Shown here piece after piece: positions 1-64,000 of a stretch of 64,000 bases of DNA (the stretch's first letter is position 1; the number at the start of each line of letters is the position of its first letter). Origin of the DNA: an uncultured Clostridia bacterium (lineage in GTDB: Bacteria > Bacillota > Clostridia > Oscillospirales > CAG-382). The stretch is taken from the NCBI GenBank assembly GCA_947628695.1, contig CANRAV010000013.1, positions 1 to 64,000 on the forward strand, given 5' to 3'. Position numbers and translations under genes: made by a program. The notes under the pieces were generated by a model, which was given only the letters and a program-made list of their open reading frames with translations, made no database searches and was not told the origin of the DNA.

Positions 1-478
<478 letters not shown>

Positions 479-489
<11 letters not shown>

Positions 490-1603
490 TCCAACAGAGA
501 TAAAAGTCAGAGATATATTTGAAAGCTTTGCGGACAATGGCGACGACGGCGTTTTTGCCTACGGAGGCAGACTTGCCATTCGTCCTCCGTACCAGCGGGA
601 GTTTGTTTACAATAACGAGCAGGCAGAGGCGGTGATTCACACCGTCCTTCAAGGCTTTCCGCTGAATGTGATGTACTGGGTAAAGGTGGGGAACGAGCAG
701 TACGAAATATTGGACGGTCAGCAGAGAACGCTGTCCGTCATGCAATACCTAAAACATCAATTTCCCATTACCATTGACGGGAACAGATACTATTGGGACG
801 CATTGCCGGATGATAAATACGAAAAAATCATGAACTATAAGTTTATGGTTTATATTTGCGAGGGCGACGAATCGGAAAAGCTGGAATGGTTTAAGGTCGT
901 CAATATCGCCGGAGAGAAGCTGACAGACCAAGAACTGCGCAATTCGGTTTATACGGGGGCTTGGCTTTCCGACGCGAAAAGGTACTTTTCTAAGCGTAAC
1001 TGCGCCGCAAAGGGGCTGTCTGATAAATACCTTACCGGCGACCCGAACCGCCAGGAGCTTTTGGAAAAGGCCTTGAAAGGTATTTGCGAAGTGCAGGGGC
1101 TGAAGGACGTCACAGAGTATATGGCGGCGCATAAATCGGATCCCGACGCAGACGAATTGTGGCAGTATTTTCAAGATGTGATAAACTGGGCGCAAAAAAT
1201 ATTCGCACAATATTATCCCGATATGAAGGGCTTGGACTGGTGCCACTTATACAATACTTATCACCAAAACACTTACAATACGTCCGCGATGAAAGCCGAG
1301 GTCAAGAGGCTGCACGAGGACGAAGATGTACAAAAGCCTAAAGGAATTTACGAATTCTTGCTGTGTAGGGAAAGCGATCCGTTTGCCGGCAGGCTGCTTA
1401 ACTTGCGAGCTTTTGATAAAAGGGACAAGATGGCAGCGTACATCAGGCAGAACGGCATTTGCCCGATTTGCCGTCAGCACTTTGAATATGACGAAATGGA
1501 GGGCGACCATATAAAGCCGTGGAGCAAGGGCGGGCATACCGTACCGGAAAATTGCCAAATGCTTTGCAAAGACTGCAACGGAAAAAAGACGGATAAGTAT
1601 TGA
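479..1603 (+). CDS. DUF262 domain protein with C-terminal HNH nuclease (GmrSD-like), probable restriction partner
   Basis: N-term 'RPPYQREFVYNNEQAEAVIHTVLQGFPLNVMYW...ILDGQQRTLSVMQYL' (DUF262); C-term 'CPICRQHFEYDEMEGDHIKPWSKGGHTVPENCQMLCKDCNGKK' (HNH). ATG overlaps the preceding ORF end; RBS-like aaaggag upstream. Confidence 0.92.
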
Positions 1604-1611
1604 ATAAAGCG

Positions 1612-1800
1612 TTTCATACGTGTGACAAGCCTATACATGGCCGCGGCGCAGCTTGCGTTGCCAGCTCGGGATTCCAAAGGGCTGTGCCCTTTGGGCTAAA
1701 AAGCTGTGTTCTTCTGTAAACCTAACCAAAAACAGCCATGAAGGGACAAAAGTCCCTTCATAAATAGATAGGACGAGCGAAAAGCCCGTCCTGAATTATA
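1612..1800. repeat. Dispersed three-hairpin intergenic element, copy 1
   Basis: Shared blocks with copies 2 and 3: 'gcgttgccagctcggga-ttCCAAAGGGCtgtGCCCTTTGG' (hairpin 1674-1694), 'TGAAGGGACaaaaGTCCCTTCA' (1739-1760), 'AGGACgagcgaaaagccCGTCCT' (1770-1792). Confidence 0.85.
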
Positions 1801-1811
1801 ACCGCCGCAGT

Positions 1812-2093
1812 TTACGCTTTCTTAAGTTCGCGTTCAAGCCAGATCATGCCGATCTCGAAAGCGTCGAAAAAGCTGTTCTTTTCGCACTGCTTTATGACCT
1901 TTTCGTTGAAAGACACGGTGTCGGACGTGCTTTGTATCTGCACAAGCACCTTCGTCGCAACGTCAAGGTCGCCGTCCTTCCTGCTTTCCAGTATGTTCAT
2001 AAACAGTATGCATTTATCGGTCGGCAGCCCGTAGAACAGAAAGTTCCCCTGTCTTACAAGCGGCTTTCCCCTGTAGGTCAACACGTTTTCCAT
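1812..2093 (-). CDS. Conserved hypothetical protein (93 aa)
   Basis: ORF with plausible start and RBS-like aggggag upstream, same strand and order as ireB. Confidence 0.55.
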   Translation of the reverse strand: MENVLTYRGKPLVRQGNFLFYGLPTDKCILFMNILESRKDGDLDVATKVLVQIQSTSDTVSFNEKVIKQCEKNSFFDAFEIGMIWLERELKKA

Positions 2094-2105
2094 AAATTCC
2101 CCTCC

Positions 2106-2366
2106 TTACTGCCCGAGAAAGTTCTGAACAAGCGCACGCATAAGCTCGTACCTGTCTATCTTGCTTATAATCGCCCGCGCGTTGTTGTAGTTGGTGATAT
2201 AGGTCGGCTCTTCCGAAAGAATGTAGCCGACTATTTGGTTTACCGGGTTGTAGCCCTTTTCCTTAAGCGAGGTGTAAACGTCCTGCAGCGCCTTCCTAAG
2301 CTCGCGGTCGTTGTCCTTGCAGATGTCAAACTGCATTGTCTTTCCGTCGTTCTTTTTCTTGTCCAT
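2106..2366 (-). CDS. ireB: IreB family regulatory phosphoprotein
   Basis: 'FDICKDNDRELRKALQDVYTSLKEKGYNPVNQIVGYILSEEPTYITNYNNARAIISKIDRYELMRALVQNFL' matches the IreB/DUF965 pattern. Confidence 0.9.
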   Translation of the reverse strand: MDKKKNDGKTMQFDICKDNDRELRKALQDVYTSLKEKGYNPVNQIVGYILSEEPTYITNYNNARAIISKIDRYELMRALVQNFLGQ

Positions 2367-2401
2367 GACTTTCTCCTTTCACTTGTTGTCGCCCTGCTTC
2401 G

Positions 2402-4780
2402 TCAGGAGCGAAGCGCAATGCCCGCTTCCGCCTCCAGTACCTTCAGTATGTTTGCAACGGCCCTGTCGGCGTCCGCGTCGTTCATCGTCTTGTCCGGCAG
2501 GCGGAAGGAAAGGCTGTACGCCACGCTCTTCTTCCCGTCCGGCACGCCTGCGCCCTTGTAAACGTCAAATATCTTCACGCTTTCAAGCGCCTTCCCGCCG
2601 GATTTCTTTATGCTTTCCGCAACCGTGCCCGCCTCAAGCGCGTCGTCCATGACCAGCGCAAGGTCACGCGTCAGCGCCGGGAAGGCAGGCAGCCGCTTGA
2701 ACTGCTTTTCCTTTTCCGCACATTCGAACATCTCTTTTACGTTGAGAACCGCCGCGTACGTGTCCGCCGCAAGCGAATACTCCGCCGCCACGGCCGGGTG
2801 TACCTGCCCCATAACGCCAAGCACCTTCGACCCCTTTGTAAGGGCTGCGCATATGCCGGGGTGGAATCCGCACTCCACAGCGGAAGAGCACTTAAAGCCC
2901 TTTACGCCGCAGGCGTCGAGAATAGCCTCCACGCGCCCCTTAAGCGCGTAGAAGTCGCCCCTGCCGCACTCCGCAAGCACAAGCTGCTTCCTCTCGTCGG
3001 AAAGACCGTCCTCGGCGGGGAAGTAAACGGTCGCACACTCGAAAAGCGCAATCTTTTCCGCCTTGCGGTTCCTGTTGTAGGCGACAGCGTCAAGCATCGA
3101 GGGCAGCGCCGTAGTGCGCATAACGGAGGTGTCCTCCCCAAGCGGGTTGAGAAGCTTTATGCTGTTCCTGCGTGCGTCGTCCGCCGGAAGGCCTATCCTG
3201 TCGTAGGCGGAGGGAGATATGAACGAGTAGGTCTCTATCTCGTAAAACCCGCAGGCGACGGCGGCGTCTTTTAAAGCCTGACGAAACTTCTGCGCGCCGC
3301 TGTACCCGCCGCCGGAAGCGGTGCCGCGGTACACCGTCGACGGGATTTTGTCAAAGCCGTAAAGCCGCGCGACCTCCTCCGCAACGTCCGCAGTCCTCTC
3401 CATGTCGGCACGGTAAGGGGGAACGACAAGCACGTCACCCTCTGCGCGCATTTCAAGCGGGGCAAGCATCGCCTCCATCTCCGCCCGGTCAAGGTTAAGG
3501 CCGAGAAGAGTGTTTATCCTCTTCGGGTCGAAGGGTATCTTCCTTTCACCTATGTCCGCGCTGCAAATGTCTATTACCCCCTCGCACACGTCGCCGCAGC
3601 CGAGGAGGTTTACAAGCTCTAATGCCCTTTCAAGCGCGGGAAGGGTGTTGCAGGGGGGAAGCCCCTTTTCAAACCTGCCGCTGCTTTCCGTCCTAAGGCC
3701 GCACTCGCGCGAGGTGTGGCGGATGTTGGAACGGTCGAAGTTGGCGGATTCGAACACGACGGTCGTCGTGCTGTCCAGAATCTCGCTGTTCAGGCCGCCC
3801 ATAATGCCCGCAAGCGCCACGGGCTTCTCCCCGTCCGCAATGCAAAGCATGTTTTCCGAAAGTGCGTGAACACCGCCGTCAAGCGTCGTTATGCTTTCGC
3901 CCTTCTCGGCGTTCCTGACCACTATCTTCTTCGAGGTTATATATCCCGCGTCAAAGGCGTGCATGGGCTGGCCGTATTCAAGCATAACGTAGTTTGTGAT
4001 GTCGACGATGTTGTTTATCGGGCGCACCCCGGCCGCGCGCAGCCTTGCGCGCATCCAAAGCGGGCTTGGCGCAATTTTTACGTTCTTCACCACCGCCGCG
4101 GTGTAGCGCGGGCAAAGCGCGGTGTTTTTAACCTCTACGCTTATAAAGTCCTCCGTCCTTCCCGCCGAGGGGGTCGCCTTGTACGAAGGCTCCTTGTACT
4201 TGAACGGCAGGTGGAAGGAAGCCGCAGCCTCCCTTGCGATGCCTATGGCGCCGAGGCAGTCCGGCCGGTTGAAGGTCAGCTCGAAGTCGACAACGCCGTC
4301 GTTCATCATAAGCGCGTCTTTTATGTCCTGCCCGTTACGGCAGGGCTCTTTTATTATAAGTATCCCGTCCTCTGCGGCATAAGGGAAGTCGTTTATTGTA
4401 AGCCCAAGCTCCGCAATAGAGCAAAGCATTCCGTTTGAAGGCAGGCCGCGAAGCTTGCCCTTCTTTATCTTCGTTCCGTCGGCAAGGACGGCGCCGTCAA
4501 GGCAGACGGGAACTACAGCACCGGGAAAGACGTTTGTCGCGGCGGTTATAATCTGCACCGGCTCGCTCTGCCCCACGTCTATTTGGCAGACGGTAAGCCT
4601 GTCTGCGTCCGGGTGCTTTTCCGTCGACAAAATAGTGCCCACAACTATGTTCTTTATCCCGGCAAACAGCTCTTCAAAGCTTTCGGCCTTTGTGCCGGTG
4701 GCTGTAAGCACGTCTGCAAACTCCTTCGCGCCGCAGTCTATATCCACGTAATCCTTTATCCAGTTAAGTGAAACCTTCAT
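2402..4780 (-). CDS. pheT: Phenylalanine-tRNA ligase beta subunit
   Basis: 'MKVSLNWIKDYVDI', tRNA-binding and B3/B4 domains, C-terminal FDX-ACB region; adjacent to pheS. Confidence 0.97.
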   Translation of the reverse strand: MKVSLNWIKDYVDIDCGAKEFADVLTATGTKAESFEELFAGIKNIVVGTILSTEKHPDADRLTVCQIDVGQSEPVQIITAATNVFPGAVVPVCLDGAVLADGTKIKKGKLRGLPSNGMLCSIAELGLTINDFPYAAEDGILIIKEPCRNGQDIKDALMMNDGVVDFELTFNRPDCLGAIGIAREAAASFHLPFKYKEPSYKATPSAGRTEDFISVEVKNTALCPRYTAAVVKNVKIAPSPLWMRARLRAAGVRPINNIVDITNYVMLEYGQPMHAFDAGYITSKKIVVRNAEKGESITTLDGGVHALSENMLCIADGEKPVALAGIMGGLNSEILDSTTTVVFESANFDRSNIRHTSRECGLRTESSGRFEKGLPPCNTLPALERALELVNLLGCGDVCEGVIDICSADIGERKIPFDPKRINTLLGLNLDRAEMEAMLAPLEMRAEGDVLVVPPYRADMERTADVAEEVARLYGFDKIPSTVYRGTASGGGYSGAQKFRQALKDAAVACGFYEIETYSFISPSAYDRIGLPADDARRNSIKLLNPLGEDTSVMRTTALPSMLDAVAYNRNRKAEKIALFECATVYFPAEDGLSDERKQLVLAECGRGDFYALKGRVEAILDACGVKGFKCSSAVECGFHPGICAALTKGSKVLGVMGQVHPAVAAEYSLAADTYAAVLNVKEMFECAEKEKQFKRLPAFPALTRDLALVMDDALEAGTVAESIKKSGGKALESVKIFDVYKGAGVPDGKKSVAYSLSFRLPDKTMNDADADRAVANILKVLEAEAGIALRS

Positions 4781-4793
4781 CCCTTATACCCCC

Positions 4794-5813
4794 TTAAAAC
4801 TGTGAGAGGAAGCGCAAATCGTTTTCGTAAAGGTAACGCATATCCTCAATGCCGTATTTGATCATAACGACCCTTTCAAGGCCTACGCCGAAGGCAAATC
4901 CACTGTACACCTCCGGGTCTATCCCGCAGTTTTCCAAAACGTGGGGGTGAACCATGCCGGAGCCGAGGATCTCAATCCATCCCTCTCCCTTGCAAAGACG
5001 GCAGCCCTTCCCGCCGCAGACAAAGCAGCTTACGTCCACCTCCGCAGACGGCTCCGTAAACGGGAAGTTGTGCGGACGCAGCCTTGTCTTCGTGTCCGGG
5101 CCGAAGTAAAGCTTTGCAAACTGCTCAAGCGTGCCCTTAAGGTCGCCGAGGCTTACGTCCCTGTCGACCAAAAGCCCCTCAAGCTGGTGGAACATCGGGC
5201 TGTGCGTGCCGTCCACCTCGTCGCAGCGGTAAACCCTGCCGGGGGATATGATGCGTATCGGGGGCTGCTTGCCCTTCATGGCCCTTATCTGCACGGGCGA
5301 GGTCTGGGTGCGAAGCAGCACCTCCGGGTTTATATAAAACGTGTCCTGAAAATCGCGCGACGGGTGGTCTGCCGGCGCGTTAAGCGCGTCGAAGTTGTTG
5401 TAGGCAAGCTCCACCTCCGGCCCCTCCGCAACGGAAAAGCCCATGCTTACGAAGATGTCGCAAAGCTCCTTTTCAACCTGAGAAAGCGGGTGAAGCCGTC
5501 CGAACTTGCAGTCGTGCGCCGGAAGCGTAACGTCGACACGCTCGTTTTTAAGCCTTTCTTCAAGCTCTGATGCCCTTATGCGGGAAAGCTTTTCTTCTAT
5601 CTCCGTCTCTATTTTTGCCCTGACCTCGTTGGCAAAGGCGCCGATAACGGGTCTCTCCTCCGCGGAAAGCGCGCCCATGCCGCGAAGAATGGCCGTAAGC
5701 GCACCCTTCTTGCCAAGGTATGCAACCTGCACCGCTTTAAGGGCCTGCTCGCTTTCCGCCGCGTCTATCTCCGCAGCGGCAGAGCCAAGTATTTCTTCAA
5801 GCTGTTTCTTCAT
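4794..5813 (-). CDS. pheS: Phenylalanine-tRNA ligase alpha subunit
   Basis: '[20 protein letters not shown]...[12 protein letters not shown]...[12 protein letters not shown]...[19 protein letters not shown]'. Confidence 0.97.
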
Positions 5814-6700
5814 AACCTTTCGTTTTCCTTTCGCCTGTATGCGTATTTATCGTATACCGCCCCGACGGTGCTGTCCATGCCGAAGCGCGCTATATTTTCA
5901 AGTATGTCGGTGTATATGCTCTTCTCGGCAAGCCCCGCCGCCGCAGAAAAGCGCACCGCGCTTGCCCGAAGGGTTTCGTCAAGCTCCTCCGTATGCCTCT
6001 CCGCCTCTTCTATGCTGCCGTAGTAGGACAAAAGCGGGTTGAAGCGATCCTTCTTTACGTCCTCCCTTAAGTCGTCTATCGCGTCGAGAATATATATGTA
6101 CCTGCCTATGTGGTATCCGGCCTCTTTCGCTATCGCCGCAGCGTCGCCCTCAAGCCCGAAGGAAGCCGCAGCCGCAATCGCCTCCGCGCTGTAGTGCGCG
6201 TACTCGTCAAGCGTGTGCTTCTCGCCGTCGCCCTCCGTCTGCCAAAGCTTTTCAATAGGCGCGCTTATAGCTTCGTAAAGCCCCGGGTAAAGCGCCTCCG
6301 CCCGCTTCTTCATGTGCCTGAAGAAGGGAAGCGACACGCGCCCGAAGAAGCGCCGCAGCGCCTTTTCGTCCCGCACGCGGTCCTTTGCAAAGCAGAAGTA
6401 AAGGCAGGCAAAGGCCGCCGCAGTGTAAGTGAAGACACCGTCACACTCAAGCGCGGGCTTCTTTTTAAGCGTGTAGGGGCAGCGCTTTTTCGTAACCTCC
6501 GCCTCCGCGCCGGAAACGGCAAGCCGCAGCGCGGCAAGCGCCGTAAAGTCGTAGCTTAAAAGCGCGCGGGTAAAGCGCGAAACTGTTTTGCCGCCTGTGC
6601 GGCAAAGCCCGCAGTAAATTGCCTTGTAAAGCTCGTATTCCTTTAAAAGCATCTCACCCGGAAGGGGCTTTACGTATCCAAACAAGCGTGCACACTCCAC
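5810..6700 (-). CDS. DUF5685 family protein (GTG start)
   Basis: '[58 protein letters not shown]'. Start moved downstream of the supplied ORF start to the GTG before ARLFGYVKP. Confidence 0.75.
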
Positions 6701-6875
6701 CTTTCTTTTCAGTGTACCATATTTTTGCGATATTGGCAATAGCTTTTTTTGCGTTTTTTTGGCGCAGGGCTTAAAAAATTTGAAAAAAATAAAGGGAATT
6801 TTAAAAAATCGGCGTATATTATTTAAGGTATACAGAGGAAATTTTCGCTTTGGAATGTGCCGGGGGTGATGTGAC

Positions 6876-7868
6876 GTGAAGGAGACGACCTTTCTTTTTG
6901 AGGAGAAGCTGCTTTCTCCGCGTGCTTTTAAAACAAAAGACACCGCCGGCAGGCGTGAGTACAGCGAGCCGTGCCCCGTAAGGACGGAGTTTCAGCGTGA
7001 CCGGGACAGGATAACGCACTGCGCCTACTTCCGCCGGCTTATGCACAAGATGCAGGTGTTTATCGACCCGGTTGACGACCACTACCGCACGCGGCTTACG
7101 CACACGCTGGAGGTGGTGCAGATAGCGCGCACCATGGCGCGTGCAATGGCGCTTAACGAGGACCTTACGGAGGCGGCGGCACTTGGGCACGACCTTGGGC
7201 ACACGCCCTTCGGTCACTCCGGCGAGAGGGCGCTTGACGGCATCATGGACGGCGGATTTCGCCATTACGAGCAAAGCCTTCGCGTGGTGGACGTGCTGGA
7301 GAGGGACGGAAAGGGGCTTAACCTGACCTACGAGGTGAGGGACGGCATACTGAACCACTCCGGGAACGGCAGGGCAAAGACGCTTGAAGGGCAGCTTGTC
7401 AAGTTTGCGGACAGGATAGCCTACCTCAACCACGACATAGACGACGCGTGCAACGCAGGACTGCTTAAGCCGGAGGACATACCGAAGGAGATAAGCGACG
7501 TGCTTGGAAGCACCTACGGCGGCCGCATAACGTCGATGGTAAGCGCTGTAATATCCGGCGGCGTGGAGGGCGACATATGCATGGCGGAGCCTTACGGCAG
7601 TGCGATGCTTAAGCTTAGGGACTTTATGTTTGAAAGGATATACACAAGCCCCAAGGCGAAAGCGGAGGACGACAAGGCGGCCCTTCTTATAGAAAATCTG
7701 TTTGAATACTACAAGAAAAACCCGAAGGTGCTTCCGAAGGCGACCTTCGCAATGATAGAGCGGGACGGGCTTGACAGGTGCATATGCGACCACATTTCCG
7801 GCATGACGGACAGGTACGCAATATCGACCTTCGAGCGGATATACGTTCCGCGTGTTTGGAGCCTGTAG
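6876..7868 (+). CDS. dgt: Deoxyguanosinetriphosphate triphosphohydrolase-like HD protein
   Basis: 'EYSEPCPVRTEFQRDRDRITHCAYFRRLMHKMQVF...RLTHTLEVVQIARTMARAMALNEDLTEAAALGHDLGHTPFGHSGE'. Confidence 0.93.
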   Translation: MKETTFLFEEKLLSPRAFKTKDTAGRREYSEPCPVRTEFQRDRDRITHCAYFRRLMHKMQVFIDPVDDHYRTRLTHTLEVVQIARTMARAMALNEDLTEAAALGHDLGHTPFGHSGERALDGIMDGGFRHYEQSLRVVDVLERDGKGLNLTYEVRDGILNHSGNGRAKTLEGQLVKFADRIAYLNHDIDDACNAGLLKPEDIPKEISDVLGSTYGGRITSMVSAVISGGVEGDICMAEPYGSAMLKLRDFMFERIYTSPKAKAEDDKAALLIENLFEYYKKNPKVLPKATFAMIERDGLDRCICDHISGMTDRYAISTFERIYVPRVWSL

Positions 7869-7887
7869 CGAGGAAGTGATTTGAAAA

Positions 7888-9660
7888 ATGGCGTTTTCGC
7901 AGCGCTTTTTGGAGGAAGTCAAGGACAGGAACGACATAGTAGACCTCGTTTCGAAGTACGTCCCTCTTAAAAGGGCGGGCAGCAATATGTCCGGGCTTTG
8001 CCCCTTCCACAACGAAAAAACGCCTTCGTTTACGGTGTTCCCCAAGACGAGAAGCTACTACTGCTTCGGCTGCGGCGCAGGCGGGGACGCGGTCAGCTTT
8101 ATAATGGCCATAGAGGGGCTTCAGTACCCGGAGGCGGTGGAATACCTTGCAAACCGCGCCGGCATGCAGGTGGAGAGGGAGGAGGGCGCCTTCCGCCGTG
8201 ACGACGTCCGCCGCGACCGCGTGATAGAGGCGACTACGGAGGCTGCGCGTTTCTTCCACGCGTACCTCGTATCGGAGGCCGGCAGGCCTGCCGTGGAGTA
8301 CCTCGAAAAGCGCGGTATGACAAAGCTTACCATGCGCCGATTCGGCATAGGCTGTGCGCCAGACAGCTGGGACGCACTTGCGACGCACCTTACGGCAAAG
8401 GGCTTTACGGAAAAGGAGCTTTCCGCAGCTTTCCTTTGCAGACCGGGCAGGAACGGCCGTCTTTACGACGTTTTCAGGAACAGGGTGACCTTTCCGCTTA
8501 TAGACATAAACGGCGCAGTCATAGGCTTTTCCGCGCGCAGGCTTAACGAGGGGGACGAGAGGAAGTACGTCAACACCTCCGACACGCCCGCGTTCAAAAA
8601 AAGCCGCTTTGTGTTCGGCATGAACATGGCAAAGGGCTTCGGCGACGACTCGCTTATAATGTGTGAGGGCTGCATGGACGCCGTGGCACTGCACCAGGCG
8701 GGCTTCGGGAACGCGGTGGCGACGCTGGGGACAGCGATAACGGGCGAGCAGGCAAGGCTTATAGCCCGCCACGCAAAGCTTGTTTACCTCTCCTACGACA
8801 GCGACGGTGCAGGCAAAAACGCAACGCTTAAGGGGATACGTCTTTTGGAGGACGTCGGCGTCGCGTGCAAGATATTAAATCTCGGCGACGTGAAGGACCC
8901 GGACGAATACATCAAAAAATACGGCGCAGACGCCTTCCGGCGCGTGCTTAAGGACGCAGGCGGGCAGATAGACTACCGCCTTGGCGAGATAGCGGCGGAG
9001 TTCAATATGTCCGTGCCGGAGGAAAGGCTTCGCGCCTTCGACAGGATGTGCGAATACGCCGCAGGCAGGCAGGGCAGGGCGGAAAGGGAGGTTTGCGCCT
9101 CCCGCATTGCAAGCCTTACGGGGCTTAGCTTTGCCGCCGCCATAGAGGGCGTTAACCGCAAGGCGCTGCTTTCGGAGAAGAAGGCGCGCAAGCAGTACGA
9201 AGGCAAGGAGCTTCAGGATTCTCTCGGCTACGGCGACAGGGTCAACCGCGACAGGGTCAAGCTTCCGGCGGCCGTGATGATAGAGGAAAAGATTTTGGGC
9301 ATCCTGCTTGTCCGGCCGGAGCTTTACCGCGACGTAAAGCTTGACGGCGAAAGCTTTGTAACCGACTTCAGCCGCAGGGTCTTCGAGCTTTACAGGGAAG
9401 ACTTTGAGGCGGGGAGGGAGCCGGTGCTTTCTAAGGGCGGTGCGCTTACGGGTGAGGAGCTTTCCCGTGTTACGGGCATGCAGGCCGCGCGCCTTTCGGT
9501 AAGCGACAACAGCCTTGCGACCTTAGAGGCTTTTATAAAATCCCTAAACCGCGAGAAGCTTAAATCGGACTACGACCGCGACGTTGCCGAAAGAGGGGCA
9601 GCGGCGCTTGAAGAATACATAAACAAATTGAAGGAAAACGGCAAAAAAACGGAGGACTGA
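7888..9660 (+). CDS. dnaG: DNA primase
   Basis: CHC2 zinc finger '[36 protein letters not shown]' and TOPRIM '[18 protein letters not shown]...LSYDSDGAG'. Confidence 0.97.
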
Positions 9661-9664
9661 CAAC

Positions 9665-10756
9665 ATGAGCGACGAAAAGACACTAGATCTGCAAATAAAC
9701 GGCGGCGCCGAAAAGAACGCAATGACTTCCGGCGAGTTTCTGGACCTGCTTGACGGCGAGGACTGTACCCTTGAGGCTTTTGAAAAGCTTTATGCCGAGT
9801 TTGAGGCAAAGGGAATAGAGATAGTAAACGACCACGAAAACAGCATGTTTGACGACGCGGACGAGGATTCCGAGGACCTTGAAAGGGTTCAGGAGGAAGT
9901 CGACGAGATGCTTGCGAAGGACGGGCTGCCCATAGACGACCCGGTGCGCATGTACCTTAAGGAAATCGGCAAGGTGCCGCTTCTCTCCGCCGACAAGGAG
10001 TTGGAGCTTGCCTGCAAGATGGCTGCGGGCGACTCTGCGGCCAAGCAGCAGCTTGTGGAGGCCAATTTGAGGCTTGTCGTAAGCATTGCAAAGCGCTATG
10101 TAAACCGCGGCATGTTCTTCCTTGACCTCATCCAGGAGGGCAATCTCGGCCTTATGCGCGCAGTTGAAAAGTTCGACTACAACAAGGGCTACAAGTTCTC
10201 CACCTACGCCACCTGGTGGATAAGGCAGGCAATAACCCGCGCCATAGCCGACCAGGCGAGGACGATAAGGATCCCCGTTCACATGGTGGAGACTATAAAC
10301 AAGGTGCTTCGCGTCTCGCGCCAGCTGCTTCAGGATCTGGGCAGGGACGCCACGGCGGAGGAGATTGCGGAGAACATAAACATGCCCGTCGAGAAGGTAC
10401 GCGAGATACTTAAAATCGCCCAGGAGCCGGTTTCGCTTGAAATGCCCATAGGCGAGGAGGAGGACAGCCACCTTGGCGACTTCATCGCCGACGACGACAC
10501 CACAGCCCCTGCGGACGCCGCATCCTACACCATGCTTAGGGAGCAGCTTTTGGAGGTCCTGCACACACTCACCCCGCGTGAGGAAAACGTGCTTAAGCTT
10601 CGCTTCGGGCTTGAGGACGGCAGGCCGAGGACGCTGGAGGAGGTCGGCAAGGCCTTTGACATAACGAGGGAGAGAATACGTCAGATAGAGGCAAAGGCAC
10701 TTCGCAAGCTGCGCCATCCGAGCCGCTCGAAGAAGCTTCGCGATTATCTTGAATAA
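9665..10756 (+). CDS. rpoD: RNA polymerase primary sigma factor
   Basis: '[17 protein letters not shown]...[74 protein letters not shown]'. Confidence 0.98.
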
Positions 10757-10771
10757 GCAAGCAGGGGCGGT

Positions 10772-11386
10772 TTGAATATGAATGATCCGTACACCGTTTT
10801 GGGCGTTTCGCAAAACGCCACGGACGAAGAGGTGAAAAAGGCTTACTACGCGCTTGCGAAGAAGTATCACCCGGACAATTACGACGACAGCAACCCCTTG
10901 AAGCATCTTGCAAGCGAGAAAATGCGCGAGGTGAACGAGGCCTACGACCAGATAAAAAGCATGCGAGCAGGCGGGGGAAGCAGCAGCGGAAGCGGCGGTG
11001 CGGGCTACGGCAGCTACGGCGGCGGATACAGCGGCGGCAGTGCCGAGTTCCAGCACATACGCACCTTTATAATGCAGGGCAGGTATACAGAGGCCGACCG
11101 TTTCCTTGAGATGACGGAGGCTTCCCAAAGAGGGGCAGAGTGGTATTATCTTAAGGGACTGGTGCTTGTCAAAAAGGGCATGGTCATGGACGGCGTCGGC
11201 TACATAGAAAGGGCCTGCCGCATGGATCCCGACAACCCCGAATACCGCACGGCGTACAACAACCTTCGCGGCGCGCCCTTTGCGGGCTACAGCGGGCAGA
11301 GGGAGGTGCACTCCATGGGCTGTTCCATGTGCGACATGTGCACGGCGCTTATGTGCGCGGACTGCCTTTGCGACTGCTTAAGGTAG
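10772..11386 (+). CDS. J-domain protein with Cys-rich C-terminus
   Basis: 'DPYTVLGVSQNATDEEVKKAYYALAKKYHPDNY' J-domain; C-term 'MGCSMCDMCTALMCADCLCDCLR'. Confidence 0.85.
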   Translation: MNMNDPYTVLGVSQNATDEEVKKAYYALAKKYHPDNYDDSNPLKHLASEKMREVNEAYDQIKSMRAGGGSSSGSGGAGYGSYGGGYSGGSAEFQHIRTFIMQGRYTEADRFLEMTEASQRGAEWYYLKGLVLVKKGMVMDGVGYIERACRMDPDNPEYRTAYNNLRGAPFAGYSGQREVHSMGCSMCDMCTALMCADCLCDCLR

Positions 11387-11391
11387 CGTAG

Positions 11392-11895
11392 ATGAGAAAG
11401 ACGAAGATAATCGCCGAAGGCGGCATGCTTTCCGCGCTTGGAACGGTGCTTTTGTTCTTCGGTGCAGTCACGGACGTGCTGGACTTAAGCTGCGCCGTGC
11501 TTGCGGGCTTCTGCGTGCTTTTCATGGGCGTTCGTCACGGCAGGATAGGTGCGCTTGCGGTCTACTGCACGACCTCGGCCTTGGCGTTTTTGCTGCTGCC
11601 GAACAAGCTGCCGGCACTGCTTTACGTCTTCTACGGCGGCCTGTACCCGCTTTTGAAGCCGGAGATAGAGCGCATAAGAAGCGTACCGCTGCAGTGGGTG
11701 CTTAAGGTCGTTGCGGTTGTCGTGCCATTCGGCGCGGGGCTTGCGGTGACTACGTTCCTTATGGGGATAGAGACCGGGTTTACCTTCGGCGTTCCGCTGT
11801 TTCTGCTTATAGCGGTCATTGCGGTTTTTGCCGATTTTGCAATGAGCGCGGTGGCTTTTCGCTTTTCGCACATTGTACGCGGCAGGCGCCGTTAA
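11392..11895 (+). CDS. Conserved integral membrane protein
   Basis: Several hydrophobic helices; 'MLSALGTVLLFFGAVTDVLDLSCAVLAGFCVLFMGVRHG'. Confidence 0.6.
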   Translation: MRKTKIIAEGGMLSALGTVLLFFGAVTDVLDLSCAVLAGFCVLFMGVRHGRIGALAVYCTTSALAFLLLPNKLPALLYVFYGGLYPLLKPEIERIRSVPLQWVLKVVAVVVPFGAGLAVTTFLMGIETGFTFGVPLFLLIAVIAVFADFAMSAVAFRFSHIVRGRRR

Positions 11896-11898
11896 AGC

Positions 11899-11927
11899 TT
11901 GACAGACAGAAGCACTTGTGGTATAAT
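11899..11927 (+). promoter_or_regulatory. Sigma-70 type promoter upstream of yicC
   Basis: TTGACA (11899-11904), 17-bp spacer, TATAAT (11922-11927). Confidence 0.8.
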
Positions 11928-11961
11928 ATCATGATTAGATGTAACAGGGGGAAGGTTCCTT

Positions 11962-12840
11962 ATGCCAAACAGCATGACGGGCTACGGCAGGCAGAGGTCG
12001 CTTGTCGGCGGCAAGGACATATGCTTTGAGATAAAGTCGGTAAACAGCAGATATTTGGATCTTAACATAAAAGTAGGCAGGCTGTACAACCCGCTTGAGG
12101 AGAGGGTGAAGCAGCTTGTCTCTTCCCGCATTTCACGCGGGAAGGTGGACGTGTACCTTTCCGTCACCAATACGGAGGGGGACGGGACGACGCTTTCTTT
12201 AAACAAGGATTACCTTGAGGCGTATTTAAAGCTTATGGAGCGCATTAAGGCGGAGTACGGCGCTACAGGCGAGGTCAGCCTTGATATGATCAGCGCGAAG
12301 AACGAGGTGTTCATGGCCACCCGTCCCGAGGAGGATATGGAGGCCGTCTGGGCGGCCGTGCTCCCCGTGGCGGAGGCGGCGCTTGACGGCTTTTGTGAGA
12401 TGCGCCGGCGCGAGGGGGAGAAGCTTGCGGCGGATATAAGGCTGCACGCGGCGGAGACGGCGATCCTTCGCGAGAAGATAAAGGAGCTGTCCCCCGCAAG
12501 CGTAATTGCGGCAAGGGACAAGATGATAGCCCGGATAAAAGAGCTTTTGGAGGGTGTAAACCCCGACGAAGGCCGCTTGCTTACGGAGTGCGCGATATAC
12601 GCCGACAAGGCGGACATAAACGAGGAGCTTGCACGGCTTGAAAGCCACCTTTCGCAGCTTGAAGGCATACTTTGCGAAAGCGGCCCCATTGGCCGCAAGC
12701 TTGACTTCCTCGTTCAGGAGATAAACCGCGAGATGAACACGATAGGCTCCAAGTGCAGCGATACGGAGATAGCGCGCGCGGTCATAGCGGCCAAGAGCGA
12801 GATAGAGAAAATAAGGGAACAGATACAGAACATAGAGTAG
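11962..12840 (+). CDS. yicC: YicC family protein
   Basis: 'NSMTGYGRQRSLVGGKDICFEIKSVNSRYLDLNIKVGRLY' and C-term 'REMNTIGSKCSDTEIARAVIAAKSEIEKIREQIQNIE'. Confidence 0.95.
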   Translation: MPNSMTGYGRQRSLVGGKDICFEIKSVNSRYLDLNIKVGRLYNPLEERVKQLVSSRISRGKVDVYLSVTNTEGDGTTLSLNKDYLEAYLKLMERIKAEYGATGEVSLDMISAKNEVFMATRPEEDMEAVWAAVLPVAEAALDGFCEMRRREGEKLAADIRLHAAETAILREKIKELSPASVIAARDKMIARIKELLEGVNPDEGRLLTECAIYADKADINEELARLESHLSQLEGILCESGPIGRKLDFLVQEINREMNTIGSKCSDTEIARAVIAAKSEIEKIREQIQNIE

Positions 12841-12850
12841 GTGAAAACAT

Positions 12851-13084
12851 TTGAAGCTTGTTGAAATAGGCGGCGGGAGCTTTGTTTCCGCAGGCCGCGT
12901 GGTCGCGGTGCTGTCGCCGGACTCGCTTCCGGTAAGGCGCCTTGTTCAGGACGCCAAGAACGAGGGCAGGGTCATAGACGTAAGCTGCGGCAAAAAGACG
13001 CGCGCGGTTATCGTTACCGACAGCGGCTTTGTGGTTCTTTCCGCGGAGGACCCTGCGGTTTTGAAGGAGAGGACGGAGGCTTGA
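12851..13084 (+). CDS. remA: RemA family (DUF370) regulator, TTG start
   Basis: 'KLVEIGGGSFVSAGRVVAVLSPDSLPVRRLVQDAKNEGRVIDVSCGKKTRAVIVTDSGFVVLS', located between yicC and gmk. Confidence 0.85.
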   Translation: MKLVEIGGGSFVSAGRVVAVLSPDSLPVRRLVQDAKNEGRVIDVSCGKKTRAVIVTDSGFVVLSAEDPAVLKERTEA

Positions 13085-13665
13085 CGGTGGACAGAGGTAT
13101 ACTTCTTGTTGTTTCCGGTCCCTCCGGCTGCGGTAAGGGGACGGTGCTTGCACACCTGATGGAAAAGGGCGGCTTTTGCTACTCCGTTTCCGTCACCACG
13201 CGCCCCGCAAGAGAAGGGGAAATCGAGGGCAGGCATTACTTTTTCGTGGACGACGCGGAGTTTGACCGTATGGTTCGCGGGAACCTTCTGCTTGAGCATG
13301 CGGAGTATTGCGAGCACATGTACGGCACGCCGAGGCGGTTTGTGGAGGAAAAGCTGTCGGCCGGCTGCAACGTCATTCTGGAGATAGACACAAAGGGCGC
13401 TTTCAACGTGAAAAAGGCGGTACCGGAGGCGTTTTCGGTGTTCATAGCTCCCCCGGATATGGAGACGCTGGAGGCAAGGCTCCGCGGGCGCGGGTCGGAG
13501 GACGAGGACACCGTACAGCTTAGGCTTCAGAAGGCGCGGGAGGAAATGGCGCTTTCCGACGCCTACGACATGTACATAGTCAACGAAGACGGCGGCCAAA
13601 AGGAGGCCGCAGATAAAATATACGACGCGGTGTGCAAGCTGCGCAGCGCGCGAAACGGCAATTAA
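13081..13665 (+). CDS. gmk: Guanylate kinase
   Basis: 'LLVVSGPSGCGKGTVLAHLMEKGGFCYSVSVTTRPAREGEIEGRHYFFV'. Confidence 0.96.
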   Translation: MTVDRGILLVVSGPSGCGKGTVLAHLMEKGGFCYSVSVTTRPAREGEIEGRHYFFVDDAEFDRMVRGNLLLEHAEYCEHMYGTPRRFVEEKLSAGCNVILEIDTKGAFNVKKAVPEAFSVFIAPPDMETLEARLRGRGSEDEDTVQLRLQKAREEMALSDAYDMYIVNEDGGQKEAADKIYDAVCKLRSARNGN

Positions 13666-13684
13666 ACGAAAGAGGGAAACATAA

Positions 13685-13915
13685 ATGCTTTATCCATCCG
13701 TTCAGGACATGACAAACGACAGCGTAAACCGCTACATGCTTGTGATTGCGGCGGCCAAGGGCGCGCGCTATCTTACCTATAAGCAGAACAAGGAGCGCGA
13801 CCTGTACGAGGTCGGCAAGGAAAGCGAAGGCCAGCCGGAGGAAACCGGCGAAAAGGCGGTCAGCTTGGCAGTTGACAGGCTTTACGACGGCCGCTTTAAG
13901 ATAGTTAAAGACTAA
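13685..13915 (+). CDS. rpoZ: RNA polymerase omega subunit
   Basis: Small protein 'RYMLVIAAAKGARYL...KAVSLAVDRLYDGRFKI', between gmk and priA. Confidence 0.85.
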   Translation: MLYPSVQDMTNDSVNRYMLVIAAAKGARYLTYKQNKERDLYEVGKESEGQPEETGEKAVSLAVDRLYDGRFKIVKD

Positions 13916-13920
13916 GGGAT

Positions 13921-16323
13921 ATGCTGGTTTGTCGGGTATACCTGCTTGATACGACCCTTGCATTTGACAAGGGTTACAGCTATTTTGTACCTAACGAGCT
14001 TGAAGACAGAATTTCCGTCGGCTGCGTCGCCGTCGTCCCCTTCGGGAACGGCAACAGGAGGAAGAGCGCGGTCGTCACCGAGGTGGAGGAGCGCGAAGGT
14101 GCGGAGGGGTTAAAGCCCGTCCTTTCACTGCCGGATTATCCCGCGGCAAACGCCGGGGAGGCGGTGGCACTTGCCGCCTTTATAAGCGAGCGGTGCTTTT
14201 GCACCTTCGGCGCGGCGTTTAAGCTCCTTATGCCGAGCGGGGTCAATGTAAAGACAACGGTCTTTTACACCGCCGCAGATGCCGTATGTGACGACGAGAT
14301 CTACCTTTTTGTAAAATCCCGCGATAGGGTCGAAGAGGCGGAGATAGAAAAGTCCTTCGGTGCAGACGGCGTCCCTGCGGCGCTTGCGCTGTGCCGCAGG
14401 GGGCTTCTTTTGAGAAGCAGCGAGGTAGAGGAAAAACAAAATTTAAAGACAGAGCTTTGGGCTGCCCTCCTCCCCTCCGACGCGGAGGTCGGCGGGGTAA
14501 AGCAGAAGCTTGCCTTAAAGCTGCTTGCCGACGGGGACAAAAGCCTTAAGGATTTGAAAAAAGAGGGCGTTTCAACCGCCACGGTCAGGGCGCTTGAGGG
14601 ACGCGGGCTTGTCTCGATATACGAAAAGCGGCTGCAAAGGCTGCCGTACGACGTCTTGCAGTTTCAAAAAAAGCCATACGTTCTTTCGGACGGGCAAAGG
14701 CGCGTAAGGGACGAGGTCGTATCTTACATGCGCGGCGGCAGGGCGGAGGCCTGCCTGCTTTACGGCGTTACCGGCAGCGGGAAGACGAAGATAATAACAG
14801 AGGCTGTCGGGGAAGCGCTTCGGCAGAACCGCACGGCAATAGTGCTTCTGCCCGAGATAGGGCTTACGGCGCAGGCCGTTGCCGGCTATTTTGCGGAGTT
14901 TGGGGAGCAGTGCGCAGTCGTGCACTCGCGCCTTTCCGTGGGCGAGCGCGCAGACACCTATGCGCGCATTGCGGCGGGGGAGGTGCGCGTCGTCGTGGGC
15001 ACCCGCTCTGCGGTGTTTGCACCGCTTAAGGACATCGGCGTTATAGTGATGGACGAGGAGCAGGAGCATACCTACAAGTCGGACAAAACGCCGAAATACC
15101 ACGCGCGCGACATTGCGCGCTTCCGCTGTGCAAGGCACGGCGCGCTTATGCTGCTTGTGTCGGCCACCCCGTCGGTTGAAAGCTTTTACAAGGCCAAAAC
15201 GGGCGTTTACCACCTGCTTACGCTTGAAGAGCGCTACGGGGGCGCAAGCCTTCCGGAGGTGGAGATAGAGGACATAGTCGGCGACAGGGAGGTAGAAAAA
15301 GGCCGCCTTCTTGGGAAAAAGCTGCGCGGCGCGCTGGAGGAGACCCTTGCAAAGGGCGAGCAGGCCATTTTGTTTCTGGGTCGAAGGGGGCACAATTCCT
15401 CGCTTCGGTGCAGGAGCTGCGGGTATGTGTTCACCTGCCCGCGCTGCTCCGTATCTCTTAACTACCACGCCTACAGCAGTGAAAAAAGCCGCAGAGGCAA
15501 GCTTATATGCCACTACTGCGGCCATATAGAGGACAAACCGCAAAAATGCCCGCAGTGCGGGGGCGTGCACATAGGCTACTTCGGCTACGGCACGCAGCTT
15601 CTGCAGGACGAGCTTGAGGAGCTTTTCGGCGAGGGTGCGGCCCTGCGCATGGATACCGACACGACGGCGACAAAGCGCTCTCACGACGAGATATTAAAGG
15701 AGTTCGAGGACGGCGAGGCCTCTATACTTTACGGCACGCAGATGGTCGTCAAGGGGCTTGACTTTGCAAATGTAACGCTTGTCGGGCTTGTCATGGCGGA
15801 CAGCGTGCTTTACATGAACGACTACCGCGCACAGGAGAGGATGTTCTCCCTTATAACTCAGCTTGTCGGCAGGGCAGGCAGGGCTGAGAAGAGCGGCAGG
15901 GCGATAATACAGACCTACAATCCCAACCACCAAACGCTTCGCCTTGGGGCAAAGCAGGACTATGCGGCGTTTTACGAAAGCGAGATACGGCTTAGAAGGT
16001 CGGTTGTGTTCCCGCCGTTTTGCGACATCGCCGTGTTCGGCTTCACCGCCGACGACGAAGAGAGCGTGCTTGAGGCAGCAAACGGCTTCTCCGCGCTTTT
16101 CGAGAGTGAGGCCGACAAAAGGGACGGCGTAAAGGTTATAAAAATGGGCCCGTACAGAGAGGGCATATATAAAATCGGCGGCCGGTACAGGCAGAAGATA
16201 ATAGTCAAGTACAAGGACTGTAAGGAGTGCAGGGGCTTTTTCCGTGACCTGCTTTTAAGCTTTTCACCGCCGAAAAAGGGGAAGGTCGCCTTTGACATCG
16301 ACGTAAACCCTGCAATAGTTTGA
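13921..16323 (+). CDS. priA: Primosomal protein N' (PriA helicase)
   Basis: 'LLYGVTGSGKTKIITEAV', 'VIVMDEEQEHTYKSDKTPKYHARDIA', Cys cluster 'LRCRSCGYVFTCPRCSVSLNYH...CHYCG'. Confidence 0.96.
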   Translation: MLVCRVYLLDTTLAFDKGYSYFVPNELEDRISVGCVAVVPFGNGNRRKSAVVTEVEEREGAEGLKPVLSLPDYPAANAGEAVALAAFISERCFCTFGAAFKLLMPSGVNVKTTVFYTAADAVCDDEIYLFVKSRDRVEEAEIEKSFGADGVPAALALCRRGLLLRSSEVEEKQNLKTELWAALLPSDAEVGGVKQKLALKLLADGDKSLKDLKKEGVSTATVRALEGRGLVSIYEKRLQRLPYDVLQFQKKPYVLSDGQRRVRDEVVSYMRGGRAEACLLYGVTGSGKTKIITEAVGEALRQNRTAIVLLPEIGLTAQAVAGYFAEFGEQCAVVHSRLSVGERADTYARIAAGEVRVVVGTRSAVFAPLKDIGVIVMDEEQEHTYKSDKTPKYHARDIARFRCARHGALMLLVSATPSVESFYKAKTGVYHLLTLEERYGGASLPEVEIEDIVGDREVEKGRLLGKKLRGALEETLAKGEQAILFLGRRGHNSSLRCRSCGYVFTCPRCSVSLNYHAYSSEKSRRGKLICHYCGHIEDKPQKCPQCGGVHIGYFGYGTQLLQDELEELFGEGAALRMDTDTTATKRSHDEILKEFEDGEASILYGTQMVVKGLDFANVTLVGLVMADSVLYMNDYRAQERMFSLITQLVGRAGRAEKSGRAIIQTYNPNHQTLRLGAKQDYAAFYESEIRLRRSVVFPPFCDIAVFGFTADDEESVLEAANGFSALFESEADKRDGVKVIKMGPYREGIYKIGGRYRQKIIVKYKDCKECRGFFRDLLLSFSPPKKGKVAFDIDVNPAIV

Positions 16324-16341
16324 CTGCGGAAGGGGCATACT

Positions 16342-16812
16342 ATGGCTATACTGAACATACTTAAAGAGGGGGACGAGACTTTAAGGAAGAAGTCGCGCCC
16401 GGTCGAAAAGATAAATTTGCGCACACTTAGGCTTTTGGACGACATGAAGGAAACGCTTAAGCAGTCCGGCGGTGTCGGCCTTGCCGCGCCGCAGGTCGGC
16501 GTGCTCAGGCGGATAGTGTTAGTGGACGACGGCGAAAAGGTGCTGGAGCTTATAAACCCCGAGATAGTGGAGACAAAGGGCGAGCAGGAGGATTACGAGG
16601 GCTGCCTATCCATCCCCGGCAAGTGGGGCATAACGAGGAGGCCTGCGTATGTGCGCGTCCGCGCGACGGACAGGCGCGGCAAAACCTTCGAGGCGGAGGG
16701 AGAGGGGCTTGTAGCCCGCTGCTTCTGCCACGAGACCGACCATTTAGAGGGCATTTTGTTCACCGACAAGGTCGTTCGCATGCTGACGGAGGAAGAGATT
16801 GAGAACATGTAA
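16342..16812 (+). CDS. def: Peptide deformylase
   Basis: 'GVGLAAPQVGV', 'YEGCLSIPGKWG', 'ARCFCHETDHLEGILFTDKV'. Confidence 0.94.
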   Translation: MAILNILKEGDETLRKKSRPVEKINLRTLRLLDDMKETLKQSGGVGLAAPQVGVLRRIVLVDDGEKVLELINPEIVETKGEQEDYEGCLSIPGKWGITRRPAYVRVRATDRRGKTFEAEGEGLVARCFCHETDHLEGILFTDKVVRMLTEEEIENM

Positions 16813-17701
16813 AATTGTCTTCATGGGCACGCCGGACTTTGCGGTCGCGCCCTTGAAGCGCATATACGGGGACGGGCACGAAATAAGCCTTGTGGTCACC
16901 CAGCCGGACAGGCAAAGGGGCAGGGGCATGGCGTTTACGCCGTCGCCCGTCAAGGCCTTTGCACTGGAAAAAGGGCTACGGGTGTACCAGCCGCAAAGCC
17001 TTAAGGACGAAGAGGCAAAGAGGACGATAAAAGCCGAAAACGTGGACTATATCGTCGTAGCCGCCTACGGCAAAATCCTGCCCGCAGAGGTGCTTGAAGC
17101 ACCGAAAAAGGGCTGCGTCAACATACACGCGTCCCTCCTTCCGCGCCACCGCGGCGCGGCGCCCATAAACAGGGCGATAATGGAGGGGGACACCGTCGGC
17201 GGGGTTACGCTTATGTACATGGCGGAGGGGCTTGACACCGGGGATATAATCCTTAAAAAAGAGATGCCCATACCGGAAGACATGACCGCAGGGGAGTATC
17301 ACGACGCATTAGCTGCCCTCGGCGCAGACGCGATAAGCGCCTTCTTGGCGGAGGAGAACAGCTCCCGCACGCCGCAGGACGGCAGCCTTGCCACCTACGC
17401 CGCAAAGATAGAGAAGGCGGAGACGGAGGTCGACTTTACGCGTCCCGCAAAAGAGGTTTACAACAAGATACGCGGCCTGTCGCCGTATCCTTCGGCCTTC
17501 GCCCTTATAAACGGGAAGAGGTATAAGCTTATAAGCGCACGCGTCGGCAGCCGTACAGGCGCGGCCGGTGAGGTGCTTTCCGCCTCCAAGGCCGGGATAG
17601 AGATAGCCTGCGGAGAGGGCAGCGTCTTAATAACGGTGCTTCAGGCGGAGGGCAAGCGCGCCATGACGGCTGCGGAGTTCCTTGCAGGCAACAGCATATA
17701 G
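16799..17701 (+). CDS. fmt: Methionyl-tRNA formyltransferase
   Basis: 'KIVFMGTPDFAVAPLK', 'NIHASLLPRHRGAAPINRAIMEGDTVGGVTLM'. Confidence 0.96.
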   Translation: MRTCKIVFMGTPDFAVAPLKRIYGDGHEISLVVTQPDRQRGRGMAFTPSPVKAFALEKGLRVYQPQSLKDEEAKRTIKAENVDYIVVAAYGKILPAEVLEAPKKGCVNIHASLLPRHRGAAPINRAIMEGDTVGGVTLMYMAEGLDTGDIILKKEMPIPEDMTAGEYHDALAALGADAISAFLAEENSSRTPQDGSLATYAAKIEKAETEVDFTRPAKEVYNKIRGLSPYPSAFALINGKRYKLISARVGSRTGAAGEVLSASKAGIEIACGEGSVLITVLQAEGKRAMTAAEFLAGNSI

Positions 17702-17712
17702 GAGGGGCATTT

Positions 17713-18417
17713 ATGGGATACTACGGTTTTTACGGCTATATCGGCTTTGACTGGACATATCTGTTTCTTTTAGGCGCTATAATCCTTTCGATGGTAGCAA
17801 GCGCCAAGGTCAACTCCACCTATTCAAAGTACGCGCGCGTAATGGCGCGCTGCGGCCTTACGGCAGAGCAGGCGGTGGAAAGGGTTCTACAGGCAAACGG
17901 CGTTTACGGCGTAAGCATAGCGCGCACCGCGGGTCACCTTACGGACAACTACAACCCAAAGACAAACGTAATATCGCTTTCGCAAAGCGTTTACGGCAGC
18001 AGCTCTATCGCGGCTATCGGCGTTGCCTGCCACGAGGCGGGGCACGCCATACAGCACGAAAGGGGCTACGCCCCCGCGAAGCTTCGCATGGCGATGGTGC
18101 CGGTGACGAATATCGGCGCAAGGTTTTCCGGGCTTCTTCTGATTTTGGGCTTCGTCCTCGGCGTTATGGGGCTTGTATGGGCGGGGATAGCGCTGTTTTC
18201 GTTGACCACGCTGTTCCAGCTTGTCACGTTGCCTACGGAGTTTGACGCAAGCCACAGGGCGCTTTCCTCACTTTCGGAATACGGCCTTCTCTCGGAGGAC
18301 GAGCTTAAGGGAACAAAAAAGGTCCTCTCCGCTGCCGCAATGACCTATGTCGCCTCGCTTGCGGTAAGCCTTATCATGCTTACCCGCTATATAAACATAG
18401 CAAAGAGAAACGACTGA
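17713..18417 (+). CDS. Zinc metallopeptidase, YugP family
   Basis: 'IGVACHEAGHAIQHERGYAPAKLRMAMVPVTNIGA' HExxH-type motif with membrane helices. Confidence 0.9.
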   Translation: MGYYGFYGYIGFDWTYLFLLGAIILSMVASAKVNSTYSKYARVMARCGLTAEQAVERVLQANGVYGVSIARTAGHLTDNYNPKTNVISLSQSVYGSSSIAAIGVACHEAGHAIQHERGYAPAKLRMAMVPVTNIGARFSGLLLILGFVLGVMGLVWAGIALFSLTTLFQLVTLPTEFDASHRALSSLSEYGLLSEDELKGTKKVLSAAAMTYVASLAVSLIMLTRYINIAKRND

Positions 18418-18419
18418 CA

Positions 18420-19676
18420 ATGGCAGACAGGGTAAGGGAATGCGCACTTCACACGCTTCGCCGCGTGTGGGGGCAGGGCGCGTATTCCAACATAGAGATA
18501 AACACGGCTTTGGAGCGGTTTGCGCTTGAGGGGAAGGACAGGGCGTTTTGCGTCTCCCTCGTCAACGGCGCGGCGGAGCGTATGCTTTGCCTTGACTTCC
18601 TCATTGAAAAGGCGTCCGGCAGGTCGGTTCGGGACATAGACAAGGAGCTTTTGTATGTGCTTCGTCTCGGCTTTCTGCAGCTGTTTTACATGCGCGTTCC
18701 GGACATGGCCGCATGCAGCGAAAGCGTGTCGCTTGTAAAGGGCAGGCCGCAGCGCGGCTTTGTGAACGCGGTAATGCGCTCCGCCTGCAGGGGCAGGGAG
18801 GCGCTTCTTACGGCGCTTGACGGTGCCAAGCCGCACGTAAAGGCGTCACTTTCGCCGGAGATATATGCGCTGCTTGAAGGGCAGTACCCCGGCGACGCGG
18901 CAAGGATAGCCGAAGCGTTTTACGGGAAAAACGACCTCTGCCTGCGTGTCAATACGCTTAGAACCACGGCGGAGGCTTTGGCCGCCTCGCTTTCGGAAAC
19001 GGGGGCGGAGGCGCACCCTTGCGGGAAGGCGGTAACAGTCAAAAGCGGCGCTTCGGCGGCGCTTGAGGCCGTGCGCGGCGGGTATGCCTTTATACAGGGG
19101 CTTTCCTCGCAGGCGGCGGTGGCGGCGCTTGGCGCACGCCCCGGGGACACGGTTGTGGACGTTTGCGCCTGCCCGGGCGGCAAGACGCTTGGCGCGGCGC
19201 TTGACATGGAGGGAAGGGGCAGGGTTATAAGCCTCGACCTTCACAAAAACAAGCTTTCCCTTATAGAAAAAAGCGCTGCCGCGCTTGGTATAGACATAAT
19301 AAGCACCGAAGCCCACGACGGGCGGGAAAGCAAGACGGAGCTTTTAGGTGCGGCAGACAGGGTGATTTGCGACGTTCCCTGCTCCGGTATAGGCGCGATA
19401 AAGGGTCGGCCGGAGATAAGGTACAAAAGCCTTGAGGGCATAGACGCGCTGATACGCACGCAGCGTAAAATCCTTGCCTCCGCGTGGCGATATTTAAAGC
19501 CCGGAGGACGGCTTGTGTATTCCACCTGCACGCTGAACCGGGACGAGAACGAGGGCGTGCTTATGCCCTTTGCGGAAAGCGCCGGCGCGCGCATTGTAAG
19601 CACGCGCACGGTTATGCCGTATGAAGAGAACATGGACGGGTTTTACATAGCCGTTCTGGAAAAGGCACAGATATGA
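18420..19676 (+). CDS. rsmB: 16S rRNA (cytosine-967-C5)-methyltransferase RsmB
   Basis: NusB-like N-term; 'DVCACPGGKTLGAALDMEGRGRVISLDLHKNKLSLIEKSAAALG...CDVPCSGIGAIKGRPEIRYK'. Confidence 0.93.
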   Translation: MADRVRECALHTLRRVWGQGAYSNIEINTALERFALEGKDRAFCVSLVNGAAERMLCLDFLIEKASGRSVRDIDKELLYVLRLGFLQLFYMRVPDMAACSESVSLVKGRPQRGFVNAVMRSACRGREALLTALDGAKPHVKASLSPEIYALLEGQYPGDAARIAEAFYGKNDLCLRVNTLRTTAEALAASLSETGAEAHPCGKAVTVKSGASAALEAVRGGYAFIQGLSSQAAVAALGARPGDTVVDVCACPGGKTLGAALDMEGRGRVISLDLHKNKLSLIEKSAAALGIDIISTEAHDGRESKTELLGAADRVICDVPCSGIGAIKGRPEIRYKSLEGIDALIRTQRKILASAWRYLKPGGRLVYSTCTLNRDENEGVLMPFAESAGARIVSTRTVMPYEENMDGFYIAVLEKAQI

Positions 19677-20713
19677 CGGACATAAAAAGCTTAACTCTTG
19701 CAGAGCTGGAGACGGCGCTTTGCGCCATGGGACAGCCCAAATACAGGGCTTTGCAGATATTTCGTTGGCTGCACGGTGCGGGAGTGGGCTTTGAGGGGAT
19801 GACAAATCTGCCGAAGGCTCTGCGTGAAAGCCTTGAGGGCGAGTATTTCATCCGCGACGTGCAGATAGAGACAAAGCAGGTTTCAAAAATCGACGGGACG
19901 GTAAAGTATTTGTACAGACTTTACGACGGAGAGTACATAGAAAGCGTTTTTATGCGGTACAAACACGGCAACACCGTGTGCATATCGACGCAGGCCGGCT
20001 GCCGCATGGGCTGCAGGTTCTGCGCTTCCACGCTTAGGGGGCTGAAACGCAACCTTTCGGCATCCGAGATGCTTTCACAGATACAGGCGGCGGAAAGGGA
20101 CACGGGCGAAAAGGTCGGCGGTGTCGTGCTTATGGGCATGGGAGAACCGCTTGACAATTACGGCAACGTCCTTCGCTTTCTGACCCTTGTAAGCGACAAA
20201 AACGGCATAGGACTAAGCCACAGGCACATATCGCTTTCAACCTGCGGGCTTGTGGACAACATAAGGCGCCTTGCGGGGGAGAAGCTGCAGATAACGCTTT
20301 CCGTTTCGCTCCACGCGCCGAACGACGAGTTGAGACGCAGCATAATGCCCATTGCAAACAGGTATACGGTAGACGAGCTTCTCGACGCATGCAGGGAATA
20401 CGAGGACGCGACCGGGCGCAGAATAAGCTTTGAATACGCGCTTATATCCGGCGTTACGGACACGCCGTCCCTTGCAGACGAGTTGGGTCGGCGTCTTAAG
20501 GGCACGCTTTGCCACGTCAACCTTATACCGGTGAACGAGATAAAAGAAAGGCGCTATAAAAGCGCCACCCGTGCCGCGGCCGACGCCTTTGTAAGGCGGC
20601 TTGCGGAATACGGGATAACTGCGACGGTGCGCCGCAGACTTGGGGCGGATATTTCCGCTGCCTGCGGCCAGCTGAGGGACGAACACGATGCATACACGAA
20701 AGAAGAAGGGTGA
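19673..20713 (+). CDS. rlmN: 23S rRNA (adenine-2503-C2)-methyltransferase RlmN
   Basis: 'CISTQAGCRMGCRFCASTLRGLKRNLSASEMLSQI...VVLMGMGEPLDNYGNVLRFL'. Confidence 0.97.
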   Translation: MTDIKSLTLAELETALCAMGQPKYRALQIFRWLHGAGVGFEGMTNLPKALRESLEGEYFIRDVQIETKQVSKIDGTVKYLYRLYDGEYIESVFMRYKHGNTVCISTQAGCRMGCRFCASTLRGLKRNLSASEMLSQIQAAERDTGEKVGGVVLMGMGEPLDNYGNVLRFLTLVSDKNGIGLSHRHISLSTCGLVDNIRRLAGEKLQITLSVSLHAPNDELRRSIMPIANRYTVDELLDACREYEDATGRRISFEYALISGVTDTPSLADELGRRLKGTLCHVNLIPVNEIKERRYKSATRAAADAFVRRLAEYGITATVRRRLGADISAACGQLRDEHDAYTKEEG

Positions 20714-21467
20714 AGCAAAAATCGTAAGCTTCGGCAAAACCGATGCCGGCAAGCTTCGCAAGGGGAACGAGGACAGCTTTCAGATAAGCGAGGGCGAGGA
20801 TTTTGTCTCCGCCGTGGTTTGCGACGGTATGGGCGGCGTCAACGGGGGCAGCGTCGCAAGCGAGCTTGCGGTCTGCGTCTACACCGACACGCTTTTTAAG
20901 GAAATAGGCAAAAGCGGCGAGGCGCTTACGGGGCAGATAATAAAGTCGGCGATGCTTACAGCGGTCGAGGCCGCGAACAGCGCCGTTTACGGGCGCGCCT
21001 CTTCGGACGGGGAGCTTTCCGGCATGGGGACGACGCTTGTCGCCTGCTTCGTGTGGTGCGGCAGAGCCTTTGTCGTGAACGTCGGGGACAGCAGGCTTTA
21101 CAGTGTAAAAGACGGCAAGGCGCACCAGGTGACGAGGGATCACAGCTATGTCCAGTTCCTGCTTGACAGCGGCCGTATCACCGCCGAGGAGGCGGCCCTG
21201 CACCCGAACCGCAACGTCATCACCCGCGCCGTGGGCATAAGTGAGAAGGCGGAGGCGGACTTTTTCGTGGAGGAAGGCTTCGACGGGCTTCTGCTTTGCA
21301 GTGACGGACTTACAAACTACCTCTCCGACGAGGCAAGGGACGCGGTCCTTTCCGGCGGGGGGACGGTAAAGAAAAAAGTAAACGCTCTTGTACAGGCCGC
21401 CAATAAAGGCGGCGGCGGCGACAATATAACCGTTATACTTCTGATGCGGGAGGAAAACAATGGATAA
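20688..21467 (+). CDS. PP2C-type Ser/Thr phosphatase (PrpC/Stp/IreP-like)
   Basis: 'GKLRKGNEDSF...AVVCDGMGGVNGGSVAS...VNVGDSRLYSV...DGLLLCSDGLTNYLSD', overlaps the PASTA kinase gene. Confidence 0.94.
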   Translation: MHTRKKKGEAKIVSFGKTDAGKLRKGNEDSFQISEGEDFVSAVVCDGMGGVNGGSVASELAVCVYTDTLFKEIGKSGEALTGQIIKSAMLTAVEAANSAVYGRASSDGELSGMGTTLVACFVWCGRAFVVNVGDSRLYSVKDGKAHQVTRDHSYVQFLLDSGRITAEEAALHPNRNVITRAVGISEKAEADFFVEEGFDGLLLCSDGLTNYLSDEARDAVLSGGGTVKKKVNALVQAANKGGGGDNITVILLMREENNG

Positions 21468-23622
21468 CTACAGCGAATACGTCGGAAAAGTTCTTGACAA
21501 GCGATACAAAATACTTGACGTTGTGGGACACGGCGGCATGGCGGTTGTCCTTAAGGCGGAGGACCTTGTCATGGACCGCCTTGTCGCGCTTAAAATATTA
21601 AGCTCCGATTTCAACGGGGACGAGGCGATGGAGCAGCGCTTTATCAACGAGTCGAAGGCCGTTGCAATATCCTCTCACAAAAACATCGTCAGCATATACG
21701 ACGTCGCCATTTTTGCCGACATGAAGTATATCGTTATGGAATTCCTCGACGGCATAACGCTTAAGGAATATATAGACAGCAAGGGCATACTCTTTTGGAA
21801 GGAGGCGTCCTTCTACGCCATTCAGATACTTAAGGCGTTGGAGCATGCGCACAGCAAGGGCATTGTTCACCGCGACATAAAGCCGCAGAACATAATGCTT
21901 AACAAAAACGGCGAGATAAAGGTTACGGACTTCGGGATAGCAAAGCTTCCCAACGCTTCGTCGCTTACGGTGGACGAGAAGGCCATCGGCACGGTCTACT
22001 ACATCAGCCCGGAGCAGGCAAGCGGCAAGGCTACGGACTTTCATGCGGATTTGTACTCCGTCGGCGTGATGCTTTACGAGATGACCACCGGCAGGCTGCC
22101 CTTTGTGCACGAAAACGCGGTAAACGTCGCGATGATGCAGGTCAACACAAAGCCGGAGGAGCCGAAGAAATACAACCCCGCAATTCCCGAGGGACTGAAT
22201 CAGATAATACTGAAGGCGATGGAGAAGAACCCTGCGGACCGCTTCCCCTCCGCCCACAGCATGCTTAAGGCCTTAGAGGTGCTTTACAACAATCCCGACG
22301 TGGTTTTTACGGAAGGCAGCGCTGAGGCTGCCGTTAGGGACAACGTTGTAAACATCGACCGCATAGAGACCGCCAGCATAGGCGAAATTGCGCCGTATGA
22401 GGGGGTTGACCTTTCGGTTTTCGCAGGCAAAACCATCGACCAGAAGGTCAAGGAGCCGCGCGTAAAACCCTCGAAAAAGGCAAAAAAGAAGAAGGAAAAG
22501 GGGAGGAAAAGCTCGCTTTTCCGCGGTGCAAGCCACAGCATGTTCCCGATAATCCTCGGCGTTGCGTCTGCGTTCATCATCGTCTGCGTCTACGTGCTTA
22601 TAAACATCTTTACGTCGACGGTCAAGCCGATGTTTGACGGCAGCAACAAGTCGCAGGAGGTATATATACCGAACATTGTCGGCGAAATTTACGACGACGA
22701 GCTTAAGGAATACCTCAAAAGCGGTGCCGGCAGGGGCATACAGAACAGCATAGTCATACCGGACGGTAACGTCACCGTGGTAAGCAGCCACAAGCCGAAG
22801 GGCGAGATACTGGAGCAGACGAAGTACGGCAACGTGGTGCTTCCCAACGGCGAAAGCGCGTACAGGTCCTTGAGGATAACCGTAAGCAAGGGGCCGAACA
22901 CCTACAGGTACGAAAGCCAGCTTCTTATGACAAAATCCTACGTTGAAAGCAAGCTTAACGAATGGGGCATATACGACATAAGCACCGTGCAGGTGGGGCC
23001 GGAGCATGGCGACGGCGGCAAAATATCCGCCGACGATATGAAGTACGCTACGACAAATCAGGTGCTTCGCATAGAGAACGCCGACGGCAGCGAGATAAAG
23101 GACGGCGACATTCTGACCGAGGGCTCTAAGGTTACAATCTACGTCTTCATCCCGAACACGGAGACGAAGATGCCCGACCTTCTCGGTATGACGGAGGAAG
23201 AGGCACGCAGGGAGCTTAGCTCTGTCGGGCTTGCCCTTGGCGAGGTGAAAGAGGAGCCGAGTGACGAGGAAAGCGGCAAGGTCATAGCACAGCAGTACGG
23301 GGTTGACGAGGCGCTTCTCGTCGGCACGGCGGTTGACATCACCGTAAGCAAGCAGATACCGAAGCTTATAATGCCGGCACTTGTCGGGCTTACGAAGAGC
23401 GAGGCGGAGGACGCCATGCTTCGCGCCGGGATAGACGGGCGCTACAGCTTTGACTACATGGATACCGAGGACGAGGAACCCGGTGTTGTTGTGGAGCAGT
23501 CCGTCGAAGAGGGCGAGCAGCTTGAAGAAGGCGAAGACGTTGTGATAACCCTGTCCAGACGGCCGGAGTCGTCGGACGGCGAGATAAGCGCCGACGAAGA
23601 CAGCGGCGAAAGCCGCGAGTAG
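21460..23622 (+). CDS. pknB: PASTA-domain Ser/Thr kinase (PrkC/Stk/IreK-like)
   Basis: Kinase 'GIVHRDIKPQNIMLNKNGEIKVTDFGIA', transmembrane segment, C-terminal PASTA-like repeats ('MPDLLGMTEEEARRELSSVGL', 'MPALVGLTKSEAEDAMLRAGI'). Confidence 0.95.
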   Translation: MDNYSEYVGKVLDKRYKILDVVGHGGMAVVLKAEDLVMDRLVALKILSSDFNGDEAMEQRFINESKAVAISSHKNIVSIYDVAIFADMKYIVMEFLDGITLKEYIDSKGILFWKEASFYAIQILKALEHAHSKGIVHRDIKPQNIMLNKNGEIKVTDFGIAKLPNASSLTVDEKAIGTVYYISPEQASGKATDFHADLYSVGVMLYEMTTGRLPFVHENAVNVAMMQVNTKPEEPKKYNPAIPEGLNQIILKAMEKNPADRFPSAHSMLKALEVLYNNPDVVFTEGSAEAAVRDNVVNIDRIETASIGEIAPYEGVDLSVFAGKTIDQKVKEPRVKPSKKAKKKKEKGRKSSLFRGASHSMFPIILGVASAFIIVCVYVLINIFTSTVKPMFDGSNKSQEVYIPNIVGEIYDDELKEYLKSGAGRGIQNSIVIPDGNVTVVSSHKPKGEILEQTKYGNVVLPNGESAYRSLRITVSKGPNTYRYESQLLMTKSYVESKLNEWGIYDISTVQVGPEHGDGGKISADDMKYATTNQVLRIENADGSEIKDGDILTEGSKVTIYVFIPNTETKMPDLLGMTEEEARRELSSVGLALGEVKEEPSDEESGKVIAQQYGVDEALLVGTAVDITVSKQIPKLIMPALVGLTKSEAEDAMLRAGIDGRYSFDYMDTEDEEPGVVVEQSVEEGEQLEEGEDVVITLSRRPESSDGEISADEDSGESRE

Positions 23623-23626
23623 GCCT

Positions 23627-24502
23627 ATGACCGAAGGCGTAGTAATAAGAGAAAAGAAGGGGCTGTACAGCGTCGCCGCAGACGGGCGCACCGTACCCTG
23701 CCACGCTGGCAGCCGCATACGCAAGGGCGGCTTTAGGCTTCTGGCCGGCGACCGCGTGGAAATAGAGCTTAACAGCGACGGAAGCGGCTTTATAACCGCG
23801 CTGCTTCCGCGCGTCAACTCGCTTGCAAGGCCGCTTGTCGCCAACATAGACTTGTTTGTGATAGTCGCCGCGGCCGCGTCCCCCGCGCCGTACCCGTACA
23901 ATATCGATAAGCTTACAGCAATGGCGGCGAAGCGGGGGATAGAGACGGCTATCGCCGTCAACAAGTGCGACGTAGGCGACCCCGAACCGCTTTGCGCGGT
24001 GTACGGGCTTGCCGGCTACAGGTGCTTTCGCGTCTGCGCCGCCACCGGCGAGGGCGTAGGCGAGCTTGCGGCCTACTTAAAGGGGAAAACGGCCGTGTTC
24101 GCCGGTGCCTCCGGCGTGGGCAAGTCAAGCCTGCTTAACGCGCTCTTTTCGGGCTGCGACCTCCAAACGGGCGAGCTCAGCCGCCGCACGGAGCGCGGAA
24201 AGAACACCACCAGACATACAGAGTTTTTCGCCGTCGGCGATGGCACGTACATAGCGGACACACCGGGCTTTACAAGCTTTGACGAGGAGAACCTCGGGAT
24301 TGACGGGAAGGGCGAGCTTTTCTCCTGCTTCCCGGAGTTTGAACCCTTCTTCGGCAAATGCCGCTGGCGCGGCTGCACGCACACGAAGGAGGAAGGCTGC
24401 GCCATAACGGAGGCCGTCCGAGGTGGTAAAATCGCCGCAAGCCGGCACGAAAGCTATGTAAGGCTGTACGGCGCGCTTGCGGAAATAAGCAGGCGCCGAT
24501 AA
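23627..24502 (+). CDS. rsgA: Ribosome small subunit-dependent GTPase A
   Basis: 'FAGASGVGKSSLLNALF', 'RGKNTTRHTEFF', 'ADTPGFTSF', zinc motif 'CRWRGCTHTKEEGCAI'. Confidence 0.96.
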   Translation: MTEGVVIREKKGLYSVAADGRTVPCHAGSRIRKGGFRLLAGDRVEIELNSDGSGFITALLPRVNSLARPLVANIDLFVIVAAAASPAPYPYNIDKLTAMAAKRGIETAIAVNKCDVGDPEPLCAVYGLAGYRCFRVCAATGEGVGELAAYLKGKTAVFAGASGVGKSSLLNALFSGCDLQTGELSRRTERGKNTTRHTEFFAVGDGTYIADTPGFTSFDEENLGIDGKGELFSCFPEFEPFFGKCRWRGCTHTKEEGCAITEAVRGGKIAASRHESYVRLYGALAEISRRR

Positions 24503-24535
24503 GGTTCTTGAAATCTGAGATTAGAGGGAAAATAT

Positions 24536-25153
24536 ATGTTTATAGGGGTTTACAACCTTGCCAATTTTGTAACTCTGCTGGGGCTGGCGTCTTCCGTCGT
24601 CGCCTGCGTTTTCGCGGCAGGAGGGCACCCGCACGTTGCGGTGTGCATGTTCCTGCTTTCCGGTCTTTGCGACATGTTCGACGGGCGGATAGCGCGCGGT
24701 GCGGGCAGCAGGACGCACAAGGAAAAGGTCTACGGCATACAGATAGACACCGTCTGCGACATGGTCTCCTTCGGCGTAACCCCCGCCGTAATTGTCTACT
24801 GCTGCGGCTTCGGCAAGTGGTACGACATTGTGATTTACATAGTTTACACCGTCTGCGCGGCGATAAGGCTTGCGTACTTCAACACGCAGGCGATAGAGGA
24901 CACGCCGGATTTGAACATGAAGGCCTTTACGGGCGTACCGGTCCCCTTCTCCTGCATGACGCTGCCGGCGCTTATGATAGTGCGGCGGCTTGTAAGGCGC
25001 GCTCTTATTGTGAACATCGTCTTCGACGCGGTCATGCTGCTTGTGGGTATTGCGTTCATCTTAAACGTAAAGATAAAAAAGCTTAACATCTGGCAAAGCG
25101 TGCTGCTTATAATTTTCGAGCTTGTCTGCGTGATTTTAATGTTCGTGCTTTAA
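24536..25153 (+). CDS. pssA: CDP-diacylglycerol-serine O-phosphatidyltransferase
   Basis: CDP-alcohol phosphatidyltransferase pattern '[44 protein letters not shown]'. Confidence 0.88.
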
Positions 25154-25170
25154 AAAAAGCAAAAAAACTA

Positions 25171-25199
25171 TTGATTTTTGTTTTACACTGTGTTATACT
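25171..25199 (+). promoter_or_regulatory. Sigma-70 type promoter upstream of rpmE
   Basis: TTGATT (25171-25176), 17-bp spacer, TATACT (25194-25199). Confidence 0.6.
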
Positions 25200-25245
25200 G
25201 CAGTTTGTGAAATGTGATTACTGTATAGGAAGCGAGGGAAGTAAA

Positions 25246-25446
25246 GTGAAGGAAGGCATCCATCCGAAGCTGAATAAAGTCACCGTTAAATGTGCTTGCG
25301 GTGCAGAGATGCAGACTGTGTCTACCAAGAGCGAGCTTAAGGTTGATATATGCTCCAAGTGCCATCCGTTCTTCACGGGGAAACAGAAGTTTGTTGATTC
25401 CGGCGGACGTGTTGACAAGTTTAAGAAGAAGTATAATTTGGAGTAA
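25246..25446 (+). CDS. rpmE: 50S ribosomal protein L31, GTG start
   Basis: '[66 protein letters not shown]'. Confidence 0.95.
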
Positions 25447-25460
25447 AAATGTCAGTCATA

Positions 25461-25488
25461 GGGCAGCGCAGTTGCGCTGCCCTTTTTT
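25461..25488 (+). terminator. Intrinsic terminator after rpmE
   Basis: GGGCAGCGCA-GT-TGCGCTGCCC followed by TTTTTT. Confidence 0.9.
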
Positions 25489-25514
25489 CCGTCTTTCAGA
25501 AAGGAAGTGACGAT

Positions 25515-26786
25515 ATGCAAAACAGTGAAAACTTAAAGATAGAAAACGGCACGCGTGCGGTGCTTGTCGCCTTGTGCACGGGGGACGTGCAGGGGGCGGA
25601 GACCTCGCTTGCAGAGCTGGAAAGCCTGCTTGCCACCGCCGGCGGGGAAGCCGCCGCGACCGTCATACAAAACCTTGACAAGCCTAACCCGAAGACCTAT
25701 ATAGGCTCCGGCAAGGCGGAGGAGATAGCGCGCCTTGTGGAGAACGACGGCGGAATAGACCTTGCCGTCTTCGACAACGAGCTGTCACCTTCTCAGATAG
25801 CCAACCTTGAGGAGCTTATCGGCGTCCGCGTTATAGACCGAACCATGTTGATACTGGACATCTTTGCGCTGCACGCCGTGACGGGCGAGGGGAAGCTGCA
25901 GGTCGAGATAGCCTGCCTGCGCTACACCGCGCCGCGTCTTACCGGCAAGGGCAAGGAGCTTAGCCGTCTCGGCGGCGGCATAGGCACGCGCGGCCCGGGC
26001 GAAAGCAAGCTTGAAAGCGACCGCAGGCACCTAAAACGCCGCATCGCCGCCCTTGAGGAGGAGATAGCGGAGATGGAGCGCACACGACGCACCAAGCGCG
26101 CCGCCAGGGAGAAAAAGGCGATAAAAAGCGCGGCGATAGTGGGCTACACCAACAGCGGCAAGTCGACGCTTTTAAACCGCCTTACCGACGCCGGCATACT
26201 TGCGGAGAACAAGCTTTTCGCGACCCTTGACCCCACAACGCGCCTGCTTACCACGGAAAACGGCACAGAGGTGCTGCTTACCGACACCGTCGGCTTTATA
26301 GACAGGCTGCCGCACCACCTCGTCAAGGCGTTTAAATCCACGCTTGACGAGCTGAAGTACGCCGATATAATTATACACCTTACGGACGGCTCGGAAAGCG
26401 CCGACGAGATACAGCGCAAGGCCGCCGTCACCGACTCGCTTATAGACGAGCTTTGCGGCGGAGACAAGCCGCTGCTTCGCGTTTACAACAAGATGGACGC
26501 GGCCGACCCGCAGCAGCTTGTGCCGGCAGGGGTAATTGAAATATCCGCAAAGACGGGCAAAGGCGTGCCGGAGTTCCTTCAAAGGCTTGAGGAGACCGTA
26601 AGGGGAGGCAAGCGCAGGGCGGACTTCCTATTCCCGGCAGCGGAGGCAGGCAAGGCCTCTGCCCTGTACGCGTCTGCGGAGGTGGAAAGCTCCGGCTACA
26701 ACGACGACGGCAGCCTTTCCGTCGTCGCCTACTGCGAGGAAAAGGACCTCGGCCGCTTCGCAAAGTACCTTCACACCGGCGGCTGA
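25515..26786 (+). CDS. hflX: GTPase HflX
   Basis: 'DKPNPKTYIGSGKAEEI', 'GGGIGTRGPGESKLESDRR', 'AIVGYTNSGKSTLLNRLT'. Confidence 0.95.
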   Translation: MQNSENLKIENGTRAVLVALCTGDVQGAETSLAELESLLATAGGEAAATVIQNLDKPNPKTYIGSGKAEEIARLVENDGGIDLAVFDNELSPSQIANLEELIGVRVIDRTMLILDIFALHAVTGEGKLQVEIACLRYTAPRLTGKGKELSRLGGGIGTRGPGESKLESDRRHLKRRIAALEEEIAEMERTRRTKRAAREKKAIKSAAIVGYTNSGKSTLLNRLTDAGILAENKLFATLDPTTRLLTTENGTEVLLTDTVGFIDRLPHHLVKAFKSTLDELKYADIIIHLTDGSESADEIQRKAAVTDSLIDELCGGDKPLLRVYNKMDAADPQQLVPAGVIEISAKTGKGVPEFLQRLEETVRGGKRRADFLFPAAEAGKASALYASAEVESSGYNDDGSLSVVAYCEEKDLGRFAKYLHTGG

Positions 26787-26813
26787 AAACGGCAATAATT
26801 TACAAAAAAGCCA

Positions 26814-26841
26814 TTGACAAGCATGGAGGGTAGTGTATAAT
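26814..26841 (+). promoter_or_regulatory. Promoter of lipoprotein gene
   Basis: TTGACA (26814-26819), 16-bp spacer, TATAAT (26836-26841). Confidence 0.75.
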
Positions 26842-26919
26842 AAATTTGTACGGGCAAGCGGCCCACGGGAAAGCCGAGGGAGTTTTGCCCGCAGGAATTG
26901 AAGAAAGGAGAGCATCTAC

Positions 26920-27705
26920 ATGAAAAAGCTTTTGGTTTTACTGCTTGCACTGGCTGCGGTTTTGTCGTTTGCGGGTTGCAGTAAGGACGGTGCGGACGCA
27001 AGCGCGGACGAAACGGCAGACGAAACGACGGAAGCGGAAGGCAGCAGCGCTGCGGTGCAGACAAAGTATTACGGCGAAGTAATCAAGGGCATAGACGAAA
27101 ACGGAAAGAAGTACGCCGTCATAAGAACCGACAATTGGTCGGACATAGACGAGAAGGACGTGGACGACGCCTTCCTTGCCGGCATGGACAGCGAGTGGGC
27201 GGAGATATGCGAAGACCTCGACTTTGTTCGGCTGGAGCTTGGGGACGGCGAGACTTATTCAAAATCAAGCACAGGGTTTGGCGTGGCTGATTATACCAAC
27301 TACAAGCTTAAGACGCCCTTCGGCACCTATACCATCACTCCCCTGTTTCAGGGCGGGTTTTTACCCGAAACGGGCAGAAAAAGCGTTGTCTTTAAAAAAC
27401 CAACACGTGTTGCTTCCTACGAAGAATGGCTTCCATTCGAAAAACAGTCTTCTGTAGTGAAATATATAAGGCTTATATACGGCTTAAAGCCGGCGGCTGA
27501 GGACGCCTTTACCGCAGACTTCGGCAGCGGGATGTCTGTTCCCGGTCCGGTCATCAAGTGCGGCGAAAAGTGGATAGGTCTGCATTTTGACTCCTTAGGC
27601 TTTGATGACAACGATTTTAGTTTAGAAGTTATCAAAATGTATCAGGCTATGATCTTTCACAGCGACTTGTATTCCGCTAACACTAATTTGAACGTAAGTT
27701 ATTAA
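26920..27705 (+). CDS. Hypothetical lipoprotein
   Basis: Lipobox 'LLALAAVLSFAGCSKDG', RBS ggag. Confidence 0.75.
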   Translation: MKKLLVLLLALAAVLSFAGCSKDGADASADETADETTEAEGSSAAVQTKYYGEVIKGIDENGKKYAVIRTDNWSDIDEKDVDDAFLAGMDSEWAEICEDLDFVRLELGDGETYSKSSTGFGVADYTNYKLKTPFGTYTITPLFQGGFLPETGRKSVVFKKPTRVASYEEWLPFEKQSSVVKYIRLIYGLKPAAEDAFTADFGSGMSVPGPVIKCGEKWIGLHFDSLGFDDNDFSLEVIKMYQAMIFHSDLYSANTNLNVSY

Positions 27706-27846
27706 AGCAACAAAACAAGCGCCCGCGCCTCAGGTTCTGCGCCTTGGCGGTTGAGGAAAAACGGATTCAGACGGGGTGAACTGAGCTGAAGCTGTACTAA
27801 GTACTGCGAGGCGAAGTTCGTCACGAACGAAAAAAATATAATAATG

Positions 27847-27895
27847 AGAGGGCAACGTGACGGCGCGCCGTCACGTTGCCTTCCTCTTTGATATT
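27847..27895. terminator. Bidirectional terminator between convergent genes (30-bp perfect palindrome core 27851-27880)
   Basis: GGCAACGTGACGGCG|CGCCGTCACGTTGCC; U-rich flank on the + side (ttcctctttg). Confidence 0.8.
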
Positions 27896-27936
27896 TAATA
27901 TTTTTTCGTGTTCTGCGCCGTTTTTACCAACCGGAG

Positions 27937-28839
27937 TCAGATCTCCTCTGACTTGTGATCCTTGTATCCTTCTCCGTATATCTCCGTTGCCTTTGCGATT
28001 ATAATAAACGCCCTCGGGTCGACGCTGCTTACAAAGTCACGCACCTTCGGCAGCACGTGCTTCTTCACCACGCACATTATGACCTGCTTGTCCTTGCCTG
28101 TATAGGCGCCGGTGCCGTTTATCATGGTAACGCCGGTGTCGATGTCCTCCAGCAGGTAGGCGCAGATCTCCTTCTGCTTGTCGCTTACTATAAACAAAAG
28201 CTTTGCGCTGTCCACGCCGTAAAGCACCGCGTCCAGCACGAAGGTCTGCACCGCAAGCGTCATTATCGCGTAAAGCAGAACGGACACGTCGCGCATTGTA
28301 AGCGCGTATATCAAAACCACCGTGCCGTCAAAGAACCAAAACATCTGCCCGGTTTTAATGTGCTTGTACTTCTTGCTGTTGCGCAGAACGCGCACTATAA
28401 CGTCCGTGCCGCCGGTGGTCGCCCCCGCGCGGAAGACAAGCCCCATCCCAAGCGACATAAAAGCGCCTCCAAGCACGCTTGCAAGCAGAAGCTCGTTTGT
28501 CGGTATGGGGATGAAGTTTTCAAACAGGTCGATAAGCGCGGAGGACGCAAGGGTCGCAAAAATGGTGGAGATAAAAAACTTCTTGCCCAGCTTCACGATT
28601 CCGAGAATCATTATCGGCACGTTGAACACCGCTATTATTGCACCCGTAGAAAGCGGCGTTCCGCCGCAAAGGAACTCTATCCACTTATTAACGGCTATGG
28701 CAAGGCCGGAGACACCGGCCGGGCACAGCCCGTTGGGGTCTAAGAAAAGCCCTATGCCCACTGCGTAGATAACGCAGCCCGAAAGCATAAGTGCCATGTT
28801 TACCGATGTGTCTTTTAAACGTGTTTTGTCCATATACAA
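27937..28839 (-). CDS. YitT family membrane protein (DUF161/DUF2179)
   Basis: 'GLFLDPNGLCPAGVSGLAIAVNKW...FRAGATTGGTDVIVRVL' plus C-terminal DUF2179 'GVTMINGTGAYTGKDKQVIMCVV'. Confidence 0.9.
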   Translation of the reverse strand: MYMDKTRLKDTSVNMALMLSGCVIYAVGIGLFLDPNGLCPAGVSGLAIAVNKWIEFLCGGTPLSTGAIIAVFNVPIMILGIVKLGKKFFISTIFATLASSALIDLFENFIPIPTNELLLASVLGGAFMSLGMGLVFRAGATTGGTDVIVRVLRNSKKYKHIKTGQMFWFFDGTVVLIYALTMRDVSVLLYAIMTLAVQTFVLDAVLYGVDSAKLLFIVSDKQKEICAYLLEDIDTGVTMINGTGAYTGKDKQVIMCVVKKHVLPKVRDFVSSVDPRAFIIIAKATEIYGEGYKDHKSEEI

Positions 28840-28865
28840 CCTCCCTTTTTTCGACCTATACTACT

Positions 28866-28893
28866 ATTATATACAAAATTTGTATAATGTCAA
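28866..28893 (-). promoter_or_regulatory. Promoter of yitT-like gene with overlapping palindrome
   Basis: Minus strand TTGACA (28893-28888), 16-bp spacer, TATAAT (28871-28866); palindrome ATACAAA-A-TTTGTAT at 28871-28885 fills the spacer. Confidence 0.65.
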
Positions 28894-29009
28894 CAAATTT
28901 ATTGTGAAATAGTTTTGCAAAATGACGGTCAAAAAATTTAATGTAGTACTTGAAAAAGACGACATTTTTTGCTAAACTGTAACAAAGTGTGAAAGAGGGG
29001 ATTTGTGGG

Positions 29010-30497
29010 GTGTCACGTCGCGGTTTCAACAACGAGCTTTACATAAAAAAGCAGTCGGAGAATATAAGCAAGCGCATTAAGGAGTTTGGCGGCAAGCTTT
29101 ACCTGGAGTTTGGCGGCAAGCTTTTTGACGATTACCATGCCTCGCGCGTGCTGCCCGGGTTTGTGCCGGATTCCAAGATACGCATGCTTTGCAGCATAGC
29201 GTCCGACGTTGAAATTGTCGTTGTGATAAGCGCCGAGGACATTGAAAAAAGCAAGGTTCGTTCCGACATCGGCATCAGCTATAACGAGGACGTGCTGCGC
29301 CTTATCGACGAGTTCCGCGACATGGGGCTGTACGTCGGCGGCGTGGTAATAACCAAGTACGCGTGTCAGCCCGCTGCGGACGCCTTTAAAAACAGGGTGG
29401 AGAAGCTTGGCATACGCGTGTACCTGCACTACCCCATAGACGGCTACCCCGTGGCGGTGTCCACGATAGTAAGCGACGAGGGCTTCGGCAAGAACGATTA
29501 TATAGAGACGACGCGTCCGCTTGTGGTTATGACGGCTCCCGGACCCGGCAGCGGCAAGATGGCGACCTGCCTTTCCCAGCTTTATCACGAGTACAAGCGC
29601 GGCATAAAGGCGGGATATGCGAAGTTTGAGACCTTCCCGATATGGAACCTGCCGCTTAAACACCCCGTCAACCTCGCCTACGAGGCGGCGACGGCGGATT
29701 TAAACGACGTCAACATGATAGACCCCTTTCATTTGGAGGCCTACGGCAGCACGGCGGTGAACTACAACAGGGACGTTGAGGTTTTCCCCGTTTTGAACGC
29801 CATTTTCGAGCATATAGAGGGCAAAAGCCCCTACAAGTCGCCCACGGATATGGGTGTCAATATGGCGGGCTTTTGCATAGAGGACGACGAGGCCGTGTGC
29901 GAAGCGGCGAAGGACGAGATAATACGGCGATACTTTGCCGCCCTTTGCGAAAAGAAGAAGGGGCAGGACAACGAAAGCGCCATACGGAAGATAGAGGTCA
30001 TAATGCGGCAGGCCGGCATCTGCGTTGAGGACAGGAGCGTCGTCCCTGCTGCGCTTAAGCGCTCGGAGGACACCGGCGGGCAGCCGGCGGTCGCCATAAA
30101 GCTTAACGACGGGAGAATAGTAACCGGCAAGACGAGCGAGCTTTTAGGTGCCGCAAGCGCCGCACTGCTTAACGCGGTGAAGGCTATAGGCGGCATAGAG
30201 AAGAAGCAGCTTCTCATAAGGCCGGAGGTTATAGAGCCGATACAGCGGCTGAAGCTTGGGCTTTTGGGCAACAAAAACCCGCGCCTGCACACGGACGAGC
30301 TGCTTATAGCCCTTACGATAAGCGCCACCGCAAACGAGGTGTCGCGCGCGGCTGCGGATTGCCTTTCGCTTCTCCGCGGGGCGGAGGCACATTCGACCGT
30401 GATACTTTCGCAGATAGACGAGGATATGTACCGCCGTTTGGGCATAAATCTGACCTGCGAGCCGAGATATCAAACAAACCGTCTGTTTCATAAATAA
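29010..30497 (+). CDS. DUF1846 domain protein, GTG start
   Basis: 'NNELYIKKQSENISKRIKEFGGKLYLEFGGKLFDDYHASRVLPGFVPDSKIRML'; preceded by gagggg RBS. Confidence 0.88.
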   Translation: MSRRGFNNELYIKKQSENISKRIKEFGGKLYLEFGGKLFDDYHASRVLPGFVPDSKIRMLCSIASDVEIVVVISAEDIEKSKVRSDIGISYNEDVLRLIDEFRDMGLYVGGVVITKYACQPAADAFKNRVEKLGIRVYLHYPIDGYPVAVSTIVSDEGFGKNDYIETTRPLVVMTAPGPGSGKMATCLSQLYHEYKRGIKAGYAKFETFPIWNLPLKHPVNLAYEAATADLNDVNMIDPFHLEAYGSTAVNYNRDVEVFPVLNAIFEHIEGKSPYKSPTDMGVNMAGFCIEDDEAVCEAAKDEIIRRYFAALCEKKKGQDNESAIRKIEVIMRQAGICVEDRSVVPAALKRSEDTGGQPAVAIKLNDGRIVTGKTSELLGAASAALLNAVKAIGGIEKKQLLIRPEVIEPIQRLKLGLLGNKNPRLHTDELLIALTISATANEVSRAAADCLSLLRGAEAHSTVILSQIDEDMYRRLGINLTCEPRYQTNRLFHK

Positions 30498-30579
30498 AAA
30501 TGCAAAAGCTTTGAGGAAGGTCATAATCCGCCGCACGCGGCGGTGTTGATAATATTATTTTTACGGAGGGCCACTTTTT

Positions 30580-31953
30580 ATGAAAATGGTTTACAACGTC
30601 AAAGATAAGCCTCCATTTGCAAGGCTTATTGTCTTCTCTGTCCAACAGCTTCTTGCGATAATGACGGCAACGCTTGTCGTGCCCGTCATTGTGGGGAACG
30701 GACTTAGTCCCGCTGCGGCGCTTGTGGGCGCCGGTGTAGGCACTATCGTTTACCTGCTGTTTACCAAGTTCAAAAGCCCCGTCTTCCTCGGTTCTTCCTT
30801 CGCGTTTATAGGCTCTATGACGGCGGCATTTGCGGGCGGCGTTTCAATGGCGCTGGGATACCTCGGCCTTATCATAGGCGCGGTTATGGCAGGCCTTGTT
30901 TACGTGCTTATCGCGCTTATCGTTAAGCTTGCCGGCGTCGGCTGGGTCAACAAACTGATGCCCGCCGTGGTTATCGGCCCGACCGTTGCCATAATAGGGC
31001 TTTCCCTTGCCGGCAACGCCATAGGCGACCTGCAGAACGGCGGTCTTAAGGACGCCGCAGGCGCTTCCGTCTGCTCGCCCTATGCGGCGATACTTGTCGG
31101 CATCTTCACGCTTGCCATCGTTATGATTTGTTCCACCTACGGCAAGAAAATGCCGAAGCTTATACCGTTTATAATAGGCATCCTCTCCGGCTATGCCCTT
31201 GCGGCAATTCTCACCGCGATAGGCAACGCCTGCAGCTTCGACGCGATAAAGATAATAGACTTCTCTAAGATAACCTCCGTGTTCAGCCCCGTTACGGTTG
31301 AAAGCTTCTTCGCGCTTCCGGACTTTGTGTTCCTGGACGCCTTCGGCTCGTTTAAAGAGCTTTCCGGCAGCTATATCGCATCCATTGCGGTTGCATACGT
31401 CCCTGTTGCCTTCGTCGTGTTTGCGGAGCATATAGCCGACCACAAGAACCTCTCTTCGATTATAGAGTCCGACCTGCTTGAGGAGCCCGGTCTCCACCGC
31501 ACCCTCCTTGGCGACGGCGTCGGCTCTATGGCGGGCGCGCTGTTCGGCGGCTGCCCCAACACCACCTACGGCGAAAGCGTCGGCTGCGTTGCGATAACCA
31601 AGAACGCGTCGGTTTACAGCATACTCGGCGCTGCGGTGCTTTCCATAATCGTGGCGTTCTTCACGCCCTTTGTCGCTTTTGTAAACTCCATCCCCTCCTG
31701 CGTGATGGGCGGTGTGTGCATGGCGCTTTACGGCTTCATCGCGGTAAGCGGCCTTAAGATGGTTCAGGGCGTGGATCTGAACAAGAACAGGAATCTGTTC
31801 GTTGTCAGCACCATCCTCATAGCGGGCATCGGCGGGCTTACCGTCTCCTTCTACGGCGGCAAGATAAACATAACCTCCGTCGCCTGCGCGCTTATCCTCG
31901 GCATACTTGCAAACCTTCTCCTGTCGGGCAAAAACGCAGACAAAGAAGAGTAA
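30580..31953 (+). CDS. Uracil/xanthine permease family (UraA-like)
   Basis: 'QQLLAIMTATLVVPVIVG', 'GGCPNTTYGESVGCVAITKNAS', 'NSIPSCVMGGVCMALYGFIA'. Confidence 0.9.
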   Translation: MKMVYNVKDKPPFARLIVFSVQQLLAIMTATLVVPVIVGNGLSPAAALVGAGVGTIVYLLFTKFKSPVFLGSSFAFIGSMTAAFAGGVSMALGYLGLIIGAVMAGLVYVLIALIVKLAGVGWVNKLMPAVVIGPTVAIIGLSLAGNAIGDLQNGGLKDAAGASVCSPYAAILVGIFTLAIVMICSTYGKKMPKLIPFIIGILSGYALAAILTAIGNACSFDAIKIIDFSKITSVFSPVTVESFFALPDFVFLDAFGSFKELSGSYIASIAVAYVPVAFVVFAEHIADHKNLSSIIESDLLEEPGLHRTLLGDGVGSMAGALFGGCPNTTYGESVGCVAITKNASVYSILGAAVLSIIVAFFTPFVAFVNSIPSCVMGGVCMALYGFIAVSGLKMVQGVDLNKNRNLFVVSTILIAGIGGLTVSFYGGKINITSVACALILGILANLLLSGKNADKEE

Positions 31954-31971
31954 AACACCAAAAAACCAAGC

Positions 31972-32007
31972 CGCCGCGTGCGAGAGAAGCACGCGGCGTC
32001 ATTTTTT
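31972..32007. terminator. Intrinsic terminator (uraA-like / C39 convergent)
   Basis: CGCCGCGTGC-GAGAGAA-GCACGCGGCG, then ATTTTTT; A-run on the other side suits the minus strand. Confidence 0.85.
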
Positions 32008-32016
32008 GCATATTCG

Positions 32017-32994
32017 CTATTTTATCACGTAAACCGCCTTAAGCTTCCAGCCGGAGTCAAGCTCTGCCGCGTCGTAGAAGCGGCTTACTTCATTTACGTC
32101 GCTGCAGGCGGGGTCGTTCACGGCAAAATGCAGCCTGCCGTCTATGACCTTGTAGCCCGTCACGCAGATAAGGTGCCCGTGCGTGTAGGCCTGCGGCGCG
32201 TTGGTTATCTGCCCCGCTTCCGTGCGTATGGAAAACGCAAGCGGCGTACCGCACGCAAGGCAGTGCCTTGCCGCGTCGACGTCGTAGATGTCGAAATGCG
32301 CCTTAAAGCCGTTTTCGCCGGCGCAGGCGACGTTGAAAAGCCAGTTGCCGTAAATCCTCGCGCCGTAGTCAAAGCACTGCGCGGCGACGTCCTCTGTAGG
32401 CAGGCTCAGCCCCTTGTAGTCCATGCACATGGCGGTGGAGGTGGGGCTGCATATGATGTTCCCGATTTTCGGCACAGCCATCTGAGAGCGCGGCTTTACG
32501 TGAAGAAGCACCTCGTCGGGAAGCACCCTGCCGTCCACGGTGAAGTTCGGCTTTCCGTTGTGGGTCACGCCGAAGCGCACAAGGCGCGGGTCGCCGCTGC
32601 CGTCCTCGCCGGAGGTAAGCACGGCGCGCACAATGACGCTGTCCGTCTTACAGGGAAGCGTCAGCGTGTCCTCGTCCATAACGCCCTCGTCGGCTTTTCG
32701 GCTTTTGCTTGCGGGCTTTGTGCCCCACAGCCCGTAGGAGAAAAAGCCGCTGTAGCTGCCGTCCGGCTTTTTGTAGGACAAAAGCATCTCCACACTGCCC
32801 CCGAAACGGTAGCAGTTCCAGGATACAAGAAGCGTGTCACACTCCGGCACCTGTATGGGATTGGAGGTGTAAACGCCCCTGTCAGCGCCGTCAAGGCAAA
32901 GAAAGCCGCCCTCGACCTTTACACCTTCAAAGCTGCCCTCAAGGTGCGTTGCCTCGAAGGGAAGGGTTCTGTAAAAAAGTCCGTTTACGGTCAT
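32017..32994 (-). CDS. C39-like peptidase family protein
   Basis: 'NIICSPTSTAMCMDY' Cys motif and 'YTHGHLICVTGYKVIDGRLHFAVNDPA' His motif. Confidence 0.75.
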   Translation of the reverse strand: MTVNGLFYRTLPFEATHLEGSFEGVKVEGGFLCLDGADRGVYTSNPIQVPECDTLLVSWNCYRFGGSVEMLLSYKKPDGSYSGFFSYGLWGTKPASKSRKADEGVMDEDTLTLPCKTDSVIVRAVLTSGEDGSGDPRLVRFGVTHNGKPNFTVDGRVLPDEVLLHVKPRSQMAVPKIGNIICSPTSTAMCMDYKGLSLPTEDVAAQCFDYGARIYGNWLFNVACAGENGFKAHFDIYDVDAARHCLACGTPLAFSIRTEAGQITNAPQAYTHGHLICVTGYKVIDGRLHFAVNDPACSDVNEVSRFYDAAELDSGWKLKAVYVIK

Positions 32995-33836
32995 TGCTTC
33001 TTCTTAGCCTCAATTGCACTCACAAGGTACTTTCCCACAGCGCCCATCATGTGATAGGCGTCCCTTGCAAGCTCCTTCGGGAACTGCCGCACGAAAAAGC
33101 CCGCCTCAAAGGTCAAATCGCCTTCATAGCCGCTTTCGGCAAGGGCGGTGCATATAGCGTCCCAATCCAGCCCCTTGGTGTAGGGCAGGTTGTGGCAGTC
33201 GTGAACACGGTCGTTGTCGTGCACGTGCAGGGCGGAAAGACGCTTGCCGAACGCCTTTATAAACTCCGGCGCGCCTACGCCGTTTATCGAAGCGTGCCCT
33301 ATGTCCAAAAGCCCGGTAAAGCAGCTTCCGTCAAGCGAATCTATCAGCGCGGAAAGCTGCTCCGGCTTGGCAAAAAACGCCTCGCCTATAAGGTTCTCTA
33401 TCGCTATCTTCACGCCAAACTGCCTGCAGTACGGAGCAAGCCTTTCGAAAAACGCCTTGTTCTCCTCCAAATCGTTGCCGCCCGTAGGCTGCGGGTGCAT
33501 AACGACGTGCTTCGCGCCTAAAATCGCCGTCGCCTCTATTGCGCGCACAAGCTGCGGGAAGGTGGCTTCGTTGTACGCCGCGTCGCCCTTTTTAAAGGAG
33601 GGGAAGGGCGCATGCGTCTGGTTGAAGCAAATGCCGTTTTCCTCCGCAATGCGGCGGAAGGACGCCATGCGCTCCCGCCAGCCGTCGTGGTTCACGGGGT
33701 TGTCCTCACGCGTCAGGTCGAACATAGAGTAGTCGACCGCGTCAAAGCCGCACTCCGCCATAAGACGTATGGCTTCCTCTGTGCCGAAAAGTATGCTGCC
33801 GTAGTTGAATTCCGTAGAAAGCTTCAAAACAAACAA
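32991..33836 (-). CDS. Sugar phosphate isomerase/epimerase-like TIM barrel protein
   Basis: 'MAECGFDAVDYSMFDL', 'GVKIAIENLIGEAF', 'GLLDIGHASING', 'LHVHDND'. Confidence 0.82.
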   Translation of the reverse strand: MFVLKLSTEFNYGSILFGTEEAIRLMAECGFDAVDYSMFDLTREDNPVNHDGWRERMASFRRIAEENGICFNQTHAPFPSFKKGDAAYNEATFPQLVRAIEATAILGAKHVVMHPQPTGGNDLEENKAFFERLAPYCRQFGVKIAIENLIGEAFFAKPEQLSALIDSLDGSCFTGLLDIGHASINGVGAPEFIKAFGKRLSALHVHDNDRVHDCHNLPYTKGLDWDAICTALAESGYEGDLTFEAGFFVRQFPKELARDAYHMMGAVGKYLVSAIEAKKKQ

Positions 33837-33854
33837 CCTTCTTTATATTTTAAT

Positions 33855-35015
33855 TTAGAAAATTATAACCCGTCTTACGCCCTGTATGGCCTTTATTGCG
33901 TCCGCCGTCTCGGCAGGCACGCAGTCCTTGGTGTCAAGCACGCTGCACGCGTTTGCACCCTTAGAGCGGTTAAGCATGGATTCTATATTGACGCCCGCCT
34001 CGCTTACCTTGCCGGATATCTGCGAAACGATGTTGGGCACGTTCTCGTGCAGGACGAGAAGCCTGTGCTCGCACTGACGGGGCATCTCTATATTGGGGTA
34101 GTTTACGCTGTTCTTTATTATGCCGTTTTCGAGGAAACCGATAAGCTCGCTTGCTGCCATGCTTGCGCAGTTGTCCTCCGACTCCGGCGTGGAAGCGCCG
34201 AGGTGCGGCATGCACACGATCTTGTCGCAGTTTATTGTGTCGTTGGTCGGGAAGTCCGTCACATACGCGGCGACCTTGCCCTCTTCAATCGCCGCCTTGA
34301 GGTCTGCGGTGTTTACAAGGTCCGCGCGGGAGAGGTTCACAATCCTCACGCCGTCCTTCATAAGCGAAAAGCTGCGCGCGTTGAACATGCCGCGCGTGTC
34401 CTTTGTGGAGGGAACGTGAACGGTTATATAGTCGCACTTCTCAAAGATCTCGTCAAAGCTGTCTGCCTTTATTATCGCGCGGGAAAGGTGCCAGGCGTTG
34501 TCGACCGTGATGTACGGGTCGCAGCCTATTACCTTCATGCCGAGGCTGCTTGCGCAGTTGGCGACTATGCCGCCTATCGCGCCAAGGCCTATCACGCCGA
34601 GGGTTTTGCCCAAAAGCTCCGGCCCTGCAAAGGCGCTTTTGCCCGCCTCTACGGCCTTTGCAACGTCCTCCTCGCCTTCAAGGCTGTTCGCCCAGGCTAT
34701 ACCGCCGGAAACGTTGCGGGACGCAAGCAGCAGCGCGGCAACGGTAAGCTCCTTAACGCCGTTGGCGTTTGCGCCGGGCGTGTTGAAAACGACAATGCCC
34801 TCCTCCGCGCACCTGTCAACGGGTATGTTGTTCACACCCGCGCCCGCGCGCGCGATGGCGACAAGATTTTTGCCGAAGACCGTGTCGTGCATGGCGGCGG
34901 AACGGGCCATAACCGCGTCCGCCTCCTCTATATCGCAGCCGATGTTGTACTCTGCCACGTCAAACTTTTTAAGGCCTGCTGCGCCTATTTTGTTAAGCAG
35001 TGCTATGTTTTTCAT
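33855..35015 (-). CDS. serA: D-3-phosphoglycerate dehydrogenase
   Basis: 'GKTLGVIGLGAIGGIVANCA', 'VHVPSTKDTRGMFN', C-terminal ACT-like region; adjacent to serC. Confidence 0.92.
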   Translation of the reverse strand: MKNIALLNKIGAAGLKKFDVAEYNIGCDIEEADAVMARSAAMHDTVFGKNLVAIARAGAGVNNIPVDRCAEEGIVVFNTPGANANGVKELTVAALLLASRNVSGGIAWANSLEGEEDVAKAVEAGKSAFAGPELLGKTLGVIGLGAIGGIVANCASSLGMKVIGCDPYITVDNAWHLSRAIIKADSFDEIFEKCDYITVHVPSTKDTRGMFNARSFSLMKDGVRIVNLSRADLVNTADLKAAIEEGKVAAYVTDFPTNDTINCDKIVCMPHLGASTPESEDNCASMAASELIGFLENGIIKNSVNYPNIEMPRQCEHRLLVLHENVPNIVSQISGKVSEAGVNIESMLNRSKGANACSVLDTKDCVPAETADAIKAIQGVRRVIIF

Positions 35016-36094
35016 TATTTGTGCGCCCTTTCGAAATTCTCCATAAATTCAACAAGCTTGTCAACGCCCTCTGCCGGCATGGCGTTGTAGATGGATGCCC
35101 TCATGCCGCCGACGGAGCGGTGACCCTTCAGGTTGACAAAGCCCGCCTCTGCAGCCTCTGCGCAGAACTGCTTGTCAAGCTCTGCGTCGCCGGTGACGAA
35201 GCACACGTTCATAAGAGAGCGAAACTCCTTCACTGCGGTGGGTTTGAACAGCGACGACGAGTCGAGAAAGTCGTAAAGCACGGCAGCCTTCTTCTCGTTT
35301 ATCTTCTGCATAGCCTCAAGCCCGCCGAGGTTCAAGAGGTGGTCGTAAACAAGGCCGGCTATGTAAATCGGATAGCAGGGCGGGGTGTTGTACATGGACC
35401 CGTTGTCTGCCTGAACCTTGTAGTCCATGTATACGGGGCAGTCCTGCCTTGCAAAGCCCAAAAGATCCTCGCGCACTATCACAACGGTAAGCCCGGCAGG
35501 CGCCATGTTCTTCTGCGCGCCGGCGTAAATCATGCCGAAGCGGCTAACGTCCACGGGTGCGGAGAGGATGTACGACGACATATCCGCAACAAGCGGAACG
35601 TCGCCCGTGTCGGGTATGTAGTTAAAGGTGGTGCCGTATATGGTGTTGTTGTAGCAGATGTGCACGTAGTCCGCATCCTCCGAAAACGCCTCCTTCGGCA
35701 CGACGGGGACGGAAACGAAGTTTACGTCCTTGCCGGAAGCGACCACGTTGACCGTGCCGTACCTTTCCGCCTCCTTGGCGGCCTTGCCGGAGAACTGGCC
35801 GGAAACGATATAGTCTGCCTTGCCGGTCTTCATAAGGTTAAGCGGAACCGCCGAGAACTGAAGCGTTGCACCGCCCTGAAGGAACAGCACCTTGTAGTTG
35901 TCGGGAATATTCATAAGCTTCCTCAAAGAAGCCTCCGCGTCCTTGATTATCTTGTCGTAAACAGGCGAGCGGTGGCTCATCTCCATAACGGACATGCCGC
36001 TGCCCCTGTAGTCAAGCATATCGGCGGCGGCGATTTTGAGAACCGCTTCCGGCAGCATGGACGGGCCGGCCGAAAAGTTGTAAATTCTGCTCAT
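35015..36094 (-). CDS. serC: Phosphoserine aminotransferase
   Basis: 'IYNFSAGPSMLPEAVL', 'GSGMSVMEMSHRSPVY', 'MIYAGAQKNMAPAGLTVVIVRED'. Confidence 0.96.
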   Translation of the reverse strand: MSRIYNFSAGPSMLPEAVLKIAAADMLDYRGSGMSVMEMSHRSPVYDKIIKDAEASLRKLMNIPDNYKVLFLQGGATLQFSAVPLNLMKTGKADYIVSGQFSGKAAKEAERYGTVNVVASGKDVNFVSVPVVPKEAFSEDADYVHICYNNTIYGTTFNYIPDTGDVPLVADMSSYILSAPVDVSRFGMIYAGAQKNMAPAGLTVVIVREDLLGFARQDCPVYMDYKVQADNGSMYNTPPCYPIYIAGLVYDHLLNLGGLEAMQKINEKKAAVLYDFLDSSSLFKPTAVKEFRSLMNVCFVTGDAELDKQFCAEAAEAGFVNLKGHRSVGGMRASIYNAMPAEGVDKLVEFMENFERAHK

Positions 36095-36182
36095 AATTAT
36101 TCCTCGTTTCTGTATATTTGTCTAACTTCAATATTACTACTTTTTAAGCCGCCCGTCAATAGCTATATGGTCAAAAATTGTG

Positions 36183-36211
36183 TTGACACAGGCCAAAAAA
36201 ATTGGTATAAT
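36183..36211 (+). promoter_or_regulatory. Promoter of suf-like genes
   Basis: TTGACA (36183-36188), 17-bp spacer, TATAAT (36206-36211). Confidence 0.8.
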
Positions 36212-36273
36212 CACATATAGCAAAATTGGGGTATTATCTTTGTGCGGACATAAATCAGGAGGTCAAAAACACT

Positions 36274-36993
36274 TTGCTTAGATTTGACAGTGTATGCTAC
36301 AACGCGCCGGACGACGGCGCGGATATAATAAAGGGGCTCAGCCTTGACGTGAACGACGGCGAGATACTTGTCGTCACTGGGCCGAACGGCGGCGGCAAAA
36401 GCACGCTTGCAAGGCTTGCCATGGGCATAATACGCCCCGCGTCCGGGAGGATACTTCTTGACGGGGAGGACATAACCGAAAAGGGCATTACGGAAAGGGC
36501 ACGCCTCGGCGTAGGCTACGCTTTCCAGTCGCCGCCCCGGTTTAAGGGGCTTACGGTGAAGCGCCTTCTGTCGATAGCGGCAGGGGGAGAAGTGGACGAC
36601 GCGGAGTGCTGCCGTTACCTCTCCCGCGTGGGGCTTTGCGCGGCGGACTATTTGAACCGTTCGCTGGACGCAACGCTTTCCGGCGGCGAGCTTAAGAGGA
36701 TAGAGGTCGCGTCGCTGCTTATACGCGGCCTTCGCGTTGCCATTTACGACGAGCCGGAGGCAGGCATAGACATCTGGTCGTTCAACATGCTTGTAAACGC
36801 ATTCGCCACCCTCGGGCGGGAGAAAAGCGGCGCGCTTATGATAATTTCTCACCAGGAGCGCGTCATGCAGATGGCGGACAGGATTGCGGTAATTGCCGAC
36901 GGGACCCTTGCGGACGTGGGCGAGACAAAAAAGATGCTGCCTCTTCTAACGGACATATTCCGCAAGGACTGCATAAAGGCAAACGGCTGTTAA
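36274..36993 (+). CDS. sufC: SufC-like Fe-S cluster assembly ATPase, TTG start
   Basis: 'ILVVTGPNGGGKSTLARLAMGI', 'ATLSGGELKRIEVASLLIRGLRVAIYDEPEAGID'; RBS aggagg upstream of TTG. Confidence 0.85.
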   Translation: MLRFDSVCYNAPDDGADIIKGLSLDVNDGEILVVTGPNGGGKSTLARLAMGIIRPASGRILLDGEDITEKGITERARLGVGYAFQSPPRFKGLTVKRLLSIAAGGEVDDAECCRYLSRVGLCAADYLNRSLDATLSGGELKRIEVASLLIRGLRVAIYDEPEAGIDIWSFNMLVNAFATLGREKSGALMIISHQERVMQMADRIAVIADGTLADVGETKKMLPLLTDIFRKDCIKANGC

Positions 36994-37009
36994 GGGGGGC
37001 GAAGCAAAG

Positions 37010-37933
37010 GTGGAGAACAATCTTCTTTCGGGCGACATGCGCCTGCTTGACATAGTGGCTTCCATGCCCACGCTGCCCGGCGGCGCTTACAACGTGCGCA
37101 AAAACGGGCAGAAGGCGGCGCGCGCCGTTACCGAAAACATTGACATAGAAAGCAAGGCCGACGGCAGCGGCATAGACATAATAATAAAGCCGGGCACAAA
37201 AAGCGAAAGCGTGTATATACCCGTCATACTTACCGAAAGCGGGCTTGAGGAAAGCGTTGTAAACGACTTTGTGATAGGCGACGGGGCAGAGGTGGAGATA
37301 ATCGCCGGCTGCGGCATCTGCAACAGCGGCAGCTGCGGTAGCTCGCACAGCGGCATTCACACCTTCAAGGTCGGCAGGGGCTGCCGCGTCAAATATGTGG
37401 AAAAGCATTACGGAGAGGGCAGCGGCGACGCGGTTATGAACCCCTCGACCGTTATCATGCTCGGCGAAGGGTCGGTCTTCGACATGGAGACCTCGCAGAT
37501 ACGCGGCATAACCTCCACAAAGCGAAGCACCGTTGCGTACCTGTCGGCGTCGTCGCGCTTCAACATCTCCGAAAGGCTTGTCACGCACGCGTCGCAGGAG
37601 GCGAAGTCGGACGTAGAGGTGTTCTTAAACGGCAGGGACAGCAGCCTTCAAATCGTGTCGCGCTCCGTCGCGCGGGACAGCTCCGCGCAGGTTTTCCACC
37701 CGAAGGCGATAGGCAACGCGGCCTGCAGCGCGCATATACAGTGCGACGCCATCATAATGGATAAGGCATCCGTCGGCAGCATACCGGAGATAAAGGCCAA
37801 CAGCGCGGAGGCTTCGATAATACACGAGGCGGCCATCGGCAGGATAAACGGCGAGCAGCTTTTGAAGCTGCAGACGCTCGGCCTCAGCGCCGAGGAGGCA
37901 GAGGCCGTGATAATTGAAGGATTTTTGAGTTAA
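37010..37933 (+). CDS. sufB: SufB/SufD family protein
   Basis: 'CGICNSGSCGSSHSGIHTFKVGRGCRVKYVEKHYGEG', 'SVGSIPEIKANSAEASIIHEAAIGRINGEQLLKLQTLGLSAEEAEAVIIEGFLS'. Confidence 0.88.
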   Translation: MENNLLSGDMRLLDIVASMPTLPGGAYNVRKNGQKAARAVTENIDIESKADGSGIDIIIKPGTKSESVYIPVILTESGLEESVVNDFVIGDGAEVEIIAGCGICNSGSCGSSHSGIHTFKVGRGCRVKYVEKHYGEGSGDAVMNPSTVIMLGEGSVFDMETSQIRGITSTKRSTVAYLSASSRFNISERLVTHASQEAKSDVEVFLNGRDSSLQIVSRSVARDSSAQVFHPKAIGNAACSAHIQCDAIIMDKASVGSIPEIKANSAEASIIHEAAIGRINGEQLLKLQTLGLSAEEAEAVIIEGFLS

Positions 37934-37946
37934 GCAGGGGTTTTAC

Positions 37947-39056
37947 ATGGGCAAATCGAAGGTTTCTTCCTTCTTTTCCAATCTTTGGTACTATCACAAG
38001 TGGCACATACTTTTCGGCGCCTTTATACTGCTGGTCGTTGCTGTTACGGTGGCGCAGTGCGCGGGGAACACAGACCCGGACGTCGGCATAGTTTACGTTG
38101 GGGACTTTGACATAGGCAACTCCAACAGGGAGGCTGTGCAAAAGGACTTTGCCGACCTTTACCGCGACGTGAACGGCGACGGCGAGAAGAACATAGACAT
38201 TGCCTTTATGAGCCAAAACGATGAGAAGACGAGGGGCAGGCTGCAGACGGAGGTCGTCGCCGGCGAGCACTATATCTTTTTCGTCGACGGGGACAGCTTC
38301 GACTGGCTTCTCTCCCACAAGGTTTTAGCACCGCTTAAGGCGGTTTTGGGCGAGGAGCCGGAGAACTCCATCGAGGGTCACGGCATAAAGCTTAAATACC
38401 TTGACATTGCGGAGGAGAAGGGCTTTGACAACATGCCCCGCAACACCGTCGTCTGCCTGCGCGCAAACGGCACGGACGGGGCTTACAGCTACGACGGCGC
38501 GCCGGAGCTTTACAAAAACTGTGCGGATTTCTTTAAAGGTCTTCTCTCCCACAAAAAGGAAGGTCTTGTGCGGGAGACCGTGCATATGGCGCTTATCGGC
38601 GACAGGGACCTTTACGACAACGCCGTGAACTATATGGAGGAAAGCCTTTACTATATAGCAAGGCAGAACGACCCGAACACCGTCCCGGTGCTGGAGTACG
38701 AGTCCATGCAGCTTAAGTACAGGGACGGGCAGCACATCTTTACGGATGCGGAAAAGAAGGCGGCCGAGGATATGGCAAAGGGCGGGAAGATACTTCTCTT
38801 AGACAGCGACGTTTACACCTACCTTGCGGAAAAGGGGCTTCTTCTTGACGTAAGCTCTGTTGCCGCCGGACTCGGAAACGAGGCGGAGCAGTACGGCGTT
38901 TTGCTTTACAAGCTTGACATACACGAGGCAAACGGCTTTTATTACGCCGACGACTGGACGGAGAAGACGGGAAGGCGCATCTACCTTTGCGCAAGCGCCG
39001 ACGCCGGCAGCTACACGGTAGAGCTGCTTAAATATATGTACGATTTTAAAAGCTGA
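37947..39056 (+). CDS. Hypothetical protein with one N-terminal transmembrane helix
   Basis: 'WYYHKWHILFGAFILLVVAVTVAQC' signal-anchor; long open frame with RBS. Confidence 0.6.
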   Translation: MGKSKVSSFFSNLWYYHKWHILFGAFILLVVAVTVAQCAGNTDPDVGIVYVGDFDIGNSNREAVQKDFADLYRDVNGDGEKNIDIAFMSQNDEKTRGRLQTEVVAGEHYIFFVDGDSFDWLLSHKVLAPLKAVLGEEPENSIEGHGIKLKYLDIAEEKGFDNMPRNTVVCLRANGTDGAYSYDGAPELYKNCADFFKGLLSHKKEGLVRETVHMALIGDRDLYDNAVNYMEESLYYIARQNDPNTVPVLEYESMQLKYRDGQHIFTDAEKKAAEDMAKGGKILLLDSDVYTYLAEKGLLLDVSSVAAGLGNEAEQYGVLLYKLDIHEANGFYYADDWTEKTGRRIYLCASADAGSYTVELLKYMYDFKS

Positions 39057-39065
39057 GGTTATAAT

Positions 39066-39284
39066 ATGTTTTTCGGGAAGACCGGGGCAAAATGCCCGGA
39101 CGAAAACAGAATATGCCTTTACTGCGAGCACGCGGAGGAAGTGTGCGGAAGCGAGGCCTGCATCTGCGCTTATAAGGGCGTTGTGCGCTTTGACGGGCTT
39201 TGCAAAAAGTTTAAGTTTGACCTGCTTAAGGTGAAGCCGAGGCTTCCGAAGCTGCCGCAGGCCGGTGAATTTACATTTGACTGA
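39066..39284 (+). CDS. Small Cys-containing hypothetical protein
   Basis: 72 aa, 'CPDENRICLYCEHAEEVCGSEACICAYKGVVRFDGLCKKFKFD'. Confidence 0.55.
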   Translation: MFFGKTGAKCPDENRICLYCEHAEEVCGSEACICAYKGVVRFDGLCKKFKFDLLKVKPRLPKLPQAGEFTFD

Positions 39285-39300
39285 CAGGAGGGACTTTGCC

Positions 39301-40317
39301 GTGAAAAAGGCAATAATGTGTTTGATTTTGGCGTCTCTTACGGCGCTTGGCCTGCTTGCGGGCTGCAGCGGCGGAAGCGAAGGCGGAGAAAGCACCGCAG
39401 CGTCCGCAGAGGAGGAAAAGCAAAGCAGCGCGGAGGAAACGGCCTCTGCCGCAGAGGAGAGCCTTATTACGGTAGATGTGTGCAGTGCGGAGCGTCCTGA
39501 TTCCGAGGAAGCTTCGGAGGAAAGCGCAGACAACACCGTCTACGGCAACGGCGACAAATTCCTTCCCGGCTACAGCAAGCCGATAAGCGTGCCTAAGGAT
39601 CTGCAGTACGTCGAAACGGACGAGTTCTTCAACAGCTCGGTGTTCATAGGGTACTCCATGATGATGCACTTCGGCAGGTATGTTGAGAACTGGCGCGACA
39701 GTATCGACCCCAATATCCTCGGCGACGCAGCTTTTTCCGCAGGTGTGGGAATGAGCTTTTACATCAACGAAAACGGCGACGTCAACGATCCCGAAACCCC
39801 GCTTCCCAAGTACAACGGGCAGGCGTACTATTTTCAGGATCTCCCGAAGGCGATGGGCGTAAACACGCTGTACATAGGGCTTATGCCTTATTCGGACATG
39901 AAGCGCGGCAGCGGCCCTTCCGACTGCGTGGAGGTCGCCGCATCTCTCGCCATCCGCGGAATAGACCTTATAAAGGCGGAGAACCCCGACCTTAACCTCG
40001 TGATCCTTTCCGGCACCTACAACACCGGCCGCGGCGAGGAGATTGACTTAAGTCTTGTCAACAACGAGCACATAAGAACCTACAACAACATTGTGCTGGA
40101 GCACTGCAATGAGGTCGGCGTGGACTTTATAGACGTTTCCACCCCCATGACGGACGGGAAGGGCTTCTTTGTCCGCAGGTGGTCGTCCGACGGCTCTTAT
40201 CACATCCTGCAGGACCCTTACAAGATTTGGATTGCCATACTCCGCGACTATGCGGAGAGGAAGCAGGCAGGCACCTGGCACAATCTCTTGGAAATGCCGC
40301 CACTTATCATGAAATGA
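39301..40317 (+). CDS. SGNH/GDSL hydrolase-like lipoprotein, GTG start
   Basis: Lipobox 'LGLLAGCSGG'; 'SSVFIGYSMMMHFGRYV' and late 'DGSYHILQDPYKIWIAIL'. Confidence 0.6.
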   Translation: MKKAIMCLILASLTALGLLAGCSGGSEGGESTAASAEEEKQSSAEETASAAEESLITVDVCSAERPDSEEASEESADNTVYGNGDKFLPGYSKPISVPKDLQYVETDEFFNSSVFIGYSMMMHFGRYVENWRDSIDPNILGDAAFSAGVGMSFYINENGDVNDPETPLPKYNGQAYYFQDLPKAMGVNTLYIGLMPYSDMKRGSGPSDCVEVAASLAIRGIDLIKAENPDLNLVILSGTYNTGRGEEIDLSLVNNEHIRTYNNIVLEHCNEVGVDFIDVSTPMTDGKGFFVRRWSSDGSYHILQDPYKIWIAILRDYAERKQAGTWHNLLEMPPLIMK

Positions 40318-40334
40318 TCCCATAAAAGCGCAAT

Positions 40335-40369
40335 CGACCGCCACTGTCGGCAGTGGCGGCCGATTTTTT
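40335..40369 (+). terminator. Intrinsic terminator
   Basis: CGaCCGCCACTG-TCGG-CAGTGGCGGcCG followed by ATTTTTTA. Confidence 0.88.
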
Positions 40370-40371
40370 AG

Positions 40372-40601
40372 TTAATAGGTAATAGGTAATAGTGAAGAAG
40401 TGCGGATGAAAAAGCTGCGCTTTTTCTGCATTATATTGTATATTGCATAATCTAACTGTAACTTCGTGCGTTTATCAAATGCCTTTTCTGCTTGAATTAT
40501 TTTAAGTCTTTAGCCTCAAATTAGCAGCAGCATATTTAATTAAATAACGTCCGCCATAGGCGGACACCGCACTTCTTCACTATTCACTATTACTTATTAC
40601 C
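40372..40601. mobile_element. MITE-like element with terminal inverted repeats
   Basis: Left 'ttaataggtaataggtAATAGTGAAGAAGTGCGG' versus right 'CCGCACTTCTTCACTATTcactattacttattacc'. Inverted match, no ORF inside. Confidence 0.7.
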
Positions 40602-40620
40602 TTGCCGCCGGCGCAGCATA

Positions 40621-40800
40621 CGTGCAAACAGCCTATACATCAATGCGGCGCAGCCTGCGTTGTCAGCTCGGGTTTCCAAAGGGCTGTGCCCTTTGGGCCT
40701 AAAAAGCCATGATATTTGTTAAGCCTAATTTAGAGAGCCATGAGGGGACCGAGTCCCCTCATATAAAAACACAGGACGGGCGAAAAGCCCGTCCTAAATA
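40621..40800. repeat. Dispersed three-hairpin intergenic element, copy 2
   Basis: CCAAAGGGCtgtGCCCTTTGG (40676-40696), TGAGGGGACcgaGTCCCCTCA (40741-40761), AGGACGGGCgaaaaGCCCGTCCT (40773-40795). Confidence 0.9.
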
Positions 40801-40816
40801 ATAACTAAATAAACCG

Positions 40817-41788
40817 TCAGTTCTGCATATATATCTGCTGTCCCTCTACAAGCGGGTAGCTTACGAGAGCGGAGCCGTCGAGGTTTTCGCGGTGCATATC
40901 GACGCCGGTTATGCGGCTGTTTTCGTAGGTGGTGTAGTAGTAGATGCCCTTGTCGGTATTGCAGCAGGAGGAGTAGATGGTGTACTCGTACCCGCCTTCG
41001 ACCTTGCAGCAGCCGCGCTGTTGGGCGACGGAGGCGAGGATGTGGAAGAACTGGCTGACGCTTTCCGACTCTGTCTCGCCGGAAAGGGAATTAAGGCGTG
41101 TAAACGCTGCCTTGACGAAGCGCGAGGCAGAGGAAAGGTCGCCCGGCAGCCCCAGCGTGCCCATGCCGCGGCTGTAGGGCTTAAGCTTCAGGTCAGGCGC
41201 AAAGCTGTTTTTCGGATCCTCCGGCGACAGCGCCATGTAGTTTGCAAGATTTGTAAGGTGATAGTCGAACGGCGGGTTGTTTGTAAGCACCCCCGTCGGG
41301 TTGTCGTAGACCTTAAGCCCTTCTTTTACGGATTCCACAACTATGCTTTCGTCCCTGTCGGATATTATCCAGTGAAGCGGAGACAGCGGAAGCATGTCGC
41401 TGAAGTTCTCGTTAAGCAGGCTCAGGCGCGAAAGCAGCCCGCGCGCTTCCGCAACGGTCGCACAGCGTCCCAGTATCCAGGGGATAAACTCGAAGGGGGT
41501 GACGTTGTCCCTTTCGGGATCCTCCGGCTTGTAGTCCGCATTCCCCGGGAAGTTAAGCCCGGCCATGCTGAGCCCCTCTTCGTTTATCGCGTCGTAATAA
41601 AGCGGGTAGTTCTCCTGCACGAACGCCATGCCTATCATGGCGTAGTGGCTTTCGAGTACGCCCATTTTGCGGAAGCGGAACGGGTAGTTACGCGGTGTCA
41701 CGGTGACGGTTTGATTGTAGGCAAATTCATAGTCCAAATTCCGCCCGAAGTAGTGGTCCTTGGTTTTATAGGTTGCTGCTGTGCACAC
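40817..41788 (-). CDS. Choloylglycine hydrolase / bile salt hydrolase family protein
   Basis: Cys-2 'MCTAATYKTKDHYFGRNLDYEFAYNQTVTVTPRNYPF', 'LTNNPPFDYHLTNLANYM', 'LGLPGDLSSASRFVKAAF'. Confidence 0.9.
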   Translation of the reverse strand: MCTAATYKTKDHYFGRNLDYEFAYNQTVTVTPRNYPFRFRKMGVLESHYAMIGMAFVQENYPLYYDAINEEGLSMAGLNFPGNADYKPEDPERDNVTPFEFIPWILGRCATVAEARGLLSRLSLLNENFSDMLPLSPLHWIISDRDESIVVESVKEGLKVYDNPTGVLTNNPPFDYHLTNLANYMALSPEDPKNSFAPDLKLKPYSRGMGTLGLPGDLSSASRFVKAAFTRLNSLSGETESESVSQFFHILASVAQQRGCCKVEGGYEYTIYSSCCNTDKGIYYYTTYENSRITGVDMHRENLDGSALVSYPLVEGQQIYMQN

Positions 41789-41811
41789 GGTTGAACACTC
41801 CTTTTTTTAAA

Positions 41812-43833
41812 TTATTCCGGCTTTACGTATTCGTCGTTTTTGAAGATGTATCTGTAATAGTCGGTTTCAAGTATTTTCGCCGAGACCTTGAAGATGTTGG
41901 AGATCTTCGCCTCCATAGCTTCAACATATTTGTCGGCAGAGTCCTCCGTAAAGACGTCCTTTACGAAGGGAGTAAAGACCTCGTCCACTGCGTCGTACTT
42001 GCCGCTTTCCGTTATAAACGAGTGGTCGGAAAGTATCACAAGCCCTTCCGAGTCGGACAGTATGTCGCTTCCCATAAGCAGGCGCGAGTCGTATTCAAAC
42101 CCGAAAAGGTTCAAAATCGTCGGCAGAATGTCGGCGCTGTAGCAGGGCTTGCTTATTGTGGGCGCGTTCTTGGTGCCCGGGCAGTAAAGCAAAAAGCAGC
42201 TTTTGTAAAGCTCAAACACCGGGTCAACCTCGTGACCTAACATCTCGTCCCAAGCCTCGTAGGGGTCAATTCCCTCCTGCTTAAGCCCGTAGGGGTAGTG
42301 GTCCGGCGTTATGGAAATGACCGTTTTGTCGGCAACGCCGGCCTCCTTAAGCGCGTCAAGAAGCGCCTCCATGGCACGGTCAAGCTCTATGTTGCAGGCG
42401 TAGTACGCCTTTATCATGTCGCTGCAGTCAAGGTCCTTCACAAGATCCCAGTTCTTCGCAGCCATCGCGTTCTTGCTTGTGTCGTAGTGAAGGTGCCCGC
42501 TTACCGTCATGTAGTAGGCGTGGAACTGCTTCTCACCGTCTATGTATTCCGGCACAGAGCCGCGTATCATCTCCAGGTCGGACTGCGGCCAAACGTTCTC
42601 CACATACTTCTCCACGCCGTTGCCAAGCCCCTTGAAGTTGTAGCCCATGTTCGGGTGCGAAAGGTCGCGCCGATAGTAGGTGTAGCTGTTGTCGTGATAG
42701 GCGTAGGTCTCTTCAACGCCGATGCTTTCAAACATGTTGCCAAGGCAGTACGGCATGTAGTTTTCCGAGGATTTGTAAAAGCTCCAAACGCCGGACTTCG
42801 GTATAAGTCCCGTGCAGGCGGTGTACTCGCCGTCGGAGGTCGACACGTCCCATATGGGGGTGTAGAAGTTCGTAAACTTAAAGCCGTCGTTCTGCATTTT
42901 GTAAAGCGTCGGCGTAAGGTCGGCGTCAATTGCATAGGGCGAGAAGCCCTCTGCAACCACAAAAATAAGGTTGTACCCCTCGTACATGCCGGTGTATTCG
43001 TTTTTGTTTGTCGGCCGCTTCTCCGCAAAATAGCTGTTAAGGGTGTTAAGCGTCTCGTCCTCCTCGCTTTCCGCAAGGGCGGCGAAGTCTATATCGCAAA
43101 CGTTGGCCTCGTCCGGGCTTGCCGGCGGCGTAAGCGTTGCAGCCGCATTTTCCGACTCCTCCTCCGCCAGCGCAAACCGCTGCGGAAGGCCTAAAAGGTT
43201 GTACTTTACGTCAAGCGCCTCCGTGCGCAGAAGGCCGAAGTTTGTAACGGAAAAGCTTGGGTCGTAAAGCCCGGACTGCACGTCCGTAACCTTCGGCGTA
43301 AGCATTATCACAAGCACGGTGATAATGTGTATACCGATGGCAGAGCCTATCCAAATCCCCTTCTTCTTCGGCTTGTACTGCGTGTCGGCAAAGCGGGAAA
43401 AGAAGGCTATGTAAAGCGGCATCGGTATGAGGAAAAGCAGAACAATCGGCGTAGCCCTAAGTATCGCGTCGAGGGTGCTTCTGGAAATGTTGCCCTCAAG
43501 CACCTGCCCGACACCGCCGGAGGTTAAGGAAAAAATTATAAGAAACTTGTTGAAAAAGCGGTGATATACAGTCTGCGTCGCGTACAAAGCAAGCGCAAAA
43601 AGCAGCATAAGCCCACCGTAAAGCTTGACCCTTTCGGGCTTCACCAGCGAACACACAGACTGTATGATAAGCGCACACACCAGCGAAAAAATGGGCATAA
43701 ACAAAAGTCCAAGGTCAAAAAACGTGTCGCAGGTGAAAATCTTTAAAATAACTTCCCAGTATATTATAATGCCCCAAAATATATAAAAGGGCTTAATCTT
43801 GGCGTTTTTAAGCTTTTTAAAAAAATCCTTCAC
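41812..43833 (-). CDS. LTA synthase family sulfatase (LtaS-like)
   Basis: N-terminal membrane helices; 'NLIFVVAEGFSPYAIDADLTPTLYKMQNDGFKFTNFYTPIWDVSTSDGEYTACTGLIP', 'VISITPDHYPYG'. Confidence 0.88.
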   Translation of the reverse strand: MKDFFKKLKNAKIKPFYIFWGIIIYWEVILKIFTCDTFFDLGLLFMPIFSLVCALIIQSVCSLVKPERVKLYGGLMLLFALALYATQTVYHRFFNKFLIIFSLTSGGVGQVLEGNISRSTLDAILRATPIVLLFLIPMPLYIAFFSRFADTQYKPKKKGIWIGSAIGIHIITVLVIMLTPKVTDVQSGLYDPSFSVTNFGLLRTEALDVKYNLLGLPQRFALAEEESENAAATLTPPASPDEANVCDIDFAALAESEEDETLNTLNSYFAEKRPTNKNEYTGMYEGYNLIFVVAEGFSPYAIDADLTPTLYKMQNDGFKFTNFYTPIWDVSTSDGEYTACTGLIPKSGVWSFYKSSENYMPYCLGNMFESIGVEETYAYHDNSYTYYRRDLSHPNMGYNFKGLGNGVEKYVENVWPQSDLEMIRGSVPEYIDGEKQFHAYYMTVSGHLHYDTSKNAMAAKNWDLVKDLDCSDMIKAYYACNIELDRAMEALLDALKEAGVADKTVISITPDHYPYGLKQEGIDPYEAWDEMLGHEVDPVFELYKSCFLLYCPGTKNAPTISKPCYSADILPTILNLFGFEYDSRLLMGSDILSDSEGLVILSDHSFITESGKYDAVDEVFTPFVKDVFTEDSADKYVEAMEAKISNIFKVSAKILETDYYRYIFKNDEYVKPE

Positions 43834-43864
43834 GTAATTCCCCCTTCCGGACGAAAGAAGCGCT

Positions 43865-46078
43865 TTACTTCCCCTCGCTTTTTCTTATCGTCTTTATGTG
43901 CTTTACGCTGTAAAGCGTAAAGGAAAGCAGCATCATTGCCGAGCAGGCTACAATGCACAGGTCGGAAACGACATCCGGTATATTTATCCATAGGATGTGG
44001 ATTATTATAAGCAGGTATATGACGCAGGTGGTAAGCTTGCCGTGCCACACGGCGCTTTTCACCTCGCCGGATTTGCGTATCGCGGCAATGCCAAGCAAGC
44101 CGGTGCACACTTCCTTGACTATAAGAATGGTAAGCGGTATGGCGATAAGCGGCGACTTCACCACCAGGCATGCGAGCATGCTGAACTGCGTAAGCTTGTC
44201 CGCAACCGGGTCAAAGGCCTTGCCGAAATCGCTGACCATCCCGAAATGCCTTGCAATGTAGCCGTCAACCACGTCGGTAAGCCCGGAAACCGTCAAAATA
44301 ACCGCCGTCCACAGCGCGGATTCCTCGACAAGGTAAAGCCACACTATCGCCGGTATCATAAGTATGCGCACAAGCGACAGCACGTTGGGTATTGTAAGTA
44401 TTCGCTCGCTGTAGTCCTTTTTGACGTTTTTCTGCATTGTTGAGATTTCCTCTTCTCCCCGCGGTTTGGTCGTGCCGTTTTCGCGAAGCTTTTTGTTGGA
44501 ATACGCCTTGTATAAAATCCCCCCGACGACCGCAAGAACCACGGTAGCCAAAAAGATCGCACCCGATATAAGGTACTGCTTTTCCGCAAGCGTCGACCCG
44601 CAAAGCGCCGACGACAGAACCGACGGTATCCTTGCGACAAAGGTTATGGCGAGGAACGGAACAAGCTTCACGTCCAAAAAGCCCACAAGGTATGTAAATC
44701 CGTCCTTCGGCGAGCCGGGGATGAGGTACAGGAAGAACAGAAGAACGTAGATTTTGTCCGTACCGCGGAATAAAAGCAAGGTTTTCGAATTCTTGGAGGG
44801 CATAAGCATGTTTGCAAAGCTCTTCCCAAGCCTGCGCGTAAGCGCCCATATCACAAGCGTGCCAAGCAGGTTGCCCACAACGCAGTAAAGCGTGCCGAGG
44901 ACGGCGCCCCAGGCGTAGCCGCTGCCTATCTCAAGCGGCTCTGCGGGGATGAATTTGACAACCGTCTGCGCTGCCCGCACAAGTATAAACACTATCTCGT
45001 CGAAGGCGCCGAACCTGTCAAGCCAGGAACGGAACACCTCCGGCTTTTCTATTATTTCGAAAAGCTTTTTGCCGAAAACCGCCCAGCAAACGGCGCAGCA
45101 TATAAGCGCAAGAATTATGCCCGCGACGTATATTTTCTGCGTTTTTGTAAGCTTTATTATGGACCTTATCGCCTTAAGCTGTTCTTTTACGCGTCCCTTC
45201 GGCTCCGGCCCTTTGTCCTTCACCTCCGGGTAGAAGACGTCAAGCTTTCCCTTGTAGCCCTTAAGCCAGGGCTTGTGCTTGCCGTTGTAGTGGATTATGG
45301 CGGTCTTTTCGCGCACGTCGTCCAGCGTAAAGGTCTTGCGGTTGAATTTAAGCGTCCGCTCGTCCATGTTCCATATTTTCTCGTCTATAAGCAGGGTGCT
45401 TTTGCCGAAAAGTATGTTTATAAGGTCCTGGTCGCCAAGCCACAAAAGCTGAAGATTTTCGTCAAGACAGTCCAAAATATCCTGTATCGTAAAATCCCGC
45501 CTTATGGCGTCCAGGTCCATAAGCATTATGCCGGAATTTATGTACTTGTCGTTTTCCGAAAGGTTTATGCGGTCGAGGTTGAACCTGTTCCTCGCGCCAA
45601 GCATATGGCTTGCCGCCGCAAGGTGGTTGCCCTCAAGGTCAAGCGTGTAAAGCGGAAGCAGGGATTTGCGTATCAAAATGTCCGGGTCAAGGTAAAGCAC
45701 GCGGTGGACGCTTTCGGGCAGGAAGTCGAACGCAATAAGGCGAAAGAACGACTCCTCCGGCAGCCTCTCTATGACCGGGGTGTCCTTGAAGCAGCTGTTT
45801 TCAAGGCATATGCCGTGCACCCTTACGTCGGTCCCCTCGGCGGCCGCCTCTATACGGCGAAGGTCGCTGTCCGTAAGCACCGAATGCGCAACGTACAAAT
45901 CCGTCGGCACGCCGGCATTGGTCTCGTGATAGGACTTTATCATAACCGCAAGCGGCTCTACATATTTTCTGTCTATTGTAACAAGCAGGTTGACTACCTC
46001 GCCCTCCTGCAGTCTGCAGCTGTCCGCCATGGCTTGATATCCTTTCTCAAAGGGTACAAAAGTCACAAATATACCCAT
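43865..46078 (-). CDS. Triple-domain fusion: GT8 glycosyltransferase, VTT/DedA-like membrane domain, CDP-alcohol phosphatidyltransferase
   Basis: GT8 'RVLYLDPDILIRKSLLPLYTLDLEGNHLAAA...YINSGIMLMDLDAIRR...GDQDLINILF'; VTT 'PLEIGSGYAWGAVLGTLYCVVGNLLGTLVIWALTRRLG...YLIPGSPKDGFTYLVG'; CDP-OH-P 'TVSGLTDVVDGYIARHFGMVSDFGKAFDPVADKLTQ'. Single uninterrupted ORF. Confidence 0.85.
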   Translation of the reverse strand: MGIFVTFVPFEKGYQAMADSCRLQEGEVVNLLVTIDRKYVEPLAVMIKSYHETNAGVPTDLYVAHSVLTDSDLRRIEAAAEGTDVRVHGICLENSCFKDTPVIERLPEESFFRLIAFDFLPESVHRVLYLDPDILIRKSLLPLYTLDLEGNHLAAASHMLGARNRFNLDRINLSENDKYINSGIMLMDLDAIRRDFTIQDILDCLDENLQLLWLGDQDLINILFGKSTLLIDEKIWNMDERTLKFNRKTFTLDDVREKTAIIHYNGKHKPWLKGYKGKLDVFYPEVKDKGPEPKGRVKEQLKAIRSIIKLTKTQKIYVAGIILALICCAVCWAVFGKKLFEIIEKPEVFRSWLDRFGAFDEIVFILVRAAQTVVKFIPAEPLEIGSGYAWGAVLGTLYCVVGNLLGTLVIWALTRRLGKSFANMLMPSKNSKTLLLFRGTDKIYVLLFFLYLIPGSPKDGFTYLVGFLDVKLVPFLAITFVARIPSVLSSALCGSTLAEKQYLISGAIFLATVVLAVVGGILYKAYSNKKLRENGTTKPRGEEEISTMQKNVKKDYSERILTIPNVLSLVRILMIPAIVWLYLVEESALWTAVILTVSGLTDVVDGYIARHFGMVSDFGKAFDPVADKLTQFSMLACLVVKSPLIAIPLTILIVKEVCTGLLGIAAIRKSGEVKSAVWHGKLTTCVIYLLIIIHILWINIPDVVSDLCIVACSAMMLLSFTLYSVKHIKTIRKSEGK

Positions 46079-46140
46079 ACATTGTATAACATATTGAGGA
46101 AAAAATCAAGCCTTAAGCGAAAAATAAAAACGGCAAAAAA

Positions 46141-46166
46141 TGCAGGGGCCCGTAAAGACCCCCGCA
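46141..46166 (-). terminator. Probable terminator after the feo genes
   Basis: Minus strand GCGGGGGTCTTTACGGGCCCCTGCATTTTTT. Confidence 0.65.
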
Positions 46167-46178
46167 AGTTGCTTGAAA

Positions 46179-46319
46179 CTACTTTTTCTTCCTGCCGCAG
46201 CCGGCACAGCCGCCGCATCCGCTGCAGCCGCCGCAGCCCTTCTTTCGGAAGAGGAACACGGCAGCCGCCGCTACTGCCCCCGCCACGGCAGCGATAATTA
46301 CAATGTCCAAAGCGCCCAT
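46179..46319 (-). CDS. FeoB-associated Cys-rich membrane microprotein (46 aa), absent from supplied ORF track
   Basis: Minus-strand translation MGALDIVIIAAVAGAVAAAAVFLFRKKGCGGCSGCGGCAGCGRKKK*, immediately after feoB. Confidence 0.88.
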   Translation of the reverse strand: MGALDIVIIAAVAGAVAAAAVFLFRKKGCGGCSGCGGCAGCGRKKK

Positions 46320-46322
46320 ACG

Positions 46323-48680
46323 TCAACCTCCCAAAAGCGCACCCACAAGGTGCGTTATCATAGCGGCAATCCAGGCGGTGCAGCACTGAAACACCACCAT
46401 CAAAGCCGCCCACCTTCCGCCAAGCTCGCGCTTAACGGTGGCAACGGCCGCCACGCAGGGCGTGTACAGCAGGCAGAACACAAGCAGCGCAGCCGCGCCG
46501 AGCGGCGTTATGACCGCGTGGAGCGCAGCCCCGCTTCCGACAAGCACCGTAAGCGTAGACACCACGCTTTCCTTCGCCATAAAGCCCGCGATAAGCGCGG
46601 TCACTATGCGCCAGTCGCCAAAGCCGAGAGGCTTGAATACAGGCGCAAGCTTCCCGGAGATAACGGCAAGCATGCTGTTTTTGGAATCCTCCGTCACGTT
46701 GAAGCTGAAGTCAAAGGTCTGAAGGAACCACACGACGACGGAGGCGATAAGTATCACGGTAAACGCACGCTGCAGGAAGTCCTTCGCCTTGTCCCAAAGC
46801 AGCCTTGCAACGTTTTTTGCGCCCGGAAGGCGGTAGTTCGGCAGCTCCATAACGAAGGGCACGGCTTCCCCGCGGAAGACGGTGCTTTTTGAAAGCAGCG
46901 CCGCGATAACGCCGATGGCTATCCCCAAAAAGTAAAGTCCGGTCATAATAAGCCCCCCGTGCCCGGGGAAGAACGCGGCGGTAAAGAAGCCGTAAACCGG
47001 CAGCTTTGCCGTACAGCTCATAAACGGGGTAAGCATAACGGTCATCTTCCTGTCGCGCTCGCTGGGAAGCGTTCGGCTTGCCATAACGCCCGGCACGGTG
47101 CAGCCGAAGCCGATAAGCATGGGCACTATGCTCCTCCCCGAAAGCCCTATTTTGCGAAGCAGCTTGTCCGTTACAAAGGCGACGCGCGCCATGTATCCGC
47201 TGTCCTCCAGCAGGGAAAGAAAGAAGAAGAGTATAACTATTATGGGCACAAAGCTAAGCACGCTTCCCACGCCGCCGAAGATACCGTCGACGATAAGCGA
47301 GCGCAGCACGTCGTTGACTGCGGCTTTTGTAAGCAGCGCGTCTACTGAAGCCGTAAGCTTATCCACGCCCACCTCAAGCAGCCCTTGGAGGTAGGCGCCG
47401 AAGACGTTGAAGGTCAGAAAAAACACCAGCCCCATTATAAGCACAAAGGCGGGAATTGCCGTGTATTTTCCCGTAAGTATGCGGTCTATGGCACGGCTCC
47501 TTATGTGCTCCTTGCTCTCTTTGGGCTTTACCACGGTCTTTTCGCAAAGGTCGCGTATAAAGGAAAAGCGCATCTCCGCAATGGCGGCGGCGCGGTCAAG
47601 CCCGCGCTCCTCCTCCATTTGGACTATGATGTGTTCGATAAGCTCTTTTTCGTTTTCCTCAAGCCCAAGCGAGGAAAGCACCCTCTCGTCGCCCTCCGCA
47701 AGCTTCGCCGCGGCAAAGCGCACGGGTATGCCTGCGGCCTTCGCGTGGTCCTCTATAAGGTGCATTATTCCGTGCAGGCAGCGGTGAACGGCACCGCCGT
47801 TTTTGTCCTTGTCGCAAAAGTCCGTCCTTCCCGGCCGCTCGTTGTACCGCGCAATGTGCAGTGCGTGGCGCACAAGCTCCTCCACGCCCTCGTTTTTCGC
47901 GGCGGATATGGGAACTATCGGTATGCCAAGCAGCGCTTCCATCTCGTTTATGCGCACCGTCCCGCCGTTCCCGCGCATCTCGTCCATCATGTTAAGCGCC
48001 AAAACCACGGGTATGTCAAGCTCCATAAGCTGAAGCGTCAGGTAAAGGTTGCGCTCTATGTTCGTCGCGTCAGCAATGTTAATTATCGCCGCCGGCTTCT
48101 CGCCAAGTATAAACTCGCGCGATACAATCTCCTCGCTGCTGTAAGGCGACAGCGAGTATATCCCCGGCAGGTCCGTGACAAGCGTATCTGCGTGCCCGCG
48201 TATAGCGCCGCTCTTTTGGTCGACCGTAACGCCCGGGAAGTTGCCGACGTGTTGGTTTGCACCCGTAAGGCGGTTGAAAAGCGTAGTCTTACCGCAGTTT
48301 TGGTTGCCCGCAAGCGCAAAAGTCAGCGTCGTCCCCTTCGGAAGCGGATGCTCCCCGGCCTTAACGTGGTACCTGCCGCCCTCGCCAAGGCCCGGGTGCT
48401 CCGTAAGGTCGGGCGCGTCCTTTCGGCCGGCTTCCGCCTTCTCTTCCGCCTTCCCCTTGGTGCGGGATACGGTTATGCGGCGCGCGTCCGCAAGGCGCAG
48501 CGTAAGCTCGTAGCCGTGCAGGCGAAGCTCCAGCGGATCCCCCATAGGCGCAAGCTGAACAAGCGTCACCTCCGCGCCGGGAAGTATCCCCATGTCAAGG
48601 AAGTGCTGCCTAAGCGCGCCCTCCCCGCCGACCACGGATATAACGGCGCTTTCCCCCGGCTTCAGCTCTGCAAGGGTCAT
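46323..48680 (-). CDS. feoB: Ferrous iron transporter B with fused N-terminal FeoA domain
   Basis: FeoA 'TLAELKPGESAVISVVGGEGALRQHFLDMGILPGAEVTLVQLAPMGDPLELRLHGYELTLRLADARRI' then G-domain 'FALAGNQNCGKTTLFNRLTGANQHVGNFPGVTVDQ' and FeoB membrane core. Confidence 0.95.
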   Translation of the reverse strand: MTLAELKPGESAVISVVGGEGALRQHFLDMGILPGAEVTLVQLAPMGDPLELRLHGYELTLRLADARRITVSRTKGKAEEKAEAGRKDAPDLTEHPGLGEGGRYHVKAGEHPLPKGTTLTFALAGNQNCGKTTLFNRLTGANQHVGNFPGVTVDQKSGAIRGHADTLVTDLPGIYSLSPYSSEEIVSREFILGEKPAAIINIADATNIERNLYLTLQLMELDIPVVLALNMMDEMRGNGGTVRINEMEALLGIPIVPISAAKNEGVEELVRHALHIARYNERPGRTDFCDKDKNGGAVHRCLHGIMHLIEDHAKAAGIPVRFAAAKLAEGDERVLSSLGLEENEKELIEHIIVQMEEERGLDRAAAIAEMRFSFIRDLCEKTVVKPKESKEHIRSRAIDRILTGKYTAIPAFVLIMGLVFFLTFNVFGAYLQGLLEVGVDKLTASVDALLTKAAVNDVLRSLIVDGIFGGVGSVLSFVPIIVILFFFLSLLEDSGYMARVAFVTDKLLRKIGLSGRSIVPMLIGFGCTVPGVMASRTLPSERDRKMTVMLTPFMSCTAKLPVYGFFTAAFFPGHGGLIMTGLYFLGIAIGVIAALLSKSTVFRGEAVPFVMELPNYRLPGAKNVARLLWDKAKDFLQRAFTVILIASVVVWFLQTFDFSFNVTEDSKNSMLAVISGKLAPVFKPLGFGDWRIVTALIAGFMAKESVVSTLTVLVGSGAALHAVITPLGAAALLVFCLLYTPCVAAVATVKRELGGRWAALMVVFQCCTAWIAAMITHLVGALLGG

Positions 48681-48815
48681 ATGTGTTCCTCCTTTAAGCC
48701 GCCCGGTGCGCGCACCGCCGCGGCTTTCCTACAAGTTCACTCTATTTTATCACCGCCCCGCCCCTTAGTCAATAGACGCCGGGCAATACCGCGAAAATTT
48801 TTTGCACAAAAAAGC

Positions 48816-48841
48816 CGGCAAGCCCCTTTTGCGGCTTGCCG
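48816..48841 (-). terminator. Probable terminator after the SHOCT genes
   Basis: CGGCAAGCC...GGCTTGCCG with T-run on the minus strand. Confidence 0.6.
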
Positions 48842-48883
48842 ACCTCGCGTGTATTAAATTTGATTTTGCGGCTAAAAGCACGC

Positions 48884-49708
48884 CTACAAGCTTTTCAGTA
48901 TAGCCGCCCTCTTTTCCCTGTACTCCTCTTCGGTTATCCAACCGTATTTTAAGTTGTTCTCAAGGTTGCGCAGAACGGCCGCAATATCATCCGTCTCTTT
49001 GTCGGCGGCCGTATATGTGGGATCAATCGCCGCCCGCCTTCTTCTGTATTCCTCTTCCGAGATTATACCGTACTTCAATTTGTCGTCCAGAAGCTCTAAT
49101 CCTCTTGCAGTGTTGCCAATACCACCGCTGTAAAATGTATATCCGTATTTAGACGAAGCTTCTAATCCAAAAAGCAGCAACGCAATTTGCAGCAAAATTC
49201 TTGAAATCGGATAAATCCAAAAGAAAAGCGGATATACTCCAAGGCCATAATATCGCATATTGGAAATAATATCAAACAAAAGAGATGCTGCAATGAATGA
49301 CAAAACAACCAAACAGCAAATTTTAAAAAGCTGACGATTTTGGAAGCGCTTCACCGCACAAACAGCCAAAAGAATGTAAAGAATGAATATCGCTATATTG
49401 CAAAGAAATTCGGCTGAATTTTCGAAAGCTCTAAATATATACGGATCCGTCACAACACGAATGATATCGAAGACGACGCTAACAAGCCCGGTTACAGCGA
49501 GTATTATAAATGCTGCCGTAAGAAGGCCTTTCGGCCTACCGCGTATAGCAAACACCAAAGCTAATATATACGGCGGCAGAATCAACACCGACTCTAAAAG
49601 AAAAAAGGCAAAACCGAAATCCAGATAAGGGAGTAATACGATAGAACACAGAACAATGGCAATTATGGAAAGAACTCTTGCCGCGATTTGACGTTTGCTA
49701 TTTTTCAT
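48884..49708 (-). CDS. Membrane protein with two C-terminal SHOCT motifs
   Basis: 'LELLDDKLKYGIISEEEYRRRRAAI' and 'LRNLENNLKYGWITEEEYREKRAAILKSL' after several membrane helices. Confidence 0.8.
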   Translation of the reverse strand: MKNSKRQIAARVLSIIAIVLCSIVLLPYLDFGFAFFLLESVLILPPYILALVFAIRGRPKGLLTAAFIILAVTGLVSVVFDIIRVVTDPYIFRAFENSAEFLCNIAIFILYILLAVCAVKRFQNRQLFKICCLVVLSFIAASLLFDIISNMRYYGLGVYPLFFWIYPISRILLQIALLLFGLEASSKYGYTFYSGGIGNTARGLELLDDKLKYGIISEEEYRRRRAAIDPTYTAADKETDDIAAVLRNLENNLKYGWITEEEYREKRAAILKSL

Positions 49709-49709
49709 T

Positions 49710-50225
49710 TCAGAACGCCTCTTCGCCGTTTTGAGCCTTGCTCAAAAGGTTCCTGTATTCCTCTTCCGTGATAAGCCCCTGTGCGAGAAGCTTTTCAAGC
49801 CTTTCATTCCGGTATGAACCTTGCGCGCCTTCGGCATCGTTGCTTTGTGTGCGGTTTGAAAGGCGTTTGTATTCCTCTTCCGTGATAAGTCCTTCCTCGC
49901 GCAGCCGTTTTAACCTTTCGTCTCCGTATCTACCGGCAGGATCATGACCGTTTGCGCCGTCCGAGGCACCGGAAGTATTCCTCTCTATATCCGTGAGCTT
50001 TGTAATAATTTCGCCGTAGCCGTAAAGCATCCAAGAGCTTATCCACGCCATAAGTATGCCCAGCCCGGCTAAAATAAGCACCGCGAAAATAGCGAGCGGG
50101 TTTTCAAATCTTGCCGCAAAAACAAGCATAACAAGCCCCAACATGCCGGTAATTATTGCGGAAATGATAAAGATAACCTTTGCAAGCCCCTTGATTTTTC
50201 CGCCCACATTTACATAAGAGAACAT
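49710..50225 (-). CDS. Membrane protein with two C-terminal SHOCT motifs
   Basis: 'RLKRLREEGLITEEEYKRLSNR' and 'RLEKLLAQGLITEEEYRNLLSK'. Start moved to MFSYVNVGG after aggaggtt RBS. Confidence 0.8.
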   Translation of the reverse strand: MFSYVNVGGKIKGLAKVIFIISAIITGMLGLVMLVFAARFENPLAIFAVLILAGLGILMAWISSWMLYGYGEIITKLTDIERNTSGASDGANGHDPAGRYGDERLKRLREEGLITEEEYKRLSNRTQSNDAEGAQGSYRNERLEKLLAQGLITEEEYRNLLSKAQNGEEAF

Positions 50226-50295
50226 TGCCGAAACCTCCTGAAATAAAATAAAAAGTGCGGCCACCGAAGCAGCCGCACAAAAAACGCAGAGCTCC

Positions 50296-50523
50296 GATAG
50301 TCGCCAAACTAATTGTTATGCAATGTGGTGTTGTACACGTGCTTTTTTACACAATACAGCAAGCCATGAGCCTGATATTTTAGACGCATCATGTCATAAC
50401 AGAGCCGCGTTTTTATCAAACGCAATGACATGAATTATTCTAAAACAGCTGCATCGTGAAAAACACCGTGTTTGCAAAACAAAAAACACCGCGATTTGCA
50501 TATTAAATTAGTTTGGCACTATC
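50296..50523. mobile_element. MITE-like / long palindromic intergenic element
   Basis: Imperfect inverted ends: gatagtcgccaaactaattgttatgcaa versus revcomp of right end gatagtgccaaactaatttaatatgcaa. Inner complementary segments catgtcat...atgacatg and gcgttt...aaacgc. Confidence 0.65.
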
Positions 50524-50574
50524 ACTTTAACATTTTTTCTGAAGGAAGTCAATACTTTTTGTGAAAAAATCGCC

Positions 50575-50760
50575 TCATACGTGTGACAAACATAAACATC
50601 GCGAAGGCGCGGCCTGCGTTGCCAGCACGGGATTCCAAAGGGCGTGCCCTTTGGGAAAAAAAGAAGCTATATTCTTATTAAACAATAATTAGAGGGCCCT
50701 GAGGGGACCGAGTCCCCTCAAAAAAATATAAGGACGGGCGCGAAGCCCGTCCAAAAAAAT
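50575..50760. repeat. Dispersed three-hairpin intergenic element, copy 3
   Basis: CCAAAGGGCgtGCCCTTTGG, TGAGGGGACcgaGTCCCCTCA, GGACGGGCgcgaaGCCCGTCC; upstream block 'catacgtgtgacaa...gcctgcgttgccagcacgggattCCAAAGGG' matches copy 1. Confidence 0.9.
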
Positions 50761-50776
50761 CAAAAATCAAAAGCAA

Positions 50777-52594
50777 TCACTGCGCAGTCACAGTAAAGGA
50801 ATCAGAGCCCAAAGTAAGCGTGTACTCCGCGCCGCGGGTAAGCGTAGGCGCGCTTAAGATAACCACGGCGTAGGGGAGTGCGGGAGACGCCGCAAGCAGC
50901 TCCTTTCCTTCCGCGTCGGTGAGGGAAAGCGCAGTTCCGGCAGGGATGTTGCCTACTCTGACGGCGACCACCGGCTGTGAGCCGTTGCCGAAGCTTTGCG
51001 CCATCCCCGCGCCGCCGGTGCCGATGAATGTGCCGCCGGTTACGGTGCCGGAGGCGTCGTAGTCGAGCGTGGCGGTGTCGCCCACAGTGGGGCCGCAGAC
51101 GGTGACCTCGCCGCCGGTGATGGAAAGCGTGCCGTTTGCGTCCATGCCGTCGCCGCTTGCCTCTATGTAAAGCTTCCCGCCGGCGACGGTAAGGCTGCCT
51201 CCGCCGCCCGCCTGCCCCGGGCCGCCCTGCCCGCCGGGCCCCCTGTGGCCGAAGGCGTCGCCGCCCATGGGGCCACCGAAGCCGCTTTGGTCAACGCCGC
51301 CGGCGGCGTTAAGCCCGTCGTCCGTCGCCTTGACGCTTATCTCGCCGCCGGAGACGGTAAGTTCGAGAGCTTCCAGTCCCTCGTAGCTTTCGGCTATGTT
51401 GACGGTTCCGCCGAGGATATTAAGGCTGTCGTCCGCGTGCATGCCGTCGTCGCCGCTTTTGATGTCAAAGCTGCCGCCGCTTATCTCCATCGCGGCGTTT
51501 GAATGCAGCGCGTCGTCTGCGCAGTCAAGGGCAAAGCTGCCGCCGCTTACATAAAGAGCAGTCGTCGCCTTAAGCCCCTTTGCGCTTTTCGCTGCGCTGT
51601 CTTCCGCCGTGCTTTCCGCCTCCCTGCCGAAGGGTCTGCCTCCGCCGGGGAAGCCGCCGCCGGTGTGCTCCTTCGATGCGTTTGCGCTTCCGCCGCCGGT
51701 GGTTACGGTAAAGTCGCCGCCTTTTATTTGAAGCGTCGACGACGCACATATCCCGTCGCCGTCCGCAGTTACGGTAAAGCTGCCGTCCTTTATGTAAACA
51801 AAGCCCTTTGCGGCGTCGTCGGCGTTGTCGGCGCGAATACCGTTGCCGCCGCTTGTTATGCTGAACGAGGCGGAGGTCACCCGCACGCTGTCGTTTGCGT
51901 CGCAGCCGGTCTTGGCGCATGTTATCTCAAAGCTGCCGCCCGTGAACACAAGGTCGTCCTTGCAGACTATGCCGTGCCCTGCGGGCGAGTCTATTGCGAG
52001 GCTGCCCGTACCGACAAAGCTTAGGTCGGAGCGCGAGAATACAGCGCCGTCCGTGCCGTCGTACAAAGCGCCGCCGAAGCCTTCGGCATTGGAAAGGCGG
52101 TTTTCGCTGCCTTCAGCGAGAGTTACAAACACCTTGTCGGCGGAAAGCACAAGCAGCGCCGCGTCCGCCTTGCAGTTTACGGACGCACCGTCAAGCACTA
52201 TCTGCGGCTTTGCCGTCTCCGGTGCGTCCACCGCTATCTGCCCGTCCTCAAGCGTGCCTTTTACTATGTATACGCCGTCTTCCTTTATTGTTATCCTCCC
52301 GCCGTCTACAGAGACGTTTGAGGAAGCGGAGGAAGCCGTGCCGTTCTCAAGCGTTATAAGGACGGCGCTTCTTTCGTCGTAGTCTGCCGCAAGCTCACGA
52401 GCCGTGAACATGTCTGCCTCTGCGGGCATGGCAGCGGAGGCAGAGGTGTCCGCAGACGACGGCTCTTCCGAGGACACGGCGGAAGAAGCGTCCGATGTGT
52501 CCACATCGGCGGCGCTTTCGGTGCCGCCTTCCTTGGCCGCACAGCCGCAAAGCAGGAAGGCAGCCGCCAAAAGAATCAAAAACGTCCTTTTCAT
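50777..52594 (-). CDS. DUF4353 carbohydrate-binding-type lipoprotein
   Basis: Lipobox 'LLCGCAAKEG'; repeated 'ISGGSFDIKSGDDGMHADDSLNILGG' beta-helix-like units. Confidence 0.8.
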   Translation of the reverse strand: MKRTFLILLAAAFLLCGCAAKEGGTESAADVDTSDASSAVSSEEPSSADTSASAAMPAEADMFTARELAADYDERSAVLITLENGTASSASSNVSVDGGRITIKEDGVYIVKGTLEDGQIAVDAPETAKPQIVLDGASVNCKADAALLVLSADKVFVTLAEGSENRLSNAEGFGGALYDGTDGAVFSRSDLSFVGTGSLAIDSPAGHGIVCKDDLVFTGGSFEITCAKTGCDANDSVRVTSASFSITSGGNGIRADNADDAAKGFVYIKDGSFTVTADGDGICASSTLQIKGGDFTVTTGGGSANASKEHTGGGFPGGGRPFGREAESTAEDSAAKSAKGLKATTALYVSGGSFALDCADDALHSNAAMEISGGSFDIKSGDDGMHADDSLNILGGTVNIAESYEGLEALELTVSGGEISVKATDDGLNAAGGVDQSGFGGPMGGDAFGHRGPGGQGGPGQAGGGGSLTVAGGKLYIEASGDGMDANGTLSITGGEVTVCGPTVGDTATLDYDASGTVTGGTFIGTGGAGMAQSFGNGSQPVVAVRVGNIPAGTALSLTDAEGKELLAASPALPYAVVILSAPTLTRGAEYTLTLGSDSFTVTAQ

Positions 52595-52609
52595 CTGTCT
52601 TTCCCCCTT

Positions 52610-53308
52610 CTAAAGCTCGGTACCGTGCTCCGTAGACTGCCTTGAAACGGTGATTTCAAGGTTGCCGTTGCGGCAGCGAAGCTCGTCGATAAGCTTCTTT
52701 TCGCTTGCGGGGTCTTTCAAAACTGCGTCGTAGGTAAGACGGAACATGCTTCCCATATTGGTGGTCTTCACCGCCGCAAGCGTGCAGCTTTTTGTGTACC
52801 TTTCAAAGATGTCCGTGAACACGTCGGAGTAGTCGAGATCCTCCGGTATTGTTATGTGAATCGTTTTGTACTTCTCATCGTTCTTTCTGCAGCCGAAGTC
52901 AAGCCTGTCGTAAAGCAGAAAGAAGCCGCACATTATAAGCGCAAACAGAAGCGCGTAGGCGAGGTACCCCATCCCCGCGATAAGCCCCGAGCCCATGGCG
53001 AGGAATATGGCCGCTATCTCCTTCGCCGTGCCGGGGGCAGAGCGGAAGCGAACCAGCCCGAAGGCGCCCGCAACGGCAATGCCTGCGCCGACGCTTCCGT
53101 TTACCATCATTATAACTATGCACACCACCGCCGGCAGCAGTGCAAGCGTCATAACAAAGCTTTTCGTGTACCTTGTGCGGTACATGTAGCTTAGGGCAAG
53201 AACAAGCCCTATAAGCAGCGAACAGCCAAGGCAAAGCAGAAAATCCAAAATTTCTATCGTGGATGCGTCTGCGGTATCGAACAGCCCTTTAAAAACGGTG
53301 TTAAACAT
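52610..53308 (-). CDS. DUF4956 domain membrane protein
   Basis: 'GAGIAVAGAFGLVRFRSAPGTAKEIAAIFLAMGSGLIAGMGYL'. Start moved to MFNTVFKGLF. Confidence 0.88.
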   Translation of the reverse strand: MFNTVFKGLFDTADASTIEILDFLLCLGCSLLIGLVLALSYMYRTRYTKSFVMTLALLPAVVCIVIMMVNGSVGAGIAVAGAFGLVRFRSAPGTAKEIAAIFLAMGSGLIAGMGYLAYALLFALIMCGFFLLYDRLDFGCRKNDEKYKTIHITIPEDLDYSDVFTDIFERYTKSCTLAAVKTTNMGSMFRLTYDAVLKDPASEKKLIDELRCRNGNLEITVSRQSTEHGTEL

Positions 53309-54059
53309 AAACTGTGGTCTCCTTTTCTTTTGTCTGCGGGCATAAAAGCTTTTCATATGCCGCGCCGTATTTGGAAAACGAGGTTTTGTATATTCTATTC
53401 TCGGAAAGCACTTCTACAAGCCAAAGGGGCATACCGCCGGTGCATTTGCACTCCATAAGCGTAAGCCCTTCGCCAAGCAGCGGAGTTCCGCCGATGGGGG
53501 AGTGCAGGTCGATGTCCTCGGTACGCGCCAGGATGTTTTGGTCAAAGGTCACGCGAAGGCCGCTTTCACCGTCGGCGACGAAGGCCCTCCTGTCGTAGGA
53601 AATGAACGCCGCAGGGAAGACGCCGCCGTAATAGTGCAGGAAGTAGTCGATCTCCCGCGTTATCTGCGTGTCTGCCGGCGGAGGCGACTTGCCAGCAAGC
53701 CACCTTGCAGCGGCCGAGCATACCACCGGCACGCGCCGCTTGTACACGACGGAGCGGTATTTCTTCTTAAGCTCCACAAAGACCGTGTCGTCACACGACG
53801 CCGCGCGGTAGCTGCGCACGCGCAGCTTTTCCTTGTACTCCGGTCTTTCAAGCGAGCGGCGCGCAAGGCGGAAGCTTTCGGTGTCAAGGTATATGCTCCT
53901 GACGGTGGTGTCTCCGTATTCGTCCGGCGACATGTGTGCGGAAATGGCCGCAAGCACGGCGCTTTTTTCGCCCTCGCCTACAAGGTATTTAAGCTCGTAT
54001 CTTTTGAAAACCGTCTGCACTGTCAATGTGTTTCTTTCCCCTCTCCGCTTCGGTTTCAC
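53301..54059 (-). CDS. VTC-domain (polyphosphate polymerase-like) protein
   Basis: 'FKRYELKYLVGEGEKSAVLAAI...VRSIYLDTESFRLARRSLERPEYKEKLRVRSY...VFVELKKKYRSVVYKRR'. Confidence 0.88.
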   Translation of the reverse strand: MKPKRRGERNTLTVQTVFKRYELKYLVGEGEKSAVLAAISAHMSPDEYGDTTVRSIYLDTESFRLARRSLERPEYKEKLRVRSYRAASCDDTVFVELKKKYRSVVYKRRVPVVCSAAARWLAGKSPPPADTQITREIDYFLHYYGGVFPAAFISYDRRAFVADGESGLRVTFDQNILARTEDIDLHSPIGGTPLLGEGLTLMECKCTGGMPLWLVEVLSENRIYKTSFSKYGAAYEKLLCPQTKEKETTVYV

Positions 54060-54105
54060 GCCGAAATAATAAGACGGAAACCTTAAATAAAACCGAAAAA
54101 TCGAA

Positions 54106-54139
54106 AAGAACAGCAGGTGTGTGCATGCTGCTGTTCTTT
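54106..54139 (-). terminator. Terminator of the trp operon
   Basis: Minus strand AAGAACAGCAG-loop-CTGCTGTTCTT followed by T-rich tract. Confidence 0.8.
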
Positions 54140-54163
54140 AACCCTTCCTTTTTCCGCAAAGCC

Positions 54164-54934
54164 CTAACGCAGGGCGTCCTTCATGCTTTTTACGTATTCG
54201 CCGACGTGCGTCGGTGCGTCCTTGCCGTATTTTTCGATTATCTTCACTATGGCAGAGCCGACTATCGTCCCGTCCGCTATGTCGGCCATCTTCCTCGCCT
54301 GCTCCGGCGTGGATATGCCGAAGCCTATCGCACAGGGTATGTCCGTTGCCTTGCGGACTGCGGCTACTATAGACGCAAGGTCGGTCTTTATCTCGCTTCT
54401 CGTGCCGGTAACGCCAAGGCTTGAAACTATGTACAAAAAGCCCTCTGCCTCCGCCGCAATGCGGCTTATGCGCCCTTCGGAGGTCGGCGCGACAAGCGAC
54501 ACAAGGGCAATGCCGTATTTGCGGCATATGGGCCCGAACTCTCCCTTCTCCTCAAAGGGCAGGTCGGGGAGTATAAGCCCGTCTATCCCTATTTCCGCGC
54601 AGGTGGATATGAACCTCTCCGCCCCGTAGGAGAACACCACGTTTGCGTAGGTCATAAACACCATCGGAGTGTCCGTCTGCGTGCGAAGCCGCCTAACGAG
54701 GTCAAATACCCTGTCCGTCGTGACCCCGCCCGTAAGTGCGCGCAGGTTGGCGGCCTGTATCACAGGCCCCTCTGCCGTAGGGTCCGAAAAGGGGATGCCA
54801 AGCTCTATAAGGTCGGCGCCGTTTTGCACCGCCGCAAGCACCGACGCCTCCGTCGTCTGCAAATCCGGGTCGCCGCAGGTAATAAAGGCGATAAACGCCT
54901 TGCCGTTTTGAAAAGCCTTCTTTATCCTATTCAC
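54164..54934 (-). CDS. trpA: Tryptophan synthase alpha chain
   Basis: '[19 protein letters not shown]...[23 protein letters not shown]'. Confidence 0.97.
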
Positions 54935-56117
54935 TTATGTCTTCCCCCCTGTAGCGGGCAATGGCGGCGCAGTCCTTGTCGCCCCTGCCGGAAAGCGTTA
55001 CGACGATTATGTCGTCCTTCGCCATCTGCGGCGCAAGGCGCATTGAGTATGCAACTGCGTGCGCCGACTCTATCGCGGGGATTATCCCCTCCGTAACGGA
55101 GAGGTACTCGAAAGCCCTCACCGCCTCCTCGTCGGTTATCGGCACGTACTCTGCCCTTCCCGTGTCGTTAAGGAAGGCGTGCTCCGGCCCTATGCCGGGG
55201 TAGTCAAGCCCGGCGGAGATGGAATACACCGGCGCTATCTGCCCGTACCCGTCCTGGCAGAAGTAGGACTTCATACCGTGGAATATGCCGAGCCTGCCGA
55301 CGGCTATTGTAGCGGCGGTGTCGCCGGTGTCTATGCCTCTGCCGGCCGCCTCACAGCCTATAAGACGAACGCCCGGGTCGTCTATAAAGCCGTAAAAGCT
55401 GCCCATTGCGTTGGAGCCGCCGCCCACGCAGGCGACAACGGCACTTGGAAGCCTTCCTTCCTTTTCCGAAAGCTGCGCTCTTATCTCCCGCGAGATGACG
55501 GACTGAAAGTCGCGAACTATTGTGGGGAAGGGGTGCGGCCCCATTACGGAGCCGAGGCAGTAGTGCGTGTCGGCGATGCGTGAGGTCCACTCCCTGAGCG
55601 CTTCGGAAACTGCGTCCTTTAAAGTCGCCGTGCCGCTTTTGACCGCCCGCACCTCTGCGCCGAGCAGCCGCATGCGGTAGACGTTAAGCGCCTGCCTTTT
55701 TGTGTCCTCTTCGCCCATAAAGACGACGCACTCCATGTCCATAAGCGCAGCGGCCGTTGCCGTGGCAACGCCGTGCTGCCCCGCGCCGGTTTCGGCAATA
55801 AGGCGGGTCTTGCCCATCTTTTTTGCAAGCAGCGCCTGCCCCAGCACATTATTTATCTTATGCGAGCCGGTGTGATTTAGGTCTTCGCGCTTTAAATAAA
55901 TTTTAGCCCCTCCGAGGTCTTTCGTCATCTTTTCGGCAAAATAAAGGCGCGAGGGCCGCCCCGCATAGTCGCAAAGCAGCCTGTCAAGCTCCGCCGTGAA
56001 GCCCTTGTCGACCTTGTATTTGTTGTAGGCCTCTTCAAGCTCTATAACGGCGTTCATAAGCGTTTCCGGTATGTACTGCCCGCCGTGTATGCCGAAGCGT
56101 CCTTTTGCGTTGCTCAT
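54927..56117 (-). CDS. trpB: Tryptophan synthase beta chain
   Basis: '[16 protein letters not shown]', '[46 protein letters not shown]'. Confidence 0.98.
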
Positions 56118-56722
56118 GTCTGTTCTCCTCTTCTGACGGCGTCTACAAACGCCGCCGCCTTTGCAAAGTCCTTGTGTCCGTCGGTCTCTATCCCCGTGCT
56201 TACGTCCACCGCGTAGGGGTGCAGCGCCTTTATCGCCGCCGCAACGTTCCCCGCGTCAAGCCCGCCCGCCAAAAAGTACGGCCGTCTTACGCCGCTTATA
56301 AGCGCGTGGTCAAAGGCGCGACCGCTGCCCGTGCCGGAGTCAAGCAGCACTATGTCCGCTTTGCTCTTCTCAGCCGCCTCCGCGTCACGCGCGCTCCTTA
56401 TTTGAAACGCCTTTATAACGGGCTTGCCCGTGCCTTTACGAAGCGCCCTTATGTAGGCGTCGTCTTCGTCCCCGTGCAGCTGCGCCGCGTCGATGACCCC
56501 CTCGCGGAGCAGGCGCGACACCTCTTTTATGTCCTCGTCTATAAACACGCCTACCGCGCATATCCCGCGCCTAAGCCGCGCTTTAAGCATAGCCGCCGCT
56601 TCCGGCGCTGTGTACCGCCGCCTGCCCTTTACAAAGACAAAGCCTATGTAGTCCGGGCACAGGTCGTTTGCGCAGTCGATGTCCTCCGGGCGCGTAAGCC
56701 CGCAAAGCTTTATTTTAGTCAT
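56114..56722 (-). CDS. trpF: Phosphoribosylanthranilate isomerase
   Basis: '[17 protein letters not shown]...DYIGFVF', 'AQLHGDED', '[11 protein letters not shown]'. Confidence 0.95.
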
Positions 56723-57501
56723 GCCCTTCCTCTAAGCTCCTTAAGCTTTGCGCTCTTGTCGGGTGCTCTCATTAGCGTTTCTCCAACAAGCACCGCGTCC
56801 ACGCCGAAATGGCGAAGCTTTTGCACGTCCCCGGCGCTTTTTATCCCGCTTTCGGAGACGAAAAGCACCCCCTCCGGCACCGCTTCCCTAAGCCTTAAGC
56901 TGTTTTCCGTGTCCACGGAAAAGTCCTTTAAATTGCGGTTGTTCACGCCTATAACCCGCGCACCGCAGGAGAGGGCGGTTTTTATCTCGTCCGCGCTGTG
57001 TGCCTCCGTAAGCGCCGAAAGCCCAAGGTCATCGCAAAGCCGCAGATACCCCTCAAGCTCCGCCGGCGGGAGGAGCGCGCATATAAGCAGTACCGCAGAC
57101 GCGCCAAGCAGCTTTGCCCCGTATATCATGTATTCGTCGACGGTGAAGTCCTTCCTAAGGCAGGGGACAGACACCGCGTGCGCTATGTCGTAAAGGTGCT
57201 TTGCGCTCCCCAAAAACCGTGTCGGCTCGGTCAGCACGGAAATGCAGTCTGCCCCTGCTTCTTCGTACTCCTTCGCTGTCTCTAAGTATCGGTAGTCCTC
57301 GGCTATAACGCCCTTGGAAGGGGAGGCCTTTTTGCACTCGCATATAAAAGCGATGTCGTCTGTCTTAAGCGCGTTTTCAAATTCAAAGCCGCCCTTCGGC
57401 AGGGCAAAAGCCGCCTTCCGCAGCTCCTCTGCCGGGTGCGCCTTCTTCGCCTCTTCCACCCTCTCCCGGGCGGAAGCCGCCAGCGTGTCAAGCACCGTCA
57501 T
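56719..57501 (-). CDS. trpC: Indole-3-glycerol phosphate synthase
   Basis: '[19 protein letters not shown]', '[23 protein letters not shown]', '[14 protein letters not shown]'. Confidence 0.96.
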
Positions 57502-58517
57502 ACGGCGTTGCTTGCGGCGGCGAAGGCCTCCAGCGTCTTAAGCGCCTTCCCGCTGTCGATAAGAGACGCGGCAAGGGATACGCCCTCCTCCATGCTTTCC
57601 GCCTTTTCGGCAATGTACAGCGCCGCGCCGGCGTTAAGCAGCACGGCGTTGCGCTTGTGCCCCTTTTCGCCTTCAAGTACGGCGCGGGTTATGCGGGCGT
57701 TTTCCTCCGGGCTGCCGCCCTTAAGGTCCTCTTTTGCGCATCTTTCAAAGCCGAACTGCTCCGGCGTTATCACAAAGGATTTAAACCAGCCGTCGCGTAT
57801 CTCGCAGACGGAGGTCGGCGCGCTTAAAGAGATTTCGTCCAGCTTGTCGCGCCCGTAAACCACCATCCCGCGTCTTACGCCGAGGCTTGACAGAACCTCG
57901 GCCAGCGGTTCCACAAGGTATTCGTCGTACACGCCCAAAAGCTGCATAGAGGGCATGCCGGGGTTAGTAAGCGGCCCTAAGATGTTGAAAACCGTCCTAA
58001 AGCCCAGTTCTTTTCTTATCGGAGCCACGTATTTCATCGAAAGGTGGTACTTCTGCGCGAAGAAGAAGCACATGCCGACCTCCCGAAGCAGCTTCACGCA
58101 CATTTCGGGGTCTTGCTGTATATTGACCCCAAGCGCCTCCAGACAGTCGGCCGTGCCGCACTGCGAGGACGCGGCGCGGTTGCCGTGCTTTGCCACCTTA
58201 ACGCCGCCGGCAGCCGCGACGAAAGCCGCGGTTGTGGAGATGTTGAAGCTGTGCGCGTTGTCGCCGCCGGTGCCCACTATTTCAAATACCTCCATGCCCG
58301 TGTCCACCTTGACCGCGTGGTCGCGCATTGCGGCGGCGCAGCCGGCAATTTCGTCCTTCGTCTCCGCCCTTGCGCTCTTTGTCGAAAGCGCGGAAAGGAA
58401 CGCGGCGTTCTGCGTGGGCGTGGTTTCGCCACTCATTATCTCGTTCATAACGGCATAGGCCTCGTCATAAGTGAGGTCTTCCTTGTTTACCGTCTTTACT
58501 ATGGCTTCTTTTATCAT
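57498..58517 (-). CDS. trpD: Anthranilate phosphoribosyltransferase
   Basis: '[54 protein letters not shown]'. Confidence 0.97.
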
Positions 58518-59092
58518 TGTGAAAGGTCCCCCTGTAAAAAGTTCTTAAGCATCCTTCCGCCGTCCGGCGTAAGTATCGACTCCGGATGGAACTGCACGCC
58601 GAAAATGGGGTATTCCCTGTGGCGCACAGCCATAATCTGCCCGTCCTCCGTCTCCGCCGTCACGGCAAGGCAGGCGGGAAGCGTCGCCCTGTCAGCCGCA
58701 AGGGAATGGTACCTTGCCGCAGGCGCCCTCTCCGGGCAGCCCTTAAAAAGCGGGCAGCACGTGTCAAACAAAACTACAGACTGCTTGCCGTGCATAAGCT
58801 CCTTCGCGTAGGTTATCCTCGCGCCGAAGGCCGCACATATCGCCTGGTGCCCAAGGCACACGCCGAGGGTAGGTATGTCCTTCCCAAGCGTGCGAACCGC
58901 CTCTATTATAATTCCCGCGTCCTCCGGTCTTCCGGGTCCGGGGGAGATGATAAGCCTGCGCGGCTGCAGTGCGCGTATCTCCTCCACCGTCATTTCGTCG
59001 TTCCTTATGACCTTTATGTCCGGGTCGGTCTCGCCCACAAGCTGGTAAAGGTTGTACGAAAAGCTGTCGTAATTGTCTATAAGCAGAACCAT
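58514..59092 (-). CDS. trpG: Anthranilate synthase glutamine amidotransferase component
   Basis: '[18 protein letters not shown]', '[14 protein letters not shown]', '[15 protein letters not shown]', '[12 protein letters not shown]'. Confidence 0.96.
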
Positions 59093-60555
59093 TATTCCAC
59101 CTCTTTCGCAAGATACAGCGCCGTAAGCGAGGACTTTGCCTTGTTAAGGCACTCCTCGTACTCCTTTTCGGGGTCGGAGTCGGCCACTATGCCCGCGCCG
59201 CTGCGCACAAACACCCTGCCGTTTTTCTTGTAGGCTATGCGTATGGCGATGCACACGTCCATGTTCCCCGTAAAGTCAATGTACCCTATGGCGCCGCCGT
59301 ATATGCCGCGGCGGTTGTTCTCCGTCTCCGCTATAAGCCTGCAGGCGCGTATCTTCGGCGCACCGGAAAGCGTCCCGGCCGGAAGCACCGCCTCTATCGC
59401 GTCAAGCGCGTCCTTCCCGTCCCGTATCTCGCCGCGCACGGTGGAACCGATGTGCATAACGTGCGAGTAACGCTGTATCTCCCTAAGCTTTTCCACCTCT
59501 ACCGTGCCGAATCGGCACAGCTTGCCTAAGTCGTTCCGGCCGAGGTCTACAAGCATGTTGTGCTCCGCAAGCTCCTTTTCGTCGGAAAGCAGCTCTTCCT
59601 CAAGAGCCTTGTCCTCTTCCTCCGTCTTTCCCCTCGGCCTCGTCCCGGCAAGGGGGAAGGTGTGCAGAACGCCGTCCTCCAGCTTAACAAGCGTCTCCGG
59701 CGACGCACCCGCTACCTCCATATCGGAGCCGGAGAAGTAGAACATGTATGGAGAGGGGTTTACAGTCCGCAGCACGCGGTAGGTGTCGAAAAGGCTGCCC
59801 TCAAAGGGGGCGCTGAGCCTATTGGAGAGTACGGCCTGGAATATATCCCCCTCGCGTATGTGGCGCTTCGCCTTCTCCACCATGGCGCAGTACGTTTCCT
59901 TGTCGAAAAGCGGCGTCACCTCGCCAAGGAGCCTGCCCGCAGGCTCTTCCTTCTTCCGACCGGTCTTCAAAAGCTCCGCAAGCGCGCATATATCGCGAGT
60001 CGCCTTGTTGTACCCCGTCTCCGGATCGTCAAGGGACATGTTGGCGATAAGCACAATCTTCTGCTTTACGTTGTCAAAGGCTATGACCTTGTCGAAAAGC
60101 ATAAGGTCAACGTCCTTAAATCTCTCGCTGTCCTCCGTCTCGCACCTTACGCTCGGCTCGCTGTAGCCTAAGTACTCGTAGGAAAAGTAGCCCACAAGCC
60201 CGCCCGTAAACGGCGGCAGCCCCTCTATGCGCGGGCTTTTGTACTCCGCCAAAATGCCGCGCAGCACGTCCGACGGGTCGTCCGTCTCAAAGCTCAAATC
60301 CCCTGCCTTCATGTGCCCGCATTCGCAGGTTATCTCCGTCTTCGGGTCAAAGCCGAGGAAGGTGTATCGGCCCCAGGTCTCGTCGGCAACGGCCGACTCC
60401 AGCATATAGCAGTGGGACGAAACGTTCTTCAATATCCGCATCGCCTCTATGGGCGTGGTAAAATCGGACAAAATCTCGGCACATACGGGCATGACCCTGT
60501 ATCTGCCGTCTGCCGCAAAAGCCTTCGCTTTCTCAAGCGTCGGAAAAAAGTTCAT
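59092..60555 (-). CDS. trpE: Anthranilate synthase component I
   Basis: 'GDIFQAVLSNRLSAPFEG', 'ASPETLVKLEDGVLHTFPLAGTRPRG', 'VLPAGTLSGAPKIRA'. Start moved to MNFFPTLEK after ggagg RBS. Confidence 0.96.
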   Translation of the reverse strand: MNFFPTLEKAKAFAADGRYRVMPVCAEILSDFTTPIEAMRILKNVSSHCYMLESAVADETWGRYTFLGFDPKTEITCECGHMKAGDLSFETDDPSDVLRGILAEYKSPRIEGLPPFTGGLVGYFSYEYLGYSEPSVRCETEDSERFKDVDLMLFDKVIAFDNVKQKIVLIANMSLDDPETGYNKATRDICALAELLKTGRKKEEPAGRLLGEVTPLFDKETYCAMVEKAKRHIREGDIFQAVLSNRLSAPFEGSLFDTYRVLRTVNPSPYMFYFSGSDMEVAGASPETLVKLEDGVLHTFPLAGTRPRGKTEEEDKALEEELLSDEKELAEHNMLVDLGRNDLGKLCRFGTVEVEKLREIQRYSHVMHIGSTVRGEIRDGKDALDAIEAVLPAGTLSGAPKIRACRLIAETENNRRGIYGGAIGYIDFTGNMDVCIAIRIAYKKNGRVFVRSGAGIVADSDPEKEYEECLNKAKSSLTALYLAKEVE

Positions 60556-60630
60556 TAAAGACGCCCTCCTTTCGGGGCACATTAAAAGCGCAGCGTGCTT
60601 TACTGTTTTACTTTGCTAAAACACGCGTAA

Positions 60631-60659
60631 AGTATAGCACTTTTCCGCCGTTTTGTCAA
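60631..60659 (-). promoter_or_regulatory. Promoter of the trp operon
   Basis: Minus strand TTGACA (60659-60654), 17-bp spacer, TATACT (60636-60631). Confidence 0.8.
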
Positions 60660-60704
60660 CCGTTTCGGCGGCATTTTGCGCCGCCGCAGGCTAAAAAATA
60701 GCTG

Positions 60705-60733
60705 TTGACAATTTTTACTGCATATGTTAAACT
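60705..60733 (+). promoter_or_regulatory. Promoter of the MmgE/PrpD-AKR-AepY operon
   Basis: TTGACA (60705-60710), 17-bp spacer, TAAACT (60728-60733). Confidence 0.65.
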
Positions 60734-60818
60734 CAATATGTTTAATAATACGTTTTAACGGTTATTTCGGCAGCGTCTTGGCATTCCGCCGCAGGTGCTG
60801 CTTTTTACGGAGAATTAA

Positions 60819-62165
60819 ATGATACGTGACATTACGGGGAAATTGGCGCGTCTGACGGCAAACGCCGTTATAGACAAAGGGCTTTTTGAAAAGACAAGGC
60901 AGATAATAGCGGACTATATATGCGCGTCCTTTGCCGGGTACGCCTGCAACAGGCAGTTCAACAGGGCCGTGGAGGGCGTTTACATGGGGCTTGCGGGCGG
61001 GGAGAGCGCTTCCGTTTTCGGCAGTGAAAAGCGGCTTCCCGTCTGCACCGCCGCCTTTATGAACGCCGTTTACGCGCACGGCGCGGACATGGACGACGGC
61101 AACAGGAACGCCATGGGACACATCGGCGCAAGCGTTGTGTCCGCGGTTATGGCTGCGGCGGAGGCGTTTCACAAGACCGAGGACGAGGTGCTTCGCGCTA
61201 TAGTCGTCGGCTATCAGGTGTTTACAAGGCTTGCCGGCGCGTGTCAGCCCGGCATGATAAGGCGTGGCGTCCATTCCACAGGCGCCGCGGGTGCCGTCGC
61301 CTGCGCTGCGGCGTGCGCTTACCTGCTTGGCGGGAATGAGACGGAGGTCGCAAGCGCCGTGTCTATGGCTGCGACGCAGGCAAGCGGGCTTTTGATTGTG
61401 GGCGAGACGGGGCAGCTTGTAAAGCCGCTCAGCCCCGCGCGCGCGGCGGAGACGGGGGTTTTCTCGGCAATGCTTGCAAAGCGCGGGATAGTGGGGCCGG
61501 ACAACCCGCTTGAAAGCGTAAAGGGGTGGATACACGCCTTCACGGACGAGTTTGACGAGGACTTTATGTTTGACGGGTTCGAGCGCTTTAATGCCGTGAA
61601 CGAGTGCTATTTCAAGCCCTATCCCTCCTGCCGGCACACTCAGTGCTGCATAGAGGCGGGCATAGACCTGCACGGCAGCGTCGACACGGACGCGATAGAC
61701 GCGGTGAATGTTTACATATATGAAAACGCGATAAACCTTGCCGGCGTCATACCGTACCCGAAAAGCGCGGACGAGGCGAAGTTTTCGATATACTACACGC
61801 TTGCGTGTGCGCTTTGCCTCGGCAGGTTCGGGCTGGAGCAGCTTGAGGTGGAAAGGGTTGACAAAGCGGTGTGGGCGCTTATACCGAAGATAAAGCTTAT
61901 ACCGGACAGCTCCATGGAGGATCGCAGCCGCGGCATACGCGGCGCAAGGGTGGAGGTTGTGTGCGGCGGCAGCCGGGAGGAGAGAACAGTGCTTATCCCC
62001 AAGGGCGACCCGGAGCATCCCTTCGGCTGGGACGACATCTCCGCAAAGCTTGTGCAGTGCGCCGCGGGCAGCCTTGACAGGCAGGGCTGCGAAAGGCTCA
62101 TAGGGCGCGTTCGCGCCCTCGGCGGCAGCGGCGAGTTTTCATACGCCCGTCTGTTTGAACGTTAA
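60819..62165 (+). CDS. MmgE/PrpD family protein
   Basis: 'YICASFAGYACNRQ...AFMNAVYAHGADMDDGNRNAMGHIGASVVSAVMAAAEAF...GVHSTGAAGAVACAAACAYLLG'. Confidence 0.9.
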   Translation: MIRDITGKLARLTANAVIDKGLFEKTRQIIADYICASFAGYACNRQFNRAVEGVYMGLAGGESASVFGSEKRLPVCTAAFMNAVYAHGADMDDGNRNAMGHIGASVVSAVMAAAEAFHKTEDEVLRAIVVGYQVFTRLAGACQPGMIRRGVHSTGAAGAVACAAACAYLLGGNETEVASAVSMAATQASGLLIVGETGQLVKPLSPARAAETGVFSAMLAKRGIVGPDNPLESVKGWIHAFTDEFDEDFMFDGFERFNAVNECYFKPYPSCRHTQCCIEAGIDLHGSVDTDAIDAVNVYIYENAINLAGVIPYPKSADEAKFSIYYTLACALCLGRFGLEQLEVERVDKAVWALIPKIKLIPDSSMEDRSRGIRGARVEVVCGGSREERTVLIPKGDPEHPFGWDDISAKLVQCAAGSLDRQGCERLIGRVRALGGSGEFSYARLFER

Positions 62166-62178
62166 GGAGGTACGACAT

Positions 62179-63150
62179 ATGCCCGAAAACAGGGTTGACT
62201 TTATACTTGGCACAATGACCTTCGGCGAGTCGGTTTTCGGCTCCGACGCCGAAAAGATAATAGAAAGCTACAGGCAGCTCGGCGGGACGGAGCTTGACAC
62301 TGCCTACGTGTACAACAACGGCAAAAGCGAGCTTATCATAGGCGATGTGCTTGAAAAGACGGGGAAGGGGAGCCTTAAGGTTTCCACCAAGGTGAACCCG
62401 AGGGTCACCGGCAGGCTTGACGGCGACGCGGCGATAAGCCAGCTTGAAGAGTCGCTGCGCAGGCTTCGCCTTGACAGTGTGGACACGTTCTACCTGCACT
62501 TTCCCGACCCGGTTACGCCCATAGATTCCGTGCTTGCCGCCTGCGACAGCCTGCATAAGCGCGGTCTGTTCGCAAATCTCGGGTTAAGCAACTTCCCGGC
62601 CTGGCTTGTCGCGGAGGTTTACAACCACTGCAAGTCGCACGGCTACGTGCTGCCCACGGTTTACGAGGGGATATACAACCCGCTTACCAGGGCTGCGGAG
62701 GCGGAGCTTGACTTTGCGCTTGACTACTACGGCATTCGCTTCACGGCCTACAATCCGCTTTGCGGCGGCCTGCTTACGGGCAAATACAAGGGCTTCGACG
62801 ACGCACCCTCCGACGGGCGCTTTACGCACAGGCCGAACTACAAAAACAGGTACTGGAAGCCGTCGTTCTTCTCCGCCGTCGCCTTCTTGGGGGCGGAGTG
62901 TGAGAAGTGCGGCATAGGCCTTATAGAGGCGACCTACAGGTGGCTTTGCTTCCACTCCATGCTTAAGGCGGATCGCGGCGACGCCGTTATAGTGGGCGTC
63001 TCAAAGCCGGAACAGCTTGCCTCTAACATAAGCGCGGCGGAAAACGGTCCCCTTCCGGAGGGGCTTACGGCCGCCTTCGACACCGCCCGGGACATGTGCA
63101 AAGCGGACAGCCCGGAGTATTTCAGGTTCTACGGGACCGGCGCTAACTGA
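62179..63150 (+). CDS. Aldo/keto reductase
   Basis: 'LGTMTFGESVFGSDAEKIIESYRQLGGTELDTAYVYNNGKSELIIGDVLEKTGKGSLKVSTKVN...DSVDTFYLHFPD'. Start moved to MPENRVDF after aaggagg RBS. Confidence 0.92.
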   Translation: MPENRVDFILGTMTFGESVFGSDAEKIIESYRQLGGTELDTAYVYNNGKSELIIGDVLEKTGKGSLKVSTKVNPRVTGRLDGDAAISQLEESLRRLRLDSVDTFYLHFPDPVTPIDSVLAACDSLHKRGLFANLGLSNFPAWLVAEVYNHCKSHGYVLPTVYEGIYNPLTRAAEAELDFALDYYGIRFTAYNPLCGGLLTGKYKGFDDAPSDGRFTHRPNYKNRYWKPSFFSAVAFLGAECEKCGIGLIEATYRWLCFHSMLKADRGDAVIVGVSKPEQLASNISAAENGPLPEGLTAAFDTARDMCKADSPEYFRFYGTGAN

Positions 63151-63163
63151 AAGGGGTGCGGCA

Positions 63164-64000
63164 ATGCTTGACCAAAAGAAATTTTTCGAGGCTTTAAATA
63201 AAAACGGCGTGCGCTTTTTCACGGGCGTTCCGGATTCGTACCTGAACGGCTTCTGCAACTATGCGCTGGCGAATTTCCCGAAGGACAACGTGATAGCTGC
63301 CAACGAGGGCAACGCCGTCGCCATAGCGGCGGGGCACTACTTCGCGACGAAGTCCGTACCGCTTGTTTACATGCAGAACTCGGGGCTTGGCAACGCGGTG
63401 AACCCGCTTGCGTCCCTCGTCGACGCGGACGTATACTCTGTGCCGATGCTTCTGCTTATAGGCTGGCGAGGGCAGCCCGGCACGGGCGACTGGCCGCAGC
63501 ACAAGCGGCAGGGCGAGATAACGGAAGGCATGCTTGACCTTTTGGGCATACCGCACACGGTGCTTGAGGACGACGACGAAAAGGCGAAGGAGGCCGTGGA
63601 TGCGGCCGCGTCCTTTGCCTGCACGCACAAAACCCCCTACGCGCTTATCGCGCCCAAAGGGGTGCTTGCGGGGGACAAGGGCAACAACAAAGACGGCAAA
63701 TACCCCCTAAGCCGCGAGCAGGCAATAGAGCTTGTGCTTGACACCCTCCCGAAGGACACCGTCTACCTTGCAACCACCGGCAGGGCGACGCGGGAGCTTT
63801 TCTTCCTGCGTGAGCGCAGGGGAGAGGGCAAGGAAAACGACTTTCTGAACGTCGGCTCCATGGGGCACGCGTCTTCGGTTGCTTTGGGCATAGCCCTTGC
63901 GAGGAAGGGAAGAAGGGTCGTTTGCTTCGACGGCGACTCTGCCGCGATAATGCACCTTGGCGCGCTTACCATGCAAAGCAAGCTTTGCTGTCCCAATTTC
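63164..64000 (+). CDS. aepY: Phosphonopyruvate decarboxylase-like ThDP enzyme, 3' truncated by window end
   Basis: 'KKFFEALNKNGVRFFTGVPDSYLNGFCNYALANFPKDNVIAANEGNAVAIAAGHYFATKSVPLVYMQNSGLGNAVNPLASLVDADVYSVPMLLLIGWRGQPGTGDWPQHKRQGEIT...NVGSMGHASSVALGIALARKGRRVVCFDGDSA'. Missing from the ORF track because it has no stop in the window. Confidence 0.82.
   Translation, partial: MLDQKKFFEALNKNGVRFFTGVPDSYLNGFCNYALANFPKDNVIAANEGNAVAIAAGHYFATKSVPLVYMQNSGLGNAVNPLASLVDADVYSVPMLLLIGWRGQPGTGDWPQHKRQGEITEGMLDLLGIPHTVLEDDDEKAKEAVDAAASFACTHKTPYALIAPKGVLAGDKGNNKDGKYPLSREQAIELVLDTLPKDTVYLATTGRATRELFFLRERRGEGKENDFLNVGSMGHASSVALGIALARKGRRVVCFDGDSAAIMHLGALTMQSKLCCPNF

Follow-up and report, generated by a model that had tools for sequence, protein, structure and literature searches.

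What is the element that recurs, with the same hairpins in the same order, in three intergenic regions of one 64,000-nucleotide stretch of DNA (the window), and from which strand is it to be read? An earlier note on this DNA had described three such copies with a common block order and a single orientation, and all of them are indeed present on the plus strand, at 1615-1791, 40617-40794 and 50576-50752, with a mean column identity of 81% (short flanks included). Along that strand the element consists of a 60-nt head, a first hairpin (hp1), an AT-rich stretch and two further hairpins (hp2 and hp3). The lead-in block of the earlier note corresponds to a conserved block, but its true start lies earlier, at CATACGTG (positions 1615, 40617 and 50576), and the conserved unit ends with hp3. 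In copy 1, the head (a conserved block of ~60 nt, CATACGTG...TGCGTTGCC...GGGATT, 1615..1673) is followed by hp1 (CCAAAGGGCTGTGCCCTTTGG, 1674..1694) and hp2 (TGAAGGGACAAAAGTCCCTTCA, 1739..1760), all on the plus strand, and by hp3 at 1771..1791, which we assign to the minus strand. Copy 2 has its head at 40617..40675, hp1 at 40676..40696, hp2 (TGAGGGGACCGAGTCCCCTCA) at 40741..40761 and a minus-strand, terminator-like hp3 with the tail TGTGTTTTTATA at 40774..40794; in copy 3 the corresponding plus-strand features span 50576..50634, 50635..50654 and 50700..50720, and its hp3, likewise terminator-like on the minus strand, spans 50732..50752 with the tail TTATATTTTT. The three heads were delimited in an alignment of 40 copies, and an ATACGTG-type start and a TGCG are invariant among 82 heads. 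All three hairpins of the earlier description occur in the window copies, but hp3 of copy 1 (GGACGAGC..GCCCGTCC) carries a single A-C mismatch.

The element is not confined to the window. The assembly that holds it (1.97 Mb in 38 contigs, 87% complete) yielded ~45 copies in BLAST searches, about 75-87% identical, with more than 40 further places in the genome at E-values of 1e-58 to 1e-21. A covariance model built from 40 copies, the kind of search by which the earlier note had proposed to look for further copies, recovered 70 full-length (≥143 bits) and 31 shortened copies at E<1e-4, that is 101 places in the 1.97-Mb genome. Given these BLAST and covariance-model places, the copies are far beyond chance. 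No called gene overlaps the full copies. The same model found no copy in six congeners, and beyond the source genome the family search across 63 genomes (the source genome and the six congeners included) gave only three weak matches, of 30, 22 and 20 bits, all outside the congeners. Their alignments run mostly through A-rich spacers and generic GC hairpins, and it is doubtful that the matches are genuine family members. Two degenerate patterns of the head had no exact match in the GTDB species collection, from which the source species itself may be left out, or in IMG/VR. Taken together, the lack of congener copies, the weak outside matches and the unmatched head indicate that the family is, as far as searched, private to the source species. 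Rfam 15 gave nothing above the gathering threshold in the window, and 17 copy-bearing loci yielded just one tRNA and one L10 leader, nothing relevant; no described RNA family matches the element. The earlier description of a dispersed element with conserved hairpins holds.

We examined gene context by a heuristic ORF-based analysis trained on the window ORFs. In 57 of the 68 copies with a called right neighbour, the gene on the hp3 side lies on the opposite strand, with a median distance of 27 nt between its stop codon and hp3. An opposite-strand stop codon lies within 100 nt of the hp3 end in 53 of 70 copies (17 have none), whereas on the head side a sense-strand stop lies within that distance in just 8. 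Among copies with a stop on one side only, 47 have it on the hp3 side and 2 on the head side (sign test, p=4e-12). Thirty-eight copies stand between convergent genes, against 15, 9 and 1 in the other arrangements, and a few lie upstream of genes. The window copies conform to this pattern: hp3 of copy 1 is the first hairpin past the stop codon (TAA at 1814-1812) of a minus-strand gene at 1812-2093, at a distance of 20 nt, and hp3 follows the stop by 22 nt in copy 2 (a choloylglycine-hydrolase-family gene, 40817-41788) and by 24 nt in copy 3 (a Cthe_2159-family gene, 50777-52594).

The sequence of hp3 has the same polarity. At least six T in the 10 nt after hp3 were found in 63 of 66 copies when read in the sense of the adjacent gene and in 0 of 66 in the other, and by a generic terminator criterion 66 of 70 elements have a site on the gene's strand and none of the 70 has one on the other; a separate terminator scan calls copies 2 and 3. 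The plus-strand reading of the earlier note therefore has to be turned around for hp3, whose functional sense appears to be the opposite strand, terminator-like for the gene that ends beside it. Sequence and position together suggest that hp3 ends transcription of the adjacent gene in the cell. It need not be the sole terminator, since 18 of 70 copies have other minus-strand terminator-like hairpins in their left flank; between stop codon and hp3, a further terminator-like hairpin, mostly a second one of hp3 type, is present in 10 copies.

We consider it probable (roughly two chances in three) that the element is a species-private small interspersed repeat family, with hp3, its outer hairpin, serving as an intrinsic transcription terminator. 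Copies would then lie in the 3' untranslated region in a fixed order of stop codon, ~27 nt, hp3 with its T-tract, hp2, hp1 and head. On its way out of the gene, RNA polymerase would encounter hp3 before any other part of the element and stop at it; additional hp3 or hp2 palindromes could serve as back-up terminators or protect the 3' end. Provided that termination works, transcription from that gene would not reach the head. The conservation of the head would then find its best explanation in the DNA itself: this would be the part that is recognised or copied as the element spreads. The copies would most likely have arisen by dispersal of a non-autonomous element, with machinery acting in trans, and have been retained at sites where they stand in the right orientation and at the right distance for hp3 to terminate the gene. 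Dispersal and species restriction suggest that the element moves or has moved, and we presume both that the head has this role and that selection, not targeting, kept the copies in place.

Among known systems, the element fits best with the BOX/SPRITE-like small interspersed repeats, as a new family that carries a terminator and is private to its species. SPRITE is a small interspersed repeat that resembles an intrinsic terminator, occurs preferentially between convergent genes and where genes end, and has been suggested to be co-opted as a terminator, its mobilising IS not being known (PMC3049150). Our element has dispersed intergenic copies, a hairpin with a T-rich tract and enrichment at gene 3' ends, and is thus alike in kind, in its terminator-like signal and its position; SPRITE, however, is a single 18-bp duplex with a long T-rich tract, whereas the element has a 60-nt head and one to about five hairpins in ~101 copies. 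BOX of S. pneumoniae (boxA-boxB-boxC) is modular, with a variable number of internal hairpins, and mostly restricted to one species and close relatives (PMC3049150). The likeness to the element is one of modular principle, namely variable hairpin modules in a species-restricted repeat. In BOX the modules fold jointly, with the terminal repeats base-paired, whereas the palindromes of the element are independent, and the element, unlike BOX, has a terminator at one end and a fixed orientation to the gene. In Neisseria and Pasteurellaceae, a word repeated genome-wide (the DNA uptake sequence, DUS/USS) is described as forming terminator hairpins (Kingsford et al. 2007, in PMC2267715), which is the point of likeness; those short words also occur outside terminators, whereas CATACGTG is found once outside elements in 264 kb against ~8 expected, and we rejected an uptake sequence for that reason. 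Outside elements, TGCGCTGCC is somewhat above expectation (10 vs 2).

At one locus the ends of orthologous genes could be compared. Gene order around the host gene of copy 1 is common to five congeners, and the ends of its orthologues there carry unrelated hairpins, which are ordinary terminator-like stems in three and other hairpin repeats in two. Congeners G003 and G004 have a different dispersed hairpin repeat, around GTACTNAGTAC, and gene ends in the genus thus carry differing repeats by species. Of the GTACTNAGTAC repeat the window itself has one copy, at about 27769-27835. There, between convergent genes (27769-27885), a hairpin repeat of genus level (GAACTGAGCTGAAGCTGTACTAAGTACTGCGAGGCGAAGTTCGTC) is followed by a strong hairpin; related repeats are dispersed in G003 and G004. 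A more ambitious account of the same facts would be a self-spreading terminator cassette, a new kind of mobile unit that is directed to the 3' ends of genes, or exchanged there, replacing native terminators and reshuffling its hairpin modules, each species of the genus having its own version (this element here, the unrelated GTACTNAGTAC hairpin repeat in congeners). We regard this as arguable but unlikely.

Also unlikely is a purely selfish repeat that inserts anywhere but survives only between the 3' ends of convergent genes, as the least harmful place, its terminator signal having no function for the host. The 38 copies between convergent genes match the enrichment reported for BOX, RUP and SPRITE in pneumococcus, where it has been read as tolerance (PMC3049150). 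Tolerance alone, however, does not predict a single orientation (47 vs 2), a tight, one-sided stop spacing of 10-50 nt, or the position of hp3 where congeners have terminator hairpins.

How the copies differ from one another bears on how they were made. The earlier note had treated the three hairpins as a set, and they are conserved, but the set is one state among several of an element that is modular, with independent palindromes. Head-hp1-hp2-hp3 is the structure of 54 of 85 examined copies; another 8 have two hp3 within the stretch examined, and among the others are copies with a lone hp1, with two hp1, or with hp1-hp3. One copy has three hp3-like palindromes, one tandem array comprises three head+hp1 units, and about nine head-to-head pairs are separated by spacers of ~38-50 bp. 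Each hairpin exists in few alleles (for hp2 TGAAGGGAC, TGAGGGGAC, CGGAGGGAC, CGGAAGGAC and others; for hp3 GGACGGGC, GGCCGAGC and GGCCGGGC), which occur in many combinations among copies, including all four of the two main hp1 with the two main hp3 alleles. The compensated change that the earlier note had seen in hp2 of copy 1 (TGAAGGGAC/GTCCCTTCA versus TGAGGGGAC/GTCCCCTCA) is correct, and covariation does appear in the enlarged alignment of 40 copies: pairing cells amount to 97.0%, against 92.6% with shuffled partners, and 56 cells are changed on both sides, against a shuffled mean of 18. Among 1034 cells, in a count that does not control for relatedness, only 7 one-sided standard pairs stand beside these 56. 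With so few one-sided changes, the palindromes evidently change as blocks, which fits module swapping or template switching in palindromes as well as selection on the fold. The compensated changes are a handful of shared hairpin alleles rather than many independent events, and covariation is weaker evidence of selection than it appears; being mostly block replacement of whole palindromes, it is by itself no proof of selection on an RNA fold. Compensation thus persists, as the idea of a maintained structure had it, but with few shared alleles and hardly any one-sided intermediates it does not of itself establish that structure is selected. Perfect compensatory variation among the repeats of one genome can stem from palindrome block exchange, and calls for caution.

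Such block rewriting, with the shuffled hairpin alleles, is also what one would expect if the element were not mobile at all and gene-end modules had been copied by recombination, gene conversion and palindrome template switching, one cassette replacing many native terminators. Target duplications are indeed lacking, words common to both flanks being at the level of shuffled pairings. Conversion, however, requires a prior copy at every site, and the flanks of copies are mostly unrelated; we consider this account quite improbable.

It is harder still to uphold a multi-copy structured non-coding RNA transcribed from the plus strand, whose domains would be the head and the three hairpins. Copy 2 does fold strongly (z -4.1, computed on the minus strand), hairpin variants are compensated and the longest invariant runs of the element sit in the head. 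Yet Rfam offers no match, a plus-strand terminator is present in 0 of 70 copies, and the upstream flanks form unrelated groups in which no common promoter was seen. No column pair in 82 heads shows convincing covariation, and RNA structure in the head was rejected on that count. The family is private to one species, and such an RNA would leave the fixed place behind opposite-strand genes unexplained. This reading thus seems to us very unlikely.

A REP/REPIN-like element mobilised by a RAYT (Y1 HUH transposase) is scarcely tenable, for although the copies are short, palindromic and intergenic, single or in inverted, head-to-head pairs as in REP/BIME/REPIN systems, the unit is far longer than a REP and has a terminator at one end only, and Y1_Tnp (PF01797) has no match in the 87%-complete assembly (control genomes were positive; the gene may be missing from the assembly). 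RAYT/IS200 mobilisation was rejected for want of that transposase. The target-site duplications of a MITE of a DDE transposon are lacking; by eye, no terminal inverted repeats were seen between head start and hp3 end. A coding head was discarded as well: both strands looked open by eye in several copies, but at least one copy has a stop in the plus frame, and the frame breaks at hp1. Group II intron reverse transcriptases (RTs) were set aside, as no link between RT genes and the element was seen. Contig C36 has one RT with a maturase domain, and on contig C2 an RT-2 RNA (RF03077, L143:921-1196) overlaps the start of an RT ORF (L143:1084-2433).

The copies are unevenly distributed over the assembly. 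Eight contigs longer than 35 kb (C2, C4, C6, C10, C11, C17, C18 and C20; 618 kb together) hold no full copy, against 22 expected, which simple dispersal does not predict. The copy-free contigs make up about a third of the assembly, and stretches sampled from them also lack the other repeated words of copy-bearing contigs. The same congener is nearest both for window proteins and for proteins of a repeat-free contig, with identities in a similar order, and the difference in GC between copy-bearing and copy-free regions tends to recur in congeners; both speak for one genome with an uneven distribution of copies. A bin made up of two sister species would be compatible with this too and, if true, would alter the density reported here, not the anatomy. 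Outside elements, GAAGTGCGG occurs 13 times against 2 expected in 264 kb of copy-bearing stretches and is absent from 200 kb sampled from copy-poor contigs.

Other repeats occur in the surroundings of the element. A second dispersed multi-hairpin repeat of ~220 bp (GATTCCCGTTCACTCGCG...CTACCCCC...GGTAGGCACTCGCGGGAATCCAAGGAGAA and a terminator-like hairpin) is found at L018:1340-1500 (G000:C26:18629-18789) and ~30 further places, for example G000:C3:68315-68474. About ten of its copies stand directly in front of the terminator element; its hairpins vary, by eye, in a compensated way, and it had no Rfam match in the loci scanned. Upstream of several copies of the element, on the opposite strand, lies a repeated promoter-bearing block, TTGACA-17-TATAAT followed by GAAGGGC..GCC.ATA..CGG..GGCGG (flanks of G000:C12:51608, C8:75164, C1:186733, C7:11227 and others). 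In the window, an 89% inverted repeat (40370-40405 / 40567-40602) containing GTGAAGAAGTGCGG adjoins copy 2. The contig opens with a perfect ACAG tetranucleotide repeat (1-70), ahead of a GmrSD/HNH-type gene (479-1603).

If hp3 indeed terminates transcription, one recently spread repeat would have come to form the 3' ends of about 50 genes of one species. The family would then be a clean natural case in which to study how such repeats spread without a visible transposase and gain a host function, and whether selfish DNA can take an evolutionary route by way of terminators.
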